Below the pieces are notes generated by a model. The model ran no database searches, was not told the origin of the DNA, and saw nothing but the letters and a program-made list of their open reading frames with translations. Positions 1-64,000 of a stretch of DNA of 64,000 nt are shown here, piece by piece. The stretch lies in the IMG/VR virus record IMGVR_UViG_3300027985_000286, positions 85,349-149,348 of that record, one strand, 5' to 3'. A program made the position numbers and the translations under genes. Origin of the DNA: a virus. Every line of letters begins with the position of its first letter. Positions within the stretch are counted from its first letter, which is position 1.

Positions 1-15
1 AACCCTAAATTTCTA

Positions 16-22
16 CTAAATA
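16..22 (+). promoter_or_regulatory. Late promoter (CTAAATA)
   Basis: CTAAATA lies 48 bases before the sheath start. It matches the TTAAATA/CTAAATA element found upstream of genes 22, 23 and several other virion genes in this window, the counterpart of the T4 late -10 TATAAATA. No -35 is expected for gp55-type late promoters. Confidence 0.6.
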
Positions 23-69
23 GGTTTAGATAACCAAGTTAGCATTCAAGAATAGAGAGGAATAACACC

Positions 70-1908
70 ATGTTGAATATGGCGTCTCCCGGTATCAAAT
101 CTACAGAACTAGACCTTAGCTACACTGTTCAGTCAGTTGCTGGCGTGTCTGGTGCTTTTGTAGGTGCTTTTCTTTGGGGCCCTGTTGAAGAGGTTTTGAA
201 CGTAACTGATGGCACACCAGGTATGGTTCAGCGTTTCTTCCAGCCCGATAACAACACTGCAATCTACTGGCTGTCTGTTCGAGATTACCTTATCTACAAC
301 AACAGCGCTAAAGTGGTGCGACTCGTAGGAGCTTCTGCGGTCAACGCCGTTCCCACTGGAGAGACTGCACTTCTCGTCAAGAACGAATCCCACTACGATA
401 CCTTAACCCTTACAGGTCTAAGCGTTATCGCCAAATATCCAGGTTCTCTGGGTAACGCTCTAGCTGTCCATGCGGCAGATAGCGTCGGGTTCACTGGATG
501 GGCTTACGCAGACGACTTTGAGTTTGCTCCTGCTGCGGGTCAGTTCAACATGGTTGTTGTTGATACTACCGGCGCATGGTCTGGCACTGCTGGTACCGTT
601 CTTGAGAAGTACGAGCTCATGACCAACGTGGCAGGGTCTAAGAAGACCGACGGTTCTTCTGCGTACGTCAAAGATGTGGTCAATCGTGGTTCAAACTATG
701 TTTGGATTGGTGATATTGATGCAATGTACTTCCTACAGGAAGCAACCGCGGCGGAAATCGTTTCTGGTGGTTCTGGTTACACTGCAGCTGATACACTGAC
801 TGTGACTGGTGGAACAGGTACGTCAGCAACGATTACCGTTGATACAGTCGATGGGTCTGGTGTGATCACGGGTATCACTGTTGCAACAGGCGGCTCGTAC
901 TCTGACATTCCAACTAACCCGGTTTCGGTGACTGGTGGTACTGGAACAGGTGCAACATTCAATCTTACGTTTGCTTCCATTACCGGGTTGTTTGATGCGA
1001 CTCTCCAGGGCGGTGTTGACGATAACACACTAACATCTCACGTGACAGGTTGGAACCTGTTCGACAACCCGTCAACCACTGACGTGTGGGAGTTGGTAGC
1101 CGTTAACCAGGCAACTGCAGATATTGACGCGCTTGTTACTATCGCAGAAGGCCGCGGTGATTGTGTTGGCTTCTTCAGCCCCCCTCTTGCCGCTGTGTTG
1201 AACAATGTTGGTAGCGAGGTAACCGACATCGTTACCTACAGAAGCACTACGACCAATAAGAACTCCTCGTACCTGATGATGGACGATAACTGGAAACAGG
1301 TGTACGACGAGTTTAACGACTTGTATCGCTGGATTCCGATGGCGCCGTCTAATGCAGGACTGCACGCGGTTACTGTCAACTCTTCACAGCCTTGGCAGAG
1401 TCATGCAGGTTACACTCGCGGTAAGGTAAAGAACATCATCCGCCTTGCCTGGAACAGTAACGAAGCATACAGAAACACGCTTTACAAGATTGGTGTGAAC
1501 TCGTTCATTTCTGAGCCTGGTGAGGGCGTGGTTCTGTACGGCGATAAAGTGCAGGTCCAGAACCCAACTGCATTCAGTCGCATCAACGTCAGAAACCTGT
1601 TCATTGTAATGCGCAAGGCGGTGTCTAGAGCTGCAAAGTATCAGCTTTTTGAGCTTAACGATTCGATCACTCGCAGCTTGTTCAGAAACCGTGTGTCTGC
1701 TTACCTGCAAGGCGTTCAGGCTGGTAGAGGTGTTTACGATTATCGAGTGGTGTGTGATGAGAGCAACAACACTGCTGAAGTGATTGACGCCAACGAGTTC
1801 ATTGCATCAATCTTTGTGAAGCCTGCAAGAAGCATCAACTTCATTGGTCTTAACTTTGTTGCAGTTGCTTCTGGTGTCGATTTTACTGAAATTGAAAACG
1901 CCATCTAA
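70..1908 (+). CDS. 18: Tail sheath protein (T4 gp18-like)
   Basis: This 612-residue protein should form the contractile sheath around the tail tube. The N-terminus (MASPGIKSTELD) resembles the SPGIE start of T4 gp18, and the C-terminal third has the conserved sheath fold (WQSHAGYTRGKVKN, then FIVMRKAVSRAAKYQLFELND). It is slightly shorter than T4 gp18 (659). Residues about 230-305 are a glycine- and threonine-rich segment with two GGTGT(G/S)AT-type repeats, probably a surface-exposed beta domain inserted in the sheath. The ATG at 70 has an AGAGAGGA ribosome site at 53-60; a second ATG at 79 is less well spaced. The tube gene follows after 19 bases, the standard T4 order. Confidence 0.95.
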   Translation: MLNMASPGIKSTELDLSYTVQSVAGVSGAFVGAFLWGPVEEVLNVTDGTPGMVQRFFQPDNNTAIYWLSVRDYLIYNNSAKVVRLVGASAVNAVPTGETALLVKNESHYDTLTLTGLSVIAKYPGSLGNALAVHAADSVGFTGWAYADDFEFAPAAGQFNMVVVDTTGAWSGTAGTVLEKYELMTNVAGSKKTDGSSAYVKDVVNRGSNYVWIGDIDAMYFLQEATAAEIVSGGSGYTAADTLTVTGGTGTSATITVDTVDGSGVITGITVATGGSYSDIPTNPVSVTGGTGTGATFNLTFASITGLFDATLQGGVDDNTLTSHVTGWNLFDNPSTTDVWELVAVNQATADIDALVTIAEGRGDCVGFFSPPLAAVLNNVGSEVTDIVTYRSTTTNKNSSYLMMDDNWKQVYDEFNDLYRWIPMAPSNAGLHAVTVNSSQPWQSHAGYTRGKVKNIIRLAWNSNEAYRNTLYKIGVNSFISEPGEGVVLYGDKVQVQNPTAFSRINVRNLFIVMRKAVSRAAKYQLFELNDSITRSLFRNRVSAYLQGVQAGRGVYDYRVVCDESNNTAEVIDANEFIASIFVKPARSINFIGLNFVAVASGVDFTEIENAI

Positions 1909-1927
1909 TAGGAACCGGAGAGAATAG

Positions 1928-2452
1928 ATGAAGATTTCTGAATTCAAAAAGAACCTTAGAGGCGGTGGCGCTCGTACCAACCTGTACCGGGTAGAAATTG
2001 ACTACCCGGTCTTTGCTGGCGGTGAAGCCGAAACCCGAAGAGGTACATTCCTAATCAAAGCTGCATCCCTTCCTTCTTCGGTCATCGGAGTGATTGAAGT
2101 TGGCTACCGAGGAAGAAAGTTCAAGCTTGCGGGTGATAGAACGTTTGAAGAGTGGTCAGTCACTGTACTGAATGATACCGTGTTTGACATCAGAGATGCT
2201 CTGGAGCGCTGGTCTAACGGTATTAATCAGAACGAGTCAAACATTGGCCTTGAGAACCCTGAAGACTATATGTCTACTGCAATGGTTCACCAGCTCAACA
2301 GAAACGGTGACGTGGTAAAATCATACCTGTTCCAAGACGTTTGGCCATCCAATGTGGGTATGATTCAGCTTAACCAGGATGACAGTGACACTGTTGAAGA
2401 GTTTGAAGTTACCCTTCAGTATTCACAGTGGACCAGCAACACTACTTCTTGA
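1928..2452 (+). CDS. 19: Tail tube protein (T4 gp19-like)
   Basis: This 174-residue protein polymerises into the inner tail tube through which DNA passes. It is close to T4 gp19 in length (163) and in key segments: DRTFEEWSVTVLND matches the T4 RTFDDWTVTVMND stretch, and WPSNVGMIQLNQD followed by EEFEVTLQYSQW matches the T4 C-terminus. GGAACCGGAGAG upstream provides the ribosome site. It lies between sheath and portal as in T4. Confidence 0.96.
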   Translation: MKISEFKKNLRGGGARTNLYRVEIDYPVFAGGEAETRRGTFLIKAASLPSSVIGVIEVGYRGRKFKLAGDRTFEEWSVTVLNDTVFDIRDALERWSNGINQNESNIGLENPEDYMSTAMVHQLNRNGDVVKSYLFQDVWPSNVGMIQLNQDDSDTVEEFEVTLQYSQWTSNTTS

Positions 2453-2488
2453 TATGCTAAACAGTGAAAACAGGTAAAGGAGTGAACA

Positions 2489-4093
2489 ATGCGCTGGGAT
2501 TCATTCTGGAATGGTTTCGGTTCTAAGAAGGAAGATAGAAAGCAGCAAACCATCGCGGCAAACACTGTTGTAGAAGAACAAGACGGTGCGATTGTCGTTG
2601 AAGGCGGTTTCGGTTACTACGGTCAGGCTTTTGTTGGTTGGGATGGTTCACCCACAAAAACAGAAGCAGACCAGATTTCTAAATACAGAAACCTGCTTCT
2701 TATTCCTGAAGTAGACTATGCAGTTGACGACATTACAAACGAGGCAATCTCAACTGATACGACAGATGTATCAGTTGAGGTTATCCTTGATGACGTTGAA
2801 GTTAGTGATAAGATCAAAAAGAGGATAGTTGAGGAATTTGAGACTGTCCTGTCTTTGATGAAATTTAGCGTTAGAGGTTATGAGTACTTCAAAGACTTTT
2901 ACGTTGATGGTAGAGTTGCGTTCCACAAGATTATTGATTCTTCCAAACCCAAGCAGGGTTTGATTGCCGTTAAGCAGTTTGAGGCTATCTGTCTGACTAA
3001 GGTCAGAGAGGTAAATAGAGATGGAGACGGCATTATCAAGGATTTTCGTGAATACTTCGTGTATGATGAAACACTCTTACCCTTCCATTCAAGAAGATCA
3101 AGATTCAACGGTAAGAAGGTTGAGATTCCTAAAGATTCGGTCACCTTTGTTATTAGTGGTGATGTTGATGTGAGAACAGGTATGGTTATCGGCCCTTTGC
3201 ACAAAGCTGTTAAGTGGGCTAATAACCTAACCATGCTAGAAGATGCCACTGTAGTCTATCGCTACAGCAGAGCACCAGAAAAGAGAATGTTTTATATTGA
3301 TACTGGAAACCTTCCACCAACTAAGGCGGAAGCGTTCGTTACTAAGATCATGAACAAGTTCAAGAATAAGATTGTTTATGATCCAATGACTGGTGGCGTA
3401 AAGGATCAGAAGAATCTCCTAAGCATGTACGAAGACTTCTGGCTTCCTAGATCTGCAACTGGTCGAGGCACTGAGGTAACTACTCTGCAAGGTGGTCAAA
3501 ATCTTGGAGAGATTGATGATATTCTTTACTTCCGTAAGAAGCTATACCAGGCACTTAATATCCCTACTTCAAGGGTTGAACAGGATGGTGTGATTCAGTT
3601 TGGTAAGCTTGCTGAAATCACCAGAGACGAGCTGAAGTTTTCAAAGTTCGTTGGTAGGCTCAGAAAGCGTTTCAGTGAGGTTTTTACTGACATACTTGGT
3701 ACACAGTTAATACTCAAAGGAGTGCTAACTGAAGATGAGTGGTTAAATATCAATGGAGATGTAAGGTACGATTTTGTTCAGGATGCCTACATTGCAAGAC
3801 AGAAAGAAAACGAGCTTCTGCAGTCTAAAGTTGACATTATGAGAGACCTTGAATCATATATTGGTAAGTTCATAAGCTACAAGTGGACGGCTAAGAATGT
3901 TTGGAGAATGTCAGATGAAGAGATTGAAGAGATGAAGAAAGAGATTATTGAAGAAAGGAGTGATGAGGTATACGGCCAGCCAATGAATGATGAGGGTGGT
4001 GATTTTGGTGGAGGCCAAACACCACCAGATAACAACTTTGGACAAGGTAGTAAACAACAAGATAACAACCAGGATACAGAGGAAGAGGATTAA
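2489..4093 (+). CDS. 20: Portal vertex protein (T4 gp20-like)
   Basis: This 534-residue protein forms the dodecameric portal at the DNA-entry vertex of the head. Its length matches T4 gp20 (524) and the order 19-20-67 is kept. Typical portal segments are present: YRNLLLIPEVDYAVDDITNE near residue 75, the ALNIPTSRV stretch near residue 360, and a Gln/Asn/Asp-rich C-terminal tail. AAGGAG sits just before the ATG. It was identified by position and overall similarity. Confidence 0.95.
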   Translation: MRWDSFWNGFGSKKEDRKQQTIAANTVVEEQDGAIVVEGGFGYYGQAFVGWDGSPTKTEADQISKYRNLLLIPEVDYAVDDITNEAISTDTTDVSVEVILDDVEVSDKIKKRIVEEFETVLSLMKFSVRGYEYFKDFYVDGRVAFHKIIDSSKPKQGLIAVKQFEAICLTKVREVNRDGDGIIKDFREYFVYDETLLPFHSRRSRFNGKKVEIPKDSVTFVISGDVDVRTGMVIGPLHKAVKWANNLTMLEDATVVYRYSRAPEKRMFYIDTGNLPPTKAEAFVTKIMNKFKNKIVYDPMTGGVKDQKNLLSMYEDFWLPRSATGRGTEVTTLQGGQNLGEIDDILYFRKKLYQALNIPTSRVEQDGVIQFGKLAEITRDELKFSKFVGRLRKRFSEVFTDILGTQLILKGVLTEDEWLNINGDVRYDFVQDAYIARQKENELLQSKVDIMRDLESYIGKFISYKWTAKNVWRMSDEEIEEMKKEIIEERSDEVYGQPMNDEGGDFGGGQTPPDNNFGQGSKQQDNNQDTEEED

Positions 4094-4095
4094 CA

Positions 4096-4350
4096 ATGAA
4101 TCTCTCAGAAGCAATTGAATCAAAAACACCGTCTCTTAAGATTGGAGAGATTGTGGAAGGTATCGCTGAAGCTACCCTATCTGGCATCATCAACGAGAAT
4201 TTCGAAAGCGTTCTTGCTGAGCATTCTTTCATTCTCGAGAAGAAAAAGTGCTCTGAGGAAGAGGACGACATGGAAGGCAAGGAAGGCGATGATGACAAAG
4301 GTGACAAGGAAGGCGATGATGACTCTGACGAAGACGAAGACGAAGAATAA
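4096..4350 (+). CDS. 67: Prohead core protein (gp67-like)
   Basis: This 84-residue protein has a helical N-terminal half and a C-terminal tail made almost only of Asp, Glu, Lys and Gly (about residues 55-84). T4 gp67, a small scaffold-core protein with an acidic end, sits at the same place between genes 20 and 68/21. It starts 2 bases after the portal stop. The identification rests mainly on synteny and composition because such acidic tails carry little specific information. Confidence 0.75.
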   Translation: MNLSEAIESKTPSLKIGEIVEGIAEATLSGIINENFESVLAEHSFILEKKKCSEEEDDMEGKEGDDDKGDKEGDDDSDEDEDEE

Positions 4351-4377
4351 TTCTTCTCTCGTCAAGGAGTAGTCACC

Positions 4378-4629
4378 GTGGCAACAGGTAGAATTAAGAC
4401 CAGGGTTACGTCGAAAGGTCAGAAAATTAGACGTAAGTTCTGCGCAGCTGGTTTTCGGTTCAACCGAGAAACCAACACGTGCGAGAAAATGTCTGCTTCT
4501 GACAGAGCTCACAAAAAGCTAGCAATTAGAAAGGCTCTAAGAACAAAAAAGGCAGACTTGGGTGGTAAAAAGAGAGCCACAAGAAAACGTCTAAAGGCAC
4601 TCAAAAGAAGAAAGGCAATGGGGTTGTAA
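4378..4629 (+). CDS. 68: Basic prohead core protein (gp68 position)
   Basis: This 83-residue protein is extremely rich in Lys and Arg (for example KRATRKRLKALKRRKAMGL at the C-terminus). The GTG start at 4378 follows AAGGAG. In T4 the slot between 67 and 21 is gene 68, a prohead core protein of 141 residues, so this would be a short version. Two cysteines flank an FRFNRETNT segment, which is not a feature I know from T4 gp68. The function is inferred from position only. Confidence 0.6.
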   Translation: MATGRIKTRVTSKGQKIRRKFCAAGFRFNRETNTCEKMSASDRAHKKLAIRKALRTKKADLGGKKRATRKRLKALKRRKAMGL

Positions 4630-4633
4630 CCTA

Positions 4634-5305
4634 ATGGCACTCAAGCTTATTCAAGAATCGTCATTTCAGCTGAGCACTATCCGAGAAGATACATCTGAAG
4701 GCAAGAGGATGTACATTGAAGGTATTTTCGCTCAAGCTGAGGTTGTCAACGGTAATAAAAGATGGTACTGGAAGCCTGTTCTTGAACAGTCGATTGGGAA
4801 CTATATTGAAAACTTTGTAAAGAAGAACAGAGCAATCGGTGAAATTAACCATCCCGACTACCCAATGCCTAATCCAGACAACGCTGCGATTCGAGTGACT
4901 GAGATGCAGTGGGATGGCAATAACGTATTGGGAAGAGCCCTTGTTCTAAAGAACAATCAAGGTAAAAACCTCCAGAGTTTGATTGAGGATGGGTACCAAG
5001 GCGGCGTTTCTACTCGTGCTCTAGGTGAGATGAAGAAATCGAAGTCGATGAAGGGTGTTAATGAGGTCCAGATGGGTCTTATTACCACTGCAGTAGATTA
5101 TGTGTCTGACCCATCTGGACCTGATTGCTGGGTAAACGGCATTAACGAGTCTCTCTCAGAATGGGTTCAAGATGCCAAAGGCGCATGGGTTCGGCGACTT
5201 GTTGAAGAGCGGAGCCGTGAGGCATTTGAAGACATCGACCCTAAAACAAGAGAGGCTTTGCTGCTCGAGTCTCTTAAGAGTTACTTTGACAGCTTTAGAG
5301 CATAA
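4634..5305 (+). CDS. 21: Prohead core scaffold and protease (gp21-like)
   Basis: This 223-residue serine protease should trim the prohead scaffold, the capsid protein and packaged internal proteins after a (hydrophobic)-x-E motif. T4 gp21 is 212 residues. Candidate catalytic residues are His in INHPDYP (about residue 74) and Ser in GGVSTRALG (about residue 126). It lies between the core proteins and the gene 22 scaffold as in T4. Its likely substrates in this window are gp22, gp23 and the six proteins with N-terminal aromatic-[LIV]-x-E peptides. Confidence 0.92.
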   Translation: MALKLIQESSFQLSTIREDTSEGKRMYIEGIFAQAEVVNGNKRWYWKPVLEQSIGNYIENFVKKNRAIGEINHPDYPMPNPDNAAIRVTEMQWDGNNVLGRALVLKNNQGKNLQSLIEDGYQGGVSTRALGEMKKSKSMKGVNEVQMGLITTAVDYVSDPSGPDCWVNGINESLSEWVQDAKGAWVRRLVEERSREAFEDIDPKTREALLLESLKSYFDSFRA

Positions 5306-5348
5306 CAAGGAGACTCGCAAGAGTATCCTTTCTAACCGTATTCATTTG

Positions 5349-5355
5349 TTAAATA
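5349..5355 (+). promoter_or_regulatory. Late promoter (TTAAATA) of gene 22
   Basis: TTAAATA ends 33 bases before the gene 22 start. It is flanked by a 7-base inverted repeat (TTTCTAA 5329-5335, TTAGAAA 5366-5372), but the ribosome site AGAGGAAG lies outside that stem. Confidence 0.7.
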
Positions 5356-5388
5356 ACAGAAACGCTTAGAAATACCAGAGGAAGAACA

Positions 5389-6123
5389 ATGAACGAACTG
5401 CTGAATATTTTTGAAGGCAAGGTTGAGCTCTCAGATGAACTGAAAACTGCTCTTTCCGCTCTTTGGGAGGCTAAGGTTGAGGCTGTTACCACAGAACTAG
5501 AAGCCAAGCAAGAGAAGTACATCACTGAAGAGGTCATTCCTTTTTACGAGCAGAAGGCTCAGAATTACATCGACGACGTGATTATGCCTGAGGTAAACGA
5601 TTACGTGACCGAGTCGGTCAAGGACTTTGCCAGAAAGCACGAAAAAGAACTGCGCAACTATGCAATCACCGAGGCTAACTCTTATTTCATCGGTAAGATG
5701 AAAGACCTGTTTGAAGGGATGTCAATCAAAGTTCCTGAAGGCAAGGTTAACGAGCTGAGCGACGCAATGGCGCGCATCGCTAAGCTGGAGGAGCAGGTAG
5801 AATCTGCAACTCAGGCCAAGATCATTGCCGAGAAGGCAGTTCTTGACATGAAGAAAGGTATTATCGTTGAAGACCTGAAAGACGGCATGAGCGAGCTACA
5901 GGCCGAGAAGTTCTCCAAGCTCATCGAGTCTATCGATTCGGACAGCCTAGAAACCTTCGAGAAGAGAGCTAACCTGATTAAAGAGTCTGTTACGGTGAAG
6001 GCCCCGGCTAAAGTCGAAGAAGGTAAGGATACACCACCTGCAAGTGTAATCAACGAAGACGGTATCACTGACCCCTGGCTCCGTAGCCTTGTTGATTCTG
6101 TGAAAAAGAATCCTAAGGCTTAA
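5389..6123 (+). CDS. 22: Prohead scaffold protein (gp22-like)
   Basis: This 244-residue, very Glu- and Lys-rich helical protein forms the main internal scaffold of the prohead and is degraded by gp21 during maturation (T4 gp22 is 269 residues). Long coiled-coil stretches occupy roughly residues 20-200. The start MNELLNIFEGK resembles the targeting peptides of other core proteins. It has its own late promoter and lies directly before the major capsid gene. Confidence 0.9.
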   Translation: MNELLNIFEGKVELSDELKTALSALWEAKVEAVTTELEAKQEKYITEEVIPFYEQKAQNYIDDVIMPEVNDYVTESVKDFARKHEKELRNYAITEANSYFIGKMKDLFEGMSIKVPEGKVNELSDAMARIAKLEEQVESATQAKIIAEKAVLDMKKGIIVEDLKDGMSELQAEKFSKLIESIDSDSLETFEKRANLIKESVTVKAPAKVEEGKDTPPASVINEDGITDPWLRSLVDSVKKNPKA

Positions 6124-6143
6124 GGTTTAGACTGGCAAAAGAA

Positions 6144-6150
6144 TTAAATA
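6144..6150 (+). promoter_or_regulatory. Late promoter (TTAAATA) of gene 23
   Basis: TTAAATA ends 35 bases before the ATG at 6186, giving the major capsid gene its own late start, as in T4. Confidence 0.75.
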
Positions 6151-6185
6151 CCAATAGAAAACACAAGACTTGAAGAGGAATGACA

Positions 6186-7478
6186 ATGGAACGCATTTTC
6201 GAAAATCTTGACCACGGTGAGGCCGTTTCTCAGTTGCTGACTGATGAAAAGGGTGCACCTCTTATCAAAGAGAACTACAAGAAGTTCGTCACAGCAACTA
6301 TGCTCGATAACCAGATTGACTTCCTGAAGGAGTCTGCTCCTCCTGTGAACGTTACTGGTTCGGCTATTCAGAATTGGGACCCCGTCCTCATTCAGATGGT
6401 TCGTCGGGCAACCCCTCAGCTGATGGCGTTTGACATCGCTGGTGTGCAGCCGATGACCGGTCCTACCGGTCTGATCTTTGCCATCCGCTCACGTTACACG
6501 TCGCAGACCGGTGATGAGGCACTCTATAACGAGGCTAACTCCGCGTTCTCGGGTACGGGTACTCAGGCTGGTGATACGTCAGGCTTTGCTGCTGACGCGT
6601 TCGGTACTGGTGACCCTGCTACTGGTACTTCTGCTGGTACTGGTATGGCTACGAGCGCTGCAGAGCTGCTGGGCACCACTTCTGGTACTGCCTGGTCAGA
6701 GATGGCGTTCAGCATTGAGAAGACCAACGTTACTGCTACGAGCCGCAAGCTGAAGGCTACCTTCTCGCATGAAATTGCGCATGACCTGCGTAAGATTCAT
6801 GGCCTGGATGCAGAGACTGAGCTGGGCAACATCCTGTCCACTGAGATCGTTGCAGAGCAGGACAGAGAGATCCTGCGTCGGCTGAACATCTCTGCTTCGC
6901 TGGGCTGCGTGACCGGTACCACTTCTCAGTACATCTACGACGTTGCCTCTGACTCTGATGGTCGTTGGCTTGTTGAGCGTTGGAAGGGACTGGTCTTCCA
7001 AATGGAGAAGGAAGCTAACGTGATTATGAAGGCTACGAGACGTGGCAAGGCAAACATTGTGATTTGCTCTGCTAACGTGGCGTCTGCGCTGAGCATGGTT
7101 GGCTTGCTGGACTCTAGCAACAACCCGCGTTTCAAGGGTGACCTGATGGTGGACGAGACTTCCAGCACTTATGCTGGTGTGCTGAACGCTCGTTACAAGG
7201 TCTACATTGACCCATTTGCGACCATTGATTACATCACAATGGCGTATCGCGGTCCTAACGCTTGGGATGCAGGCATTTATTACTGCCCGTACGTGCCGCT
7301 CGAGATGTACCGTGCAGTGGGTGAGGATTCGTTCCAGCCACGTATCGGTATTGCCACTCGGTACGGCATTGTTGCCAACCCGTTCGCTGCTAACACAGCA
7401 ACTGGTGAAAAGACTGGCAAGGGCCTTGGACAGGGTGAGAACCCTTACTTCCGCAAGTTCAAGGTGATCGGTATCTAA
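6186..7478 (+). CDS. 23: Major capsid protein precursor (gp23-like)
   Basis: This 430-residue protein has the HK97-type capsid fold of T4 gp23 and builds the hexamers of the head. It is shorter than T4 gp23 (521). The segment LIQMVRRATPQLMAFDIAGVQ corresponds to the T4 GMVRRAIP region just after the cleavage site. IDFLKE/SAPP at residues 49/50 is the probable gp21 cut, equivalent to T4 FLTE/AEIG. The ATG at 6186 is chosen over the in-frame ATG at 6180 because AGAGGA (6174-6179) would touch the latter. A strong terminator follows the gene. Confidence 0.95.
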   Translation: MERIFENLDHGEAVSQLLTDEKGAPLIKENYKKFVTATMLDNQIDFLKESAPPVNVTGSAIQNWDPVLIQMVRRATPQLMAFDIAGVQPMTGPTGLIFAIRSRYTSQTGDEALYNEANSAFSGTGTQAGDTSGFAADAFGTGDPATGTSAGTGMATSAAELLGTTSGTAWSEMAFSIEKTNVTATSRKLKATFSHEIAHDLRKIHGLDAETELGNILSTEIVAEQDREILRRLNISASLGCVTGTTSQYIYDVASDSDGRWLVERWKGLVFQMEKEANVIMKATRRGKANIVICSANVASALSMVGLLDSSNNPRFKGDLMVDETSSTYAGVLNARYKVYIDPFATIDYITMAYRGPNAWDAGIYYCPYVPLEMYRAVGEDSFQPRIGIATRYGIVANPFAANTATGEKTGKGLGQGENPYFRKFKVIGI

Positions 7479-7503
7479 TACCAACAACCAGAGTAGTAAC
7501 ATT

Positions 7504-7531
7504 GAAAGGGCCTATTCGGCCCTTTCTTTTT
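7504..7531 (+). terminator. Rho-independent terminator after gene 23
   Basis: The stem GAAAGGGCC (7504-7512) pairs perfectly with GGCCCTTTC (7518-7526) around a 5-base loop, followed by TTTTT. It ends late transcription of the head genes and overlaps the 3' end of the convergent gene. Confidence 0.9.
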
Positions 7532-7814
7532 GGTTGTCTTTTCTGGGGATGGTAACGTCGATGAGATCTTGGGTTAGCTTATCGAGCTTATCCCTTTCAC
7601 TCTGTACTAGCTCACCAACAGTATTAAAGGTGCTGTTTTGGAAAGCAGGAACGTTCCTATAGACACTCTTAAGTGGTGTACTAGGATCCATACCAGAGAA
7701 GAGTATGGCATAGTGTAGTATGACACTTCTGGTGTCTTCGATCTGGGTTAAAAGCTCCTTGCGACGCTCCCCCATACCTTTCTTAGCACGTCTCTTCTTA
7801 AGGTTACCGTTCAT
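7512..7814 (-). CDS. Hypothetical protein, 100 aa
   Basis: This is one of only three minus-strand genes in the window. The start at 7814 (MNGNLKKRRAKKG) is preceded by GGAGGAG at 6 bases; an upstream in-frame TTG at 7829 is less likely. The N-terminus is strongly basic, followed by a helical segment (ERRKELLTQIEDTRSVILHY). Its last codons lie within the stem of the gene 23 terminator. I do not recognise a family. Confidence 0.65.
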   Translation of the reverse strand: MNGNLKKRRAKKGMGERRKELLTQIEDTRSVILHYAILFSGMDPSTPLKSVYRNVPAFQNSTFNTVGELVQSERDKLDKLTQDLIDVTIPRKDNQKERAE

Positions 7815-7874
7815 ACATTGCTCCTCCAATTAGTAGCGCAAACACGTTAGCACAAAAATAAATCAGAATAAACC

Positions 7875-7902
7875 TTGTATCTTTGATATGTTCGTGTATA
7901 CT
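7875..7902 (+). promoter_or_regulatory. Early promoter
   Basis: TTGTAT (7875-7880), a 16-base spacer and TATACT (7897-7902), followed by the leader AACAACATACAAACAACAC seen at other early units of this phage. It would drive the four small genes from 7949. Confidence 0.7.
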
Positions 7903-7948
7903 AACAACATACAAACAACACAGCACAACTTGAAGATAGGACTACACA

Positions 7949-8203
7949 ATGGCACGTAACAAAATCGCATCACCTCAGCGTGTAAAGTCTGTAATCAAAG
8001 AGCTGGTAGAATCTGGGTTTGAGTTTGTAGAATGGACCGAAGATAGTCCTTACGACTCTCCCAAAGTTCGCGTTAAAAAGAATGACATAACGTGGAGCGT
8101 GGCTATTGAAAAGGGTACCGTGCAAGCTCTTAGGATGAGCGACTGGTCTTGGGGCAAAAGCCATACCAACGTAATCGATATGATTGAAGAAATGGGGAGA
8201 TAA
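7949..8203 (+). CDS. Hypothetical protein, 84 aa
   Basis: First gene of an early unit. The ATG follows a leader with TTGAAGATAGGACTACACA, repeated almost exactly before genes at 8424, 59603 and 59920. The protein starts MARNKIASPQRV and is Trp-rich in the C-terminal half (DITWSVAIEKG, SDWSWGKSH). I see no known domain. Confidence 0.7.
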   Translation: MARNKIASPQRVKSVIKELVESGFEFVEWTEDSPYDSPKVRVKKNDITWSVAIEKGTVQALRMSDWSWGKSHTNVIDMIEEMGR

Positions 8204-8205
8204 CA

Positions 8206-8388
8206 ATGACACCCGAACAGCAAACAGAAATCCTTGAATTCCTGCGTTCACGGGCAGATGAATGGCAAAACAAAGCTGAATCGTTCAGCGGTGACCCAGA
8301 TTTCGATGAAGGCGTGGTATCTGGAATGTTTCGCTGCGGTGACGAGGTTGAAACTCTACTACGACGCCTGGGCCTCTGCAGGCGTTAG
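8206..8388 (+). CDS. Hypothetical protein, 60 aa
   Basis: It starts 2 bases after the preceding stop, so it is probably co-translated. It is an acidic helical protein (TPEQQTEILEFLRSRADEW). The gene ends in a small hairpin, ACGCCTG/CAGGCGT (8364-8370 and 8379-8385), just before its TAG stop. Function unknown. Confidence 0.65.
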   Translation: MTPEQQTEILEFLRSRADEWQNKAESFSGDPDFDEGVVSGMFRCGDEVETLLRRLGLCRR

Positions 8389-8423
8389 TACACATAGCAG
8401 CACAACTTGAAGAGGACTACACA

Positions 8424-8723
8424 ATGGCACACAATGACAACGAAACTACTTTGGTCCTTAACCGAATTTTCACTGTTGCCAGCAAGTTCAACCTCATATT
8501 CGACGGCCCTGGTACTTCGAACTGGCGTCGTCGCAAAGGTGAGTACCACATCTACTTCCGCGCTGTAAACACAAAAGGTAACCCCACACTGAAGGAATTG
8601 TGGGTGAGCAAAGGCAATCGCATGGACTCGGAGCTCAGTAAAGAGCTCAGCAAGCACTTCAGCGCGGTAAAGTTTGAAGGTGGCTGCGCTGACCTTGGTG
8701 CTTCGTACAAGGTCAAGATCTGA
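8424..8723 (+). CDS. Hypothetical protein, 99 aa
   Basis: The ATG follows GCACAACTTGAAGAGGACTA, a copy of the early leader that precedes several small genes here. The protein looks like a small alpha/beta domain (FNLIFDGPGTSNWRRRKGEY, then alternating strands). No family recognised. Confidence 0.65.
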   Translation: MAHNDNETTLVLNRIFTVASKFNLIFDGPGTSNWRRRKGEYHIYFRAVNTKGNPTLKELWVSKGNRMDSELSKELSKHFSAVKFEGGCADLGASYKVKI

Positions 8724-8733
8724 GGGGATAACC

Positions 8734-8910
8734 ATGGACCGCAACTTGCTGAACATTGCTCGAGAGATTGAAGAAGACGGGTTGCTCTACGACCAAATCA
8801 ACGGGTTCCATCGCACTGTACTGGACGAGGTAATAATCAACACTGTGTCAAGGAGCATGGATCCTGACTGCACTGCATACTCGCAGTGGGTGTTGAACCT
8901 CAATCTCTAA
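8734..8910 (+). CDS. Hypothetical protein, 58 aa
   Basis: The ATG at 8734 has GAGGGGAT directly upstream and lies 10 bases after the preceding stop. The protein is small, acidic and helical (MDRNLLNIAREIEEDGLLYD). It ends 6 bases before the RBS-masking hairpin of the next gene. Function unknown. Confidence 0.6.
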   Translation: MDRNLLNIAREIEEDGLLYDQINGFHRTVLDEVIINTVSRSMDPDCTAYSQWVLNLNL

Positions 8911-8915
8911 CGCTT

Positions 8916-8962
8916 GCGGAGTCCTTTGCTTAAATAGAGTTGTTCTAGCAAAGGACTCCGCA
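8916..8962 (+). promoter_or_regulatory. Late promoter inside an RBS-masking hairpin
   Basis: A perfect 15-base inverted repeat (8916-8930 and 8948-8962) encloses a 17-base loop. The late element TTAAATA (8930-8936) lies at the loop edge, and AAAGGA, the ribosome site of the 8963 gene, lies in the right arm. Read-through early RNA would fold and hide the site; late RNA starting after the element would lack the left arm. The same layout controls T4 e, soc and 49. Confidence 0.8.
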
Positions 8963-9463
8963 ATGTCATCATCTATACAAAGCGCTCTTAACAACCTTAC
9001 ACCTGATAAGTTCTTGATGAGGGTGTCTGTGTTGCCCAACTTATCTTTCCGGATAAAGCAAACTCAAATCCCCGGGTTGTCTGTTGCTGTACCTCAAATT
9101 GGAAACCGAGCAAGTCAGAGATTTAAACCCACTGCATACAACGTGGAGCTGAGTCCCCTCAATGTCACGTTTGTGGTAGATGAAGAGCTTAGGAATTGGA
9201 TGGAGGCCTTCAACTGGTTTAAATTGTGTACCAAGTCAGATGACCTCTTTGAGGATGGCATTCTAGCTGAAATATCCATCTTGGTACTAGACTCTGACCT
9301 TAAAGAGGTGTTGGAGCTGCAGCTACAAGATTGCGTACCAGTGTCCTTGAGTGATATCAACCTAGCAGTTGATGACGAGAGTACAACCCTTCTGGCAACT
9401 GTTACCATTGACTACTCTACCTACAAAATCAAAACACCCTTGTTTGAAGTGTCATATGATTAA
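8963..9463 (+). CDS. Tail tube-like protein, possibly baseplate tube initiator
   Basis: This 166-residue late protein resembles phage tube-fold proteins: LRNWMEAFNWFK mimics the conserved Trp-rich helix of tube subunits, and IKQTQIPGLSVAVPQIGNRA matches the loop around 'ATALPAG' in gp19-type proteins. It is not the main tube protein, which is at 1928. A baseplate-to-tube adaptor in the sense of T4 gp48/gp54 is plausible, though those are longer (about 320-360). Expression is controlled by the late promoter and hairpin directly upstream. The tube-fold assignment is by pattern; the exact role is inference. Confidence 0.6.
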   Translation: MSSSIQSALNNLTPDKFLMRVSVLPNLSFRIKQTQIPGLSVAVPQIGNRASQRFKPTAYNVELSPLNVTFVVDEELRNWMEAFNWFKLCTKSDDLFEDGILAEISILVLDSDLKEVLELQLQDCVPVSLSDINLAVDDESTTLLATVTIDYSTYKIKTPLFEVSYD

Positions 9464-9473
9464 TCCGCCTATC

Positions 9474-9483
9474 GTGCTATACT
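9474..9483 (+). promoter_or_regulatory. Extended -10 promoter of uvsY
   Basis: GTGCTATACT has the GTGC extension common to early promoters of this phage. The -35 region (about 9455-9461) is poor. Confidence 0.45.
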
Positions 9484-9510
9484 AAATGAGGTTCTACTAG
9501 AGGTAAGATG

Positions 9511-9960
9511 ATGACAACCGACTCGTTGTTCGACAAGAAGTTTGATGATCTTAAGAAAGAAGCCAACAATGACGTTAAGATCAACGTTGCAGACCTTGGA
9601 AGGTCTGCATCAGAAAATCCTAAACTGTACGTCAAGTACCTTGACAAGCTTTCAACAGAGGTTGTCCAACTCGATAAGCTAGAAAGAGAAAAGGCAAGGT
9701 TGTACAAGTCAAGATGGTCTTACTATATGGGTCATGCACCTGAGGAAGAGTACAAGAAGAGTCCATTAAGAGAGAAGATACAGAAGGCAGACATAAATAA
9801 ATACATTGACGCCGACCCTTTGATGCTAGAGATGAGCGCGCGCATCGACAGGCAGAAGGTGCTCGTAAGATACCTAGAAGATGTAATCAAAGCTATCAAA
9901 GATCGACAATTTTCCATCAAAGCTGCCATTGACTGGCAAAAATTCCAAAGCGGGGCATGA
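9511..9960 (+). CDS. uvsY: UvsY recombination mediator
   Basis: This 149-residue protein helps load UvsX recombinase onto gp32-covered single-stranded DNA. It aligns along its length with T4 UvsY (137 residues): the N-terminal acidic helix, the 'KLYVKYLDKLSTE' helix, 'KARLYKSRWSYYMGHA' matching T4 'KKVALKARLDYYSGRG', and the end 'AIKDRQFSIKAAIDWQKFQSG' matching 'AIKSRGFAIKHIQDMRAFEAG'. The ATG at 9511 is better spaced from AGAGG than the one at 9508. UvsX is not in this window. Confidence 0.92.
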   Translation: MTTDSLFDKKFDDLKKEANNDVKINVADLGRSASENPKLYVKYLDKLSTEVVQLDKLEREKARLYKSRWSYYMGHAPEEEYKKSPLREKIQKADINKYIDADPLMLEMSARIDRQKVLVRYLEDVIKAIKDRQFSIKAAIDWQKFQSGA

Positions 9961-9961
9961 C

Positions 9962-10150
9962 ATGAAATCATTCAAAGAATTCGTCAACGAAGCCAAGTAT
10001 CAGGCATATGGTCCGTTCAAGACCAAAGAAGAAGCTATAGCAGATGCCAAAGAAGAGATTGGCGGTGGAACTCAAGGAAAGAACTTTTTCATCGAAAAGG
10101 AGAAAGATGGTTTCTACTGGTCAGAAACCAAGAAAGATGGGTCGATTTAA
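9962..10150 (+). CDS. Putative packaged internal head protein, 62 aa
   Basis: It starts 1 base after the uvsY stop. The N-terminus MKSFKEFVNE/A has the form of the T4 capsid-targeting peptide (T4 IPIII begins MKTYQEFIAEA), with a predicted gp21 cut after residue 10. The rest is a small charged domain (AYGPFKTKEEAIADAKEEIGG). It probably enters the head and is injected with DNA. No late promoter is visible directly upstream. The role is inferred from the peptide; the mature part has no known family. Confidence 0.7.
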   Translation: MKSFKEFVNEAKYQAYGPFKTKEEAIADAKEEIGGGTQGKNFFIEKEKDGFYWSETKKDGSI

Positions 10151-10163
10151 CCCCATCTTTCTT
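10130..10163. terminator. Shared terminator between convergent genes
   Basis: AAGAAAGATGGG (10130-10141) pairs with CCCATCTTTCTT (10152-10163), 12 base pairs. The stops of both convergent genes (9962 and rnhA) lie in the loop and share bases. Confidence 0.75.
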
Positions 10164-10578
10164 TAGCAGCAGCGAAAGCAGCCTTATCGGCAATTTCGTT
10201 GAAATGATCGCCGTTGTGACCGCGTACCCAGTTCCATTTGACCTTGTGCCTCTGCGATGCGGCTATTAGCCGCTTCCAGAGGTCTGGGTTCTTCACGTTC
10301 ACAAAATTCTTTCTTTGCCACCCAAGAACCCATTTCGTCATTCCGTTGACAACGTACTGGCTGTCAGAAACAATCTCAACTTCGCAGGGGTACGGTAATG
10401 CCTCTAAAGCAGAAATTGGACCCATCAACTCCATACGATTATTGGTAGACTGAGCATCGTCACTGGCACCAGTCAAAACCTTGTAGTTTCCACTCTCGAG
10501 AATGACAACTGCAGCCCATCCACCAGGGCCTGGATTCTTACGAGTACTGCCGTCAGTGTAAATCTTTATCTTGCGCAT
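10147..10578 (-). CDS. rnhA: Ribonuclease H, type 1
   Basis: This 143-residue enzyme degrades the RNA of RNA-DNA hybrids, for example primers on the lagging strand. It is the cellular RNase HI type, not the T4 Rnh/FEN type. Catalytic residues are visible: Asp9 in YTDGS, Glu50 in NRMEL, Asp72 in SDSQYV, then His in VRGHNGDHFNE and Asp in IADKAA. GPGGWAAVV is the usual first strand. It is transcribed against its neighbours from a promoter at 10603-10631. Confidence 0.95.
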   Translation of the reverse strand: MRKIKIYTDGSTRKNPGPGGWAAVVILESGNYKVLTGASDDAQSTNNRMELMGPISALEALPYPCEVEIVSDSQYVVNGMTKWVLGWQRKNFVNVKNPDLWKRLIAASQRHKVKWNWVRGHNGDHFNEIADKAAFAAAKERWG

Positions 10579-10589
10579 TTCTTTTCCTG

Positions 10590-10596
10590 TTAAATA
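10590..10596 (+). promoter_or_regulatory. Late promoter (TTAAATA)
   Basis: TTAAATA lies 42 bases before the ATG of the packaged-protein gene at 10639. A TGCTATATT stretch directly after it could also act as an early -10. Confidence 0.6.
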
Positions 10597-10602
10597 TGCT
10601 AT

Positions 10603-10631
10603 ATTGTAGTGAAATTTATCTAAAGGAGCAA
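10603..10631 (-). promoter_or_regulatory. Promoter of rnhA
   Basis: On the minus strand TTGCTC, a 17-base spacer and TACAAT form a sigma70-type promoter reading into rnhA. It overlaps the leader of the divergent gene at 10639. Confidence 0.65.
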
Positions 10632-10638
10632 CACTATC

Positions 10639-10923
10639 ATGAAAACACTAAAAGATTACCTCGGAGAAGAGGTGAAAGATCCTGCAGTCTTGAAAGCGTT
10701 CAAGGATGCTGGCATCCCAGCAGTGTCTTATGGCTTCATTGCCAGAACTGCAGCACAGGATAAGAAAATAGACGTGTTCTTGTCTGTTCTTAAGAAGTCT
10801 GGTTTTGATTACAGAGACCTAGGTAACGGTACGTACCAGTTTTTCAAAGGTAGGACTGTGGTAGGTATCCGTCCCAAGAACAAAATGAAGTTCCAGTCAA
10901 TTCTCGACATTGACGAGGCTTGA
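10639..10923 (+). CDS. Putative packaged internal head protein, 94 aa
   Basis: The N-terminus MKTLKDYLGE/E fits the head-targeting and gp21-cleavage pattern, and a late promoter lies upstream. AAAGGAG gives the ribosome site. The mature part, about 84 residues, appears to be a compact alpha/beta domain (IDVFLSVLKKSGFDYRDL, then TYQFFKGRTVVGIRPK). I do not recognise it. It probably travels in the head as T4 internal proteins do; whether it acts on host defence or host DNA cannot be told. Confidence 0.7.
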   Translation: MKTLKDYLGEEVKDPAVLKAFKDAGIPAVSYGFIARTAAQDKKIDVFLSVLKKSGFDYRDLGNGTYQFFKGRTVVGIRPKNKMKFQSILDIDEA

Positions 10924-10941
10924 GATGCTAGAGCTAGATGT

Positions 10942-12492
10942 ATGAGCGCAGACATCAAGGTAATCAAAGAGGACGAGTCAACCTTAATTGTTGTGCCTAA
11001 CGAGGCGCACATAATCGAGGAACTCTCTGATTACTTTGAGATTGAAAAGGAGAATTCGGTATACCAGAGAAGAAACCGTAAAGGTTGGGATGGTATAACG
11101 CGCCTTTACAGTAAGGCATCTGGAAGGCTCCCTGCTGGTCTCTTCCATCACCTTAAAAAATTCGCTTATGACTTCCAATACACCATGGATGTTGAAGAGT
11201 CAATCGACTCGAAGTTAGATATCAATAGAGAAGACTACGTTAAGTTCGTAAATGAGGATATCTGCCCCTACTCTAAGGGAAATCCAATCAAGCCGTACGA
11301 GTACCAGCTCTACGCTGCCTACTACGCTCTAAAGAATAAGAGAGGTACTTTGCTTGCCGCCACGTCAGCAGGGAAGAGCCTTATAATTTACATCATCAGC
11401 AGAATTATGGAACTAAGTGATGAGAAAGGAGTAGGTAAGCGCATCCTTATCACAGTACCCACAACGTCTCTGGTTGAGCAGCTCTACAATGACTTTGTTG
11501 ACTACGCTAACAACCACAAGAAGGACTGGGTAGTTGGTAACCACGTCCAAAAGATATCAGGGCAGTATGAGAAAACTGTAAACAGAAACATTGTGATTTC
11601 GACATGGCAGTCTGCAATCAAGCTCTACAACTTGAACCAGTTTGGTGTCTGGATCAACGATGAGACCCACAACGGTAAATCCTCATCAATCAAAGAGATT
11701 GGCAAGAACCTATCTGAGTGCGCGTTCAGGGTTGGCCTTACAGGAACACTTGACGGAGTAGAACTACACAGCCTAGAGATACAAGGCGTTTTCGGTCCGG
11801 TGAAACAGATTGTGAAAGCAAAAGAGCTTCAAGATATGGGTAGAGCAGCAGAGACTAAGGTGTTTGGTATCCTTCTTGAGCACCCAGAGTCTGCCAAACG
11901 GTTGCTAAGAAACCTCCAAAACGAGGATAAGAAGGTCAAAGGCAGTAAATCTAACCCTTACGAGATTGAGATGCAGTACCTTATGTCATGCCCTCTAAGA
12001 AACGACTACTTAACCAGACTTGCGTCCGAGCTGAAAGGGAACACAGTGTTCCTAACTGGTAGAATTGATGCACACTTGAAACCACTAGAAGAGAAGTTCA
12101 AAGAAGCAACAGACAAGCCAATATTCGTTATTCACGGTGGCGTAGGTGCAGACGAGCGAGAAGTCATCCGAAACATCCTAGAGACCCACGATAACGCTAT
12201 CATCCTTGCTTCTTACGGAACTATGAGTACTGGTGTTAGTGTCAAGAACCTGCACAATTTGGTATTTGCATACCCACTGAAGGCTAGAATCAAGATCTTG
12301 CAGTCAGTAGGAAGAATGATGCGGATGCACACATCTAAGAGCCACGCTAAAATCATAGATATTGGTGATAACTTGAAGCTGGGTGGTAAAGCAAATCACA
12401 CCATGGAGCATATGAGAAAAAGATTTGAACACTACATCAGCGAAGGATGGAAGATCAAGTTTCTTCAAGTACCGTTAACAAATAAGGGATGA
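10942..12492 (+). CDS. uvsW: UvsW-like DNA/RNA helicase
   Basis: This 516-residue superfamily 2 helicase should unwind R-loops and branched DNA and drive the switch from origin- to recombination-dependent replication. It is close to T4 UvsW in length (503). Walker A is ATSAGKS at about residue 140, the DExH-type motif is DETH at about residue 239, motif III is GLTGTL, and motif VI is QSVGRMMR near residue 455. The N-terminal domain of about 100 residues matches the UvsW DNA-binding domain. A long non-coding region follows. Confidence 0.93.
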   Translation: MSADIKVIKEDESTLIVVPNEAHIIEELSDYFEIEKENSVYQRRNRKGWDGITRLYSKASGRLPAGLFHHLKKFAYDFQYTMDVEESIDSKLDINREDYVKFVNEDICPYSKGNPIKPYEYQLYAAYYALKNKRGTLLAATSAGKSLIIYIISRIMELSDEKGVGKRILITVPTTSLVEQLYNDFVDYANNHKKDWVVGNHVQKISGQYEKTVNRNIVISTWQSAIKLYNLNQFGVWINDETHNGKSSSIKEIGKNLSECAFRVGLTGTLDGVELHSLEIQGVFGPVKQIVKAKELQDMGRAAETKVFGILLEHPESAKRLLRNLQNEDKKVKGSKSNPYEIEMQYLMSCPLRNDYLTRLASELKGNTVFLTGRIDAHLKPLEEKFKEATDKPIFVIHGGVGADEREVIRNILETHDNAIILASYGTMSTGVSVKNLHNLVFAYPLKARIKILQSVGRMMRMHTSKSHAKIIDIGDNLKLGGKANHTMEHMRKRFEHYISEGWKIKFLQVPLTNKG

Positions 12493-12935
12493 ACTGAAGT
12501 AGCAACAGAGTTCAGGGATGATTCAAAAAGTCATAGGTCCCCTAAAGCGACTATCCAAAACATCATTGCCCGTAGCCATACGGTTTTTGGTTTTGGGTTA
12601 CACTAACTGAGTTCAGTACACGACCCCTTCAGTCAGAACGTGAGCATGACCATAAAGGTGAGTAGGCGGTCAGCCTGTACCTACTTCTTACCTTGCTGTT
12701 GTCTGAGTGTTAACACTCACTGACGGTTTGTATCACTGCAGGATGCTCACGTTCCAACTATCCTGCAGTTCGGGTAACCCCGATCATTTGTTTCTCGGCT
12801 GTTTGCTTTAAGGTGCCTGAGTGCTTGTTAGTACAATGAGGTACCACACTCCCTAGGGCTACTCTCCAAGCCACAATGTTGCTGTGCCACTGCTTGGAGG
12901 GTCACCAGGTATAGTCAACCTGCCTTGCATTGTAT
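12493..12935 (+). ncRNA. Structured non-coding region, candidate RNA
   Basis: No plausible gene lies here. The stretch is dense in inverted repeats: a 12-base long-range pair (12636-12647 with 12743-12754), AGTAGG/CCTACT (12661-12666, 12680-12685), a 16-base palindrome (12704-12719), a 10-base pair (12735-12744 with 12760-12769) that competes with the first, and CTCCAAGC/GCTTGGAG (12864-12871, 12892-12899). This points to a folded RNA of about 440 bases. No tRNA is present and I recognise no known RNA class. Strand is assumed from the flanking genes. Confidence 0.6.
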
Positions 12936-12973
12936 ATAGCGTTTTGTGTTTTGTAAAGATGCGAGAAGATGTC

Positions 12974-13002
12974 TTGCTATTCTTAATCAATGGTGCTATG
13001 TT
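12974..13002 (+). promoter_or_regulatory. Early promoter
   Basis: TTGCTA, a 17-base spacer ending GGTGC, and TATGTT, followed by ACAACATACAAAACG. The spacer shares TCTTAATCAATGGTG with the promoter at 59534. Confidence 0.75.
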
Positions 13003-13035
13003 TACAACATACAAAACGTGATGAGAGACAATACA

Positions 13036-13572
13036 ATGACAAACCCAATCGTAGAAGCCGTAAGTCCTCTCAAGAACAGTGCAATGGACCGCGCTGAACA
13101 GCATGCCAACTCGTTGATCAATCGTGTGAAGAAAGAACTCGAGATTGGTGGGTGGGACCTTAATGCGGTCGCTCCTTACCCCAGAGCATGGGGGGCTAGC
13201 AAGAAAAGTTACGCAGAGGCGCGGAGCCGGAACGCAATGTTTTGGGCGTTGGTTGTACCTGCAGGAGAGCAAGCTTCACGTATAACTGGCAAGCCGTATA
13301 TTGTGAAGTTGAGCGACACTAAAATCCAGAAGTTTGTTGATTCTGCTCGCAAAGATGCAGCTGAGCAGTATGACTCCTTCGTGGCCAAGCTTGTGTCGAA
13401 GATCGGTGAGGTGGAAAAGGCTTCGTTGATCGGAGACCATGTGTGGTCTCATTCAATCTTAGTTGTCTCCAAGAGGGACGGTTCGGTTGAGCGTTGGAAG
13501 ACCCAGATGATCATTAACGTGTCCAAGCTGGGCAATCTCTTCAATCAGTGGCCTACTCGTAAGGTCAAGTGA
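13036..13572 (+). CDS. Hypothetical protein, 178 aa
   Basis: The ATG at 13036 follows GAGAGACAATACA in an early leader. The protein has a helical N-terminus (AMDRAEQHANSLINRVKKEL), a central WGASKKSYAEARSRNAMFW segment and a C-terminal beta part ending VERWKTQMIINVSKLG. It looks like a soluble single-domain protein. No family recognised. Confidence 0.75.
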   Translation: MTNPIVEAVSPLKNSAMDRAEQHANSLINRVKKELEIGGWDLNAVAPYPRAWGASKKSYAEARSRNAMFWALVVPAGEQASRITGKPYIVKLSDTKIQKFVDSARKDAAEQYDSFVAKLVSKIGEVEKASLIGDHVWSHSILVVSKRDGSVERWKTQMIINVSKLGNLFNQWPTRKVK

Positions 13573-13585
13573 GGAGGGCTAGACT

Positions 13586-13963
13586 ATGGCAAGGCGCAGG
13601 TCGGTAAACGTGCATTCTTGGGAGTACATCACCAAAGGCGCAACAGAACCGCACGTGAGATGGACTAACTCTGAGCTCGCCAAGTTTCACTACATGAACA
13701 AGAACGGTGTTTACTTTGAGCACCGTCGGATGGTTCATTTAGTCGGTATGGCAGTGAAAGCTGGATTCATAAGAAGCGGTTGGTACTTGGCATATTGTAT
13801 GAGTACCCAACCTGATACCCTGAGCAAGTACGCAAGGATGAAAAAGGTAAAGGCAACCTCTCTGCACGTCACTGTTCAAATGATAAAGGAAAACACCGCC
13901 AAGGCTCTTTCGAGGTTACAAGAAGAAGGTTTCGATATCAACCAAGAGGTACCCAACCTGTGA
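13586..13963 (+). CDS. Hypothetical protein, 125 aa
   Basis: Basic protein (MARRRSVNVHSWEYITKG) with a helical core and several Trp and Tyr residues. It starts 13 bases after the preceding stop with a GAGGAGGG ribosome site. Possibly nucleic-acid binding by charge, but no motif shows this. Confidence 0.7.
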   Translation: MARRRSVNVHSWEYITKGATEPHVRWTNSELAKFHYMNKNGVYFEHRRMVHLVGMAVKAGFIRSGWYLAYCMSTQPDTLSKYARMKKVKATSLHVTVQMIKENTAKALSRLQEEGFDINQEVPNL

Positions 13964-13969
13964 GGTCTT

Positions 13970-14119
13970 ATGGTACTGTATAACTGTATGCAAGAGGCGT
14001 GGATTGATACTGATGACGATACGTTCAATGTAGACATGACGCCGTCTATGAATGTCCGTGATGAGGACCTAGAGTTTTGCGATCAGGCTGCTTTCTGGGT
14101 ATGGTATAACGGTGAGTAG
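13970..14119 (+). CDS. Small acidic hypothetical protein, 49 aa
   Basis: The ATG at 13970 opens an uninterrupted frame of 49 codons, very acidic in the middle (WIDTDDDTFNVDM) and ending FWVWYNGE. It lies 6 bases after the preceding stop. The ribosome site is weak (GAGG at short spacing), so it is only probable. Confidence 0.45.
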   Translation: MVLYNCMQEAWIDTDDDTFNVDMTPSMNVRDEDLEFCDQAAFWVWYNGE

Positions 14120-14120
14120 G

Positions 14121-14127
14121 TTAAATA
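14121..14127 (+). promoter_or_regulatory. Late promoter (TTAAATA)
   Basis: TTAAATA 29 bases before the ATG at 14157, just after the stop of the preceding small gene. A short upstream repeat (GGGTAT near 14097, ATACCC near 14147) could pair across it but is weak. Confidence 0.65.
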
Positions 14128-14156
14128 CACTAGTCCCTTTTCAGAGTATACCCGCA

Positions 14157-14393
14157 ATGAGCAAGTTCACAAAGTACCTTTCTGAGTCTGCAGTGAGAGT
14201 CAACGCTGACGCCTTGGCTCTCGTTATCTCTAACACTGGAAATATTCCCAAAGGCACTGCGTTGGCATTGGCCAAGCAGATCGCGATTAGGGTGGAAGGT
14301 GGGAGAGCATGGGAGCGTCAGGTTCTCAACAACGTCGACGATAACCCAGACAAGGTTATAGCTCAGATCAAAGCAATTCTGGCCAAACCTTGA
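14157..14393 (+). CDS. Putative packaged internal head protein, 78 aa
   Basis: MSKFTKYLSE/S at the N-terminus fits the head-targeting peptide with a predicted gp21 cut after residue 10, and a late promoter lies 29 bases upstream. The start at 14157 is preferred over 14112, which lies before that promoter. The mature part is a small alpha-helical domain (ADALALVISNTG, GTALALAKQIAIRV). Function after injection is unknown. Confidence 0.7.
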   Translation: MSKFTKYLSESAVRVNADALALVISNTGNIPKGTALALAKQIAIRVEGGRAWERQVLNNVDDNPDKVIAQIKAILAKP

Positions 14394-14812
14394 ACATACA
14401 ACAAGTCTTAGAGCATGTAAACCAAAAGTATCAACCTGGCCCAGTCTATCAGTACGTAGAGGACCAGGTTGACTACTGGCAGTCACCAGACGAGTTTGAG
14501 GAAAGCAAGGCCGGGGATTGCGAGGATTTCGCCATTGCCAAGTTTTTTGCCTTGAAGGGTGTGGTAAAGGACAAAGGAAAGCTAAGCCTAGCCCATGTAT
14601 CTCTAGCGAACGGTCAACAGCATATGGTCTGCATGTACGGTGACATGGTGCTAGACATACGCACTTCTCTTGTAGTCGATATCAAGCACCGTCCTGATAT
14701 AGCCCAGCTCATCTACAAGTTCAACGAAGACAGTCTCACGATAGGGACCACTGTTATGAAAGGTGTTCCTAATATCAAGCCTTGGAAGGAAGTTCTTGCA
14801 CGTATGAGTTAG
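14390..14812 (+). CDS. Transglutaminase-like cysteine peptidase
   Basis: This 140-residue protein resembles bacterial transglutaminase-like cysteine proteinases. The key segment AGDCEDFAIAKFFAL places the nucleophile Cys44 at a helix start, and NGQQHMVCMYGDMVLDIR supplies the His and Asp of the triad. The frame opens with TTG at 14390, overlapping the preceding stop as TTGA; no ATG or GTG is better placed. The family includes LapG-type proteases and phage homologues of unknown substrate. It is coupled to the packaged protein upstream. Confidence 0.7.
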   Translation: MNIQQVLEHVNQKYQPGPVYQYVEDQVDYWQSPDEFEESKAGDCEDFAIAKFFALKGVVKDKGKLSLAHVSLANGQQHMVCMYGDMVLDIRTSLVVDIKHRPDIAQLIYKFNEDSLTIGTTVMKGVPNIKPWKEVLARMS

Positions 14813-14916
14813 ACGTGTTAGCTTGTAAAGATACTTAGAGGATTAAAGCTTAAACCCAAGACGAGTTTTAGATTTGGTACAACAGTTGATTACATCATAC
14901 TCAGGGAGGATATACA

Positions 14917-15126
14917 ATGGCTAAGATTATCGTTCTTAAGGAAATTGAGGTCCCTGAGGGTGACTACTGCTTTCTCAATAATAGGCCTGAAATCTGTATC
15001 AACCTCGACCCTTATACCCTGAATTGGGTAGAACCTCAGTGCGACCACGGGTTTTGTTGCCTTGAAAAGGATGAGGTAGGACTGAAGAAGTCACCCGAAT
15101 GTAAGAAACTCCGTGTTTTGAAGTGA
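14917..15126 (+). CDS. Cys-rich small protein, GDYC family, 69 aa
   Basis: The sequence IVLKEIEVPEGDYCF followed by five further cysteines (CINLD, QCDHGFCC, PECKKLRVLK) is related to the proteins at 17003 and 17420, which have the same opening strand, GDYC and a final C-x3-LxV/C motif. The pattern suggests a small zinc- or disulfide-stabilised domain. GGGAGG lies before the ATG. Function unknown. Confidence 0.7.
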   Translation: MAKIIVLKEIEVPEGDYCFLNNRPEICINLDPYTLNWVEPQCDHGFCCLEKDEVGLKKSPECKKLRVLK

Positions 15127-15130
15127 GTTG

Positions 15131-15159
15131 TTGCGTTTCTTCGTCAACGGTGCTAGAGT
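15131..15159 (+). promoter_or_regulatory. Early promoter
   Basis: TTGCGT, 17-base spacer ending CGGTGC, TAGAGT, then the leader AACAACATACAGAAGCAC. Confidence 0.7.
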
Positions 15160-15194
15160 AACAACATACAGAAGCACTTGATGAGGACTAGACA

Positions 15195-16355
15195 ATGAAG
15201 CAGACCTTCAAAGTTCCTACCAGCAAGATGGATTGGGTCAAGGCCAGGGTTGCCAAGCTCAATAAGCGCGCTTCAAAGCACAGTTTGCCTGGTCTTTACC
15301 TGACAGTGACGGGGACTCACGTTGAGCGCATAGTAGCTGACCCTTCTGACCCGCATAGTCAAAAGATCTGGGTAGAGTACACTGATTACACCGTAGAAGG
15401 TGAAACTCCTATCATCAAGGGTTGGGAGTTTATTGGGCGTATTGACCACGTTGATGGTCATAACATTACGCTCAGTGTACCTGGTTGCGATACCCAAATA
15501 CCCGATGAGTTCAAAGATAGAGCTCCGTTTTGCGACCATTGCCGGACGCACCGTCTTAAGAAGAAGTCGTACATCATTACAAGAGACGGAGAGTTCATGC
15601 AAATTGGCTCTGCGTGCTTGAAAGAATTCTTCGATCGTCCTGTGGAGCAGCAGGTTCACAGGATGTCGGTGTTTGATGACATCGACCAGATGAATCAGAG
15701 CTGGGGGTTCAATGACTTCCGCCAGCCTTTGATGACCTCACTTGCGGTTGCGGCTGCGTCTATTCGGCAGTTTGGGTTCCAGAAGTCAGATTCTGAGAAT
15801 CCAACCAAGCAGGACGTTATCACGTGGTTTAGCAGGGTTGGATGGCAGCATAAGGAACACCTCAAGCCTACTGTCAATGACCGCCGCATTGCTCGCAAGA
15901 CTGTAAAGTGGGTGCGTCAGCAGAAAGCTAACAGCGAATTCATGCAGAACCTGCAAGCGTTTACGACTATGCGGTATGTGGACTTGAAGTACGCTGGGTT
16001 CCTTGCTGCTGCGGTTAACTCGTTCCTGCGGTCTGAGGCAGAGAAGAAAGAAAAAGAGGTTGTTGACAGTCATTGGGTTGGCAACATCAAGCAGCGCCTG
16101 GATCTGGATCTCACTTTGCAGCGAATGATTATCCGTGAGAACGAAGGTCACTATGCTTACGCCTACGTTCCTAACTATACCTACATCCACATCTGGGTAG
16201 ACGATGATGGAAATCGTTTCGTGTGGTTCGGTTCCAAGATCATTAGTGACGTGCCTGGAGAGCGTGTTAGCGTAAGGGGTACCGTTAAGGATCATAGTGA
16301 GTACAAGGGAATCAAGAATACGGTGCTTACCAGGGTTGTTGCCAAAGGGGCATAA
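15195..16355 (+). CDS. Hypothetical protein with CDHC zinc-finger-like domain, 386 aa
   Basis: The central region has FCDHCRTHRLKKKSYII followed by MQIGSACLKEFF, a treble-clef-like cysteine arrangement that I associate with phage and plasmid proteins of unknown role. The N-terminal 100 residues form a beta-rich domain, and the C-terminal 150 hold another beta domain ending FVWFGSKI...VRGTVKDH. It could bind nucleic acid. The gene has its own early promoter and the shared leader. No function can be assigned. Confidence 0.7.
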   Translation: MKQTFKVPTSKMDWVKARVAKLNKRASKHSLPGLYLTVTGTHVERIVADPSDPHSQKIWVEYTDYTVEGETPIIKGWEFIGRIDHVDGHNITLSVPGCDTQIPDEFKDRAPFCDHCRTHRLKKKSYIITRDGEFMQIGSACLKEFFDRPVEQQVHRMSVFDDIDQMNQSWGFNDFRQPLMTSLAVAAASIRQFGFQKSDSENPTKQDVITWFSRVGWQHKEHLKPTVNDRRIARKTVKWVRQQKANSEFMQNLQAFTTMRYVDLKYAGFLAAAVNSFLRSEAEKKEKEVVDSHWVGNIKQRLDLDLTLQRMIIRENEGHYAYAYVPNYTYIHIWVDDDGNRFVWFGSKIISDVPGERVSVRGTVKDHSEYKGIKNTVLTRVVAKGA

Positions 16356-16356
16356 T

Positions 16357-16674
16357 ATGAAACACATCATTGACATCGATACAGAGGCTCTTATCAAAGA
16401 AGCAGCGAGGTCAGCAGAGGCTGTTGCTCGTAAGTCAATCTCTGCTAACTTAGCACATAGGTTCCGTGGCCCACTAGGTTTTTGGGATTCCCCTGGTGGT
16501 GGTGATCTCTACGACCTTATGCTAGACAAGGTGAAAGACCTTGTCTCGAGCGATGAGTTCGACCAGATGATCAACCGAATCATTCGGGAGAAGATGGAAG
16601 CGGCGGCTGACAGTGCAGTTAAAACGGCGTTGAACCATCTTGCTCGTAAAAAGGTTTTCCTGGAGAGAGTCTAG
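16357..16674 (+). CDS. Hypothetical helical protein, 105 aa
   Basis: It starts 1 base after the preceding stop with AAAGGGG as ribosome site. The sequence is mainly helical (EALIKEAARSAEAVARKSI, MLDKVKDLV, REKMEAAADSAVKTAL) with a central Gly-rich GFWDSPGGGD loop. Unknown function. Confidence 0.65.
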   Translation: MKHIIDIDTEALIKEAARSAEAVARKSISANLAHRFRGPLGFWDSPGGGDLYDLMLDKVKDLVSSDEFDQMINRIIREKMEAAADSAVKTALNHLARKKVFLERV

Positions 16675-16676
16675 CC

Positions 16677-16973
16677 GTGTTTAACCTTTCTGAAATACCA
16701 GCTTGGCCTCAGCGACAAGATTCGCTTGCTGAACAGTTGTCAGACCTTCAAATGGTTGCAGTTCGTCTTGGTATGTACGACGCAGCAGATGCCATTGTTC
16801 AGATGTACCCGAATCTTCCTAACCTGAAGTACGGCTGTCATTGTTGTTTAGGCACAGATAAAGAAGAGCCTGACGGTTGTGTTTTGGATGGTGGTTCAGT
16901 ACGCTACTGTTTCTTAGCAACACAGTACGACAAGAAGGAAAAGTGCCCGTATTGGAAGATAGTCACTTTGTGA
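16677..16973 (+). CDS. Cys-rich protein, 98 aa
   Basis: GTG start 2 bases after the preceding stop. The N-terminal half is helical; the C-terminal half has CHCC, DGCV, RYCF and EKCPYWK, likely a metal-binding knuckle. It lies just upstream of two GDYC-family genes and may share their cysteine chemistry, though it lacks GDYC. Confidence 0.6.
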   Translation: MFNLSEIPAWPQRQDSLAEQLSDLQMVAVRLGMYDAADAIVQMYPNLPNLKYGCHCCLGTDKEEPDGCVLDGGSVRYCFLATQYDKKEKCPYWKIVTL

Positions 16974-17002
16974 CTAGTCTTGAAACCTTAGAGGTATTGG
17001 TT

Positions 17003-17416
17003 ATGAAAACGAAGAAGGTTACTCTTGAGGTTGAGGTTTCCGGCGGTGACTACTGCTTTGACGAGGACTTTAACGGATGCCCTCATCTTACGTTGAGTTC
17101 TAACTCAACTTGCGCGCTTGGGTTCAAGCCGGAAATCGTCGATTTCCTTCACATCCGGAAAGATAGGGCTTGCGCAAACCTTCCGGATTGCCGCAACGAC
17201 GATGCAGTGGATAATCAGAAGGAGTACCTGGTCTGTCACCCTGAAAAGGGGTTCTTTCGCGCATTCAGCAGTGTGGACATTGATGGATTTTTCCCTGAGC
17301 AGTGGACAGCTGATGAAGAGAAAGCGAAGGTTTTCACGGGTCGTCAGATTAACGGGATTGTAAGGCTACACCCAAACCTGTTTGAGTTGTGCATGTTCAA
17401 GGTTAAGGAGGGCTGA
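17003..17416 (+). CDS. GDYC-family Cys-rich protein, 137 aa
   Basis: The N-terminal 65 residues (TLEVEVSGGDYCFDEDFNGCPHL, six cysteines, ending ACANLPDC) match the family of 14917 and 17420. The remaining 70 residues form an added domain (EYLVCHPEKGFFRAFSSVDID) not present in the smaller paralogues. The ATG at 17003 follows TTAGAGG. Function unknown. Confidence 0.65.
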   Translation: MKTKKVTLEVEVSGGDYCFDEDFNGCPHLTLSSNSTCALGFKPEIVDFLHIRKDRACANLPDCRNDDAVDNQKEYLVCHPEKGFFRAFSSVDIDGFFPEQWTADEEKAKVFTGRQINGIVRLHPNLFELCMFKVKEG

Positions 17417-17419
17417 CAC

Positions 17420-17743
17420 GTGGAATTCCAGCAAGTTGCTTTAAAGACTGCAGTTGTACCTAAAGGGGACTACTGTTGGTCGGACGGGTCAGGGTGTAGG
17501 TGGTTCTGCCACGATTCTCCTGTAGAGAATAGGTGTTTGAGAGGGTTTAAGCCTTCAGAACCAGAAGACCCGTTCGAGATCATTAAAGACCCGGAATGTG
17601 CAAGGTTAACTGTCATTCGACCCCGTATCTGCTTGGCGAAACCTTTGCGTTCTATTAAAAAGGCTTTACACTACTGGAAGCCGACAAGGCTTACTCTAAA
17701 GGTAAACCCAAGAATTCACGCTTGGCTTTGGTGGAACTTCTAA
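17420..17743 (+). CDS. GDYC-family Cys-rich protein, 107 aa
   Basis: Third member of the family, directly behind the second: VALKTAVVPKGDYCWSDGSGC, then CHDSPVENRCLRGFKP and PECARLTV. The GTG start follows AAGGAGGG. The C-terminal 40 residues are basic and aromatic. The tandem placement suggests duplication. Confidence 0.65.
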   Translation: MEFQQVALKTAVVPKGDYCWSDGSGCRWFCHDSPVENRCLRGFKPSEPEDPFEIIKDPECARLTVIRPRICLAKPLRSIKKALHYWKPTRLTLKVNPRIHAWLWWNF

Positions 17744-17757
17744 GGAGACATTACATC

Positions 17758-18210
17758 ATGAATAGCATCAAGAAAGAGGATATGACACCTGGTTGTACTA
17801 TCTTTACCGTGCATGCCTTTTTGGATGGCGGTTCTTACATTGAAGAGCTCCGGGTAGTCAACCTCACGTCGAAGGATAGTCACTTTTTCGTTGATGGTTC
17901 TGAGTCTGAAAGGGCCTCTCGTAGCCAAGATTTTTTCGATGCTGTGCACGTTGGTAATGACAGAAGAGAGCAGTACACCTTTTTTGTGTCCTACCTGGAC
18001 ATGAACATTGTTCCCAACGGTTACAACAACCACAGAGCCTTTGCTACCAGGGAGGAGGCAGAGCACTACAAGAATCACCCTGAAATCTGGAGTAACGGAC
18101 AAGGTGGCGTATCTGCTGATATGCGCGATAGCTTCCTTGATGATCTTTGGGATGACTACGAAGAGGCGTACCCCTTCGACCGATTCGACGAACCCGATAG
18201 CACTGTGTAG
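17758..18210 (+). CDS. Hypothetical protein, 150 aa
   Basis: The ATG at 17758 is preceded by AAGGAGA. It is an acidic protein with a beta-rich N-terminal part (GCTIFTVHAFLDGGSYIEEL) and an acidic C-terminus (DDLWDDYEEAYPFDRFDEPD). No family recognised. Confidence 0.7.
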   Translation: MNSIKKEDMTPGCTIFTVHAFLDGGSYIEELRVVNLTSKDSHFFVDGSESERASRSQDFFDAVHVGNDRREQYTFFVSYLDMNIVPNGYNNHRAFATREEAEHYKNHPEIWSNGQGGVSADMRDSFLDDLWDDYEEAYPFDRFDEPDSTV

Positions 18211-18226
18211 GCCCCGGCCCAGAAGT

Positions 18227-18259
18227 CGTGGCAGAACGCCTCTCAGGCAGTCTGCCACG
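18227..18259 (+). terminator. Hairpin after the 17758 gene
   Basis: CGTGGCAGA (18227-18235) pairs with TCTGCCACG (18251-18259). No T-run follows, so termination may be weak or the hairpin may serve another role. It lies just before the promoter of gene 39. Confidence 0.4.
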
Positions 18260-18261
18260 TA

Positions 18262-18290
18262 TTGCTGTTGTATGCCAGCGCTGCTAAACT
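18262..18290 (+). promoter_or_regulatory. Early promoter of topoisomerase gene
   Basis: TTGCTG, a 17-base spacer ending CGCTGC, and TAAACT, 28 bases before the ATG at 18319. Confidence 0.75.
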
Positions 18291-18318
18291 ATGCTGGAAA
18301 ATACACCAGGGAGGCACA

Positions 18319-20175
18319 ATGAGCGATAACCTACACTCGAAGTACAAGATGCTGGACGAGCGCGAGCACGTCCTTATGCGCCCGGGGCGTTACGTAGGAA
18401 GTATCAAAGACCACGAAGGGATGTGCTGGGTGATGGATACCTCGAAGAAGAGGTTCCATCACCAGATAGCAAAGTACAACCCAGCGTTCCTCAAGCTCTT
18501 CGATGAAATCATTACCAACTCAGTGGACTTCAGCAAGACACCTGAAGGTAAGCATCTAGATACCATTGAGGTGACCTGTAACGCAGAGGATGGCTTGATT
18601 GAGGTGAAGGACAACGGTGGCATTCCTGTTGTCGTGCACCCAGATTACGGAGTGTATGTGCCAGAGCTGATTTTCTCCAACCTGCGCGCCGGGTCGAATT
18701 TTGACGATACTGAGGACTCTGTAGGAGCAGGGCAGAACGGAGAAGGTGCTGCCCTGGTGGCAATCTTCAGCAAAGAGTTCCGTGTGAAGACTTGTGACGG
18801 AAAGAACTCTTTTGTCCAGGAGTACACTGAAAACCTGCTCTACAGGACAGCGCCTGTAGTAACCAAGTCTGGCGAGCGTGGTACTACCATCAGTTACCGG
18901 GCGGACTGTAGTACCCTAGGTACCAGGTTCGAGGATAGCGTTCACGCTATTGTTCGTCGGGTGTATGATGTTGCAGGCACTAACCCTAAACTCAAGGTGT
19001 TTCTTAACGGTCAGCGAATCGGACCGTTCAAGAGTTTTGGTGATTACGTGCTCCACTGCTACGGAGGCGGTGACGCATCTGACCTTGTGTTCGAAGAGCA
19101 GAAGGACTGGCGAGTGGGGGTTAGCGTATCTGACGATGGCTTCCAGCACATTTCATTTGTCAACTGTACTGAGACCAAAATCGGTGGTTCTCACGTTAAC
19201 CATGTAGCCTATGGTATTGCAAACAAGTTGCGTGACGTGATCTTGAAGAAGCACAAGGTTGATGTTAAACCGCAACAGATTATGCAGTACATGCGCATCT
19301 TCATTGATGCTACTCTGGTTCGTCCTCGTTATAGCTCTCAGACCAAGGATGACCTTATTACCGAGGAACGCGAATTCCAGAGCAAGTTCACCCCAACAGA
19401 TAAGTTCATTAATCAGGTTTTCACCAGCCCTGTTGTTGAGTCTGTTATGAACTGGGTAATGGCAAAGCAGAGAGCGGAAGAGCTTGCAGAGCTGCAGAAG
19501 AAGCAGAAGCAGAAGAAAAAAGAGAGGATTGCGCAGCATATTGAGTGTATTGGAAAGGGAGGCCCCAACAAGCCCCGAGCCTTGCATTTGATGGAGGGGC
19601 TGTCTGCGTGCAACAATTTCATCAACGTCTACAACAGTGACATCCACGGCGCATACCCTCTGCGCGGTAAGGTCCTTAACGTTCGCGAAGAGAAGCTCTC
19701 GGTAATCGCAAAGAACGCTGAGCTGATGAACATTATGGGCATCATGGGTCTCCAGATTGGAAAGCCGGCAACTGGGCTGAACTACGAGATCATCAGAATT
19801 ACCACAGACATGGACTACGATGGTATATCCATTGCAGCCATGCTTATTAACTTTTTCAGCTTCTGGCCAGAACTGTTTGACGATGGTCGTATACAGGTCC
19901 TTCAGTCCCCGTTGTACGTTGCTTCTAAGGGTAAGAACGTTCTGCGCTACTACTCGACCGAGGAGTACATGGATGATGTGAGCAAGGGTAAGCTCAAGGG
20001 GTATACTGTAAACCACATGAAGGGGTTGGGAAGCTTGTCTACTGACGACTACGACGAGATGATCAACAACCCTCGTTTCATTATTGTACGTCGTGACCAA
20101 GAGGCTGAGAAGTACCTTGACATCGCCTTTGGTAGTGTTTCCCAGAAGCGCAAGAAGTGGTTGATGGAGAATTAA
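18319..20175 (+). CDS. 39: DNA topoisomerase II large subunit (gp39/gp60-like)
   Basis: This 619-residue protein combines the GHKL ATPase domain (EIITNSVDFS, VKDNGGIPV, GAGQNGEGAALVAIFS) with a C-terminal TOPRIM domain (EGLSACN for the acidic residue, TTDMDYDGISIA for the D-x-D-x-D metal site). In T4 the large subunit is split into gp39 and gp60; here it is a single gene, the ancestral state seen in many relatives. With gp52 it forms the phage type II topoisomerase needed for replication initiation. The ATG at 18319 follows GGGAGG. Confidence 0.94.
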   Translation: MSDNLHSKYKMLDEREHVLMRPGRYVGSIKDHEGMCWVMDTSKKRFHHQIAKYNPAFLKLFDEIITNSVDFSKTPEGKHLDTIEVTCNAEDGLIEVKDNGGIPVVVHPDYGVYVPELIFSNLRAGSNFDDTEDSVGAGQNGEGAALVAIFSKEFRVKTCDGKNSFVQEYTENLLYRTAPVVTKSGERGTTISYRADCSTLGTRFEDSVHAIVRRVYDVAGTNPKLKVFLNGQRIGPFKSFGDYVLHCYGGGDASDLVFEEQKDWRVGVSVSDDGFQHISFVNCTETKIGGSHVNHVAYGIANKLRDVILKKHKVDVKPQQIMQYMRIFIDATLVRPRYSSQTKDDLITEEREFQSKFTPTDKFINQVFTSPVVESVMNWVMAKQRAEELAELQKKQKQKKKERIAQHIECIGKGGPNKPRALHLMEGLSACNNFINVYNSDIHGAYPLRGKVLNVREEKLSVIAKNAELMNIMGIMGLQIGKPATGLNYEIIRITTDMDYDGISIAAMLINFFSFWPELFDDGRIQVLQSPLYVASKGKNVLRYYSTEEYMDDVSKGKLKGYTVNHMKGLGSLSTDDYDEMINNPRFIIVRRDQEAEKYLDIAFGSVSQKRKKWLMEN

Positions 20176-20177
20176 CA

Positions 20178-20495
20178 GTGGCTTCAATGGTAATAGACAG
20201 GTACAACAGCAGTGAGCTCAAGGTTTACGTCCAGGGTGAGCTTGTCGCCGATATGCACGTTTCGAAAGTTGGCAAGGCTGCGCTAACCAGAGCCTATAAG
20301 TCCGCAGTCAGTATGGCAACGGCTTTGGGCATGGACCTAGTCATCAACGATAAACCTGAATGGCTGGTTGTCAATTTGGCTAGTGAGTTACTAGGTGCAA
20401 TGAACAACCCTACAGGTTCCAGGAGGCAGAGCGACATCATTGCTGACCTTGAGAGTGCAATGAAGGTTGCCTCAGCCAATAATCCTAGGAAGTAA
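20178..20495 (+). CDS. Hypothetical protein between topoisomerase genes, 105 aa
   Basis: The likely start is GTG at 20178 (ATG at 20187 is possible), 2 bases after the gene 39 stop and about 10 bases from GGAGAA. The protein has a beta N-terminus (ELKVYVQGELVADMHVSK) and helical remainder. No family recognised. Its place in the topoisomerase operon may be accidental. Confidence 0.65.
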   Translation: MASMVIDRYNSSELKVYVQGELVADMHVSKVGKAALTRAYKSAVSMATALGMDLVINDKPEWLVVNLASELLGAMNNPTGSRRQSDIIADLESAMKVASANNPRK

Positions 20496-20497
20496 CC

Positions 20498-20866
20498 ATG
20501 GCGAAATACTGCAAGACTAGGAAGGCAGCAAAGAAGCTAGGCAGGCTCTACTACAAGACAGGAGAGGCATGTTTTCGCGGCCACAATGCTCCTCGGTTTA
20601 CGTCAACAGGTAAGTGCGTTGAATGCGATAAGCTCTACAAGGTCAGCCGCAGGAACGCAATCAAACTGGCAACACCACCTTGGGCAGACCTAGGAAAAAT
20701 CCAGGAGTTGTATGACGAGTGCTTTGATAAAGGGCCAGACTATCATGTAGATCATAATATACCTCTACAGGGTGATCTTGTGTGCGGACTGCACACCCAT
20801 GATAATTTGCGTATTCTTCATGGGAGTGTTAATATGAGTAAGTCCAATAGATACGAGGTGGAGTGA
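20498..20866 (+). CDS. HNH endonuclease inserted between topoisomerase genes
   Basis: This 122-residue protein has a zinc-binding part (Cys25, His29, Cys40, Cys43) and an HNH core: YHVDHNIPLQGDLVCGLHTHDNL with His86, then NMSKSN. The layout resembles phage recombination endonuclease VII-like or free-standing homing nucleases. It sits between genes 39 and 52 with a 1-base overlap to the latter, a typical place for a mobile nuclease gene. Whether it cuts intron-less alleles of its neighbours is unknown. Confidence 0.82.
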   Translation: MAKYCKTRKAAKKLGRLYYKTGEACFRGHNAPRFTSTGKCVECDKLYKVSRRNAIKLATPPWADLGKIQELYDECFDKGPDYHVDHNIPLQGDLVCGLHTHDNLRILHGSVNMSKSNRYEVE

Positions 20867-22242
20867 TGAGCGGACTTGACGATTTGCTTGATGACAACAT
20901 TGAGAGTCCTTTGACGGGTGGGCCTGACTGGCCGAGATTGAGCACAGTCAGCCAGTACATTGATTGCAATTACCGAGACTACGCCAACTATGTGGTGTAT
21001 TCGAGAGCAATCCCTCACATCATTGACGGGTTTAAACCCAGTCAGCGCAAGATCTTCTTTACCGCCCTTAGCCATGCGTTGAACAGCGATGTCAAGACCG
21101 CTTCTCTTAGCGGTATGACTATTGCGTACTCCAACTATCATCATGGAGACGCCTCACTCAACGAGGCAATCAACGGTCTCACCGCAGAGTACAACAACAA
21201 TCTTCCGGTTCTTAAGGGGAAAGGGTCGTTTGGTTCGCGCCTTGTTCAAGAGGCAGCTCAGGCAAGGTATACGAACGTACAAGTGAACAAGGAAGTCTTG
21301 AAGTATTTCATGGACTTTGAAATCTTGCCTCCGAGCGCAGACTCTGAAAACCCTGAACCTGAGTACTACCTACCAATCATTCCTTGGGTCCTGGTAAACG
21401 GAGTTCGAGGGATGGCGATTGGGTTCGCAACATCAATTCTACCGCGCAGCCCTGAGAACCTCAGTAAAGCATGCCAGAGCTTTTTGAAAGGTGATGATAT
21501 TGATCCTTCTCTCTTGGTCCCTGTGTTCCCCAATTTTCGAGGAACTGTAGATCAAGATCCATCAGACCCGCTCAGGTGGTTTGTGAAGGGGTCTTTTGAG
21601 AGGCAGGGTAAGACAGGCATACTCATCACAGAGGTTCCTTACGGTTACGATAGGGCCTCGTACATCGAGAAGCTTGAGTTACTGCGCAGTAAAGGGCGCA
21701 TTACATCTTATGTTGACCGATGCAGTAAGGTGGGCTTCCGGTTCGAAGTCCGCATGAACGGCTTGGATAAGATGAGTGATGAAAAGGTTCTTAGTGACCT
21801 GTACCTGGTTAAGTCGTATAAAGAGAACATTGTTGTCATCAGCCAAGACACCAGCGTTCATGTGTTCGATAGTGCAGAGAGCCTGCTCAAGCAGTTTTGC
21901 ACTGCTCGCTTGGAATTCTATTCTACTCGATACCAGTACCGCATAAAGAGAGATACCGAAGATCTCGAAAAGACTGATGCCAAGATCAGGTTCATTGAAA
22001 TGATCTTGGACCAGAGGATTACCATTGAAGGAAAGACTAAGGCCCAGCTGATGAAGGAGTTGGCAGGTAGGGGTTTTGGTACTAACGTCCTAGACACACT
22101 CTTGTCCATGCCAATATATCACTTGTGCAAGGACAAGCTTGATGAGCTGAAGAGGAAGAGCAAGTCTCTGAGCAAAGACATTGTGACGTGGAAGAACACG
22201 AATAGTACCAAGGCATTCGTTAAAGACCTAGAAGGGGTGTGA
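20866..22242 (+). CDS. 52: DNA topoisomerase II medium subunit (gp52-like)
   Basis: This 458-residue DNA-cleaving subunit (T4 gp52 is 442) has the GyrA/ParC-type core: AIPHIIDGFKPSQRKI, NYHHGDASLNEAI, then QAARYTNVQV-like AAQARYTNV with the catalytic Tyr135. WVLVNGVRGMAIGFATSI is the conserved following segment. The ATG overlaps the stop of the HNH gene (TGATG). It partners the gp39 product. Confidence 0.95.
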   Translation: MSGLDDLLDDNIESPLTGGPDWPRLSTVSQYIDCNYRDYANYVVYSRAIPHIIDGFKPSQRKIFFTALSHALNSDVKTASLSGMTIAYSNYHHGDASLNEAINGLTAEYNNNLPVLKGKGSFGSRLVQEAAQARYTNVQVNKEVLKYFMDFEILPPSADSENPEPEYYLPIIPWVLVNGVRGMAIGFATSILPRSPENLSKACQSFLKGDDIDPSLLVPVFPNFRGTVDQDPSDPLRWFVKGSFERQGKTGILITEVPYGYDRASYIEKLELLRSKGRITSYVDRCSKVGFRFEVRMNGLDKMSDEKVLSDLYLVKSYKENIVVISQDTSVHVFDSAESLLKQFCTARLEFYSTRYQYRIKRDTEDLEKTDAKIRFIEMILDQRITIEGKTKAQLMKELAGRGFGTNVLDTLLSMPIYHLCKDKLDELKRKSKSLSKDIVTWKNTNSTKAFVKDLEGV

Positions 22243-22299
22243 TATGTGGCCTTTACGGGATTCTGCGGTATTTGCGCATTCTCAAGTTGACGGGACAGA

Positions 22300-23334
22300 A
22301 TGCTCTGGTTAGACACCAAGTACGTTAACCTGGTTTCGTTTCATCTTCAGGGGTTTGTCCAAAAAAAGGTAAACCTCTGGAACTCCTGGTGCTTGATTTG
22401 TGGAGACGATGACCATAAAAAAGGCAAGCGTTTCTACATACACCAAGGAAAGAGGGACCACTCTCAGGACTTGATGTGCACGTGTCATAACTGCGGATAC
22501 CATAAGGAGCTACGCTGGTTCTTACGCGACGTAGACGTGCTGCTTTACAGAGAGTATACACTAGAGCGCTTTACACAAGAAGTCGCGGCAGAACGCTTCT
22601 CAGGCGGTCCTAGCTACACTGTTAAGCAGACTGCTAGCACGCTTCCTGCTGTAGGCGACGACATCCTAACTGGGTTGCAGCGCATTAGCGAACTGCACCC
22701 CAACCATAGCGCAAGGGTTTACTGCGTTGAACGCAAGATTCCTGACTTCGCGATGGACGAGTTTCGTTGGAGTGATGATTTCAAAGCTGTTGCATCGAAG
22801 CTGAATGCCGAGTCGGCTAGAGATCTTCGAGAGAATGATCCCAGGATTGTTATACCGTTCCTTGACGCTGATAACGATGTTACAATAATACAGGGCAGAA
22901 CGATCGACCAAATGGTCAAGCCCAAGTACATAGCGATCAAGATGAACGACAGTGTTGACAAGGTTTACGGTCTATCACGGGTCGACAGGAGCCGACCAAT
23001 CATAGTCCTAGAAGGACCCGTCGATAGCCTATTTGTTGATAACGCTGTTGCTACAGGTGATAGCGACTTGACTAGGTTTAGTGCAGGATCGTCTTATGTC
23101 TTTGACAACCAACCTAGGAGCTACGAGATTGTCAAGAAGGTTCAAAGGGCTATTAGCCAGGGATACCCGGTTTTCCTATGGTCGTCTGCTATGCTTGGTT
23201 TCGACGGCAAGGACATTAACGACCTTGTAAGAGAAGGAAAGGTAGAAGCTAAGGATCTGCATAACATCATTATGGACCACACTTACACTGGAATGAAGGC
23301 AAGGATGGAATTTATACGATGGCGCAAAGTGTGA
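22300..23334 (+). CDS. 61: DNA primase (gp61-like)
   Basis: This 344-residue protein should synthesise RNA primers with the gp41 helicase. Length matches T4 gp61 (342). The N-terminal zinc-binding domain has CLIC (31-34) and CTCHNC (60-65), and LLYREYTLERF matches T4 DLYREYIFE. A TOPRIM-like region contains VLEGPVDSLFVDN and FDGKDINDLV. The ATG at 22300 has only a weak GGGAC upstream. A 22-codon frame at 22244 precedes it and may be a leader. Confidence 0.9.
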   Translation: MLWLDTKYVNLVSFHLQGFVQKKVNLWNSWCLICGDDDHKKGKRFYIHQGKRDHSQDLMCTCHNCGYHKELRWFLRDVDVLLYREYTLERFTQEVAAERFSGGPSYTVKQTASTLPAVGDDILTGLQRISELHPNHSARVYCVERKIPDFAMDEFRWSDDFKAVASKLNAESARDLRENDPRIVIPFLDADNDVTIIQGRTIDQMVKPKYIAIKMNDSVDKVYGLSRVDRSRPIIVLEGPVDSLFVDNAVATGDSDLTRFSAGSSYVFDNQPRSYEIVKKVQRAISQGYPVFLWSSAMLGFDGKDINDLVREGKVEAKDLHNIIMDHTYTGMKARMEFIRWRKV

Positions 23335-23368
23335 GTTAAAATAACGCGTCAGTCAAAGGATAGAACCA

Positions 23369-24892
23369 ATGCTTTTTTGTCCAAAGTGCGGAAGTAATAA
23401 CCTAGCTAAGAGTGGTTTCACACCATCAGGCAAGCAAAGATACCGGTGTAGTGTATGTCATATAAAGACGTCATCACCTGCAGGCCACGATCATGTTGAC
23501 GTGGTATTTGATAGAAAGGCCATTAGCAACCATATCAAGAAGAAGTCTGAAGTTTTTGTAATCACGTCTGCTCAGAACGCTACCCCTGTTAACAGTCCAT
23601 TCCTGAACTCGTTGTTGTCATTCTGCAACCATAAGAAAGCAAAACTCATGGTTGTGCCGTACAGGTATAAAAACCCAACCTCAGTGTTTGTGGATAAGGA
23701 TCACGACTGGTGGGATAGTAGCATTATTCCTTATATCGTTGACGAGAACGTGTCCGTCACTGATTCTTTGTGGGTGATGGGAGACATCAAAATCCAGCCT
23801 ACTGCATCAAAACCTCTATCTGGACTCGAGTCCATGACCGGCGTTGAGAGCGCAGTATTCGGCCATCCTAAGGTTCAGCTTCGTTCTATTGCCACTCAAG
23901 CGGGTGAGATGGCAAAGATTATGACTACGACTGGCAGTGTAACCATTCCTAATTACACTAACTCTAAGGCGGGCAAGAAAGGACAGCACCATCACTCGTA
24001 CTCAGCTGTTATAGTTGAGAAGGATGGCGACGAGTTCCACCTTAGGCATGTCACTGCAACAAAAGACGGACAGTTCATTGATCTAGAATATGAATACAGA
24101 CCTGATGGAACGGTTGCTGCCGCACCTCCTGCTCTTGCTCTTGTCATGGGGGACATACATGCAGTCTTTATGGAGCCTCTAGTTGATAAGGCAACCTTTG
24201 GTACCAAAGGCATCGTTCATGCTCTAAAACCAGAAAAGGTTGTTATGCAAGATGTGCTAGACTCGTACGCTGTTTCTCATCACGATAAAAGCGACCCGTT
24301 CAAGCGAGTCAAGAAGTTTTATTCTGGTATGTCTAACATTGAAGATGAGATGAAGAAGACAGTGAAGTACCTGAAGGATAGAGATCACCTTGCTAACATT
24401 CACATCATCTCTAGTAACCACCATAATCACCTTAAGCGTTGGCTTATGGAGACAGACTGGAGGAATGACCCTGAAAATGCACAGTTCTACCTTCACAGCG
24501 CATTAGCTATTGTTGACGGATATCACCAAGGTGTAGATGTCAACCCATTTAAGATGTGGGTCGAGAAGAGTGGTGTTAAAGCAACATTCCATGGTGATAA
24601 CGAGGGGTTTCGAGTTGGCAAGTTTGAGTTAGGTTTTCATGGTGATGTTGGCCCTAACGGCGCCAAAGGTTCCCTGAGTAACTTATCTAAAATTGGCAGA
24701 AAGGTGATTATAGGGCACTCTCACTCCCCAGGACGCGAGGATGGCAGTATTCAGGTTGGTACGTCGTCTAGGCTAGATCTCGACTACGCAAAGGGTCCCA
24801 GTTCCTGGATGCACAGCCATGCGGTTATCTACGGAAATGGTAAGCCTACTCTCATAATGATACTGAGCAACGGAAGATGGAGAAAAGGATGA
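23369..24892 (+). CDS. Zinc-ribbon metallophosphoesterase, T5 A1-like
   Basis: This 507-residue protein has an N-terminal zinc ribbon of the transposase/InsA style (Cys4, Cys7, Cys27, Cys30). The remainder looks like a calcineurin-type phosphoesterase with metal ligands in ALVMGDIHA, IISSNHHNHL, FHGDVGPNG and IIGHSHSPG. The arrangement recalls the T5 pre-early A1 protein, which is needed for host DNA breakdown, and its relatives in other phages. A DNA nuclease role is plausible but inferred. The ribosome site is AAAGGA. Confidence 0.7.
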   Translation: MLFCPKCGSNNLAKSGFTPSGKQRYRCSVCHIKTSSPAGHDHVDVVFDRKAISNHIKKKSEVFVITSAQNATPVNSPFLNSLLSFCNHKKAKLMVVPYRYKNPTSVFVDKDHDWWDSSIIPYIVDENVSVTDSLWVMGDIKIQPTASKPLSGLESMTGVESAVFGHPKVQLRSIATQAGEMAKIMTTTGSVTIPNYTNSKAGKKGQHHHSYSAVIVEKDGDEFHLRHVTATKDGQFIDLEYEYRPDGTVAAAPPALALVMGDIHAVFMEPLVDKATFGTKGIVHALKPEKVVMQDVLDSYAVSHHDKSDPFKRVKKFYSGMSNIEDEMKKTVKYLKDRDHLANIHIISSNHHNHLKRWLMETDWRNDPENAQFYLHSALAIVDGYHQGVDVNPFKMWVEKSGVKATFHGDNEGFRVGKFELGFHGDVGPNGAKGSLSNLSKIGRKVIIGHSHSPGREDGSIQVGTSSRLDLDYAKGPSSWMHSHAVIYGNGKPTLIMILSNGRWRKG

Positions 24893-25080
24893 TTGAGGTT
24901 TTGGTGTTGATTATATTCTTAAACGGCGGTGCAGTGTACTTTGATGAGTATACGCACAACCCAGGTAGGCTGTCTTGCTCTGAACTAGCTAGAGACATTG
25001 CAGAGCAGCACATCAGAGTAGAGGACCGAGCTAAAGTCCTCTATACAAATCAGGTTTGCAAACCTATGGTGACCGCATGA
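24889..25080 (+). CDS. Small secreted or membrane-anchored protein, 63 aa
   Basis: The ATG at 24889 overlaps the preceding stop (ATGA). The first 15 residues are hydrophobic ([16 protein letters not shown]), a likely signal anchor; the rest contains two cysteines and charged helices. An upstream in-frame ATG at 24877 is possible. Function unknown. Confidence 0.55.
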
Positions 25081-25985
25081 AACAGTACCAGGATATGCTA
25101 CGCTACATCTTGAATTCCGGCGTAGACAAGGAAGACCGTACAGGCACAGGAACTCGGTCTATCTTTGGACACCAAATGAGGTTTAACCTACAGGAAGGTT
25201 TTCCGATTGTTACAACCAAGTTTACCCCGTTTCGTCTTGTTGTGACTGAACTGCTCTGGTTCCTTAAAGGCAATCCAGACATTAGTTATCTCCACAAGCA
25301 CAACAACCATATCTGGGATGAGTGGGTAAAGACGGACGGTACGTTTGGACCCATCTACGGGAAGCAGTGGCGTTCGTGGCCAGTGTGTGATGGTCAGAAT
25401 ATTGACCAGATTACTAACGTCATTGAGACTCTCAAGAAGAATCCTGACGACCGACGAATGATCGTGTCTGCATGGAACGTCGCTGACGTAGAGAGTGGTG
25501 AGATGGCACTTCCACCATGTCACGTTATGTTCCAGTTCTACAGCGCACCGATGAGCATCAGCGAACGAATAAAGATTGGAGACGAAGAAGGCAAGCTCTT
25601 TAGCCGATCGTTTTACGACGACCTTCAGCATTCTTTCCTTGATCAGGTTGGCATTCCACGCCGCAGGCTTTCCTGCCAGCTCTACCAGCGCAGTTGCGAC
25701 ACGTTCCTGGGTGTGCCATTCAACATTGCGTCTTATGCTTTACTGACCCACATGGTTGCTCACTTGACTGATCATGCAGTAGGGGACTTTATCTGGACGG
25801 GTGGTGACACACATATCTACAAGAATCATTTTGGCCAAGTGGTTGAGGTTCTTTCAAGAGACCCTCTTTCCTTGCCTCGACTCGTTATGACGCCCAGGGA
25901 TAGCATTGATGCCTTTATTCCTGAGGATTTTCGTCTCGATGGGTACGAGCACCATCCTGCGATCAAGGCTCCGGTGGCTGTATGA
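25077..25985 (+). CDS. td: Thymidylate synthase
   Basis: This 302-residue enzyme methylates dUMP to dTMP with methylene-tetrahydrofolate. Conserved parts: [11 protein letters not shown], the WDEWV segment, YGKQWRSW, the nucleophile Cys148 in [32 protein letters not shown], and GDTHIYKNH. About 30 residues between HVMFQFY and LSCQLYQRS are an extra loop, as seen in some phage enzymes. The ATG overlaps the preceding stop. Unlike T4 td it is not split by an intron. Confidence 0.97.
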
Positions 25986-26104
25986 GGGCTTGGAATATCG
26001 GTCAGCCTCCGACACCCTGGCCAAAGGATTGGGAACGCAACTGGTGGAAACCAACATCACGGAAGAGAGATTTGATTAAGGCTGCAAGCTCTCATTATCG
26101 CTGA
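25982..26104 (+). CDS. Small hypothetical protein, 40 aa
   Basis: The ATG at 25982 overlaps the td stop (ATGA). The frame encodes a Trp- and Pro-rich basic peptide ([19 protein letters not shown]). It is probably co-translated with td. Function unknown. Confidence 0.5.
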
Positions 26105-26147
26105 GATTGAGCGGCTCAATAGAACAGAGAGATAAAACCAAGCTAAA

Positions 26148-26177
26148 CAGCGGCAACTAACAAAGGAGTTGCCGCTG
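26148..26177 (+). promoter_or_regulatory. Hairpin displaying the RBS of the 26177 gene
   Basis: CAGCGGCAACT (26148-26158) pairs perfectly with AGTTGCCGCTG (26167-26177). The ribosome site AAAGGAG starts in the 8-base loop, and the first base of the GTG start closes the stem, so folding should affect initiation. Confidence 0.6.
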
Positions 26178-26329
26178 TGGCATATATCAAGTATGAATTT
26201 GCTTGTCACGAATGTGACAACGACATTACAATCTTCTTAAAGGATGATGTTGAAGATGAGCCAACCTTTTGCCCCGTCTGCGGAGTTGCCATTCGATCTA
26301 ACGAACCTGTCGAGGATGATGGAGAATGA
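26177..26329 (+). CDS. Zinc-ribbon protein, 50 aa
   Basis: GTG start at 26177. Two knuckles, CHEC (10-13) and CPVC (32-35), make a classic zinc ribbon with an acidic linker and tail. It overlaps the next gene by ATGA. Such miniature ribbons often assist transcription or nuclease partners; the coupling to the RuvC-like gene is suggestive only. Confidence 0.65.
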   Translation: MAYIKYEFACHECDNDITIFLKDDVEDEPTFCPVCGVAIRSNEPVEDDGE

Positions 26330-26910
26330 TTCTCGCAGGGTTGGACTATTCAATCACTTCTCCGGGGTTGACGATTGTAAATACACAGAAACCTTTAAGG
26401 TTCGAGAACATGGAAATGTTCTTCGTGACAACAAAGAAGGCGTTGGTAGGAGACTTCAAGAACCTACACGGGTTTCAGTATCCAGAGTGGAAGTGTGCAG
26501 AGGAGAGGTACCACAAGTTAGCCCAGATGTACTTCGGCATATTGAAGAGGTTTGGCGTAGACGTTTTGATGCTGGAAGATTACTCCTACTCCAGCAGCAA
26601 CCAAACACTCAATCTTGCAGAAGCACTATCGGTGCTGAAACAGTTCATGTGGGAGTCTGGCTTGAACTATTTCTCTATTCCACCCTCAAAGCTAAAAAAG
26701 CAAAGTACCGGGAAGGGAAACGCAGACAAATCTACAATGATCCGCTCGTTCTATTCACGTGAGAAGTGCCAAACGTTTAATGAAATACTTGGCATCAAGA
26801 GTGAAAAGGTTGACGCTAAGCCTATTGACGACTTGGTGGACTCCGCGTGGCTGGCCATTGCACTATATGAGTCAGATCTTTGGAAAACAGTTAACAGAGA
26901 AGGAAAATAG
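26326..26910 (+). CDS. RuvC-like Holliday junction resolvase
   Basis: This 194-residue protein has the RNase H/RuvC fold signature: Asp7 in ILAGLDYSI, Glu84 in VLMLEDYSY, and acidic residues at the C-terminal helix (PIDDLVDSAWLAIAL, Asp169 and Asp172). The Lys-rich stretch SKLKKQSTGKGNADK resembles that of phage and mitochondrial RuvC relatives. It may resolve branched DNA before packaging, a job done by gp49 in T4. No gp49 is seen in this window. ATG overlaps the preceding stop. Confidence 0.8.
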   Translation: MILAGLDYSITSPGLTIVNTQKPLRFENMEMFFVTTKKALVGDFKNLHGFQYPEWKCAEERYHKLAQMYFGILKRFGVDVLMLEDYSYSSSNQTLNLAEALSVLKQFMWESGLNYFSIPPSKLKKQSTGKGNADKSTMIRSFYSREKCQTFNEILGIKSEKVDAKPIDDLVDSAWLAIALYESDLWKTVNREGK

Positions 26911-26914
26911 AATA

Positions 26915-27376
26915 GTGACTATCAGAATCCCTACTAGAGTTGCACGGTACGATATTTCAGAAATCTTCGATCTGCTGAACTCGGATAAAGTTCAGACAGA
27001 AGAGGATGCGCGAATTGTACTATCTTCGTATAAAACACCAGAGCTGATGTGGTTTCTCCGGACCATGTACGCGCCAGACGTCAAGTGGAAGTTTGGAACC
27101 ACTCTACCCAGATGGAAGCCATCTACCCATATTCGCGGTAACACCTATTCGACCTTGTTCCACCAGTTGTCTAGGTTTGAGAGTCTAATTGTTGGGCAGG
27201 GAACAGAGATGACAGATAAGAAGGCTAGAGAAGTCTTCTTGAATGCAATGGAGGTGATCCATGCTGACGAGGCTCGTTGGGTGGGTCATCTGGTTAGAGG
27301 TAACGCTGAGAAAAAGATTAAGTTCATGTCTAGAGACCTTGTTAACAGAACGTTTGTAGGACTTATCAAGACTTGA
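26915..27376 (+). CDS. Hypothetical conserved T4-like protein, 153 aa
   Basis: GTG start at 26915 shortly after the RuvC-like gene. The segment ELMWFLRTMYAPDVKWKF followed by KPSTHIRGNTYSTLFHQLSRF resembles a family present in many T4-like and cyanobacterial phages near replication genes, whose function I do not know. The C-terminal 60 residues are helical and basic. Confidence 0.6.
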   Translation: MTIRIPTRVARYDISEIFDLLNSDKVQTEEDARIVLSSYKTPELMWFLRTMYAPDVKWKFGTTLPRWKPSTHIRGNTYSTLFHQLSRFESLIVGQGTEMTDKKAREVFLNAMEVIHADEARWVGHLVRGNAEKKIKFMSRDLVNRTFVGLIKT

Positions 27377-27400
27377 CTTTGTGTGAGTTTTGTGTAATCA
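27373..27400 (+). promoter_or_regulatory. Early promoter of the DNA ligase gene
   Basis: TTGACT, a 16-base spacer and TAATCA, 33 bases before the GTG at 27433. Confidence 0.55.
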
Positions 27401-27432
27401 TACGATATATGCAATGAACAGGAGGTAGGTCT

Positions 27433-28818
27433 GTGCAAATTAACGAGTATTGCAGAAACAAGTTCTCTGAGATTGAGAACACTTCTTCGAGGTTGGCTAA
27501 AGAGGCAATCATCAAAGAAGTGATGGAGAACCACAGTAAGGAGAGCCAGGTCTTCCTCGAGCTGGTTCGCCTCTCCCTAGACCCTACGATCACGTTTAAC
27601 ACCAAAACGATGCCTGAGGGGTTTGGGATTACGGCAAACCATGCAGTAGTCAGCGCAATGTCGTTTGACGAGGTTGCTGACAAGCTTGTGACGCTGTCCT
27701 CTCTTCGTGGTGCAGACAATGCTCGACTGCTGTCTGCTATCCTGTTCAGTCTTTGCGTTGAGGATGCCTTTATCATTTCCAGGGTAGTAATGAAGGCCCC
27801 TCGAATTGGCGCAACAGCAACCACCTTCAACAAGTTCCGTCCAGGGTTCATCTACCAACACCCGTATATGCGGTGCTCAAGCTTCGACTCTAAAATCATA
27901 GGAAAAAGTATCACTCTTCCTGCTTACAGTCAGCTCAAGGCAGATGGTAGATACAACGACACTGTCATCAACAACGGTACAGTGACCTTCAGAGGCAGAA
28001 GCGGCCTGTTTGTTGATATTGTAAAAGGCAGTAAGATCCTTACTGTGCTCGAGTCCATCGCCAGCGGGTTATCTGTTGTTCTTATGGGCGAGATGATCGC
28101 CCTAGACGAGAATGGTCAGGAGTACCCAAGAGAGAAATCCAATGGCATGCTGAACAGTGATGAGATTGTCACTGAACTAGCGTACCATGATCGTATTCGA
28201 TTCTATCTTTGGGATTGCGTTCCGTACTACGATTGGAGCAAAGGTCGTTGCGAAATCCCATACAAGGAACGCTTCTCTACTTTGCAAAAGATTGTATCTG
28301 GACTGGACGACAACATCCGAGTCGTAGATACCAGATTCTGCGTGGAGGTTGAGGATCTTATTGATCACTTCACGTCCAAGATTAAGGCAGGACTGGAGGG
28401 CACCGTTGTAAAGGACCAGAACCTAATCTGGGAAGACGGCACCTCCAAGAAGCAGATGAAGATGAAGGTTGAGTTCGTGGTTGAGCTGGAAATCATGGAG
28501 GTGAAAGAGGGAAAGGGTAAGTTCAAAGATATGGCCGGGTCCCTTTTGTGCAAGACATCTGATGGCCTCCTTGAAGTGGGTGTATCCGGGATGACCGATA
28601 AGGTGAGAAAGGATTTCTGGGAGAGTAAGCTAACGTCTCCAGGCAGGGTGATAAGTGTGCGTGCAAATGGTATTACTAACGCCGGCGATACGTATAGCCT
28701 TTACCTTCCACGGTTTAATGGTGAGCGCGATGATAAGCTCGTCGCTGATGATCTCCCAAGGGTTAAGGAGCAGTTTGCAGCCTTTGTCAACACGGTCAAA
28801 GTCGCGTTCGGAGTGTAG
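27433..28818 (+). CDS. 30: ATP-dependent DNA ligase (gp30-like)
   Basis: This 461-residue ligase (T4 gp30 is 487) seals nicks in phage DNA. Motif I is QLKADGRYND with adenylated Lys169; motif III is around RIRFYLWDCVP; motif IV is GLEGTVVKD; motif V is KQMKMKVEF. The C-terminal OB domain follows. The GTG start has AGGAGG 5' of it. The N-terminal 150-residue helical domain matches the T4 DNA-binding domain position. Confidence 0.93.
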   Translation: MQINEYCRNKFSEIENTSSRLAKEAIIKEVMENHSKESQVFLELVRLSLDPTITFNTKTMPEGFGITANHAVVSAMSFDEVADKLVTLSSLRGADNARLLSAILFSLCVEDAFIISRVVMKAPRIGATATTFNKFRPGFIYQHPYMRCSSFDSKIIGKSITLPAYSQLKADGRYNDTVINNGTVTFRGRSGLFVDIVKGSKILTVLESIASGLSVVLMGEMIALDENGQEYPREKSNGMLNSDEIVTELAYHDRIRFYLWDCVPYYDWSKGRCEIPYKERFSTLQKIVSGLDDNIRVVDTRFCVEVEDLIDHFTSKIKAGLEGTVVKDQNLIWEDGTSKKQMKMKVEFVVELEIMEVKEGKGKFKDMAGSLLCKTSDGLLEVGVSGMTDKVRKDFWESKLTSPGRVISVRANGITNAGDTYSLYLPRFNGERDDKLVADDLPRVKEQFAAFVNTVKVAFGV

Positions 28819-28825
28819 CAAGAAG

Positions 28826-29008
28826 ATGGATTTTAGTCTTCTACCATACAATACGGATAGGGTGTACGTGATTGGTGTCGACAAGTCTGGCACTAAGGTA
28901 TATGTGCCTATTCGCGATTTGGGTACAGTGTACCAACAAAGTGCCAGGGAAGAGCTTCAAGAGTATTTGGACACACAACCTGCTCCGGCCAGAGTAAGGA
29001 AGAAGTAG
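28826..29008 (+). CDS. Hypothetical protein, 60 aa
   Basis: It starts 7 bases after the ligase stop. The sequence LLPYNTDRVYVIGVDKSGTKVYVPIRDLGTVY suggests a small beta domain with a helical tail. No family recognised. Confidence 0.6.
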   Translation: MDFSLLPYNTDRVYVIGVDKSGTKVYVPIRDLGTVYQQSAREELQEYLDTQPAPARVRKK

Positions 29009-29269
29009 ATGCCTCTGTACGATTACAAGTGTAAAAGCTGTGAGCACGAGTTCTCACAATGGCTCAAGTCTCAGGAAAACAAGCTGCCAGAATCTATGCC
29101 ATGCCCTCAGTGCGGTGAGTCTGAGGTACAACAGGTTCTCGGGGCTACGGCAATGTCTTACAGAGGTGCTACTAAGACCGTTAGTGATGATTTCAACTAC
29201 CGCGTTAAGGAGATGAAGAAGAGGTACGGTAAATCGGAGACGCAGCTGGATGGAATCACAAAGAATTGA
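29009..29269 (+). CDS. FmdB-type zinc ribbon protein, 86 aa
   Basis: The start MPLYDYKCKSCEHEFSQW and CPQCGE (Cys8, Cys11, Cys32, Cys35) are typical of FmdB-family putative regulatory zinc ribbons. T4-like phages and cyanophages often carry one near replication genes. The ATG directly follows the preceding stop. A regulatory role is generic for the family and unproven. Confidence 0.75.
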   Translation: MPLYDYKCKSCEHEFSQWLKSQENKLPESMPCPQCGESEVQQVLGATAMSYRGATKTVSDDFNYRVKEMKKRYGKSETQLDGITKN

Positions 29270-29552
29270 CTTTGATGTGCTTTCCAAGCAGCAAAGCCAG
29301 AAGAGCCTGAAACTGTTTTTGGTTGAAGGTCTTAGACGGTTTATCTCTTCCGTGCACAGCAAAGTAGACCGCATGACATTGGATGACTTCTACGTTTCAA
29401 TAATGGATTCTGTGGGAGAGACTATAGGTCTTAGGGTAGTAGGTAAAGTCAACGAGTACATGGAAGCTAATGATCTTGTGACTGCCAAGGATGCGCTCAG
29501 ATCTTTGAATAAGTTTGTGCTGGATTTTGAAAAAGAGGTTCCTACCATTTAA
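29250..29552 (+). CDS. Hypothetical helical protein, 100 aa
   Basis: It overlaps the FmdB gene by 20 bases. All-helical prediction (SQKSLKLFLVEGLRRFISSV, RSLNKFVLDFEKEV). T4 has small helical regulators of this size, but I see no specific match. Confidence 0.6.
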   Translation: MESQRIDFDVLSKQQSQKSLKLFLVEGLRRFISSVHSKVDRMTLDDFYVSIMDSVGETIGLRVVGKVNEYMEANDLVTAKDALRSLNKFVLDFEKEVPTI

Positions 29553-29555
29553 GTC

Positions 29556-29584
29556 TTGCAAGTACCAGTTTTAGGTGTTAAAAT
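29556..29584 (+). promoter_or_regulatory. Early promoter
   Basis: TTGCAA, a 17-base spacer and TAAAAT, about 68 bases before the TTG start at 29652. Confidence 0.7.
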
Positions 29585-29651
29585 TAGCTATTGCTGAGCT
29601 CTTTTATAAAATGAAAGGTCAAAACAATGAACAAACAAGGAGTGAGCTCAA

Positions 29652-30176
29652 TTGGAAAAAGCACTTGTTACCGTTCGAGCGAGGTTGGTTTTACTAGAAG
29701 CTGATAGAATTTGGCAAGATGTTTTGGGTGGTAGTACCTTTTCCAGACAAGCAAAAATTGAGTTTTTTAGAGATTCGCCCTTCTCTGGGATAGCGTACCC
29801 TTGGGACATGAAGGTGAGCTTCAACCTCGATTACGTCGAGTGTTATGGCATCAAAGCCTTCAATGACACCATTATCCACGAGATTTCCCACCTTGTAGCT
29901 GAAACCATCTACGGTGATTCTATCACCGACCATCATGGAAAGGAGTTTGTTGACTGCTGCACTAAGCTAGGAGGTACGGGTGTGGCTCATCACACCTTTG
30001 ACATCCAGACTTCTTTGAATCGAAAGGCTTTTAAGAAGCACTACACTTCACTATCCTGTCCTCATTGCAGAAGCAAAACCTTCATCCGTAGTAGCGATGC
30101 CAGGAGAGTCCTTTACAATGGTTGCCTTGTGTCTTGCCAGCATTGCGGTGTGAACTTTACGTACCAACAGAGGTAA
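29652..30176 (+). CDS. SprT-like zinc metallopeptidase
   Basis: This 174-residue protein has the HEISH metal-binding motif (76-80) and a third His in HHGKEF, with a C-terminal zinc ribbon (CPHC near 138, CQHC near 165), the domain order of SprT. Eukaryotic SPRTN relatives cut DNA-protein crosslinks; phage versions are uncharacterised. The frame begins with TTG at 29652 after AAGGAGTGAGC; an out-of-frame ATG at 29627 could act as a leader. A second SprT-like protein lies at 48986. Confidence 0.8.
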   Translation: MEKALVTVRARLVLLEADRIWQDVLGGSTFSRQAKIEFFRDSPFSGIAYPWDMKVSFNLDYVECYGIKAFNDTIIHEISHLVAETIYGDSITDHHGKEFVDCCTKLGGTGVAHHTFDIQTSLNRKAFKKHYTSLSCPHCRSKTFIRSSDARRVLYNGCLVSCQHCGVNFTYQQR

Positions 30177-30178
30177 CC

Positions 30179-30679
30179 ATGTTTAATCTATACACCAAGC
30201 TTGACCGTTTCTTTAGCTCTGTGAAAGGCATGATAGATAGCCACCAGTCCCTTAGAGAAGAGTACGACCAGAAAACGATAAAGGGTATGGGTGGTTACTC
30301 CTACGTGAACAGAGTCTGCACGCTGGGGTTTCAAGTACCAAGGTCTCTTGGTACAACAACGTTCCTAAAAAATCTAATTAACTCGAATTACTTTGGTGAC
30401 CGTGAGGTGTTTGTTTCACCTCATAATGATCAAAGGTACGATAGGATGTTTCATAACCAGGACGTCCTATGGAAGAAAAGCAAAGGTCCTTCCTTCAACG
30501 TTGAATCGTGGTTTAGCGGCAAGCGATTTGAAAAGGGTGTTGTGTTCATTTTCACTGAATACAACCCTCAGCATGTAGAAGCACATCGTAAGTCTCAAAT
30601 CGATTCTATTCTTATTCAGCTAGGAAGACTTGCTGATAGCGGTATGAAAGACATTACTGTTCTTTTCTTTTCAAGTTGA
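30179..30679 (+). CDS. Hypothetical protein with degenerate P-loop-like segment, 166 aa
   Basis: It follows the SprT gene after 2 bases. VCTLGFQVPRSLGTTTFLKNLI looks like a terminase-style Walker A (R-x-x-G-K-T-T) in which Lys is replaced by Thr, and VVFIFTEYNP could be a Walker B strand. If so, it is an inactive or altered NTPase domain. This reading is speculative. Confidence 0.5.
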   Translation: MFNLYTKLDRFFSSVKGMIDSHQSLREEYDQKTIKGMGGYSYVNRVCTLGFQVPRSLGTTTFLKNLINSNYFGDREVFVSPHNDQRYDRMFHNQDVLWKKSKGPSFNVESWFSGKRFEKGVVFIFTEYNPQHVEAHRKSQIDSILIQLGRLADSGMKDITVLFFSS

Positions 30680-30686
30680 GGCAATC

Positions 30687-31637
30687 ATGGATATTCGTTA
30701 CGGTAGAAAGCGTTCTGGCATTCGTAGAGAAGTTCAGGCAAAGGTTAATGACTGGCTAGAGTCTATCAAAGATGAGGATCTGCGCGAGGCTGCAGAGAAG
30801 GATGTGATTGTGACTGGTGGCGCAATTGCTTCCATGCTCTTAGGTGAGCGCGTTAATGACTGGGATTTCTACTTTCGTACCAGGGAAACGACAAGGGCAG
30901 TTGCTGACTACTATGTCAATATGTTCAATGAGGCCCATAAGCTAGAGGTCAGCAAGGGAGTTAAGAACTGTCAGCCTCTTGTTAGAGAAGAGGATATTAA
31001 GAACATCCGCGGAGAATCAGAAAGGCGAGTTGTAATCTTCATTCAGTCTGCAGGTGTTGCCTCAGAGACACAAGAAACATACTCCTACTTTGAAGGTATG
31101 GGCGTTAACGATGCAATGGACTTTGCAGAGACCGCAATCAAAGAGCGGGAAGAAGAGGAGAAGGGAGAGAAGTATCGCCCGGTATTCATGTCTCAGAACG
31201 CTATTACACTGAGCAACAAGGTTCAGCTAGTTACCCGGTTCTACGGAGAGCCAGAAAAGATTCATGATAACTACGACTTCATCCACGCAACCAGTTATTG
31301 GGACCACGCCAAGAAAGAACTTGTGATTCCTGCTGCTGCGATGGAGTCACTTCTCAGTAGAACTCTAGTGTACCGAGGTAGTCTCTACCCTGTTGCTAGC
31401 ATCTTTCGAGTCAAGAAGTTCATTGAGCGGGGATGGAGAATTACTGCAGGCCAACAGCTCAAGATCATGTGGCAGATTAGTGAGATTGATCTATCTGATT
31501 ATGATGTCATGAGAGAACAGCTTACGGGAGTTGATATGGCCTATATGTGGCAGTTGATTGAAGCTCTAAAGGGAGTTGAACCAGACAAAGTCAACTCTTC
31601 GTACATTGGGGCAATCATCGATAAGATATTCGATTGA
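30687..31637 (+). CDS. Pol beta-type nucleotidyltransferase-like protein, 316 aa
   Basis: VIVTGGAIASMLLGERVNDWDFYF (GG at 44-45, Asp58 and Asp60) is the G-G-x9-13-D-x-D pattern of the nucleotidyltransferase fold seen in CCA-adding enzymes and poly(A) polymerases. The first acidic residue may also be contributed by Asn57-Asp58. The C-terminal half is unusual. It might modify tRNA ends given the tRNA cluster, or act on another substrate. The family is recognised by motif only. Confidence 0.65.
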   Translation: MDIRYGRKRSGIRREVQAKVNDWLESIKDEDLREAAEKDVIVTGGAIASMLLGERVNDWDFYFRTRETTRAVADYYVNMFNEAHKLEVSKGVKNCQPLVREEDIKNIRGESERRVVIFIQSAGVASETQETYSYFEGMGVNDAMDFAETAIKEREEEEKGEKYRPVFMSQNAITLSNKVQLVTRFYGEPEKIHDNYDFIHATSYWDHAKKELVIPAAAMESLLSRTLVYRGSLYPVASIFRVKKFIERGWRITAGQQLKIMWQISEIDLSDYDVMREQLTGVDMAYMWQLIEALKGVEPDKVNSSYIGAIIDKIFD

Positions 31638-31649
31638 GCACAGCCTGGT

Positions 31650-31904
31650 ATGGACAGAGATCTGCAAGCGTTGATCAACCAAACGATCTTTGAGAACGAA
31701 GAGCTCAAAAAGGATAAGCACAACCTTGAGTTAAAGGTGCGTGGTTTACAGAAGAGTCTTGCTAGGGCGTGGTTTTATGCCCTAGAAGATATAATAGATG
31801 ATATGGAGAAGGATTTGGCTTTCAGAGAAGAACTACGCCCTTTAGTCGAGAAGATTGTAGAGTTTGAGCACAGCAAGATAAAGGTTGAGCGGTGTTTTTT
31901 GTGA
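31650..31904 (+). CDS. Hypothetical coiled-coil protein, 84 aa
   Basis: The region EELKKDKHNLELKVRGLQKSL forms a probable coiled coil, followed by acidic helices. It lies 12 bases behind the nucleotidyltransferase-like gene. No function known. Confidence 0.6.
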   Translation: MDRDLQALINQTIFENEELKKDKHNLELKVRGLQKSLARAWFYALEDIIDDMEKDLAFREELRPLVEKIVEFEHSKIKVERCFL

Positions 31905-31911
31905 CGATGTC

Positions 31912-31940
31912 TTGAAGTCTACTCGTGTCGGTGCTAAGCT
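31912..31940 (+). promoter_or_regulatory. Early promoter
   Basis: TTGAAG, 17-base spacer ending CGGTGC, TAAGCT. Confidence 0.75.
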
Positions 31941-31968
31941 ATAGACACACTAACAAGGGTACTACACT

Positions 31969-32235
31969 ATGTCACGCAGAACTAACAAACAGATCCTCAA
32001 GCACGTTTGCCGTGTTACCCTTATCATGGACTTCAGCAACTACACTCTCTTGGATTGGATGGATGATGAAGACGTCCAGAAGATGCACAAGATGAAGGAC
32101 GAGGGGCTGATCCAGTACGTTGAAGGTAAGGGTTGGCGAGCAACTGCTGGTGGGCTAGTTCGGTGTTACCCGATGATGAGCACAGACCTTCTCAAGGTTT
32201 ACATTGAGGCAGATGAACGGAACGGGGTGGCTTGA
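31969..32235 (+). CDS. Hypothetical protein, 88 aa
   Basis: First gene after the 31912 promoter. MSRRTNKQILKHVCRV, then a helical region and GLIQYVEGKGWRATAGGL, which resembles a small winged-helix recognition hairpin. A DNA-binding role is only a guess. The gene ends inside a terminator stem. Confidence 0.65.
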   Translation: MSRRTNKQILKHVCRVTLIMDFSNYTLLDWMDDEDVQKMHKMKDEGLIQYVEGKGWRATAGGLVRCYPMMSTDLLKVYIEADERNGVA

Positions 32236-32251
32236 CCACCCCCTTTCTTTT
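32224..32251 (+). terminator. Rho-independent terminator
   Basis: GGGGTGG (32224-32230) pairs with CCACCCC (32236-32242) around CTTGA, followed by CTTTCTTTT. It overlaps the stop of the 31969 gene. Confidence 0.85.
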
Positions 32252-32297
32252 CTGTTACAGTAAACCACGACATTACAAGTAATCTTGGAGGTTGACG

Positions 32298-32681
32298 ATG
32301 GACACCATCGTATACATTGCTATCGACAAGCTCTACACTGCTGATGACTTCAACGTTGGTGACGAGGTTGTTTTGGCGTATCTCTTTCCTGGTAACGTGA
32401 AAGGCGAGTACACTTTCAACCCTTTGGCTCATAACAGAAAGGTTTTCCCTGACCACGAATGCAGGGGTAAGATAATTAAGAAGATTGGTGACCGTGTTCA
32501 CGTGGATAGTGACGACTACCCTATCACGGTTGGTCATACCTGTGGAAAGTTTGATTTCAGCCCGTTTATTGCAGCGTTTCCGGTGGACGTTGCAAAAGAG
32601 ACCTACCGCAAGTTCTTGGAGGCTCAGCCTAATTCCTATGTAAAGCGAGAGCTTATTGATACCTGCGTCAATGGACTGTAA
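32298..32681 (+). CDS. Hypothetical protein, 127 aa
   Basis: The ATG at 32298 follows GGAGG at 7 bases. The mixed alpha/beta sequence includes a short SH3-like stretch (DEVVLAYLFPGN, GKIIKKIGDRVHVDSDDYP), suggesting a small barrel. No family recognised. Confidence 0.65.
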   Translation: MDTIVYIAIDKLYTADDFNVGDEVVLAYLFPGNVKGEYTFNPLAHNRKVFPDHECRGKIIKKIGDRVHVDSDDYPITVGHTCGKFDFSPFIAAFPVDVAKETYRKFLEAQPNSYVKRELIDTCVNGL

Positions 32682-32697
32682 AGGAGACCCATCAGAT

Positions 32698-32904
32698 ATG
32701 GCAAGAAATAGGAAAGATTTCGTCAACGGTTGCCCCGGAGAAGAAGAGGGAGCGCACGACTACCTAAAAGAGGTTCTTGATGAGATTGAGAACAGAGTCA
32801 ACTTAATCAAGGATCTTTTAGAAAACATCAAAGGCGTGCGTGACCTAGGTCAAGCGGAAGATGCTATGAGAGAGCTTGATGACCTTTCAGAGGATCTGTA
32901 CTAA
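32698..32904 (+). CDS. Hypothetical acidic helical protein, 68 aa
   Basis: The ATG at 32698 is preceded by AAAGGAG. It is predominantly helical and acidic (KEVLDEIENRVNLIKDLLEN). Possibly a dimeric coiled coil. Unknown role. Confidence 0.6.
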   Translation: MARNRKDFVNGCPGEEEGAHDYLKEVLDEIENRVNLIKDLLENIKGVRDLGQAEDAMRELDDLSEDLY

Positions 32905-32913
32905 GGAGGCTAT

Positions 32914-33138
32914 ATGAAAGAGGTGGTGTTGCCATTTGCAAGTGCCTTCAGGTTGGCGGTCAAGGAAAACATCGAACGAGATCAGAGGAAGGGGTTGATC
33001 TCTAAGGTTCACGGTGACGTTGCTGACCTCTACGAAGAGGAAGCACGGGATGTACTAATTCGTACAGGGGCGAACTACAAGCCTGAGTACCCTGATCACC
33101 ATTTCATTAAGGTAGAGGGGTTTATTGATGAACGTTAG
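32914..33138 (+). CDS. Hypothetical protein, 74 aa
   Basis: ATG after AAGGAGG, 9 bases downstream of the preceding stop. Helical N-terminal half (AFRLAVKENIERDQRKGL). It overlaps the next gene by 11 bases. Unknown. Confidence 0.6.
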   Translation: MKEVVLPFASAFRLAVKENIERDQRKGLISKVHGDVADLYEEEARDVLIRTGANYKPEYPDHHFIKVEGFIDER

Positions 33139-33334
33139 TTTGGTTATACCTAAGTCCACTTTTGACCAATTTCGTAAATCTAACCCCAATCTTCGGTGGG
33201 GTCAAGAATTCTACACGTTTATGCAACTGCATAAGGTTAAGTCTGAACGTGTCTTTTTCGACAGGTTGTATAACGAACAGTCCGACGAAGTAGCCAAGAA
33301 GATGGTATTAAGCATAGTAGACCACACCCAGTGA
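33128..33334 (+). CDS. Hypothetical protein, 68 aa
   Basis: Start at 33128 (MNVSLVIPKSTFDQFRKSNP), overlapping the preceding gene. A short alpha/beta protein rich in Phe and Tyr. The stop is followed by an orphan frame. Unknown. Confidence 0.55.
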   Translation: MNVSLVIPKSTFDQFRKSNPNLRWGQEFYTFMQLHKVKSERVFFDRLYNEQSDEVAKKMVLSIVDHTQ

Positions 33335-33473
33335 CTGGGAGGTTGGTGTTGACGATGAAGCAATTGTATCTGGTGACTACACTCTAGTGAAGAGTTTTGG
33401 CATAGGTACAAAGGACTCGAAGACGAGGTACAGCCTTATGATTTTCGATAATGATAAGAAGGTTGTAAGGTGA
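33321..33473 (+). pseudogene. Orphan reading frame without a start codon
   Basis: A frame from 33321 to 33473 encodes a protein-like stretch (DDEAIVSGDYTLVKSFGIG, then YSLMIFDNDKKVV) but has no ATG, GTG or TTG in a usable place; GGGAGG lies at 33338 with no in-frame start. It could be a decayed gene, a frameshift extension of the 33128 gene, or a sequencing error. Confidence 0.35.
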
Positions 33474-33481
33474 AACCAGAT

Positions 33482-33544
33482 ACTCCTCTAGTACAGGAGT
33501 AGGGGTTAAATAATCTTGCTAGAGGAGTTCTAGCTTAGTACAAT
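33482..33544 (+). promoter_or_regulatory. Dual early/late promoter region before NAD salvage genes
   Basis: A 10-base inverted repeat (33482-33491 and 33519-33528) encloses the late element TTAAATA (33506-33512). Overlapping its right arm is an early promoter, TTGCTA (33516-33521), 17-base spacer, TACAAT (33539-33544). The right arm also contains AGAGGAG, but no start codon follows it at the right distance. Confidence 0.6.
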
Positions 33545-33580
33545 ACGTGTAACTAGCAGTTCACTACATTGGGGAGTCCA

Positions 33581-34621
33581 ATGATGCAAAGTAAGCCTTA
33601 TGACCTTATCGTTTACATCGGTAGGTTCCAACCTTTTCACTTTGGTCACTACAAGGTTGCGCGCTACGCGCAAAGTATTTCAGAGAACCTTCTGATTCTG
33701 ATTGGTTCTTCTGAGTCTCCTAGAACACCCAAGAACCCCTGGACATTCTTAGAAAGGGCTGAGATGGTACGCTGTTTACCATCACTGAACCTGTACATCA
33801 GACCCGTTCCGGATGTCATGTACGATGATTCAGCTTGGGTTGCCATCGTTGATGGCTGCATTGAAGAAATCAAGAGCCGAACTAATGCCAAGAAGATTGG
33901 CATTATAGGTTTCAATAAGGACGAGTCCTCCTATTACCTAGACTACTTCAAACAGCGGACGACATTTGTCCAGGCTCCTGAGTTTTCTGCAGGTGACCAA
34001 CCGCTGAGCTCTACTGACATCAGGTCGTCTATGTTCAACGGTCTTCACGTCTTCACTAAGTCCGTTCTTCCGATTGATGTGTACTCCAAGTTCGTCGAGA
34101 ATTTCGTCAAAACGTACCACTTCGAAGATCTGAAGAAGGACTACCAAGCTGTTTCGGATTACAAGAAGGCTTGGGCTAACAGTCCGTACCCACCAATTTT
34201 TACGACGGTTGACTGTGTTGTCGTACAGTCTGGCCACATCCTCTTGGTAAAAAGAGGAGCGTACCCTGGTAAGGGTTTGTGGGCATTGCCTGGCGGTTTT
34301 GTTAACCAGAATGAGCATATCCTGGATGCTGCAATCCGAGAGCTCAGAGAAGAGACTGGATTGCACGTTGCGGAAAAGGTTCTGCGCGGATCTATCCGAA
34401 AAGTAAAGGTGTTTGATAACCCGGATAGGTCAAGTAGAGGAAGAACCATCACTCACGTACATGGTATCCGTTTGGACGACAAGAAGGACCTTCCAAGGGT
34501 TACCGGTGGTGATGATGCAGTAGAGGCAAAGTGGTTTTCTTTCGGCGAGTTCTACGGTATGCAGAGAGTGATGTTCGAAGACCACTATTTCATCGGCCGT
34601 TCAATCGTAAGTCAAATCTAA
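33581..34621 (+). CDS. natV: Bifunctional NMN adenylyltransferase / Nudix hydrolase
   Basis: This 346-residue protein joins two domains. The N-terminal one has GRFQPFHFGH (14-23) and the later SSTDIRSS, the nucleotidyltransferase motifs of NadM-type enzymes that make NAD+ from NMN and ATP. The C-terminal one has a full Nudix box (GFV-x3-EH...REL-REETGL, about 238-260), usually acting on ADP-ribose. The same fusion, NatV, is known in Vibrio phage KVP40. GGGGAG precedes the ATG at 33581. It is paired with the nadV gene directly downstream. Confidence 0.93.
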   Translation: MMQSKPYDLIVYIGRFQPFHFGHYKVARYAQSISENLLILIGSSESPRTPKNPWTFLERAEMVRCLPSLNLYIRPVPDVMYDDSAWVAIVDGCIEEIKSRTNAKKIGIIGFNKDESSYYLDYFKQRTTFVQAPEFSAGDQPLSSTDIRSSMFNGLHVFTKSVLPIDVYSKFVENFVKTYHFEDLKKDYQAVSDYKKAWANSPYPPIFTTVDCVVVQSGHILLVKRGAYPGKGLWALPGGFVNQNEHILDAAIRELREETGLHVAEKVLRGSIRKVKVFDNPDRSSRGRTITHVHGIRLDDKKDLPRVTGGDDAVEAKWFSFGEFYGMQRVMFEDHYFIGRSIVSQI

Positions 34622-34634
34622 GGGGAGCCCGAAG

Positions 34635-36035
34635 ATGCGCGTTAATCCTATTCTTAATACTGATAGTTACAAGTACAGCCACTACCTGCAATATCCGCCA
34701 AGAACCCAGTACGTTACTTCGTACATCGAAGCCAGAGGGTCTTACGACCCTGACTATAACGAAACTGTTTTCTTCGGATTGCAAGCATTCCTTATGGAAT
34801 ACATGATGCAACCGATCACTATGTTTGACGTGATGGAAGCCAATTTCATCGTGTCAGCGCATGGTGAGCCCTTTAACCTGGAAGGTTGGAAGAAGATCGT
34901 AAACAAGCACGGCGGTTTCCTCCCTGTCAAGATTGAGGCGGTACCGGAGGGCACTGCTGTTCCTCTGCGCAATGTCCTGGTGCAGGTGACCAACACTGAT
35001 CCAGAACTCCCTTGGGTGACTACCTTTGTTGAGACTGCAATCCTCAGGGCAGTGTGGTACCCCTCAACCGTGGCCACCATTAGCATGAAGATTCGCAACA
35101 TGCTCAAAGAGTATGCAGCGAAGTCTGGTTCTGTTGAAGGTGTTGACTTCAAGCTACACGATTTTGGAGCAAGAGGCGTTTCGTCTAACGAGTCTGCAAT
35201 GCTCGGAGGCTTGGCCCATCTTGCTACCGGGGCGATGGGGACTGACACCGTCATGTCATTGGTCGGTGCTCTGAACTACTATGACCAGCCAGATGCTGGG
35301 TTTTCAATTCCAGCAGCAGAGCACAGTACCATCACTTCCTGGGGCCCTGACCACGAGATTGATGCGTATCGGAACATGCTCCAGCAGTTCGCCAAGCCTG
35401 GGTCCCTTGTAGCGGTTGTTTCTGACTCGTACAATATCTGGAATGCAGTTGACAATCTCTGGGGCGAAGAGCTCAAGAAGGATGTCATCAATAGCGGAGC
35501 AACTGTTGTTGTTCGCCCAGATAGCGGTGACCCAACTACCGTACCGGTTGAGGTGATAGAAAGACTGATGCTGAAGTACGGTTATACCGTGAACGAGAAA
35601 GGGTACAAGACTCTTCCGAAGTGCATTCGAGTTATCCAAGGTGACGGAATCAACAAGGATTCTATCAAGCAAATCCTTGCGAATATGGATGACAAGAAGC
35701 TTTCGCTAGACAACATCGCGTTTGGTATGGGTGGTGCGTTGCTCCAGAAGATGGACAGAGATACGTTCATGTGGGCAATGAAAGAGAGCAACATTGTCGT
35801 TGATGGCAAGTCCCGTGACGTTTTCAAGAGCCCTGTAGGCGACGCAGTGAAGGCATCCAAACGCGGACGTTTGAAGCTGGTGCGTAACCCTCAGAACAAT
35901 ATGTTCACTACCATGAAGGAGTCTGTTGTGCACTTTGCTGGTGATGTGTCTGTCATGCGTGATGTCTACGAGGACGGTGTTCTCTACAACAAAACTACAC
36001 TGAAAGAGGTTCGTGCGACTGCAAATGCTTCTTGA
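34635..36035 (+). CDS. nadV: Nicotinamide phosphoribosyltransferase (NadV/NAMPT)
   Basis: This 466-residue enzyme converts nicotinamide and PRPP to NMN, feeding the adenylyltransferase next to it. Conserved parts: NTDSYKYSHYLQYP at the N-terminus, the HDFGARGVSS segment, and VVRPDSGDPTTVPVEV. The length fits the family. It starts 13 bases after natV with AGGGGAG upstream. With natV it forms a two-step NAD+ resynthesis route that can offset NAD+-depleting host defences or feed ADP-ribosyltransferases. Confidence 0.95.
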   Translation: MRVNPILNTDSYKYSHYLQYPPRTQYVTSYIEARGSYDPDYNETVFFGLQAFLMEYMMQPITMFDVMEANFIVSAHGEPFNLEGWKKIVNKHGGFLPVKIEAVPEGTAVPLRNVLVQVTNTDPELPWVTTFVETAILRAVWYPSTVATISMKIRNMLKEYAAKSGSVEGVDFKLHDFGARGVSSNESAMLGGLAHLATGAMGTDTVMSLVGALNYYDQPDAGFSIPAAEHSTITSWGPDHEIDAYRNMLQQFAKPGSLVAVVSDSYNIWNAVDNLWGEELKKDVINSGATVVVRPDSGDPTTVPVEVIERLMLKYGYTVNEKGYKTLPKCIRVIQGDGINKDSIKQILANMDDKKLSLDNIAFGMGGALLQKMDRDTFMWAMKESNIVVDGKSRDVFKSPVGDAVKASKRGRLKLVRNPQNNMFTTMKESVVHFAGDVSVMRDVYEDGVLYNKTTLKEVRATANAS

Positions 36036-36060
36036 CCTCCAGGGTGAGAAGCGTTATAAT
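36032..36060 (+). promoter_or_regulatory. Strong sigma70-like promoter of rIIA
   Basis: TTGACC, 17-base spacer and the perfect -10 TATAAT, 31 bases before the rIIA ATG. The -35 overlaps the last codons of nadV. Confidence 0.85.
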
Positions 36061-36091
36061 GAGCAAATTGTAAAGAGGAGGGTTACTCAGG

Positions 36092-39025
36092 ATGAAGGTT
36101 GCTTTTGACGACTCAGAAGTGCTGATTAGTGGAGAGAGAGAAACGCAGGATTTTCGGTTCAAGGCCTCTGGCCATGCGTTTAAGATTATGTCAGACACGC
36201 TGTACTCTGACAAAGTCAGGGCAATCATTCGTGAGTTGAGTACCAATGCTTGGGACTCGCACAAGGACGCAGGGAAGGAGGACGTCAAGTTTGACGTCCA
36301 CTTCCCTACGATCTTTGATCCCTACTTCTACGTGAGAGACTACGGCACCGGGTTGTCACATAGTGATGTGATGAACCTCTACACCACATTCTTTGAGTCT
36401 ACCAAGACAAACAGCAACGACTTTGTGGGCGCGTTGGGGCTGGGCTCTAAGAGTCCTTTTGGGTACACTGACCAGATTGTGGTGGATAGCTGGTTTGATG
36501 GGAATCACCGTAGTTACTCTACGTTCATAGGAGACGCCGGTATTCCGAAGTGTGTTCTTCTATCCACCAAGAAGTGTGATCCTGATGAGACGGGTATCAA
36601 GGTAACTATTCCTGTGGAAGAGAAGGACTGCCATTCTGGTGGCGTTTTCTTCCAGAAGGCTCTTTTGGTATTCCCTGTGTTTGAGGTTTTGCCTAATCTA
36701 CTAAACCTCGAGAAGAACTACTTAGAGCAGATCGAAGAGGATCATCGGTTGTTCTGGGAAGAGTGTCCAAAGCTAGGAGAATCAGAGTACACCAAGAACA
36801 CCTTGAACTTCCATAAGATTAGCGCGTTTCCTTGGTACGTAAGACAGGGTAACGTCATTTACCCTGTCAGCGTTAACGACATCAAGATTAACGATGATAA
36901 CGCCGAAAAAGAGAAAGACACCAAGCAGTTGGTTGAATGGTTTAGCAAGTATCTTTTTTCCGTTCTAGGTACCAACAGGTACTCGAGCAGTCATGCTTGC
37001 TTGATATCAAACGTCGAAATCGGACAGGTATCTGTCGCCCCTTCTAGAGAGGCTTTGAGTTACGACGACGTTACGTCAAGTTTCATTATGAGTCAAATCA
37101 GTAAAGTTACTCAAGCCATGGTTGATTCTTATACAGAATCGTATCGTGCGTACGAGAACCCAGATGATTTGTTTGCTGCAGTAAGCGAGCTGAAAAGAAA
37201 GGTTGTTGTTGTTCCGGAATGGCTTGAGACTAGAGTAGCTGAGTCACCTTACAAAGCCGACGGCCTTGATAAATGGCTGATGCTCAGCCTTACTAACAAG
37301 TTCCCTCAGTTTTCCAAAAATTATCAAGGAACTATCGTCGAGACTGTCTCTGAGGTTTTGTGTAACACTATCCCTGACAGTCTAAGGCAAGATGTTTTGA
37401 TCAAGCCTAAGGATCATGTTATTGAGGCCATGGTCTCCGGAGGAGTCGAACCCAGAGTCATAGAAAAGACATCAAAGGGCACATCTACTCCTATACTCTT
37501 CAATCTTCACGAAGTGAGCTCTAAGGAATCGTACAACTCGAAAGATTCATACCCTACCTACAACGGTTACGGTAGTAGTGTTAGCTCTATTATGAGCCTT
37601 AGGACTCGACTCAGTAACGAAAAGAAAAACTACCCTAGCAACAAGAAAGAGATAGTTACAGTAATTCTTGTTGATGACTTCAAGACCATCAGCGCTGGTA
37701 ATAAGATCGCAAAGCTCATTAGAGACTACTCAGACGATCTTATTCTGTGCGGAGAGATTTTTGTTTATCGACCTGCAAACTCGTCGATTAGAGGTTACAA
37801 AGATAATCTGAAGATGGTAGGTACTACCGGGTCATCGTATATAGAGCAGGATATTGACGCTGACAAGGTGTACCAGTACTTCAAGGACACTGTTGTTCCT
37901 GTGATGGAATGGATCACTGGTGGAAAGGCAGTTATTTACTCTGATATCATCGAAGGCCTTGAGAAGAAACGCCGCGATGAGATGAAGAAGGCTAAAGCTG
38001 CGTCCAACCAGAATACTTTCCCTGTGAAGTGTCTGGGTGTTGGTAAGAGTGCGTGGTCGACTGGAGTAGAGGATATTCTGGAGTACGCGCGTAAGCACCA
38101 AAATATCTTTGTGGTGTACACAAAAGGTTCAATGTACCATTTCATCGACGGCGTAAAGGAATCTATTGCTTATAGCTCAGGTACCGAGATCATTGAACGG
38201 TTCCGAAGAGCGTTCAATTTCAAGGATAAGGTATTCTTCCTTAACCAAGTAGATACTAAGTCTGTCAAAAAGGCGGGGCTGGCTGACAGGTTGATTAATT
38301 TCTACGATTGGATGTCTGTAACGTTTAGCACGTTCTCCGAACGGCACCCGTTGGCGTATGCCATGGCAAGGATTGGTCCGTCCAAACAGCCAGTGTCTCA
38401 TAGAATCGTTCAAAGGGCTGCATCTCTTATTAGCGATGACTTCTTCGTTAAGAACTTCGAAGAACTTTTCGGTCATAGCGGTTTAAGACTTAAGAACTCT
38501 TCTGTGATCGATACGTTTATCAAAAAGGCTTCAGTCTTCAGGCTAGTACCTGAAGAAATGAGTCCTCTAGGTAAACCAAGTGCAACGTCGGTAAGAAACG
38601 CATCTTCATTGATTACAAAGGATACTCTTGCTGATGAGGTCGGAGAGGCTGCTGCCAACCTTGACATGCTGAAGAAGGTGAAGGACAAGATTAGGTTCTT
38701 CGTTAATCATCGGTACGAGTTGCTAAGCTTGAATAGTGTAACCAAGTCCAACAGGTTTATGCCAAGGAGCAAGATCGCGTCTGATATCAAAGACTCTGCA
38801 AATAAGGTGATTCAGCTAGTAAAAGGTGAGCCAAGCCAGATGGGTGGGTTCTTGCACAAGGTTTATGAAAGGTACCCTCTCTTGAACGGTGTTGTGGTGT
38901 CAGCCATACCAGAAGATTTAGTCTTAGACCACATGAAGTTTTACATTTCAGCGGTTGACAAGGCTGCAGAATGCGTGCAAAATACGCAGACCCTAAACAA
39001 AGGAGACGAGAATGTCACTCTATGA
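36092..39025 (+). CDS. rIIA: rIIA-like membrane-integrity protein (GHKL ATPase)
   Basis: This 977-residue protein is homologous to T4 rIIA (725): the N-terminal GHKL ATPase carries IRELSTNAWDSH, VRDYGTGLS, FVGALGLGSKSPFGYTD and VEEKD, each with a clear T4 counterpart. rIIA and rIIB are needed in T4 to escape exclusion by lambda Rex and affect lysis inhibition. The C-terminal part is about 250 residues longer than in T4 and unrecognised. The gene overlaps rIIB by 14 bases. Confidence 0.9.
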   Translation: MKVAFDDSEVLISGERETQDFRFKASGHAFKIMSDTLYSDKVRAIIRELSTNAWDSHKDAGKEDVKFDVHFPTIFDPYFYVRDYGTGLSHSDVMNLYTTFFESTKTNSNDFVGALGLGSKSPFGYTDQIVVDSWFDGNHRSYSTFIGDAGIPKCVLLSTKKCDPDETGIKVTIPVEEKDCHSGGVFFQKALLVFPVFEVLPNLLNLEKNYLEQIEEDHRLFWEECPKLGESEYTKNTLNFHKISAFPWYVRQGNVIYPVSVNDIKINDDNAEKEKDTKQLVEWFSKYLFSVLGTNRYSSSHACLISNVEIGQVSVAPSREALSYDDVTSSFIMSQISKVTQAMVDSYTESYRAYENPDDLFAAVSELKRKVVVVPEWLETRVAESPYKADGLDKWLMLSLTNKFPQFSKNYQGTIVETVSEVLCNTIPDSLRQDVLIKPKDHVIEAMVSGGVEPRVIEKTSKGTSTPILFNLHEVSSKESYNSKDSYPTYNGYGSSVSSIMSLRTRLSNEKKNYPSNKKEIVTVILVDDFKTISAGNKIAKLIRDYSDDLILCGEIFVYRPANSSIRGYKDNLKMVGTTGSSYIEQDIDADKVYQYFKDTVVPVMEWITGGKAVIYSDIIEGLEKKRRDEMKKAKAASNQNTFPVKCLGVGKSAWSTGVEDILEYARKHQNIFVVYTKGSMYHFIDGVKESIAYSSGTEIIERFRRAFNFKDKVFFLNQVDTKSVKKAGLADRLINFYDWMSVTFSTFSERHPLAYAMARIGPSKQPVSHRIVQRAASLISDDFFVKNFEELFGHSGLRLKNSSVIDTFIKKASVFRLVPEEMSPLGKPSATSVRNASSLITKDTLADEVGEAAANLDMLKKVKDKIRFFVNHRYELLSLNSVTKSNRFMPRSKIASDIKDSANKVIQLVKGEPSQMGGFLHKVYERYPLLNGVVVSAIPEDLVLDHMKFYISAVDKAAECVQNTQTLNKGDENVTL

Positions 39026-40265
39026 CGAACATAAGTATTCTTTCGCTATCGCTTATGCTGTATACGCAGGCGCGCATGTAAGTCTGTCTGACCTAGAGCG
39101 GTTTGGCAGTGTTGATTGCAGTCGGAAGACCTACTCGAAGGTTTTTAACGATGCTGACAAACGTAACGAGATGGTCGGAACCCTGCTTACTGAGGTTGAG
39201 GGATACGAAGACCAGCTTGAAGAATCGCAGGTGTTTGACGATATCACTGCTCTCCTTGATGACATTGGCGGTGACAGTGAAGGTAAGGATGTAAAGTCTA
39301 TCCTTAACGCTATTGGTGTTAGCCTTCCTGGAGAAGACGACGATGTGGACGACGTAGACGACGACCCCTCAGAGCACGTTGACGTCGCTTACGAGGAAGA
39401 GGATGAGCCCGCCCAGGAACAGGTTGAATACATCGTTACTCGTGAGACTATTACCCTGACTCGTGGTAACGAGACTCGCACTATCAAGAAGAGCATGGGT
39501 GTATTCGATGACGTTCGTGATCTCATTCTGGAGGATGACCTCGAAGGTGCTTGGTCTTCGGCATCGCCCAAAGAGTCCCTGATGAAGGCTACTGCTGGCT
39601 TCATTACCATCGAGGGAAACCAGGTCTTGTTCCAGGGTGTTCCTCTGAAGAACGAGATGGCGAATCGAGTCATCTCACTCGTCACGCGCCATGGATCGAA
39701 GTATGTCGGCCATCTTGCGAATTTTGCAAGTCGCTGCATGGAGAACACGTCTTTCCGGGCAATCAACGAGCTCCTGAGCTTCATGGAGAAGAACACTCTC
39801 CCTATCACCGCTGATGGGTGCTTCTTGACTTATAAGAAGGTGAATCCCAAGTACATGGATATTCACTCAACGAGTGTCTGTAACATGCCTTGGGACGTTT
39901 ATACCAAGTCCTTTAACGGTTCGAAGCTCGAATACCCTGTGCTCTTGAAGGGCGGCAAGAACGATGAGGTGACCACCATCTACACTGAAGACGGTTGTGC
40001 GATTGTTAGCACCGATCGTCGTAACGTGGACGATAACTACAATCAGACCTGCTCTAACGGTCTGCATGTTTGCGGGTATAGTTACCTTGGACACTTTGGT
40101 TCTCATGAGTCTGGCACAGACAAGATCTTGGTCTGCAAGGTAGACCCGAAGAACGTGGTTTCTGTTCCTCGTGATTACAATGACCAGAAGATGCGAGTTT
40201 GTGAGTACGAGATTGTAGGTACGATCCTTCCGGGTAGTCAGGTCAAGGATATGTTTGTGGATTGA
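39012..40265 (+). CDS. rIIB: rIIB-like protein
   Basis: This 417-residue protein is longer than T4 rIIB (312) because of an acidic, low-complexity insert (GEDDDVDDVDDDPSEH, near residue 110-140). The C-terminal region has the rIIB pattern: FASRCMENTSFRAINELLSFMEKN, ITADGCFLTYKKVN, CSNGLHVC and VSVPRDYNDQKMRVCEYEI. AAGGAG precedes the ATG, which lies inside rIIA. It acts with rIIA. Confidence 0.9.
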   Translation: MSLYDEHKYSFAIAYAVYAGAHVSLSDLERFGSVDCSRKTYSKVFNDADKRNEMVGTLLTEVEGYEDQLEESQVFDDITALLDDIGGDSEGKDVKSILNAIGVSLPGEDDDVDDVDDDPSEHVDVAYEEEDEPAQEQVEYIVTRETITLTRGNETRTIKKSMGVFDDVRDLILEDDLEGAWSSASPKESLMKATAGFITIEGNQVLFQGVPLKNEMANRVISLVTRHGSKYVGHLANFASRCMENTSFRAINELLSFMEKNTLPITADGCFLTYKKVNPKYMDIHSTSVCNMPWDVYTKSFNGSKLEYPVLLKGGKNDEVTTIYTEDGCAIVSTDRRNVDDNYNQTCSNGLHVCGYSYLGHFGSHESGTDKILVCKVDPKNVVSVPRDYNDQKMRVCEYEIVGTILPGSQVKDMFVD

Positions 40266-40278
40266 TTTGACCGACAGC

Positions 40279-40303
40279 TTGGGGTGGGGATAACCCACCC
40301 CAA
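40279..40303 (+). terminator. Strong hairpin after rIIB without a T-run
   Basis: TTGGGGTGGG (40279-40288) pairs with CCCACCCCAA (40294-40303) around GATAA. No T-run follows; instead GGAGGG and a GTG start come directly after. It may pause transcription or shield the 5' end of the next message. Confidence 0.5.
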
Positions 40304-40312
40304 GGAGGGTAC

Positions 40313-40675
40313 GTGGAAAAAGAATATGAGAAACTAGCGTACTTTGCGCGTCCTGTTGTAAACTTTGGTACTGAACAGGATAAGAAAGACATTGAGATGA
40401 TTGAGTCTTTGGGCTATACTGTGATTGACATCACAACCCCAGAGGTAAAATTGATGTATCAACTTCACGGAATGTCCGTATTCGAACCTCTGGTTAAGAA
40501 GTCAAGCGTAGTCTTTTTTAGAGCGTTTCTAAGCGGTTCTATAGGAGCAGGCGTATACAAGGAGGTATGTTGGGCTAGAGACGCTAGGAAGCCTGTCCTA
40601 GAGCTTCCTACAGGGGTTTCTGACAGAGCTTTAACAGTAGAACAAACCAGGTTGAAGCTGAGGTACAATGACTGA
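40313..40675 (+). CDS. Nucleoside 2-deoxyribosyltransferase-like protein, 120 aa
   Basis: GTG start after AAGGAGGG. The sequence YFARPVVNFGTEQDKKDIEMI, then SVVFFRAFLSGSIGAGVYKEVCWARDARKPVLELP, follows the Rossmann-like pattern of deoxyribosyltransferase-type domains (nucleotide-binding start, G-S-x-G-x3-E helix). The substrate could be a nucleoside, nucleotide or ADP-ribose derivative. The fold is moderately sure; the activity is unknown. Confidence 0.6.
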   Translation: MEKEYEKLAYFARPVVNFGTEQDKKDIEMIESLGYTVIDITTPEVKLMYQLHGMSVFEPLVKKSSVVFFRAFLSGSIGAGVYKEVCWARDARKPVLELPTGVSDRALTVEQTRLKLRYND

Positions 40676-40688
40676 GGTAATCTGAGTG

Positions 40689-41177
40689 ATGACTTCAAGT
40701 GAACTGGTGTATATCTATAGGGTAGAGGATAATGACGGTGCAGGTATGTACCAGGTTTATCCATCATTCACCAAACTCATGTATATGTTCAACGAGGGTA
40801 TTGACTGCGTAAACGATGACTATGAATACCTGGAAGAGCCCAACAAAGATAGCCACCCGGTCCCTAACGATGATATCCTCTGTTGGAAAGATCTAGATTT
40901 CGGCTTGAAGGAACAGCATTTCTTTGGTTTTTGCTCTGTGAAGCAACTGATGAATTGGACTGTCAATGCACAGCTGCGAGCCTTTATTGAGAGCAAGTAC
41001 CAATCTTTGATGATTAGCATATACTCTGTACCAAAAGAGTTTGTCATGTACGGTGGTAAGCAAGTAGCGTTCATCAGAGAAAAAGCTACGCTAGAGGAAA
41101 GAAAACCGTTGACTTGGGCAGATAAGGCTGCTAAAATAACTGAAAGTTTACAAAGCGCCCGTAGCTCAGTTGGATAG
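40689..41177 (+). CDS. Hypothetical protein ending inside a tRNA gene, 162 aa
   Basis: ATG at 40689 (GTG at 40686 also possible). An acidic soluble protein (YIYRVEDNDGAGMYQVYPSF) with FGFCSVKQLMNWT in the middle. Its stop TAG is formed by the D-arm region of tRNA-Arg, so the last seven or so codons overlap the tRNA gene. No family assigned. Confidence 0.7.
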   Translation: MTSSELVYIYRVEDNDGAGMYQVYPSFTKLMYMFNEGIDCVNDDYEYLEEPNKDSHPVPNDDILCWKDLDFGLKEQHFFGFCSVKQLMNWTVNAQLRAFIESKYQSLMISIYSVPKEFVMYGGKQVAFIREKATLEERKPLTWADKAAKITESLQSARSSVG

Positions 41178-41231
41178 AGCAACGGCCTTCTAAGCCGTGG
41201 GCCGCAGGTTCGAGTCCTGCCGGGCGCGCCA
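41155..41231 (+). tRNA. tRNA-Arg (TCT)
   Basis: Complete cloverleaf: acceptor GCGCCCG/CGGGCGC, anticodon loop CTTCTAA, T-loop TTCGAGT, encoded CCA. Reads AGA. The CDS upstream ends inside it. Confidence 0.97.
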
Positions 41232-41236
41232 ATTTA

Positions 41237-41263
41237 CGTGATGTGTAAATAATACACATCACG
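41237..41263 (+). promoter_or_regulatory. Late promoter in a perfect hairpin before the 41274 gene
   Basis: CGTGATGTGTA (41237-41247) pairs with TACACATCACG (41253-41263) around AATAA. The late element TAAATA (41246-41251) spans the loop, and the ribosome site GGAG (41263-41266) abuts the right arm. Late RNAs would start after the element and lack the stem, as with the hairpin at 8916. Confidence 0.7.
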
Positions 41264-41273
41264 GAGAAAGACG

Positions 41274-41501
41274 ATGGCCAACGACCAACACAGTAGGATT
41301 ATAGGTCACACAGAGATCGAAGAGATCAACATTCTTACAATCAACAAGATCAAGTCCATCGGACAAGAGCTTGGTCATACGATTGATGACATTGGTAGTA
41401 GAAAGGATGTTGACCAAGAAGCTGTTAATCACGCACGTCAGTACCTGCAAACGTGCTTGATGTGGGCATGTCGTGCTGTTGCAAAGCCGGAGGGTTTCTA
41501 A
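41274..41501 (+). CDS. Hypothetical helical protein, 75 aa
   Basis: Helical protein (HTEIEEINILTINKIKSIGQEL, VDQEAVNHARQYLQTCL) behind a hairpin with late promoter. It resembles small phage proteins predicted to be four-helix or coiled coils, but no family is assigned. Its stop overlaps the next start (TAATG). Confidence 0.65.
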   Translation: MANDQHSRIIGHTEIEEINILTINKIKSIGQELGHTIDDIGSRKDVDQEAVNHARQYLQTCLMWACRAVAKPEGF

Positions 41502-41632
41502 TGGTCCTGAAGTTTGTTGTGAACGATGGCAACGATGTTGTAGTCCTTGGAGCGTACATGAACGCAGTTGTGCACAAGGATGATCTCAAACGATACGTGA
41601 AGATGTTCCCTATCCATTGGATTGTGGTTTAA
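41501..41632 (+). CDS. Small hypothetical protein, 43 aa
   Basis: ATG at 41501 within TAATG, with GGAGGG 7 bases upstream. Encodes a small beta-rich peptide (MVLKFVVNDGNDVVVLGAYM...). It ends 8 bases before tRNA-Lys. The good ribosome site and coupling support it. Confidence 0.55.
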   Translation: MVLKFVVNDGNDVVVLGAYMNAVVHKDDLKRYVKMFPIHWIVV

Positions 41633-41639
41633 CCTCTTA

Positions 41640-41715
41640 GGGCCAGTAGCTCAGTTGGTAGAGCATCGGACTTTTAATCCGGGTGTCGAGGGTTCGAGTC
41701 CCTCCTGGCCCACCA
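41640..41715 (+). tRNA. tRNA-Lys (TTT)
   Basis: Acceptor GGGCCAG/CTGGCCC, anticodon loop CTTTTAA, T-loop TTCGAGT, encoded CCA. Confidence 0.97.
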
Positions 41716-41721
41716 ATTACA

Positions 41722-41765
41722 ATCTCCTGGCTTAAATACGATTAGTTAACTACAGCACAGGGGAT
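41722..41765 (+). promoter_or_regulatory. Late promoter, possible RBS-masking hairpin
   Basis: CTTAAATA (41731-41738) lies 33 bases before the ATG at 41771. ATCTCCTG (41722-41729) can pair with CAGGGGAT (41758-41765) with one G-U pair, which would hide the AGGGGA ribosome site in early read-through RNA. Confidence 0.6.
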
Positions 41766-41770
41766 ATTAT

Positions 41771-44170
41771 ATGGAATTGGTTCAGTATAGAGATTTCTTG
41801 AACGAATCTCTAGATAAATTCTACCCCTTCGCGGTAAATACAGAAAGCCTTGCAAGCTGGGTAAGGGCTCAATATGAGTTCAACGTCGGCTCGAGTACCT
41901 TCGCTCTTAGAGTGATCAAATCTTTTAGACCAGGGACTTTTGCTTACCAGGTTCTTCTAGGTAGACTGGTGAGTAAGAAGGTATCACCCAAGCTTGTAGG
42001 TGTTACCAATTTTAAGATGTTCTTCTCAACTCTGGTTAATATCCTTTTAGAGATTCACGATAATCCAGTCCCAAAACTGAAGACTGTCTTTGGTATGGCT
42101 ATACGAATTGATGCAGATGCGTACGATAAGCACAAATCTTTGATTGTTAGAGCGGTAAGGATGAAGCTCAAAGGTAAATACCGATTGATGGAGGGGGTGA
42201 GTAAAGATTACATTGATGATGGCAGCATGAAGGTCCTGTATATCTACCAGTTCGGAAAAACCTTTAAGCAAGTCTTCGACAAGCTACCTTCGGACTTTCT
42301 TGATAGCGTACCTGACGAAGGGCAGGATACCACAAACCCTCAACCTGAGACGGACACTCTTTCTTCTGTAGCTAAGCCTATAGAAAAAGCTGCTCCGGTA
42401 CTAACAACCCCTTCATCTGTTGTTTCTAAAGGTACCGAGAAAGAAAAGGACGTTAGCCCTACTTTCAAAAAGGTTCCTGTTGTGGTAGAGCCTGTCACGA
42501 AGCCTGAACCTTTGAGTAAGACTGGTGACTTTAAGAGTTTTGTTAAAGCGCCAGAAGATGTTAAAGATGATAAGAAAGATCCTATTGATAGGGTTTTGTC
42601 TCCTTTGGGCTCCAACTTGTCTGAAAAAGATGTCGCTGAAGGCTGGAAGCTCTATGTGGCTAGAGTCTTAAGCAACAAGTTCGGCAAAACTGATACCTAT
42701 ATCAACGGTGATAAGAATAAGATTATTACCATGATGGCCGCTTTATCGAGTGATGGAATAAAAGACAGAATTCTACCAGATGTTGTTGCTCTCTATGTTC
42801 TTAATAAGGCAGGTATCAGAACAGGTCACGTTTACGATTTCTACAATAACGGTAACACTATATACGATACCGAATGGAACAAGTTTCTGAAGAAATCAGT
42901 TAAGAGTAGTAAAAAGAGAGGGTACTGGAATTACATCAAGTCACCTAAAATCACTGACGATTCTTTCCCGCAGGATTCTAGGTCAATTAATGACGTCTCT
43001 TATGAAGAGCTGTTCAAGATATACGAAGGTGGCTTACCTTTGGAGGTAGACATAACTTACAAGTATTACCGTGAGCCTAACGATATTGATGCGTTCACTG
43101 CTCTTGACAATAAGGTCTTGGAAAGCATGAGCGTTGAAGAGAAGAAAGACTTGTTCTTGTCAGTAGCAGCATCGATGAAAAGGGATAAGCCAAACTTTTC
43201 AAGAAAGTTTAAAGAAGATGACGATGGCGGTAGTAAGCATATTCACTTCTCTGAAGTGTTTCCGGGTGATAATAGATCATTTTCTGTTAATTATTTAGGT
43301 GACAGCCTGTTTAATAGTATGACGTCATCTCAGATTGATGATTTTGTCCAAAACATGGACCCGATCTTCGCGTCCTGCATTGACAGTGGGTTCTACGTTA
43401 ATGATTTAGAACACTTCAAGGCGAACTGGGTAAGCAGCTGGACAATTGCTGGTGGTAGCAATGCGCAGGATTGTGCGTTCGCATGGGTGTCTGAGTTCGG
43501 TGAGCATAACACTGCAGAAAAGCCTCTGTGGCAAGGGGTCAAAAACATTTTCTCTGAGAAAGGCATCTCCGGTAACGGTTTGAAGAACTTTAGTGCAATC
43601 TACGCAGAGACCCAAGCTTTCCTTAAGGGTAAAATGAAGAAGAAGTATGACACAAAGCTAATTACGATATACAGAGGAGTCGGTATACCTTCTTCGAAGG
43701 TAATGAACTACGTCCCTGGAGCGTTAGAGTCCTGGACCACGCAGCTAGGAACAGCCAGCACTTTCGCGAAGATGATGAGCGATCCCAGAAGTAAAGATGG
43801 TGGTACAATTCTTTATGCAGAGGTTCCAGCGTCTGCAATCTGGGCGACATACGAATCCCTCTCAGGATGGTTTCCTGCAGAGAAGAACCTTAAGGGTAAG
43901 AAAGAGCACATTGTTCTAGGTGGCGTGTTTGCAAAGTACCCGATTAGAGTGTATAATCCCAAAACAAAGAGTCCTACTGATACTTTGATATCTTTTTCTG
44001 AATGGAAAGATACAACAATGGTAACAGAACAGAATAGAACAGAAGTAGAGGTCATTTTTACAGATGACCCGAGTTTTAATGATATCATTGCAGATAAGAA
44101 CACCGTGACAGGTAGAAAGGTAGAACCTGAAGGTGATCTTGTTAATACTGATGATGACGAAGAAGAATAA
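41771..44170 (+). CDS. Putative injected ADP-ribosyltransferase 1, 799 aa
   Basis: The N-terminus MELVQYRDFLNE/S is a head-targeting peptide with predicted gp21 cut after residue 12. Residues about 13-180 match the N-terminal domain of the 55860 protein (DKFYPF, VRAQYEFNVGS, NFKMFFSTL, LYIYQFG). A Pro/Thr/Lys-rich linker follows (185-270). The C-terminal domain is ADP-ribosyltransferase-like: Arg635 in TIYRGVG, SWTTQLGTASTFA, and Glu712 in GKKEHIVLGG. The usual Glu or Gln two residues before the catalytic Glu is Lys710. T4 Alt is the functional model: packaged, injected, modifying host RNA polymerase. The target here is unknown. Confidence 0.78.
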   Translation: MELVQYRDFLNESLDKFYPFAVNTESLASWVRAQYEFNVGSSTFALRVIKSFRPGTFAYQVLLGRLVSKKVSPKLVGVTNFKMFFSTLVNILLEIHDNPVPKLKTVFGMAIRIDADAYDKHKSLIVRAVRMKLKGKYRLMEGVSKDYIDDGSMKVLYIYQFGKTFKQVFDKLPSDFLDSVPDEGQDTTNPQPETDTLSSVAKPIEKAAPVLTTPSSVVSKGTEKEKDVSPTFKKVPVVVEPVTKPEPLSKTGDFKSFVKAPEDVKDDKKDPIDRVLSPLGSNLSEKDVAEGWKLYVARVLSNKFGKTDTYINGDKNKIITMMAALSSDGIKDRILPDVVALYVLNKAGIRTGHVYDFYNNGNTIYDTEWNKFLKKSVKSSKKRGYWNYIKSPKITDDSFPQDSRSINDVSYEELFKIYEGGLPLEVDITYKYYREPNDIDAFTALDNKVLESMSVEEKKDLFLSVAASMKRDKPNFSRKFKEDDDGGSKHIHFSEVFPGDNRSFSVNYLGDSLFNSMTSSQIDDFVQNMDPIFASCIDSGFYVNDLEHFKANWVSSWTIAGGSNAQDCAFAWVSEFGEHNTAEKPLWQGVKNIFSEKGISGNGLKNFSAIYAETQAFLKGKMKKKYDTKLITIYRGVGIPSSKVMNYVPGALESWTTQLGTASTFAKMMSDPRSKDGGTILYAEVPASAIWATYESLSGWFPAEKNLKGKKEHIVLGGVFAKYPIRVYNPKTKSPTDTLISFSEWKDTTMVTEQNRTEVEVIFTDDPSFNDIIADKNTVTGRKVEPEGDLVNTDDDEEE

Positions 44171-44173
44171 CAC

Positions 44174-44247
44174 GCGGGTATGGTATAGTGGCCGTGCCTC
44201 GGCCTTCCAAGCCGATGACGTGGGTTCGAATCCCACTACCCGCTCCA
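44174..44247 (+). tRNA. tRNA-Gly (TCC)
   Basis: Acceptor GCGGGTA/TACCCGC, anticodon loop CTTCCAA, T-loop TTCGAAT, encoded CCA. Starts 3 bases after the ADP-ribosyltransferase stop. Confidence 0.96.
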
Positions 44248-44261
44248 GATTGGAAACCAGA

Positions 44262-44423
44262 ATGACAGGTCGGTCCGTTAAGTGCAAGAAACGCAAGTAC
44301 AAGACAAAGATTGACGCAATGCTTTGCCTAGCTACCCTAGTGAACAGCAAGAAAGGTAAATACACTGAGCGACGCTTTTACTGGTGCACTGATTGCAAGG
44401 CGTTCCACACCACATCAAAGTAG
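44262..44423 (+). CDS. Small basic Cys-containing protein, 53 aa
   Basis: The ATG at 44262 lies just after tRNA-Gly. Sequence MTGRSVKCKKRKYKTKIDAM with later CLA, WCTDCKAFH suggests a compact zinc-binding peptide. The ribosome site is weak (GGAAACCAGA). The open frame extends upstream through the tRNA, but that part is unlikely to be translated. Confidence 0.5.
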   Translation: MTGRSVKCKKRKYKTKIDAMLCLATLVNSKKGKYTERRFYWCTDCKAFHTTSK

Positions 44424-44426
44424 GTC

Positions 44427-44454
44427 TTGCTCTTTTCCTTGAATGCTATATACT
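44427..44454 (+). promoter_or_regulatory. Early promoter
   Basis: TTGCTC, a 16-base spacer and TATACT, 29 bases before the ATG at 44484. Confidence 0.65.
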
Positions 44455-44483
44455 GCGTTAGAGTTTAAAGAGGAGGGTACACT

Positions 44484-44663
44484 ATGGACGACTTCACTAA
44501 GGCAAAGATAGGTGCGTTTGTTGAAGGACTGGGTCTTGTTTTGATTACGTTTGATCCGTTCTTTCATCTAATGAAGTTGGGCGTGTGTGTATTGCTCGCA
44601 GGGATGATTGCAGGAAACTACTACTTCGTACAGGGGAAGAAGGGTGTCAAACCCACGTTCTAA
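44484..44663 (+). CDS. Small membrane protein, 59 aa
   Basis: ATG after AGAGGAGGG. The sequence has a hydrophobic stretch of two short segments (GAFVEGLGLVLITFDPFF and LMKLGVCVLLAGMIAG), consistent with one or two membrane helices. It overlaps the next gene. Unknown function. Confidence 0.6.
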   Translation: MDDFTKAKIGAFVEGLGLVLITFDPFFHLMKLGVCVLLAGMIAGNYYFVQGKKGVKPTF

Positions 44664-44949
44664 AATTGAACGGTCTACTGCGAAGGATTTGAGGCAAACC
44701 CCTGTCTCAGATTGCACCTTGAGGTTTGGTAAGAAAAGCAAGAGAAACAAACCGTTCGAGGTGTGGAACTGGAACCACTTCTTTTTTCGTATGTTACTTA
44801 ACGGTGGTTGGACAAAGAGCGGGAAGTTTGAAAAGATCGAAGATGCTAGAAAATATGTTGCAAAGGAGATTCGTTCATGTTACTTTAACAGCATGAACAG
44901 TGAAGCAAGAAGAAAAGACTACCTGATAATTGGTTACATCAACGACTAG
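44644..44949 (+). CDS. Hypothetical protein, 101 aa
   Basis: Likely GTG start at 44644 with AGGGG 8 bases upstream; TTG at 44608 is an alternative. Basic protein with KPFEVWNWNHFFFRMLLNGG and a C-terminal helix-strand part (DARKYVAKEIRSCYF). No family recognised. Confidence 0.6.
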   Translation: MSNPRSKIERSTAKDLRQTPVSDCTLRFGKKSKRNKPFEVWNWNHFFFRMLLNGGWTKSGKFEKIEDARKYVAKEIRSCYFNSMNSEARRKDYLIIGYIND

Positions 44950-44958
44950 GATACGAAA

Positions 44959-45237
44959 ATGAAAAAGACTCGCGTTTGGCCGTTTATGATCAGTGCAGTG
45001 TCTCTCATGTTTGCGTTTGGTGTTCTCCTGTACTCTGCGGTTACGAGCGCTGGCCTCTTTTCGTCGATGGTAACTTCCGACTGGGAGACGAGGTCTTCGG
45101 TCCAGTACAAGCTGGAGACTTACGGATACGACTCCAGAGTGTACGAGTTCGACTCGAAGGACGGTTCGATGCACTGTGTCGTTATGTACTCCGGTGGGGA
45201 GCAGGGCGGCATGGATATGGAGTGCATCAAGAAGTAA
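44959..45237 (+). CDS. Membrane-anchored protein, 92 aa
   Basis: MKKTRVWPFMISAVSLMFAF is a signal-anchor: a positively charged start then about 20 hydrophobic residues. The remaining domain holds two cysteines (MHCVVM, MECIKK) and may lie in the periplasm. Unknown role. Confidence 0.65.
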   Translation: MKKTRVWPFMISAVSLMFAFGVLLYSAVTSAGLFSSMVTSDWETRSSVQYKLETYGYDSRVYEFDSKDGSMHCVVMYSGGEQGGMDMECIKK

Positions 45238-45248
45238 GTGCAGTTCAC

Positions 45249-45324
45249 GGGGCCATAGCTCAGCTGGGAGAGCGCTAGCTTTGCAAGCTAGAGGGCGTGG
45301 GTTCGAACCCCACTGGCTCCACCA
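45249..45324 (+). tRNA. tRNA-Ala (TGC)
   Basis: Acceptor GGGGCCA/TGGCTCC (one G-U), anticodon loop TTTGCAA, T-loop TTCGAAC, encoded CCA. Confidence 0.96.
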
Positions 45325-45375
45325 ATTTAGAAGTAAGAAGCAGCTTGATTTGATTCAAGCTAAGCAGTATCAGCA

Positions 45376-45439
45376 GATAGTTCAACGGTAGAACAGCCGG
45401 GGTGGCTCGGAAGACGAAGGTTCGACTCCTTCACTGTCG
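45376..45439 (+). tRNA. tRNA-like element, identity uncertain
   Basis: A D-arm (TTCAACGGTAGAA), a perfect T-arm (GAAGG, TTCGACT, CCTTC) and a six-pair acceptor (GATAGT/ACTGTC) are present. The anticodon arm is defective: GCCGG and TCGGA pair imperfectly around a 6-base loop GGTGGC, and no CCA is encoded, unlike every other tRNA here. It is a decayed tRNA or a tRNA mimic. Confidence 0.6.
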
Positions 45440-45449
45440 TTTATTTCAT

Positions 45450-45525
45450 TGGCATATAGCTCAGTTGGTAGAGCAGGTGGCTGTTAACCACCCGGTCGGA
45501 GGTTCGAGCCCTCCTATGCCAGCCA
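45450..45525 (+). tRNA. tRNA-Asn (GTT)
   Basis: Acceptor TGGCATA/TATGCCA, anticodon loop CTGTTAA, T-loop TTCGAGC, discriminator G and encoded CCA. Confidence 0.96.
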
Positions 45526-45540
45526 TTTTAAGGTGATGAG

Positions 45541-45747
45541 ATGATTGCAAATGGGACGCAATGCACTATTTGGCACACCAACTCGGCGTTAGACGGTATT
45601 CGTGTTAAGGTGTGCGGGGTTGGTATGATGTTCCCGGGAGGTCTTGGTGATATCTACATCATCAAAAGAGATGACGGTTTTGAAGTTTTTGATAATGGGT
45701 ACGAAACCATTCTGATGGTTTCTAGTTGCCTACGTGAAATCTTTTAG
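45541..45747 (+). CDS. Hypothetical protein, 68 aa
   Basis: ATG after AAGGTGATG between two tRNAs. The beta-rich sequence (QCTIWHTNSALDGIRVKVCG, PGGLGDIYIIKRDDGFEVF) suggests a small SH3-like barrel. The stop TAG uses the first base of tRNA-Tyr. Unknown. Confidence 0.6.
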   Translation: MIANGTQCTIWHTNSALDGIRVKVCGVGMMFPGGLGDIYIIKRDDGFEVFDNGYETILMVSSCLREIF

Positions 45748-45831
45748 GGTGTGTGGCAGAGCGGTCGAATGCGGCGGGCTGTAAACCCGTTTCCTCTGGA
45801 CTCGGTGGTTCAAATCCATCCGCACCCACCA
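45747..45831 (+). tRNA. tRNA-Tyr (GTA)
   Basis: Class II tRNA with long variable arm; acceptor GGGTGTG/CGCACCC, anticodon loop CTGTAAA, T-loop TTCAAAT, encoded CCA. Confidence 0.95.
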
Positions 45832-45849
45832 TATTGAGGAGTTGACTAA

Positions 45850-46221
45850 ATGTCTGTTGTTGAAGAGTTGACAGAATACCAGTATCAGTCTGCTCTGGTG
45901 CCCGAAAGCCTTCGGTTAGTTATGCAGGCATTAGGGCACGAAAACGATAGTGTTGAGATTGTTAGCATTACAGACGACACTTGCAGAATTCGAGTTTTGT
46001 GGACTGCGAGGAGCTGTCAGCAAGGTTGTGAGTATGTCTTGCCTTTGTCTGTACTCTGCGCAAGCAATGTTATCAAGGCTACACTAACTTGGGATGAAGA
46101 ACAGAGATGTACGGAGGCAGAGTTTCTTATTCTAAGGTTGCAGAATCAGCTCACTGCCGCTAAAGACAGGCTGAAGCAGTTCAAATGCAGACTGGAAGAG
46201 TTAAAGAAAATGCCCGATTGA
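45850..46221 (+). CDS. Hypothetical protein with C-terminal coiled coil, 123 aa
   Basis: ATG after TTGAGGAG. Residues 1-80 form a mixed domain with paired cysteines (TCRIRVLWTARSCQQGCEYV); residues 90-120 are a coiled coil (LQNQLTAAKDRLKQFKCRLEEL). Unknown function. Confidence 0.65.
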   Translation: MSVVEELTEYQYQSALVPESLRLVMQALGHENDSVEIVSITDDTCRIRVLWTARSCQQGCEYVLPLSVLCASNVIKATLTWDEEQRCTEAEFLILRLQNQLTAAKDRLKQFKCRLEELKKMPD

Positions 46222-46231
46222 TGGTGATTTT

Positions 46232-46477
46232 ATGAAGGTTGAGATCACAAAGAGCGAAGCCATTCGTGTGGCAGCCCCTTAGTTCTAAGTATGGAGAAGA
46301 ATGTGAGCAGGAACATCTTGCATTTTTCGTGGAAGTAGCTTAGAATACTGCTTATAGAACAAGTTATACGTGCCGAAAGGCTAGGGCTGGTATCCCGAAT
46401 TCGAACCAATACCAGGGTGGAGTAAGAGCTGTCTGACAGGTTGAAGCGCTGCCCGCGTGGACTTGACAGCTCACATT
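46232..46477 (+). ncRNA. Structured non-coding region upstream of tRNA-Pro
   Basis: Only a 16-codon frame (46232-46282) is present. Pairings include TTCTAAG/CTTAGAA around 46290-46335, CTGGTAT/ATACCAG (46387-46393, 46409-46415) and GAGCTGTC/GACAGCTC (46426-46433, 46465-46472). With the structured region after tRNA-Pro this may be one large RNA with an embedded tRNA. No known class recognised with certainty. Confidence 0.5.
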
Positions 46478-46554
46478 CTCGGTATAGCGCAGTCTGGTAG
46501 CGCCCCTGCTTTGGGAGCAGGTTGTCGGGGGTTCAAATCCCTCTACCGAGACCA
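46478..46554 (+). tRNA. tRNA-Pro (TGG)
   Basis: Acceptor CTCGGTA/TACCGAG, anticodon loop TTTGGGA, T-loop TTCAAAT, encoded CCA. It is flanked on both sides by structured non-coding sequence. Confidence 0.96.
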
Positions 46555-46557
46555 AAT

Positions 46558-47066
46558 AAAATTGGACCGGTTTCTTGAAACCGTTGTGCTATAGGTGATT
46601 TACCTAGTCCGAGTGTCATGAATGGTTGCACACCTTTTGTGAGTTTGCTGACATTGGCGCGTCAGCAACACTAGAAGCCAGAGTTTTTGTTGGTGATGGG
46701 AGGTTGGCTTAGAAGCAGCCATCCTTTAAAGAGTAGGACTAAGGCTGGTACCAAGAACACTTAGGTTGGCGATGCGGCAGGCAACCGCTCTTGAGTCAAC
46801 TGAAAGCCCGATAGCCTGTGGTAATTAATTCGGCTTTGCATACCGTAAAAGCCACAGGGTCAGAGAAAGGAAAGTAAACGGAGCATGGGAACAGGTGACA
46901 CGTTGAAACGTACTGCAGATACCGCACCGACTCTGACCATAGCACCAAGGCATTCAACGCTAGGATGCCGAAGGAATGGGGTAGCTCCCCTGGGGGTGAT
47001 TGGGCCAGGTGCCACTTACGAAGTAACCAGGCACCCCGGAAACGGTAAGGCTGAGGTTTCCTTTTG
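46558..47066 (+). ncRNA. Large structured RNA with a 23S rRNA L11-site mimic
   Basis: About 510 bases without a convincing gene. Positions 46704-46724 are identical to the 23S rRNA helix 43 hairpin that binds protein L11 (loop GGCTTAGAAGC), followed after one base by TTTAAAGA, again as in 23S. A U-A pair of the rRNA helix is replaced by G-C, preserving pairing. Further stems: CGGTTTC/GAAACCG, TTGCTGAC/GTCAGCAA (46645-46652, 46661-46668), CCTGTGG/CCACAGG (46815-46821, 46852-46858), GGTCAGAG/CTCTGACC (46858-46865, 46931-46938), GGTGCC/GGCACC, and a final GGAAAC/GTTTCC stem followed by TTTT (47038-47065), a likely 3' end. Confidence 0.75.
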
Positions 47067-47311
47067 GCGTAACAGCACACCATCATCAACATTCTATTTG
47101 AGGGTTAGATGAAATGAGTTTACCGACCAGAGCAGTGTTCTACAAGGATGGGTGCGAGATTGCTCATGCTTTTACCAACGTTGGATGGGTGATGGATGAA
47201 CAGAACATTCCTTCTTGCGTGAAAAGATCCGCAAGCAATGTAGGTCTCGTAAGAGACGACTGGGACACTGTGAAGCTTTACGGTAAAGAGTACACTGTAG
47301 GACAGATTTAT

Positions 47312-47402
<91 letters not shown>

Positions 47403-47603
47403 TTTTAGAACTCTTGACAGGCAGATAGAACAGAAATGTTGAACCCGACCATCAAAGGAATCACTATGAACGAGATAGATAATATCAGAGCAAGCGAAGT
47501 AGAGATTCCTGAAGAAAAGAAAAGCTTCTGGCAGGAGTACAAGAGGAAGAAGCTGGTCAAGAAAGTCAAGAGACAGATTAAGAGATACAAGAGAAACGGT
47601 TAC

Positions 47604-47690
47604 AAGTAGTGGTAAGCAAGCGGCCAAAGCAGCTGGGCCTTCAACCCAGTCCTTTACGGTTCACGGGTTCGAATCCCGTCCACTACGCCA
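47604..47690 (+). tRNA. Unusual class II tRNA, anticodon TTC
   Basis: Acceptor GTAGTGG/CCACTAC, T-arm ACGGG/CCCGT with TTCGAAT, encoded CCA and a 13-base variable region (CCTTTACGG can pair). The anticodon stem CTGGG/CCCAG is perfect and leaves loop CCTTCAA: position 33 is C instead of the near-universal T, and the anticodon TTC (Glu) does not fit a class II tRNA. Identity is uncertain; a shifted TCA reading would need an abnormal loop. Confidence 0.8.
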
Positions 47691-47693
47691 ATT

Positions 47694-47821
47694 TCTAGAT
47701 GGATTGGTCTACAAACTGACTGGACCGGCAGTAAACCGGGAGTGATAGGAGCAATGTTCCACGGAACACCTTGAGCGTGCCTTGCTCGGGCTAGAGATGG
47801 AACCAGCCATCAGAGCATTCT
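47694..47821 (+). other. Unexplained spacer between two tRNAs
   Basis: 128 bases with no gene. It contains the palindrome TGTTCCACGGAACA (about 47755-47768) and a GGACCGGCAGTAAACCGG segment, so it is probably structured RNA or a tRNA-precursor spacer. Confidence 0.35.
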
Positions 47822-47896
47822 GGGTGGGTAGCCAATAGGTTACGGCACCGGGTTTTGATCCCGGCATAGTAGGTTCGATTCCTACCCCATCTGCCA
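47822..47896 (+). tRNA. tRNA-Gln (TTG)
   Basis: Acceptor GGGTGGG/CCCATCT with two G-U pairs, D-stem GCC/GGC, anticodon stem CCGGG/CCCGG with loop TTTTGAT, T-loop TTCGATT, encoded CCA. Confidence 0.92.
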
Positions 47897-47922
47897 AATA
47901 CGAAACAGCAGGGGCCGGTCAA

Positions 47923-48417
47923 ATGAACTTCAGCAAAATCACAATTCTTGCATATCGTCCTAGCTATAACGACTATTGTCGTAACTGCTTGATGACAAGC
48001 ACGGACAGTGATCTTGAAATTTACCATGCAGTTGACTTCAATGACGCAGTGAAGGTTTACGCTCAGTACCTGTATATGAACAAGGTCAGAGAAAGAGAAT
48101 TCGCTCCTTGGGAGCTAACCCTCTTTCTTGATGGGAAGGACGATGACTTTTACGATGAGAATGACCCTGAACCCAGATACACTGTTGAAAAAGACCACAA
48201 AAACCAGGAGTCTGAGGTATCTGTCAATGCAACGTATGGTGAACATCTCTTGTCGATTCGTGATGCTGCTCTGATTCTTGTTGATGAGCGGTTGGCAGAG
48301 AAAGTAAAGTCCGAAAAAGAGAAGGCGGCTAGAAAGGAAAAGGCCGAGTTACTGGAACAGAAAAAGAAGGACCTTGAAGAGCTGCGTCGACTTCAAGGCC
48401 TGTATCCAGGCGCATAA
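47923..48417 (+). CDS. Hypothetical protein, 164 aa
   Basis: The N-terminal 75 residues look globular (ITILAYRPSYNDYCRNCLM, AWELTL-type strands), the middle is acidic (DGKDDDFYDENDPEP), and the C-terminal 50 form a long charged helix (KVKSEKEKAARKEKAELLEQ). Ribosome site GGGGCCGG is poor. Unknown. Confidence 0.6.
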   Translation: MNFSKITILAYRPSYNDYCRNCLMTSTDSDLEIYHAVDFNDAVKVYAQYLYMNKVREREFAPWELTLFLDGKDDDFYDENDPEPRYTVEKDHKNQESEVSVNATYGEHLLSIRDAALILVDERLAEKVKSEKEKAARKEKAELLEQKKKDLEELRRLQGLYPGA

Positions 48418-48428
48418 ACACACCAAAC

Positions 48429-48505
48429 GCCGGTGTAGCTCAGTTGGCCAGAGCGGCTGATTTGTAATCAGCGGGTCGGAGGTTCGAATCCTCTCGCCGG
48501 CTCCA
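48429..48505 (+). tRNA. tRNA-Thr (TGT)
   Basis: Acceptor GCCGGTG/CGCCGGC, anticodon loop TTTGTAA, T-loop TTCGAAT, encoded CCA. Confidence 0.96.
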
Positions 48506-48518
48506 TTTTAGGATACAC

Positions 48519-48935
48519 ATGATAACATCTTTTAGTGGTAATTATCGTTGGCTGAGCAACTTCTTCCCTTCTCAGGTGTATCTAGACGGAATTGAATACC
48601 CTACTGTGGAAAACGCATACCAGGCTGCGAAGTGCCGAAACCTTTTTGATAGAAAGAAGTTTGTTGATGTTGCACCTTATGTGGCAAAGAGTCTAGGTAA
48701 AAGAGTACTGCTGGTTAAGGGATGGGAGTTGAAAAAGATAGGGGTAATGAAGATGTTGTTACTCCAAAAGTTTGAGCTTGGCAGCGCTCTAGGTGATATG
48801 CTCTTGGCTACAGGGGAAGAGGTTTTGGTTGAGAATAACACCTGGGGTGATACATTTTGGGGAAAGTCCGACGGTAAAGGTAAGAATATCTTAGGTGTTC
48901 TCCTCATGGACATAAGAGAAGCCTTGCATCAATAG
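48519..48935 (+). CDS. NADAR/YbiA-type ADP-ribose glycosidase
   Basis: This 138-residue protein has the NADAR (DUF1768) pattern: FSGNYRWLSNFFPSQV, YPTVENAYQAAKC, LGKRVLLVKGWELKKIGVM, LLATGEEVLVENNTWGDTFWG and GKNILGVLLMDIR. NADAR proteins cleave N-glycosidic bonds; several remove ADP-ribose from guanine in nucleic acids and act as antitoxins, others act in riboflavin metabolism. In a phage with two ADP-ribosyltransferases and NAD+ salvage, ADP-ribose removal or defence evasion is a reasonable inference. Confidence 0.88.
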   Translation: MITSFSGNYRWLSNFFPSQVYLDGIEYPTVENAYQAAKCRNLFDRKKFVDVAPYVAKSLGKRVLLVKGWELKKIGVMKMLLLQKFELGSALGDMLLATGEEVLVENNTWGDTFWGKSDGKGKNILGVLLMDIREALHQ

Positions 48936-48952
48936 TCTCTTTTTGCTAGTAT
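48924..48952 (+). promoter_or_regulatory. Early promoter
   Basis: TTGCAT, a 17-base spacer ending TTTTTGC, and TAGTAT, overlapping the end of the NADAR gene and preceding the SprT gene. Confidence 0.65.
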
Positions 48953-48985
48953 GCTTGCATGGATTATCACTTGAGGGTTTATACA

Positions 48986-49519
48986 ATGACAGAGCAAGAG
49001 CTTTTTGATATGGTTGAAGAACGAGTTCATTGGACTCTAACCAAGCTCAAGCAGAAAGGCTACCCGGTCATTGATGTGCACTACCAGCTAAAGAGCTTTA
49101 AGAAAGCAGGCCTGGCTGGTGTTGGTACGTATTACACCAAAAAGAACAGCGGTCTGATTACAATCTCTCGCGAATACCTGAAAGAAAACACCGAGCAGAT
49201 GATTGAGGTTACTGTTCCTCATGAGGTTGCTCACATCTACGTGGGAGCGTACTACAAGAATGCCAAGCAGGTTCACGGTCCTGAGTTCAGACACGTTATG
49301 AGGCAGATTGGTGTCGACCCGTCGACACACCATAGTATGAAACGTCCGGAAGGACTCGGGCGATCTATGACAAAGTTTGTGTATACCTGCCCGTGCCATA
49401 AGGAGTTTTTCCTTTCTCCCCGTTTGCACAAGGGTATTCAAGATGGCAACACCAGGTATTGCAAATCTTGCAAAAAGGACATCATTTGGACAGGAACCTC
49501 TAAGAAAGTGGTTCGATAG
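48986..49519 (+). CDS. SprT-like zinc metallopeptidase 2
   Basis: This 177-residue protein has HEVAH (79-83), a third ligand in HGPEFRH, and a C-terminal zinc ribbon (CPCHKEF, CKSCKKDI), the typical SprT order. The ATG at 48986 after TTGAGGG is preferred over 48959. It shares little primary sequence with the SprT protein at 29652 beyond the motifs, so the two were probably acquired separately. Substrate unknown. Confidence 0.85.
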   Translation: MTEQELFDMVEERVHWTLTKLKQKGYPVIDVHYQLKSFKKAGLAGVGTYYTKKNSGLITISREYLKENTEQMIEVTVPHEVAHIYVGAYYKNAKQVHGPEFRHVMRQIGVDPSTHHSMKRPEGLGRSMTKFVYTCPCHKEFFLSPRLHKGIQDGNTRYCKSCKKDIIWTGTSKKVVR

Positions 49520-49530
49520 GAGGGTTTATC

Positions 49531-49986
49531 ATGTCAAAGAGAAATCATATCGTTCCTCAGGTTGGCAAGAATGGATTCGGAACCTGGACCGTCACTACTC
49601 AAGGTGACGAAGAAGGAAGGACTACTCGTCACCTAGGTACGTACACCGGAACTATTTCTGAGATTGCGTTTGCTTTGGCTGGTTCGTGTTACTACTCTCT
49701 CACGTTCAAGATTTCAGACCACCTTCCTTCCCGGGCAACCGGTTACGAAGTGAACGTGATCGTCGATCATATGTACGACAATCACAGAGACTACGATGAT
49801 ACAGAAAACCTTCTGAAGGACATGCAGGATCTGGTAGGTGATCATGTTACTGTGGAGAAGTCAAACTACTACCATTGTGTCAAGCTCATCATGAATCAAG
49901 ATGAACAGGATAAGCTTAAGAAGATGAAGGCTCTGGACAAGCTCACCGAAGAAGAAAAGGTTTTGCTTGGTATCAAAGGTATCTGA
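49531..49986 (+). CDS. Hypothetical protein, 151 aa
   Basis: ATG after AGGAGGG. The opening HIVPQVGKNGFGTWTVTTQGDE resembles the short 'WxV...' repeats of DUF2188-type proteins, the rest is alpha/beta (VNVIVDHMYDNHRDYDDTEN). Unknown. Confidence 0.65.
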   Translation: MSKRNHIVPQVGKNGFGTWTVTTQGDEEGRTTRHLGTYTGTISEIAFALAGSCYYSLTFKISDHLPSRATGYEVNVIVDHMYDNHRDYDDTENLLKDMQDLVGDHVTVEKSNYYHCVKLIMNQDEQDKLKKMKALDKLTEEEKVLLGIKGI

Positions 49987-49997
49987 GGGGTAGACTA

Positions 49998-50315
49998 ATG
50001 ACACACACAACCAGCGTTGAAGCTTGCATGAAACTTGTTGACGAGTTGAATGAAGGCTTGTTTGAAGTTGCAGATGGTGATTTCGGTGGGTGTTATGATG
50101 GTCAGGTTCTTTTTCAATTCTACTACAGCACCTATTCTTATGGCATTACGTTGTTCAATCACACATGGTTGTGGGACAGCGAAAGTGGGCCGTACTTTGA
50201 CGAAGACGACCAGGATGGCAACCTCAAGGATTACATCTTGGGTCAGTTAGACAATACCGCCACTATCATGAAACAGCTACAAAAACTTCGCGGTAAGCTC
50301 AATGAGCAGGGATAA
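49998..50315 (+). CDS. Hypothetical acidic protein, 105 aa
   Basis: Follows the previous gene after 11 bases (GAGGGG ribosome site). Acidic, Tyr/Phe-rich (VLFQFYYSTYSYGITLF) with a C-terminal helix. It overlaps the phosphatase gene by 14 bases. Unknown. Confidence 0.6.
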   Translation: MTHTTSVEACMKLVDELNEGLFEVADGDFGGCYDGQVLFQFYYSTYSYGITLFNHTWLWDSESGPYFDEDDQDGNLKDYILGQLDNTATIMKQLQKLRGKLNEQG

Positions 50316-50706
50316 GAGGTTAGGTGTTGCCAACAACCCATACCAGGGTAAATACAAGAAGGTGCTCTGTGTATGTAGTGTTGGTGTTCTACGATCACCC
50401 ACAGCAGCATGGGTTCTCTCAAACCCACCATTCAATTTCAACACCAGGGCAGCAGGTATCAACGAAGAGTTTGCTCTAATCGTGGTGGATGAGGTTCTGT
50501 TGGAATGGGCTGATGAAGTCGTCTGTATGGATATGCTCCAGATGCACCAAATCGCTGATATGGGATTTGAGCGCCAAATTGTGGTGCTTGACATACCCGA
50601 CGATTACAACTACCGAGACCCTATTCTGGTTGATATGATCTCAGCAAGGTACAAGGAAAGCTTGGAGTCTTTTCCAGGTAGTAAAACTCCCTTGCCTGTG
50701 CTATAG
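50302..50706 (+). CDS. Low-molecular-weight tyrosine phosphatase-like protein
   Basis: This 134-residue protein has the phosphatase loop C-x5-R as CSVGVLRS (Cys25-Arg31), preceded by a beta strand (KKVLCV). ADEVVCMDMLQMHQI and LDIPDDYNYRDP match the later strand and the Asp of the general acid loop. Such enzymes dephosphorylate tyrosine or arginine on proteins. The phage substrate is unknown. Confidence 0.8.
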   Translation: MSRDKRLGVANNPYQGKYKKVLCVCSVGVLRSPTAAWVLSNPPFNFNTRAAGINEEFALIVVDEVLLEWADEVVCMDMLQMHQIADMGFERQIVVLDIPDDYNYRDPILVDMISARYKESLESFPGSKTPLPVL

Positions 50707-50741
50707 TTCTTGCACGTGATCAGTAGGTAGGGGACTAGACT

Positions 50742-51158
50742 ATGGCCACAGCAGCACAAGATAAGGCACAGAGACAGGGACCATCCCGTGAGAACGTGTC
50801 CTGCGAGGACCTCCGAGCCCATTTTGACCGCCTCATCCAGTTTACCGTGTTTGTTGCTTCTGCTGAGTGGTGCGAGTTCAAGGGGCAAGCCAAGCTCTAT
50901 CAGGTTGAAGATTTGATCGAACTAGCAAGCATGTCCTTAACTCAGGCTCAGAAGGAAGGTCCGGTCGACATTGATCGATTCAAGAGTGTCAGGTGCCCTG
51001 TTGTAGATCCCAATACGGTGACCTTCACTCTAATGGACACCGATGATCTTGAGAAGAAGGCTTTGGCGGCGTGCCTTACTGTAATCCAGCACGTCATGCA
51101 AGGAGACGAAAATGCAGTCTCCAAGATCGCAAGGTTAATGGTTAACCATGTGAAGTAA
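50742..51158 (+). CDS. Hypothetical helical protein, 138 aa
   Basis: ATG after TAGGGGACTAGACT, similar to other early leaders; GTGCTATAGT at 50698-50707 is a possible -10. Mostly helical (CEDLRAHFDRLIQFTVFVAS, EDLIELASMSLTQAQKEG). Unknown. Confidence 0.65.
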   Translation: MATAAQDKAQRQGPSRENVSCEDLRAHFDRLIQFTVFVASAEWCEFKGQAKLYQVEDLIELASMSLTQAQKEGPVDIDRFKSVRCPVVDPNTVTFTLMDTDDLEKKALAACLTVIQHVMQGDENAVSKIARLMVNHVK

Positions 51159-51161
51159 GTA

Positions 51162-51190
51162 TTGTTTCGCATAGGCAACTGTGCTAAACT
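51162..51190 (+). promoter_or_regulatory. Early promoter
   Basis: TTGTTT, 17-base spacer ending CTGTGC, TAAACT. Confidence 0.75.
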
Positions 51191-51220
51191 GCTTTTACAC
51201 ATTGAAGGAGGACTGCTAAG

Positions 51221-51412
51221 ATGAAACAGGTTACTACGCTCGCTTCAGCTGTTATCATCGCTCTCTTTGTTTTCATTCTCTGGCGGATGACTGCTGTTCC
51301 TGTGGTGGAGTGGAGTACTGCAGAGGACAAGTGCGTTCGTGTGGTCGGTGGTGAGCAGCACAATAGCTGCGCTGACCTTCCTGCAAAGTACGAAAAGGTC
51401 TGGGTGCGGTGA
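51221..51412 (+). CDS. Small membrane-anchored protein, 63 aa
   Basis: MKQVTTLASAVIIALFVFIL is a signal anchor. The small external part has two cysteines (DKCVRVVGG, NSCADLP). ATG after AAGGAGGA. Unknown role in the envelope. Confidence 0.65.
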   Translation: MKQVTTLASAVIIALFVFILWRMTAVPVVEWSTAEDKCVRVVGGEQHNSCADLPAKYEKVWVR

Positions 51413-51666
51413 TGAGCAAGCCATCGGGAGTCCAGTTTGCCATCAACCTGTACAAGAGTAATGACCAGTACCGGGACGGATCTCTACGCAGAGCGGCTGA
51501 TCTTTTCGAGGCGACCGAGTCGGAAGGCGTGATCTTTGATGTCGGTTCCTGGGGCACGCCTTGTTACTTTGAAGTACCCAACAAGGCTCTCGAGATCTTC
51601 CGTGAACTGCTCAAGGACTCAGAGCTGGTTTGTGTGTCTGAGTGGCCAACCTTTAAGGCGTTTTGA
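51412..51666 (+). CDS. Hypothetical protein, 84 aa
   Basis: ATG overlaps the preceding stop (TGATGA). Alpha/beta sequence with SWGTPCYFEVPNKALEIFREL. Unknown. Confidence 0.6.
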   Translation: MSKPSGVQFAINLYKSNDQYRDGSLRRAADLFEATESEGVIFDVGSWGTPCYFEVPNKALEIFRELLKDSELVCVSEWPTFKAF

Positions 51667-51669
51667 TGT

Positions 51670-51864
51670 ATGGCATCCATATCCGTACTGGATCGGTCGA
51701 GAAGAGCAAGAGAAGAAGCGGACTTTCAAGATGCTGTGTATGAGCTATTGAAGCAGTTGCGAGCACACCATAACTCGCAAGCAAAACCTACCAGAACAGA
51801 ATGCAGCTTTTCGTATCACAGCAGTCTTGTGAATAAGATCGATAAGGTCTTGTTTGGAAAATAA
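51670..51864 (+). CDS. Hypothetical protein, 64 aa
   Basis: ATG at 51670, 3 bases after the preceding stop. Basic helical peptide (LDRSRRAREEADFQDAVYELL). It ends just before tRNA-Leu. Unknown. Confidence 0.5.
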   Translation: MASISVLDRSRRAREEADFQDAVYELLKQLRAHHNSQAKPTRTECSFSYHSSLVNKIDKVLFGK

Positions 51865-51865
51865 C

Positions 51866-51951
51866 GCCCGATTGGTGGAATTGGTAGACACGCTGGGTTT
51901 AAATCCGTGTGGTCTTAGACCGTGGGGGTTCGAGTCCCTCATCGGGCACCA
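51866..51951 (+). tRNA. tRNA-Leu (TAA)
   Basis: Class II; acceptor GCCCGAT/ATCGGGC, T-loop TTCGAGT, encoded CCA, anticodon loop TTTAAAT. The anticodon stem CTGGG/CCGTG carries two mismatches (T-T and G-G), unlike the other two tRNA-Leu genes. Confidence 0.88.
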
Positions 51952-51978
51952 TGTATCTAGTGAATAGGAGAGTATGCA

Positions 51979-52323
51979 ATGATGAATCGCATCCGCAGTA
52001 TGATGAGTTGGGTTTGGAACAAGATGAAGCGCAACCAGGAAAAAGATTACTTTAACGGGCAGCGTGGCTATAATGGCCCTCTGTACCTGGAACGAGTCCG
52101 CCGGCAGAAGAGGATTGACTCAATCTTCTCCCTGTTATCGTCGATTGCAATTGGTAGTTTCATCGCTCTTATTTTTGGTGGGTATGCTCTCAACATATTC
52201 AAGCTGGTAAAGCTTGACTTTGAAGCACCCTACAAGGCAGAAATCATTCGTACGGTAGGCGTGTTTGTTCCTCCAGCTGGTATTGTTGCTGGTTGGATGA
52301 CTATTGGTGACCGTTCGGAGTAG
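51979..52323 (+). CDS. Membrane protein, 114 aa
   Basis: A basic amphipathic N-terminus (MMNRIRSMMSWVWNKMKRNQ) is followed by a hydrophobic helix (IFSLLSSIAIGSFIALIFGG) and a second near the C-terminus (VFVPPAGIVAGWMTI). Probably two membrane spans. Unknown. Confidence 0.65.
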   Translation: MMNRIRSMMSWVWNKMKRNQEKDYFNGQRGYNGPLYLERVRRQKRIDSIFSLLSSIAIGSFIALIFGGYALNIFKLVKLDFEAPYKAEIIRTVGVFVPPAGIVAGWMTIGDRSE

Positions 52324-52326
52324 AAC

Positions 52327-53331
52327 ATGGGCGGTAATGCAATCAAAATGTCTCGGAGACATGAAGTCTCCGAGTACACTAAGAAGTCTGATGAGGTGGT
52401 ATCAATTCTCACCCGACTCTTCCCTGGTCATCGTGTGGAGGTTACTGCTGCATACGGCGCAAAGACATCTTTTGGTGACTGTGATGTGCTGTTGGTGTCT
52501 GACAACATTCCTGGTGACTGGATCGAGAAGGTCACTGCTGCGTTTGGGTCAAGAGAGGTGTTCAAGTCAAAGAACAGCCCGGTTTGCTCTTTTGAGTTCA
52601 AAGAGATGCAAGTCGATGTCATCCTAATGCCTAGCAAGCATTTTGACTTCTCCTTGAAGTACTTCAGCTGGAACGACCTTGGAAACTTCATCGGGCGCAC
52701 TGCACATCGTGCTGGTTTCAAGTTTGGCCATGATGGCATGTGGTATGTCATGCGTGATGGAACCTATGTCTATCAGACACTGTTGGTCACCGATGACTTC
52801 GACTCCGCACTAACCTTCCTTGGCTATGACCCAGACAGGTACAACCGTGGTTTCATTACCATGGAGGAGATCTTCTGGTTTGCATCGTCCTCTGTGCATT
52901 TCCAACCAGATTCCTTTGCACTGCACAACAGGAGATATCGTGACAGAGTGCGTGATTCCAAGCGCGCATCTTACCGGGCATTCCTGGAATGGATGGATGG
53001 CAGAACGTTCGGCCCAATGTGCGTTCGGTCCAAAGAGGAGTGGTTGACAGCAGCATACAAAGCCTTCCCTAAGTTTCATGCAAATCACATCAACGCCATT
53101 GATGATTACAGACGCGCCCAGGAGCTCAAGAAGAAGTTCAATGGAAATTTGGTTCGAGGGTGGACTGGCCTAGAAGGCAAGAGTCTTGGCAAGCTGATGG
53201 GAAAGATCAGAGGATCTTTCCTAAATGATACTACGCTGACAGACTTTATGCTAAAATACAGCGCAGACACCATTAAAGAGTGGGTCTTGCAAGAGAAGTG
53301 GAAGATGGACGTAGAAGAAGGTAGATGTTAA
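52327..53331 (+). CDS. Nucleotidyltransferase-fold protein, 334 aa
   Basis: VTAAYGAKTSFGDCDVLLVS (Asp51, Asp53) and MQVDVILMP (Asp97) give the three acidic residues of the pol beta nucleotidyltransferase fold; helical C-terminal domain. It lies directly before three tRNA genes, so a role at tRNA 3' ends or in tRNA modification is possible, but MNT-type toxin-antitoxin or other substrates cannot be excluded. Confidence 0.7.
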   Translation: MGGNAIKMSRRHEVSEYTKKSDEVVSILTRLFPGHRVEVTAAYGAKTSFGDCDVLLVSDNIPGDWIEKVTAAFGSREVFKSKNSPVCSFEFKEMQVDVILMPSKHFDFSLKYFSWNDLGNFIGRTAHRAGFKFGHDGMWYVMRDGTYVYQTLLVTDDFDSALTFLGYDPDRYNRGFITMEEIFWFASSSVHFQPDSFALHNRRYRDRVRDSKRASYRAFLEWMDGRTFGPMCVRSKEEWLTAAYKAFPKFHANHINAIDDYRRAQELKKKFNGNLVRGWTGLEGKSLGKLMGKIRGSFLNDTTLTDFMLKYSADTIKEWVLQEKWKMDVEEGRC

Positions 53332-53334
53332 AAT

Positions 53335-53419
53335 GCCTTGGTGGTGGAATTGGTAGACACGCAGGATTTAGGTTCCTGTGGTTTCGGCCGTGAGGGTTCG
53401 AGTCCCTCCCAAGGCACCA
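53335..53419 (+). tRNA. tRNA-Leu (TAG)
   Basis: Class II; acceptor GCCTTGG/CCAAGGC, anticodon stem CAGGA/TCCTG with loop TTTAGGT, T-loop TTCGAGT, encoded CCA. Confidence 0.96.
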
Positions 53420-53437
53420 AACAGTTCATTCAGTATT

Positions 53438-53522
53438 GCCCGGGTGGTGGAATTGGTAGACGCGCTGGTTTCAAACTCCAGTTCCGAAAGGAGTGTGGGT
53501 TCGAGTCCCACCCCGGGCACCA
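53438..53522 (+). tRNA. tRNA-Leu (CAA)
   Basis: Class II; acceptor GCCCGGG/CCCGGGC, anticodon loop TTCAAAC, T-loop TTCGAGT, encoded CCA. Confidence 0.95.
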
Positions 53523-53530
53523 TTTACTAA

Positions 53531-53620
53531 GGAAGAGTGGCCGAGTGGTTTAAGGCAGCAGACTGCTAATCTGTCGGCCTCTTGTAGGCCGCGAGGGTTC
53601 GAATCCCTCCTCTTCCGCCA
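53531..53620 (+). tRNA. tRNA-Ser (GCT)
   Basis: Class II; acceptor GGAAGAG/CTCTTCC, anticodon loop CTGCTAA, variable arm GGCCTCTTGTAGGCC, T-loop TTCGAAT, encoded CCA. Confidence 0.96.
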
Positions 53621-53638
53621 ATTAAAGAAGGTTGCTAC

Positions 53639-53920
53639 ATGGATTATCTAGACTTTATCAATGCGGGGTTTGAGTTAGGCGGTTCTATTGTTGCATGGTC
53701 AAGCGTGTTCAAGATTCTGCGTGATAAAGACGTCAAAGGGATCTATTGGCAAGGTGTGCTTTTCTTTTCTGCCTGGGGTTATTGGAATATCTTTTACTAC
53801 CCGTCGTTAGGGCAATGGTTGAGCGGAGTTGCTGGGATGATTTTGGCCATGGGTAACAGTGCCTGGGTAATTCTAGCAATCCACTATATCAGCAAAAAGA
53901 GGAGAAGGGAAAATGCTTAA
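53639..53920 (+). CDS. Small membrane protein, 93 aa
   Basis: Three hydrophobic segments (ELGGSIVAWSSVF, GVLFFSAWGYWNIFYY, GVAGMILAMGNSAWVILAIHY) with a basic C-terminus. The layout resembles half of a small transporter such as SemiSWEET, but no diagnostic PQ motif is present. ATG after AAGAAGG. It overlaps the next gene by 8 bases. Confidence 0.6.
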   Translation: MDYLDFINAGFELGGSIVAWSSVFKILRDKDVKGIYWQGVLFFSAWGYWNIFYYPSLGQWLSGVAGMILAMGNSAWVILAIHYISKKRRRENA

Positions 53921-54191
53921 GAGTTACGACGACAAGATCATAGGTTACGAACACGGTGCTCTTCATGGTGTTGCTTCAACGAAAATGTCCTACATTGACA
54001 GGGTGAAGAGAAACTTCAATACCTTAACCAGAGAGTTTTCCAATATCCCTGTCTGGCAGCTGTTCATTCCTGGCATTGCTGTGGTGGCACTATTCCACCA
54101 TCATGCACGAAGCGTTTCTGCATCCATCCTTATGGCATCCGCGGTGTCTTTTGTTCTTTACAACGTAGTCTTGGCATGGGCGATATTGTAG
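53913..54191 (+). CDS. Membrane protein, 92 aa
   Basis: A polar N-terminal half (SYDDKIIGYEHGALHGVAS) is followed by two hydrophobic helices (LFIPGIAVVALFHHHA, ILMASAVSFVLYNVVLAWAIL). AGGAGAAGGG gives the ribosome site. Unknown. Confidence 0.6.
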   Translation: MLKSYDDKIIGYEHGALHGVASTKMSYIDRVKRNFNTLTREFSNIPVWQLFIPGIAVVALFHHHARSVSASILMASAVSFVLYNVVLAWAIL

Positions 54192-54222
54192 GCAGGTCTC
54201 TGGCAATTGCGAGCGATGATAG

Positions 54223-54229
54223 CTAAATA
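54223..54229 (+). promoter_or_regulatory. Late promoter (CTAAATA)
   Basis: CTAAATA, 34 bases before the ATG of the packaged ferritin-like protein at 54264. Confidence 0.65.
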
Positions 54230-54263
54230 AGGTTACCGCTTGCCCTACCACGAGAACGCAACA

Positions 54264-54698
54264 ATGAAAAAGATTAAGAGTTTTGAGACCTTCGTCAACG
54301 AGAGACTGAACATCGCTACCAACAACTTGCCTTCAGTTGAAGTTCTTGTTGGTTACCTCCTAGCCCTGAGAACTCAGTTCCATGTTTACCACCTGCTCAC
54401 CCTGTCTTACGCAGAGCATATGGCTATTGGTGAGTTCTACGATTCACTCACAGGCCATATTGATGGTATCGCGGAGACTCTGATTGCTCTGGGTGGAAGT
54501 ATCAAGATTGAGCCCTACAACTATGTCAGCATGTATAACAAACACGAGATGATGAATCAACTCACTATGTTTCGCTCTTCTGTTGTGAGCCCTGCTCTTG
54601 ACGAGACCAATCGAGTCAGCTTTATGTCTATCAACGATAAAATCATTGCTGTTCAGCAGTCAGTTGATACGCTGCTCTACAAGCTGGACCTGTCATAA
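54264..54698 (+). CDS. Putative packaged Dps/ferritin-like protein, 144 aa
   Basis: MKKIKSFETFVNE/R is a head-targeting peptide with predicted cut after residue 13. The following region (RTQFHVYHLLTLSYAEHMAIGEFYDSLTGHIDGIAETLIALGG) has the Dps-like pattern of two His, Glu and Asp residues across two helices; similar ferritin-like proteins occur in other T4-like phages. It may bind iron or DNA after injection. The start at 54264 matches the late promoter distance. Confidence 0.7.
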   Translation: MKKIKSFETFVNERLNIATNNLPSVEVLVGYLLALRTQFHVYHLLTLSYAEHMAIGEFYDSLTGHIDGIAETLIALGGSIKIEPYNYVSMYNKHEMMNQLTMFRSSVVSPALDETNRVSFMSINDKIIAVQQSVDTLLYKLDLS

Positions 54699-54708
54699 GA
54701 GGTAGAAA

Positions 54709-55032
54709 ATGGCATACCTTCTTTTGGAATCTAACGGTGTAACCCCTGCACAGTCTGTTACCTTGACCGTGGGGGAGACGTCTGACGCAATTCTAATCAA
54801 AAACACGTCCCAGCGTACTTCGATTGCCATTCATCCAGTAGTGTCTGGTACTGGCAAGGCTCAGATTAGTGTCTCTCCTAGAGACTCTATCATTGCTGGT
54901 ACTGCCAACTGGTTTGACTGGGCTCAAGGTGAGGTTGCAGCATCAACTCTAGATGTTGCGGTTGGACCAATTACAGCGGTGCGTGGAGTTTGTACTGCGG
55001 GTGATATTATCCTGGAGGTTGCAGCGTCTTAA
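54709..55032 (+). CDS. Probable virion protein, 107 aa
   Basis: A beta-rich sequence (VTLTVGETSDAILIKNTS, HPVVSGTGKAQISVSPRDSI, TANWFDWAQGEV) resembling small phage virion-associated proteins that precede larger structural genes. It lies behind the late promoter at 54223 and ends convergently with the minus-strand gene, overlapping by 4 bases. Virion location is inferred. Confidence 0.55.
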   Translation: MAYLLLESNGVTPAQSVTLTVGETSDAILIKNTSQRTSIAIHPVVSGTGKAQISVSPRDSIIAGTANWFDWAQGEVAASTLDVAVGPITAVRGVCTAGDIILEVAAS

Positions 55033-55796
55033 CCGACGTTGTTCTCCAGGTACCCTGCCCAAGAAGCGGTCACATAGGCTGTTTTACTGTCTGTCATGCT
55101 TGCCTGCATGAGGATCACTGTACCTTCATGAAATACAAGGGGTGTTCCTGGGTTCGAGGTTTCTGAGTTATCCTGTAGCGCCGTTTCGTCTAGAGGGAAG
55201 AAGATGTTACGGTACTGTCTTCCGTTCATCTCCGTTGCAGCAACTTTGACAGTAACGCTGGTTGCTGCAGTGCCGCTTGTAGAACCACCAACCAAGTCTG
55301 TAATAACAAGCCTCTTTCCTTTCGGCACCATTCTAGCAGATGACGCGCATCTAACTTCACCAGCTGGAATGCGACTGAACTCTACCGTATCTTCAATAAT
55401 GATGTCACCAACAGCAGATCCGGTTGCCCCAACCCTATCAGCGTGCATACAATTGATGAATATGAGATCATTACCAACAAGTACCTGAGTTGTACCGTTG
55501 AGTTCAATCTCGGCAACACCTGCGTTGAGGTCTTTGTCAATGGTGTATACAACGATAGCCTGTATGCCTAAGCCTGTGGCGCTGTCTGCCGGGTCGGTAC
55601 TGCGCACGTACATAGGCACGCCCCCGACCGGTCCAACCGGGTGTGTGAGCGTAGGACCTGGCCAAATAGTGTGATTCTTCACAGGCCCAACGAGGAGCAT
55701 CTCGCCGAAGGCGGCAAAATGCTGAGCGCCTGGCACGCAGCCACAAGCGATGAGTTCTGAATACGATTTAGCGTGTTGCGATTGCCAGATTACCAT
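55029..55796 (-). CDS. Probable virion surface protein, 255 aa
   Basis: Minus-strand gene with its own late promoter (TTAAATA on the minus strand at 55821-55827) and AGGGG ribosome site. The beta-rich, Gly/Thr-rich composition (GPVGGVPMYVRSTDPADSA, NGTTQVLVGNDLIFI, GTPLVFHEGTVILMQAS) is typical of phage decoration or fibre-associated proteins. No specific family is named. A hairpin around 55011-55053 could terminate both convergent genes. Confidence 0.6.
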   Translation of the reverse strand: MVIWQSQHAKSYSELIACGCVPGAQHFAAFGEMLLVGPVKNHTIWPGPTLTHPVGPVGGVPMYVRSTDPADSATGLGIQAIVVYTIDKDLNAGVAEIELNGTTQVLVGNDLIFINCMHADRVGATGSAVGDIIIEDTVEFSRIPAGEVRCASSARMVPKGKRLVITDLVGGSTSGTAATSVTVKVAATEMNGRQYRNIFFPLDETALQDNSETSNPGTPLVFHEGTVILMQASMTDSKTAYVTASWAGYLENNVG

Positions 55797-55818
55797 AGCT
55801 TTCCCCTTCTGTACTTTG

Positions 55819-55833
55819 GATATTTAATAAATA
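55819..55833. promoter_or_regulatory. Divergent overlapping late promoters
   Basis: GATATTTAATAAATA reads as AATAAATA (55826-55833) on the plus strand toward the 55860 gene and as TTAAATATC on the minus strand toward the 55796 start. Two late promoters share the same bases. Confidence 0.65.
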
Positions 55834-55859
55834 CTCAAAACAGATAGAGAGACCAACCA

Positions 55860-58361
55860 ATGACAATTCCCTTTAACCGTTACATTTCCGAGTCATTCGA
55901 CAAGTTCTACCCGTTCGAGAAGACTAAACCGTCTGTTGCCTACGTAAAGGCCCAGTACCAGTTTGAAGCTGGTTCTTATACCTATGGTGTAAGGTACAAT
56001 AAATCTAAACTTGGTTCTATGGTCAGTGATGTTGTTATTGGTAAATTTACAGGAATTAAGTTTTCTTATGCTCAGCTTACTGTAGTTCCAAATTTCAAGA
56101 TGTTCCTGTCCACTGTTGCTCAAATCCTAAAAACAGAGGCAGATGACAAAAACACCAAGGCTAAATGGAAGAAAGGCATCGTTCTAACCATGAATTCGTC
56201 TTTCTTCGAAAAGGCCAAGTCCCTTATCATGAGAATCATCAAGCTCATGCTTCTTGGTCAGTATAAGGTGAAAGACGGGTTTCATTGGAATGAGGACCCT
56301 GACCTAAGATCAATCTATATCTACAAGCAAGGTGCGATGTTTTCCCAGGTCTTCAAGAACATTCCAGAAGATCAGATGTCTGCTGCGTTAAACGCCAACA
56401 CTGTGGATTCGTATTCGGTTAAAACGACAGAGGCACCGAAAAAGAGCGATAGCACTAGCGCGTCAGATGTGTTTAACGATGTTAAAAAAGATGCTGATGT
56501 TACCAAACCTCAGCCTTCGATGCCTTTTGCTGACGGGTTCTATAAGTTTAAGGGCGAGCTGATGTACTTCAAGGTATCTTCTAAGGATGAATATACCGTG
56601 TACCGTCAGTATCCTTGGGGAGAATCAAAATACAAGTTAGAGACGATGAAGACCGCGTTCTTAGGTGCGGCACCTTCTAAGTTCTTCAACGAAGGTTCTG
56701 TATGGCCGAATTGTATTTGGCATTCTGGTATATCTGGTAACTGGGACGATGTTCTGACTCTATCTGACTTTCCGGGTTCGGTTTGGGCTTTCAACTTTAC
56801 CACAGTTGGTCTAGGTGCAACTAAGCTGACCGTAGAGCAGGCACTTAGTAAAGGGTGCTTCCCGTCAACAATCAGTAAGCCTACATACGAAGCACCGCTT
56901 TTTGGCATAGTGAAGGTTAACGGGTCCGGTAGTATTAAGCTGTCTGCTTTCAAGGTAATGACCAACCCTAACCAAAATATCGCCAAGTCTTTCGTAGTAG
57001 GCACCCAGCCTTCGAATACGGCAAGTCTGCCACTAGCCATGTTTCCTATAAGGCACGCTACCGCTATGAACATGGTTGCCTCTGGGTTGATACCCAGTGA
57101 TGGCCCTTTGATGCAAGCAATCTCAGATGAGTTTCACATCCTATCAAAGCAGAGTTCTGGGCAGGCTAAGCCTGCACCTGTTATCCCTGCTGTACCAACC
57201 CCAGATAAGGAAGATAGTCCTAGTTTGGCGTCTATCAAGAAAGGGCCTCCCATGCCCTGGACGTATGAAGCAGTGAAAAAGGTTCCCAAACTGTCCGACA
57301 AGGTAAAGCCTGAAGTTATTGAGCGTACTCTTGATCTATTCAACGTCAGGAGCAGCTCCACAAGGAACAAAGCGGTTGACATCGGACCTATGAGCATCAA
57401 GTTAGGTGGTAGCCTGGTAGAGGTCAGAGAGACATTTGAAAAGATTGCCAATATGTCTCAAGGAAAAAGAACGGAGATGTACGCTGCCATTGACAGGTAC
57501 CTACAAAAAACCAACAATTCTGCTTATGGTGCCTCTATTTGGCTTAACGAGAGTACAATCAAAGACGGCAAACAGTTTAAAGATAAAGGTATGGTAAAAG
57601 CCCTTCAGTCATACACTGGGAGCGGTTACTCTGAAATCAATAAGTTCCTTAGACAAAGTACGAAACCCTTGGACCTTGACCTTGTTAAAGAAAGGATTGC
57701 GAAGCTGGACGCGCTATTTCTTGAAGGGGGTGTTCGTCTACCCAAAGATACCGTTGTGTACCGAGGGCAGTCTTTGTATGATAGCGAAATTGCTGATTTG
57801 AAAGGAGGTGGTGTTGTTCATAATCCAGCGTACATGTCAACCACTTTGAACTCAAACACTGCCTCTGGGTTTTTGGGTGCTTACTCTATTTCTTCTGCGA
57901 GCTTTATTGCTGGATCTTCGAAAACAGACTATTCCGACAAGATGATTCTTGCTGGAAAAAACAAGTCTAAGGTTCTGATGAGCATTGACGGAACAGAAAA
58001 GGTTCCGGTACTTGTTCCAGGTAAGCTATCAAACCATGAAGGTGAATCTGAGGTTGTTCTTCCTAGAGGAACCATTCTTAGATTGTCTAGTGCACCAGAT
58101 AGCTTGGTTGAGGTTGACGAACGAGTGTACCTTGGTCACTTTACTGTGGAAGGGTTGTATGGTGTTCCTGAATCACTAGCAGAATACCGTACTCAAAGGT
58201 TGACTTCTTTCAGAGCTATGTTAGAATCAATGGATACCAAATCTAATAACATGGTGAACAGCCTTTATGCTGCAATGATGATGGCAAGAATTGCCGCCAC
58301 GGCGATGAGCCCTGCTGAGAAGGAGGAGCTCTACAACTTTTATCTTAAGATGGACTCTTGA
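55860..58361 (+). CDS. Putative injected ADP-ribosyltransferase 2, 833 aa
   Basis: MTIPFNRYISE/S is the head-targeting peptide (cut after residue 11). Residues 12-175 share the N-terminal domain of the 41771 protein (SFDKFYPF, VKAQYQFEAGS, NFKMFLSTV, IYIYKQG). A unique middle part and a Pro-rich stretch (PAPVIPAVPTPD) follow. The C-terminal domain is a complete R-S-E ADP-ribosyltransferase: Arg635 in VYRGQS, Ser660-Thr661-Thr662 in AYMSTTL, and Glu729-Ser-Glu731 in GESEVVLPRG. The E-x-E motif is typical of arginine-specific enzymes such as T4 Alt. Probable role: injected at infection to modify host proteins. Confidence 0.88.
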   Translation: MTIPFNRYISESFDKFYPFEKTKPSVAYVKAQYQFEAGSYTYGVRYNKSKLGSMVSDVVIGKFTGIKFSYAQLTVVPNFKMFLSTVAQILKTEADDKNTKAKWKKGIVLTMNSSFFEKAKSLIMRIIKLMLLGQYKVKDGFHWNEDPDLRSIYIYKQGAMFSQVFKNIPEDQMSAALNANTVDSYSVKTTEAPKKSDSTSASDVFNDVKKDADVTKPQPSMPFADGFYKFKGELMYFKVSSKDEYTVYRQYPWGESKYKLETMKTAFLGAAPSKFFNEGSVWPNCIWHSGISGNWDDVLTLSDFPGSVWAFNFTTVGLGATKLTVEQALSKGCFPSTISKPTYEAPLFGIVKVNGSGSIKLSAFKVMTNPNQNIAKSFVVGTQPSNTASLPLAMFPIRHATAMNMVASGLIPSDGPLMQAISDEFHILSKQSSGQAKPAPVIPAVPTPDKEDSPSLASIKKGPPMPWTYEAVKKVPKLSDKVKPEVIERTLDLFNVRSSSTRNKAVDIGPMSIKLGGSLVEVRETFEKIANMSQGKRTEMYAAIDRYLQKTNNSAYGASIWLNESTIKDGKQFKDKGMVKALQSYTGSGYSEINKFLRQSTKPLDLDLVKERIAKLDALFLEGGVRLPKDTVVYRGQSLYDSEIADLKGGGVVHNPAYMSTTLNSNTASGFLGAYSISSASFIAGSSKTDYSDKMILAGKNKSKVLMSIDGTEKVPVLVPGKLSNHEGESEVVLPRGTILRLSSAPDSLVEVDERVYLGHFTVEGLYGVPESLAEYRTQRLTSFRAMLESMDTKSNNMVNSLYAAMMMARIAATAMSPAEKEELYNFYLKMDS

Positions 58362-58387
58362 TTTGCTGGTAGTCCTGTGCTAAGCTT
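58359..58387 (+). promoter_or_regulatory. Early promoter
   Basis: TTGATT, 17-base spacer ending CCTGTGC, TAAGCT. It overlaps the stop of ADP-ribosyltransferase 2 and leads into the glycohydrolase operon. Confidence 0.75.
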
Positions 58388-58416
58388 CTATTATGTAAAA
58401 GTGAGGAGGAAAAACT

Positions 58417-58659
58417 ATGGATACCAAGCTAGTTCCGCGAGACGCAGCCAAGAGCCTCGATAAAAAGTGGCACAACATATTCCTGCGTTACGGTTACGCA
58501 GAACACATTCCGCATGGTCATCTCTTGGAGAGGTTCAACCTAATCCTCGGAACCATTCAGGCTTTTGGTGGTTTTGATATCGATGATCCTGAAGATGACC
58601 TCTACAACAACATTGCTGTTGCACTGTGCCTTCGTAAGGTGATGCTGGAGGGGAAATGA
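58417..58659 (+). CDS. Hypothetical protein, 80 aa
   Basis: ATG after GTGAGGAGG. Mostly helical (LDKKWHNIFLRYGYAEHI, LYNNIAVALCLRKVMLEG). It overlaps the glycohydrolase start by ATGA, so the two are co-translated. Function unknown. Confidence 0.65.
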   Translation: MDTKLVPRDAAKSLDKKWHNIFLRYGYAEHIPHGHLLERFNLILGTIQAFGGFDIDDPEDDLYNNIAVALCLRKVMLEGK

Positions 58660-59546
58660 TCTCCCCTAGGATCAGGAAGATTGACAGGATTAAGGGCATG
58701 CTTTGGGGTGCGCTCATCGGAGATTCCTTTGGGGCTCTGTTTGAGTTCACACCTCGAAGCAAGATGCCCATCCTTGATGGTGACTATGTCATTGACATCT
58801 ATCAGCACTCTGATCTTGTCAATAACGTTTTCGGGTATCCTGTAGGCACGATTACAGACGATGGAATTCAGATCATGATTACCATCGAGAGTCTGCTGCA
58901 GAACAACATGCACATCAACATCCGGGATATTCGGTTCAAGTTCCGTGATTGGTACTACGAAGGTTACTGGACTCCTGATGGCGAGTGCTTTGACATTGGC
59001 GGTACCACTCTAGAAGGGTTGCTGTTTGCTGGAAACCCGCTATTTCGAATCAAGGCAACCAAGAAGAGCGAAGGCAACGGATCTCTAATGCGACTGCCTG
59101 CGATTGCAGGGCTAAAGACGCTCCACCTGGAAGACATTATCAAGTTCATTCAAATTACGCATAGGACAGAGAGCAAGGATTTCTACCGGGTCCAGGTTGA
59201 CTACGTTAATACGCTGCGTAACATCCTGTCTGGAAAGATTCCTAAGAGGGTGGGCACCAAGTCGCTCATGACCACTAAGCGGTATCAGCCCACCGGTGAT
59301 GCAATGTCCACTGCAAGGTTGGCTCTGACGGTATTCCGTTATGGCCCAGAAAGCTACTTGGACGGTCTGTGTAAAGTAGTGTCGTTTGGAAATGACACCG
59401 ATACCAACGGATGTGTCTACGGTGCGCTCAAGGGTGCAGCGGTTGGATACAGTAACATCCCTAAGTGGATGATAGATCCTATGTGGAACAAGGACAAAAT
59501 TTCTGCTCTAATTGAAGAATTTGCAGAAAAAGCTTGCACATCTTAA
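58656..59546 (+). CDS. ADP-ribosylglycohydrolase (DraG/ARH family)
   Basis: This 296-residue enzyme should remove ADP-ribose from modified proteins, DNA or small molecules. Family motifs with metal ligands are clear: GALIGDSFG (18-26), TITDDG (65-70, two Asp), EGNGSLMRLP (139-148) and FGNDTDTNG (244-252). The length matches DraG (about 290). It lies 300 bases behind ADP-ribosyltransferase 2 but under a separate early promoter, so it is made while the transferases arrive with the virion. Reversal of phage or host ADP-ribosylation is inferred. Confidence 0.93.
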   Translation: MISPRIRKIDRIKGMLWGALIGDSFGALFEFTPRSKMPILDGDYVIDIYQHSDLVNNVFGYPVGTITDDGIQIMITIESLLQNNMHINIRDIRFKFRDWYYEGYWTPDGECFDIGGTTLEGLLFAGNPLFRIKATKKSEGNGSLMRLPAIAGLKTLHLEDIIKFIQITHRTESKDFYRVQVDYVNTLRNILSGKIPKRVGTKSLMTTKRYQPTGDAMSTARLALTVFRYGPESYLDGLCKVVSFGNDTDTNGCVYGALKGAAVGYSNIPKWMIDPMWNKDKISALIEEFAEKACTS

Positions 59547-59562
59547 TCAATGGTGTAATACT
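59534..59562 (+). promoter_or_regulatory. Early promoter of the duplicated pair
   Basis: TTGCAC, 17-base spacer TCTTAATCAATGGTG-type (shared with 12974), AATACT, then GCAACATACAAACAATGC. Confidence 0.7.
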
Positions 59563-59602
59563 AGCAACATACAAACAATGCAGCATTGAAGAGGACTACA
59601 CA

Positions 59603-59872
59603 ATGAGCTTCCAAACTGATGTTGACTCCCTGCTTAACGAACCCTTTCGGAACATCATTGTCAACCTTTACGGTCGTTGGTTGGACGAAAGGGCCTACGA
59701 GGACATCAACGAATACGGCGAGTTTCTGAAGAAACACCTCCCTCCCAAGATGACTATGTTAAAGATGACCAAGCGCCCGTTCGGCTTTGCGTTTACGTAC
59801 CAAGGCCGACCCGGTAAAGAGTACGCCTTTTTCATTAAGAGTACCTCGATCGGGTGGAAGCGGACGAAGTAG
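59603..59872 (+). CDS. Hypothetical protein, duplicated copy 1, 89 aa
   Basis: ATG after TTGAAGAGGACTACACA. Protein MSFQTDVDSLLNEPFRNI, with KRPFGFAFTYQGRPGKEYAF at the C-terminal half. It is paralogous to the next gene. The duplicate with its own leader suggests dosage or diversification. No family known. Confidence 0.75.
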   Translation: MSFQTDVDSLLNEPFRNIIVNLYGRWLDERAYEDINEYGEFLKKHLPPKMTMLKMTKRPFGFAFTYQGRPGKEYAFFIKSTSIGWKRTK

Positions 59873-59919
59873 GAGCCTGCAACATACAAACAACACTGCA
59901 TTTTGAAGAGGATTACACA

Positions 59920-60183
59920 ATGAGCTTCCAAACTGATGTTGACTCCTTGTTTAACGAACCCTTTCGGAGCTTCGTCTGCGACCTTTACGGTTGTTGGTTG
60001 GACGAAATGGAGGACATCAATGAATATGGCAAGATTCTGATGAAACTCCTCCCACCCAAGATAACTATGGTAAGGATGACCGAGCGCCCGTTTGGCTTTA
60101 CGTTCACACACCAGGACCGGCCAGAGTGCGAGTTCGCGTTTTTCGTTAAAAGCAACTCGTTTGTGTGGAAGCGGACGAAGTAG
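59920..60183 (+). CDS. Hypothetical protein, duplicated copy 2, 87 aa
   Basis: Second copy: same start (MSFQTDVDSL) and end (FVWKRTK versus IGWKRTK), with two codons lost near residue 35 and changes such as two added cysteines (VCDLYGCWLD). Leader and ribosome site are also duplicated, though no full second promoter is visible. Confidence 0.75.
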   Translation: MSFQTDVDSLFNEPFRSFVCDLYGCWLDEMEDINEYGKILMKLLPPKITMVRMTERPFGFTFTHQDRPECEFAFFVKSNSFVWKRTK

Positions 60184-60197
60184 AGGGGTGACTAACA

Positions 60198-60371
60198 ATG
60201 AAGGTCAGCTATTTCGACAAGAGCTCTTGGTCTGCAATGGCTAAGAGCCTGGGATTCACGGTAATTTGCGACCCCTGCCACAAGGGAAACGCAACCGCAT
60301 ACCAGGGAACCAAGGTAAGGGGTTCCTGGAGCGTGAACAAGGGTGAAGGTTATCTGATTGAGAGGTATTGA
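60198..60371 (+). CDS. Small hypothetical protein, 57 aa
   Basis: ATG at 60198 after GAGGGGTGACTAACA. Basic small protein with a CDPC pair (TVICDPCHKGN) and WSVNKGEGYLIERY. Not in a longer frame. Unknown. Confidence 0.55.
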   Translation: MKVSYFDKSSWSAMAKSLGFTVICDPCHKGNATAYQGTKVRGSWSVNKGEGYLIERY

Positions 60372-60373
60372 TT

Positions 60374-60865
60374 ATGACTTCCATTACTCGCATCCTTCGG
60401 CGTGTTCGCCGCTCGGATTGTACCACTGATGAAGGCAAAGCGTCGCTCGTGGAAATGCTGCGGAAAGAGTTCAATGCCATGGCAGACCACATCACCACCT
60501 TGCAGCTCACCATCGAGCGAATGAATCGGAGGTGCGTACCCTTGGAAGAGCGGTACGTGGAAGCGGTAAACGCTGAGGGTACAACTAACAAGCTCACTGT
60601 CAATCCGGTGAGTGGCCGTATTACCCTCAAGCTTGGTAGGGGCTGCCGTGGTACTGCTGCTTTCCATCTGATTGCCTTGGCCAATAAGGTCAAAGACCTG
60701 GAGTTCGACCCCATGACCGTCCGGGGTCGCATCCAGTGGCACGAGTCTGACAAGTTCTATTCGTGCAACCTCATTTCGGATAGTAAGAAAATGAGCTACA
60801 GGCTCACGTACTATACCGAAACCGGCTACACCTGCATGGAAAAGGTTCCTGCTCTTCGGGGGTAA
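60374..60865 (+). CDS. Hypothetical protein, 163 aa
   Basis: ATG at 60374 with GAGAGG 8 bases upstream. An N-terminal helical part (LVEMLRKEFNAMADHITTLQL) leads to a beta-rich C-terminal half (KLTVNPVSGRITLKLG, MSYRLTYYTETGYTCM). Unknown. Confidence 0.65.
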   Translation: MTSITRILRRVRRSDCTTDEGKASLVEMLRKEFNAMADHITTLQLTIERMNRRCVPLEERYVEAVNAEGTTNKLTVNPVSGRITLKLGRGCRGTAAFHLIALANKVKDLEFDPMTVRGRIQWHESDKFYSCNLISDSKKMSYRLTYYTETGYTCMEKVPALRG

Positions 60866-60867
60866 TC

Positions 60868-61077
60868 GTGGAAAGACTTCGCTATCGAGCTGAACTGTGG
60901 TCCATTCTCAAGCATATGGACCCCGACAAGGTTTTTGAGACACTGTGCTACGTGAGTGAAGGGTACAAACCACTCCACGCCATTAAAAAAGTCTTTGGGA
61001 CAACGTATACAGGTGTTATACTTGCAAGGACGTTTGCTTTACACGTTATTGCAAGCCAGCCATTCTTCGGAGGATAA
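60868..61077 (+). CDS. Hypothetical protein, 69 aa
   Basis: GTG start 2 bases after the preceding stop, near GGGGG. Helical sequence (YRAELWSILKHMDPDKVFETL) with GYKPLHAIKKVFGTTYTGVI resembling a helix-turn-helix, though not diagnostic. It lies 6 bases before the RNA ligase gene. Confidence 0.55.
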   Translation: MERLRYRAELWSILKHMDPDKVFETLCYVSEGYKPLHAIKKVFGTTYTGVILARTFALHVIASQPFFGG

Positions 61078-61083
61078 ACTACT

Positions 61084-62406
61084 ATGAGTAACTATGCCGC
61101 AACCATCGTGAAGTTGGAAAAGGTCTGGAAGCATTCAAATGCTGACCGTCTGCAGTGCACCCACATCTTTGGGAACAACGTCATTGTTGGGCTCAATGCC
61201 AAGGAAGGGGACATTGGTCTGTTCTTTCCTCTGGAGTCCCAGATTGGGGCGGAATTTGCAGTTGCCAATGACCTAATCCGTCGGAAGGACCCGACCACGG
61301 GCAAGGCTGCTGGAGGTATGTTCGACTCCAATCGTCGTGTTCGTTGCCAGAAGTTCCGTGGTGAAGAGAGCATGGGATTCTGGATTCCTATCAATAGCCT
61401 TCTGAAGACCCCCGGGTTCGAAGACATCACGCCCAGCGTGGGGTTGGAGATTGAAGAGCACAACGGCATCACTCTCTCCAAGAAGTATATCCCCGAGCAC
61501 GTACGCACGCGCAGAGCATCTAGGTCCTCTGGTAATCGTTTTCAGTCTGCTTCTCGTCTCATCCCCGAGCAGTTTCATTTTCATTATGACACTGCTCAGC
61601 TGGGTAAGAACATCCACAACATCAACCCCAACACTCTGATTTCTCTGACCTGGAAGCTTCACGGTACGTCTGCTATTGCCTCCAAGGTCCTTGTCCGGGA
61701 TGAGTACCAGGGGTTCAAGCGACTGGTCAGCAAGATTGCCGAATGGTTTGGAGTGGAGACGGTTAACTCCACGTACGATACCCTTTACGCCTCCCGGAAC
61801 GTGGTGAAGAACGGCAAGGAAGAGCAGCCCGCATACGAGATTACCGGGTACGACCTGTGGACTGATTCTGCCAAGCAGTTCGACTTCAAGCTTCACAATG
61901 GTGAGACTGTCTACTATGAGATCGTAGGCTACGATTCTAAGGGTGGACGACCCATTCAGAAGATGGGTGGTTACAGCTTTGACTACGGTTGCAACCCTGG
62001 TGATTATGAGATTTACGTCTACCGAATCACCCACACCAATGTGGATGGTATAGTCCACGAACTGGCTTGGCCTCAGGTAATTGAGCGCTGCGGGCAGCTT
62101 GGTCTGCGACACGTTCCGTCTATCTTTTACGGTTACGCAGCGGACCTGTTCGAAATCCCCCTGAACAACACCAAGGAATGGCGTGATAAGTTCCTCAGTA
62201 AGATCTTTGAGGTGTATGCCGGCCCGCAGGACTCTATCTTCTGCAACAACCCTGTTCCTGAAGAGGGTGTTGTACTGCGTATCGAAGGTCTCAACGTGAA
62301 GGCATTCAAGGCCAAGTCCTTCCGTTTCCTGAAGGGCGAGACTGAGATGCTTGACACTGGTGAAATTGATATTGAGACCGAACAGTCTGAGGAGGAAGCA
62401 GCATAA
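61084..62406 (+). CDS. RNA ligase with N-terminal OB domain (Rnl5/DraRnl-like)
   Basis: This 440-residue ligase seals 3'-OH/5'-phosphate RNA ends. The N-terminal 120 residues (VKLEKVWKHSNADRLQCTHIFG, GDIGLFFPLESQIG) look like the OB module of Deinococcus-type RNA ligases. Motif I is TWKLHGTSA with adenylated Lys191; motif IIIa YYEIVGYD; motif IV EEGVVLRI; motif V KAFKAKSFRF. An acidic C-terminal tail follows. Repair of host tRNA or nicked RNA against anticodon nucleases is a plausible task. ATG after GGAGGATAAACT. Confidence 0.88.
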   Translation: MSNYAATIVKLEKVWKHSNADRLQCTHIFGNNVIVGLNAKEGDIGLFFPLESQIGAEFAVANDLIRRKDPTTGKAAGGMFDSNRRVRCQKFRGEESMGFWIPINSLLKTPGFEDITPSVGLEIEEHNGITLSKKYIPEHVRTRRASRSSGNRFQSASRLIPEQFHFHYDTAQLGKNIHNINPNTLISLTWKLHGTSAIASKVLVRDEYQGFKRLVSKIAEWFGVETVNSTYDTLYASRNVVKNGKEEQPAYEITGYDLWTDSAKQFDFKLHNGETVYYEIVGYDSKGGRPIQKMGGYSFDYGCNPGDYEIYVYRITHTNVDGIVHELAWPQVIERCGQLGLRHVPSIFYGYAADLFEIPLNNTKEWRDKFLSKIFEVYAGPQDSIFCNNPVPEEGVVLRIEGLNVKAFKAKSFRFLKGETEMLDTGEIDIETEQSEEEAA

Positions 62407-62645
62407 TGAATACCTTCCGGATTGACCATATCATCAAAGAACAGTTTATTGGTAAGAAACTCGTTGCACTTGAGTTCAATGCCAACGAACCTTACGAGGG
62501 TTCGCGAAAGGCAGAGTTTGGCCAGGTAATCAAGCACGCCTATGTTGACTGTTACGATGACAACGACGTTGTCATCCATCTGGTTATGGATGACGGCAGT
62601 CGAACCTGGGTCTACGACAACGAAATGGTTACACTAGAAGACTAA
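62406..62645 (+). CDS. Hypothetical protein, 79 aa
   Basis: ATG overlaps the RNA ligase stop region (TAATG). Small alpha/beta sequence (KKLVALEFNANEPYEGSRKA, DNDVVIHLVMDDGSRTWVY). Co-translated with the ligase. Unknown. Confidence 0.65.
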   Translation: MNTFRIDHIIKEQFIGKKLVALEFNANEPYEGSRKAEFGQVIKHAYVDCYDDNDVVIHLVMDDGSRTWVYDNEMVTLED

Positions 62646-62664
62646 CAACGGGAGAGCGTAAAAC

Positions 62665-62889
62665 ATGAGTAAAGACCTTTCCGAAGAGACCAAAACTCAT
62701 CTGAACCTGATCTATCAGACCTGCGTGGCTCATCGCAATCACTACACATCTCTTTCTCCTGAGGAGGTAACCCCGGACGATGAGAGTCTCAATATCCTGG
62801 GTTCCGCATTTGTCCTGCTGTACCGAAATTACGTCATGAGTTCGGAGAGCAAGGAGGCAGAGAAGAAGCGCCGTGAAACTCTCAACTAG
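62665..62889 (+). CDS. Hypothetical helical protein, 74 aa
   Basis: ATG after GGGAGAGCG. Helical, charged (EETKTHLNLIYQTCVAHRNHY, SESKEAEKKRRETLN). It overlaps the next gene by 17 bases. Unknown. Confidence 0.6.
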   Translation: MSKDLSEETKTHLNLIYQTCVAHRNHYTSLSPEEVTPDDESLNILGSAFVLLYRNYVMSSESKEAEKKRRETLN

Positions 62890-63136
62890 AACTAGGGTCA
62901 AGAGAATCAAGCAGAAGTTGTTTCTCCTCCAGAGTGAACTGGAGGTGCTGCAAGAACAGTGTAATCACCTTGAAGAGGTAGAGGTGAAGTACGTTAATTC
63001 GGGAGACGGTTTTCATCCGTCTTCGTTTGCAATATTCTGGCATTGCATCGAGTGTGATAAACGATGGTCAACTGACCAAGAATACGAAACCGTGAGAAAA
63101 CTCAGAGACATTAAGATTGTCAGAAGGGTTCGTTGA
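62873..63136 (+). CDS. Coiled-coil and Cys-pair protein, 87 aa
   Basis: GTG start inside the previous gene. A basic coiled coil (RVKRIKQKLFLLQSELEVLQ) is followed by CNH and HCIECDKRW, which could bind zinc. It overlaps the next ATG (TGATG). Unknown. Confidence 0.55.
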   Translation: MKLSTRTRVKRIKQKLFLLQSELEVLQEQCNHLEEVEVKYVNSGDGFHPSSFAIFWHCIECDKRWSTDQEYETVRKLRDIKIVRRVR

Positions 63137-63510
63137 TGAAGGTTATTATCGCTGGCTCTAGAACGATAAATGACTACGAAGCCGTAAAGGCATTCGTAGC
63201 AGAGTCGGGGTACGATATAACCGAAGTGGTTAGTGGACATTCCCCTGGGGGTGGTGTTGATCTGCTAGGGGAACGGTGGTCAGAAGAGTTCCTTGGTAAA
63301 AAGGCTAGACTATTTCCGTACCCGGTGTTAATGGGTGTGACTGGTGGGTACTTTAGAAACAAAAAGATGGCGGTTTACGGAGATGCGCTGATTGCAATTT
63401 GGGACGGCGAATCTAAAGGCACCAAAGACATGATCAATCAGATGAAGCGTCTTGGTAAACCACATAAGGTGTTTGTCTTGAGACCTGGGCAAGCATCGCT
63501 TCCTTGGTAA
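63136..63510 (+). CDS. SLOG/YspA-like nucleotide-binding protein, 124 aa
   Basis: The pattern VIIAGSRTINDYEAVKAF, VVSGHSPGGGVDLLGERW, GGYFRNKKMAVYGDALIAIWDG and SKGTKDMI matches the YspA/DUF2493 branch of the SLOG superfamily. SLOG domains bind nucleotides such as ADP-ribose derivatives and occur in conflict systems. It fits the NAD/ADP-ribose theme but its ligand here is unknown. ATG overlaps the preceding stop. Confidence 0.82.
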   Translation: MKVIIAGSRTINDYEAVKAFVAESGYDITEVVSGHSPGGGVDLLGERWSEEFLGKKARLFPYPVLMGVTGGYFRNKKMAVYGDALIAIWDGESKGTKDMINQMKRLGKPHKVFVLRPGQASLPW

Positions 63511-63528
63511 GCTACTGCAGGAGAAGAC

Positions 63529-63741
63529 ATGGAAGAGTATGCTGTTGTTGTGGGGTATGTGGTGCTAGTTGGAGAGGTTGAACCTGTCATCAGCATCACT
63601 CAAAGAGAATACCGTAATCTTCTTAAGGCCCGTCTGAGACTGGAATGTATGGAGGCCATGGGTGTGGACTCTTGGTCTTGCTACGACGATGCAGTCAACC
63701 TTTACGTGAAGGAGCTTGCCCGTGGACGAATTGATGGATGA
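63529..63741 (+). CDS. Hypothetical protein, 70 aa
   Basis: ATG after CAGGAGAAGAC. Beta N-terminus (YAVVVGYVVLVGEVEPVISI) then a helix (REYRNLLKARLRLECMEAMG). It overlaps the next gene by 20 bases. Unknown. Confidence 0.6.
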   Translation: MEEYAVVVGYVVLVGEVEPVISITQREYRNLLKARLRLECMEAMGVDSWSCYDDAVNLYVKELARGRIDG

Positions 63742-63886
63742 GCATATCACACTAGCAGAAGAGCTGCTAGAGTCTTTCAGAACTACCCCGAATAACGGGT
63801 ACGTTTCGATTGAGGACATGAGCAAAATCGTCAAGGTTCTGGAGTTCTTTGTTGACCGTGGGGTCGAGCTAGACCTCCGCTCGTAA
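63722..63886 (+). CDS. Small hypothetical protein, 54 aa
   Basis: GTG at 63722 with GGAG at 7 bases (ATG at 63734 is an alternative). Acidic helical sequence (DEHITLAEELLESFR, IEDMSKIVKVLEFFVDRG). The frame is open and coupled to the preceding gene. Confidence 0.5.
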   Translation: MDELMDEHITLAEELLESFRTTPNNGYVSIEDMSKIVKVLEFFVDRGVELDLRS

Positions 63887-63889
63887 CCC

Positions 63890-63968
63890 CTGCTAGGACT
63901 GTGCCAGGCGCTGCCTGCTGCGACTTCTTTTATTGCGCGTGCACTTACATGCAGGCAGCGCCTAGCAG
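63890..63968 (+). terminator. Long nested hairpin at the window end
   Basis: CTGCTAGG (63890-63897) pairs with CCTAGCAG (63961-63968), and inside it CGCTGCCTGC (63909-63918) pairs with GCAGGCAGCG (63951-63960). No T-run directly follows. It may terminate the operon or form a regulatory RNA whose context lies outside the window. Confidence 0.45.
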
Positions 63969-64000
63969 CTTAGAACGCGGTTGTATCTTCTATTTCTAGG

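Follow-up and report, generated by a model that had tools for sequence, protein, structure and literature searches.

The window analysed here, a stretch of 64,000 nucleotides from IMG/VR virus record IMGVR_UViG_3300027985_000286, contains within its tRNA array an RNA that, judged by its sequence, is a complete copy of the GTPase-associated centre (GAC) of 23S rRNA (Escherichia coli positions 1051–1108, the L11/thiostrepton domain), with a further domain inserted between U1090 and G1091. The sequence of this RNA, its fold as given by covariation, its conservation across diverse phages, its strand and its genomic setting are direct observations. We consider it reasonably probable that it is a trans-acting phage non-coding RNA that copies the GAC, binds host uL11 and acts on translation.

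The helix 43 (H43) copy spans 46703–46732. Within it, 46703–46723 are identical to E. coli 23S positions 1059–1079; the initial annotation had recognised this identity and placed it at 46704–46724, one position too high. G46702 and C46724 stand in place of U1058 and A1080, and TTTAAAGA at 46725–46732 equals 1081–1088. The same annotation had described a match to 1081–1088 resuming after one changed base and had read U1058 to G as compensating A1080 to C; both readings were correct, and the 1058–1080 pair covaries strongly across the family. Its view of the element as a phage RNA in its own right, folded and bearing a mimic of rRNA, is borne out by the fold and the homologues. Its description of the flanks as foreign to rRNA fails at the 3′ end, where helix 44 (H44) starts past the 47066 limit of that annotation. 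GCGTAACAGCACAC at 47067–47080 corresponds to H44 (1091–1104) with its GUAACA loop, 330 nt downstream of the H43 copy. What had been taken for one hairpin within a larger ornate RNA is instead a whole GAC, made up of H43, H44, the end of H42 and the tertiary pair 1082–1086, and the remainder is an insert in helix 44. It is the mimic that forms the constant core of the RNA, and the remaining stems vary.

When the insert is left out, the 58-nt composite aligns with E. coli 23S rRNA as a single ungapped 52-nt block at 88.5% identity. This alignment to 23S rRNA is found in 5,395 of 5,426 E. coli genomes, at a median of seven places per genome, which is the number expected from the rrn copies. The ungapped match indicates that the window RNA comprises the complete GAC, with H43, H44 and their junction. 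In cmscan searches with Rfam, the LSU_rRNA_bacteria model matches 57 nt at 46697–46753 with 28 bits, at an E-value of 6e-5 in a 34-kb search and of 4.2e-5 in a search limited to the region, so that the likeness to rRNA does not arise by chance. The contiguous match stays below the curated gathering score of 50 bits, so that the element is to be regarded as rRNA-like, not as a 23S gene. The parts of the RNA are listed in Table 1.

Table 1. Parts of the GAC-like RNA in the window and the nearest upstream tRNA gene (23S numbering of E. coli in brackets)
Feature	Position	Strand	Basis
tRNA-Pro(tgg), closest upstream same-strand tRNA	46478–46554	+	ARAGORN
Outer closing helix P1, 5′ strand (1045–1055)	46689–46699	+	Pairs with 47080–47090
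Helix 43 copy (1057–1081); A1067 at 46711; compensated 1058–1080 pair at 46702/46724	46701–46725	+	23S identity; covariation at 1057–1081 and 1058–1080
GAC junction (1082–1090), UUAAAGAGU; tertiary pair 1082–1086 at 46726/46730; G1087 at 46731; A1088 at 46732	46726–46734	+	1082–1086 covariation
Insert, 328 nt, between the U1090 and G1091 positions	46735–47062	+	Pairs i1–i4 covary
First insert helix	46735–46738 / 47059–47062	+	Covariation
Type I insert element GGCACCCCGGAAACGGTAAGGCTGA, with CCG-GAAA-CGG hairpin at 47036–47045	47030–47054	+	Alignment, consensus fold, 16 type I members
UUUG linking insert to helix 44	47063–47066	+	Present in nearly all members; part of the scan pattern and so not independent evidence
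Helix 44 copy (1091–1104): GC-GUAACA-GC hairpin, ACAC; C1102 pairs with G1087 and C1104 with G1055	47067–47080	+	Ungapped composite alignment
P1, 3′ strand (1104–1114)	47080–47090	+	Pairing, family covariation

The RNA has at least 103 distinct homologues, found in phages of Pseudomonas, Aeromonas, Acinetobacter, Vibrio, Xanthomonas and enterobacteria and on contigs binned to Clostridia. Matches by blastn include Pseudomonas phages pf16, Astolliot, Milchi and UNO-G1W1, Aeromonas phage 4_4572, Xanthomonas phages XacN1 and XbC2, Serratia phage BF, Cronobacter phage GAP32, Pectobacterium phage CBB, the Erwinia SNUABM phages and Kaldavass, Vibrio phage 2.275.O and Acinetobacter phage ME3. In pf16, a phage infecting P. 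putida, the member lies at L001 2990–3190. Loss of the hairpin in homologues had been set beforehand as evidence against a functional mimic; the homologues keep it. A scan of IMG/VR with the helix-44 motif alone matched at least 120 contigs. An H43-like hairpin (at most 4 mismatches in 16), which forms no part of that pattern, lies upstream in 112 of the 120 matches listed, and six of the eight listed matches without one end close to the motif. A further 24 loci came from scans that used solely the insert motif or solely the 3′ side of H43; 22 of them have H43 and H44 together, and in a few of the 24 the outer helix pairs poorly in the register expected. Three independent DNA patterns (H44, the insert motif and the H43 3′ side) arrive at one architecture. 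In a genome collection searched with the 3′ pattern, 7 of 21 matches are members, one of which lies next to phage genes for RNA ligase and polynucleotide kinase on a contig binned to Flintibacter; the 14 matches without H43 were discarded. Random 400-nt pieces overlap real RNAs and are therefore unusable as a chance control.

In Astolliot and Milchi the RNA is preceded immediately upstream by a diverged second copy of GAC-like type (L002 2656–2995 and L011 1656–1995, respectively), in which helix 44 is altered (GGTGTCATAACACGCC) and the insert differs. In the window, a candidate second, degenerate copy near 46331–46360 (GTAGCTTAGAATACTGC) was rejected, as it has neither the TAANGAGT junction nor an H44 partner. 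A pattern search of the window's whole phage record gives just one H43.

Some database matches are plain 23S rRNA, including several unannotated “phage” contigs and the record of Paenibacillus phage Pd_22F (L010), whose genuine contiguous 23S sequence is probably host contamination or misassembly. Such matches lend some colour to the notion that the RNA is 23S contamination, a misassembly, or a 23S fragment that phages have captured and that is decaying or interrupted by an intron. However, independent complete isolate genomes carry the RNA with non-rRNA flanks and inserts, the search for an intron core in the insert gave no Rfam intron match, the insert can be as short as 25 nt, and the compensatory changes described below point to purifying selection on the fold. 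Contamination or misassembly is excluded for the members used here, and an origin of this kind as a whole has a negligible probability.

The fold was analysed across the family of at least 103 distinct members, 83 of which have an H43 of standard length and were numbered by 23S position. Among these 83, pair 1058–1080 is A-U in 27, U-A in 27 and G-C in 26. Pair 1082–1086, which we take to be a tertiary pair of the GAC, is U-A in 39, A-U in 19 and C-G in 19, and its covariation lies above every null value. In the family alignment, the outer helix shows four pair types and strong covariation at 1047–1052/1107–1112. The tree-aware null was built from 75 sequences (those within 8% difference removed), a FastTree phylogeny and 150 simulations, in which the substitutions of each column are redistributed along the tree. 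The top 14 of 3,828 pairs are exactly ten pairs of the GAC and outer helix and four of the first insert helix; eight of them exceed all null values, six have E-values of 0.02 to 0.15, and the fifteenth-ranked pair has an E-value above 5. These compensatory changes indicate purifying selection on the fold. Unguided RNAalifold applied to the type I alignment draws the same structure, with 20 pairs backed by double changes. The single-sequence fold of the window RNA is unremarkable, and its minimum-energy structure lacks H43; because its z-score is −1.5, minimum-energy folding was left out as evidence. An additional hairpin is present in helix 43 near U1078 in L106, L063, L067, L049, L085, L129, L134, L130 and L029, and this site is a second tolerated expansion point in some members.

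At the sequence level, the GAC core (1055–1104) of the members has a median identity of 88% to genuine 23S rRNA; the helix-44 motif, which is fixed by the scan pattern, and TAANGA at 1083–1088, which is fixed by the filter, were not counted as conservation. Conservation of sequence extends to about 1053/1106, close to where the classical 58-nt L11 domain ends, and outside this limit pairing alone is kept. Selection thus appears to be directed at the L11-binding domain and not at the part of H42 that carries L10/L12. A1067, which is used by thiostrepton, is a base other than A in 10 of the 83 members.

The factor-facing loops, 1066–1072 and 1093–1098, are likewise kept among the 83 members. This would suit an RNA that serves as bait for a recogniser of the L11 stalk other than uL11, such as a translation GTPase, RelA, the tRNA elbow, or a toxin or defence protein of the host that is directed against this rRNA site. 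The location of the RNA in tRNA arrays also fits a bait, as phage tRNA arrays are linked to countering tRNA-directed defence. In addition, the A-site tRNA elbow is touched by the L11 stalk on the ribosome (PMC4974054). However, loop positions 1067, 1068 and 1070 are more variable than junction 1083–1088, the latter being partly fixed by the filter. We also know of no defence protein that acts on helix 43 or 44, and a bait of this type is considered unlikely.

The insert differs greatly between members, from 25 nt (in L115) to 360 nt, and the GAC is kept throughout. Type I inserts, to which that of the window belongs, occur in 24 members and contain GGCACCCCGGARACGGTAAGG with a CCR-GNRA-YGG-like hairpin, type II inserts occur in 13 members and end in GACCCTTAGAG, and the remaining 66 members have diverse inserts of neither type. 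Most inserts are about 80 nt or longer, and types I and II each have their own conserved core. These properties might mean that the insert is the working part of the molecule, and that uL11 or the GAC fold is a structural module only, through which the RNA recruits uL11 into a ribonucleoprotein. RNA-phage replicases take host r-protein S1 in a comparable way, and phages are known to recruit bS1 (PMC10931766). The insert types, however, have no recognisable similarity to each other, and with one insert of only 25 nt no common effector part is visible, which leaves the GAC as the sole shared part. An insert-centred function is accordingly rated as rather improbable.

Members of the family are closely associated with tRNA genes of the same orientation. 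Within 3 kb of members, 363 tRNAs lie on the strand of the RNA and 0 on the opposite strand. A tRNA is present within 1.5 kb in 60 of 103 members, and in about 20 of the 103 a tRNA ends no more than about 10 nt from where the stretch assigned to P1 begins. A search around the copy in the window revealed no promoter-like site, so that this copy would depend on the tRNA transcription unit; the tRNA array probably supplies its transcript. In XacN1, sequence matches place a promoter-like TTGACT-17 nt-TAATAT shortly before P1 and a terminator-like AGCCCCGAGT/ACTCGGGGCT with a T-run right after P1, and this RNA is probably transcribed from its own promoter. A similar terminator-like hairpin and T-run, also a sequence match, directly follows P1 in L015.

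Several other features accompany the RNA in the array of the window. The Rfam tRNA model detects a tRNA-like gene at 45371–45440 (+; 31.3 bits against a cut-off of 29) for which ARAGORN is negative; it is an unusual or degenerate array member. The stretch at 46222–46470 (+), before tRNA-Pro, is without an obvious gene, contains repeated stems and the T-loop-like GAATTCGAACC, and is possibly a second structured RNA. No relatives of it were found by blastn of the neighbouring region, which took in its last part only. The leader between tRNA-Pro and P1 (46558–46688, +) contains a strong hairpin, GTTTGCTGACATTGGCGCGTCAGCAAC, at about 46644–46671 that is absent from all homologues found here. A 799-aa ORF at 41771–44170 (+) also lies within the tRNA array and has no PHROGs match.

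The neighbouring genes of the members bear on whether the RNA could act in cis. Clustering of 415 neighbouring proteins gave lineage-specific families only and no shared partner gene, and a VWA/DUF2828 protein beside L151 was rejected as a partner because it occurs once. The absence of a common protein neighbour argues against a cis-regulator of one gene. It has been established that r-proteins, for example uL1, are autoregulated by rRNA mimicry (PMC10931766), and an rRNA-mimic element in an mRNA could in the same way control the next gene via uL11, like r-protein leaders. The downstream gene nevertheless changes between lineages, many members are directly followed by a tRNA or a terminator-like hairpin, and no uL11 gene was found in the window's phage record, which is possibly incomplete. 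A cis-regulatory leader is thus rated as very improbable.

In the proposed mechanism, a free-standing phage non-coding RNA would be produced as part of the tRNA transcription unit, or in XacN1 probably by use of a promoter of its own, and would fold as a complete copy of the 23S GAC whose helix 44 accommodates an additional, variable domain. Off the ribosome, the isolated 58-nt GAC RNA is able to bind L11 (PMC10161774), and its fold is preserved in the phage RNAs; from this we infer that the phage RNA most likely binds host uL11 in trans, as the isolated rRNA domain does. Translation during infection may then be affected in that uL11 is captured, or in that a false L11-stalk surface is shown to docking factors. 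Transcription of the RNA, its binding to uL11 and a trans role as a decoy or sponge would be the probable course of events. The least certain part of the proposal is the process from which the phage would benefit, which might be the activation of RelA through L11 or the work of the translation GTPases. Activation of RelA on the ribosome requires the N-terminus of L11 (PMC4974054), so that an RNA interfering with L11 would have a link to the stringent response; alternatively, it may present translation GTPases with a false stalk surface. A more far-reaching version, put forward tentatively and held to be less likely than not by some way, is that a widespread RNA class uses a full GAC decoy that draws uL11 or L11-dependent factors off ribosomes, remodels translation and blunts the L11-dependent RelA stringent response. 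The main doubts on the uL11 proposal are the variability of A1067 and the abundance of uL11. Since the amount of uL11 equals that of ribosomes, a decoy would have to be strongly expressed, or its effect would fall mainly on freshly synthesised uL11.

Among known systems, the bacterial 23S GAC itself (E. coli 1051–1108; Rfam RF02541) shares the H43/H44 fold and pairs 1082–1086, 1087–1102 and 1055–1104 with the phage RNA. In contrast to it, the phage RNA is free-standing, contains no other 23S sequence, has an insert between 1090 and 1091 and an outer helix that is unrelated beyond 1053/1106, and scores below the Rfam LSU threshold. None of the Rfam 15 families matches the phage RNA above threshold. 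The covariance-model check for GOLLD and ROOL that the initial annotation had proposed was run and gave no match at E-values up to 1 or, in a further search, up to 10, and the OLE model gave none over the same ranges. GOLLD and ROOL, too, are structured RNAs from phages or prophages, of unknown function and often situated near tRNA islands (PMC12286853), but the phage RNA is shorter than these and is built on an rRNA domain, which is unreported for them. OLE, a bacterial non-coding RNA, has been proposed to sequester r-protein RpsU (PMC12286853); the idea of holding an r-protein is the same, whereas the r-protein and the fold are different. Leaders of r-protein genes, such as that of uL1, bind an r-protein by rRNA mimicry (PMC10931766) and act in cis before r-protein genes, whereas the phage RNA has no fixed downstream gene. 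T4 rnaC and rnaD likewise lie within the tRNA cluster of a phage and are small, stable RNAs of unknown function; in their sequences, read by eye, neither helix 43 nor helix 44 was recognised. None of the compared systems (GOLLD, ROOL, OLE and r-protein leaders) accommodates a phage RNA that acts in trans and has a complete GAC as its framework. No description of such an RNA was found in a search of open papers, and the XacN1 genome paper makes no mention of a non-coding RNA.

A free-standing viral RNA that preserves an entire ribosomal functional centre, tertiary contacts included, is to our knowledge undescribed. RNAs of the GAC type are common in large tRNA-bearing phages, where they usually lie among the tRNA genes. 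The natural variants represent about a hundred evolutionary solutions for folding of the GAC outside the ribosome. The RNA offers a small, defined and testable handle, through uL11, thiostrepton, RelA and the translation GTPases, on phage manipulation of host translation, and also on the reason for the presence of structured RNAs of unknown function in tRNA islands. The finding suggests a previously undescribed RNA by which viruses engage or interfere with the protein-making machinery of their hosts.
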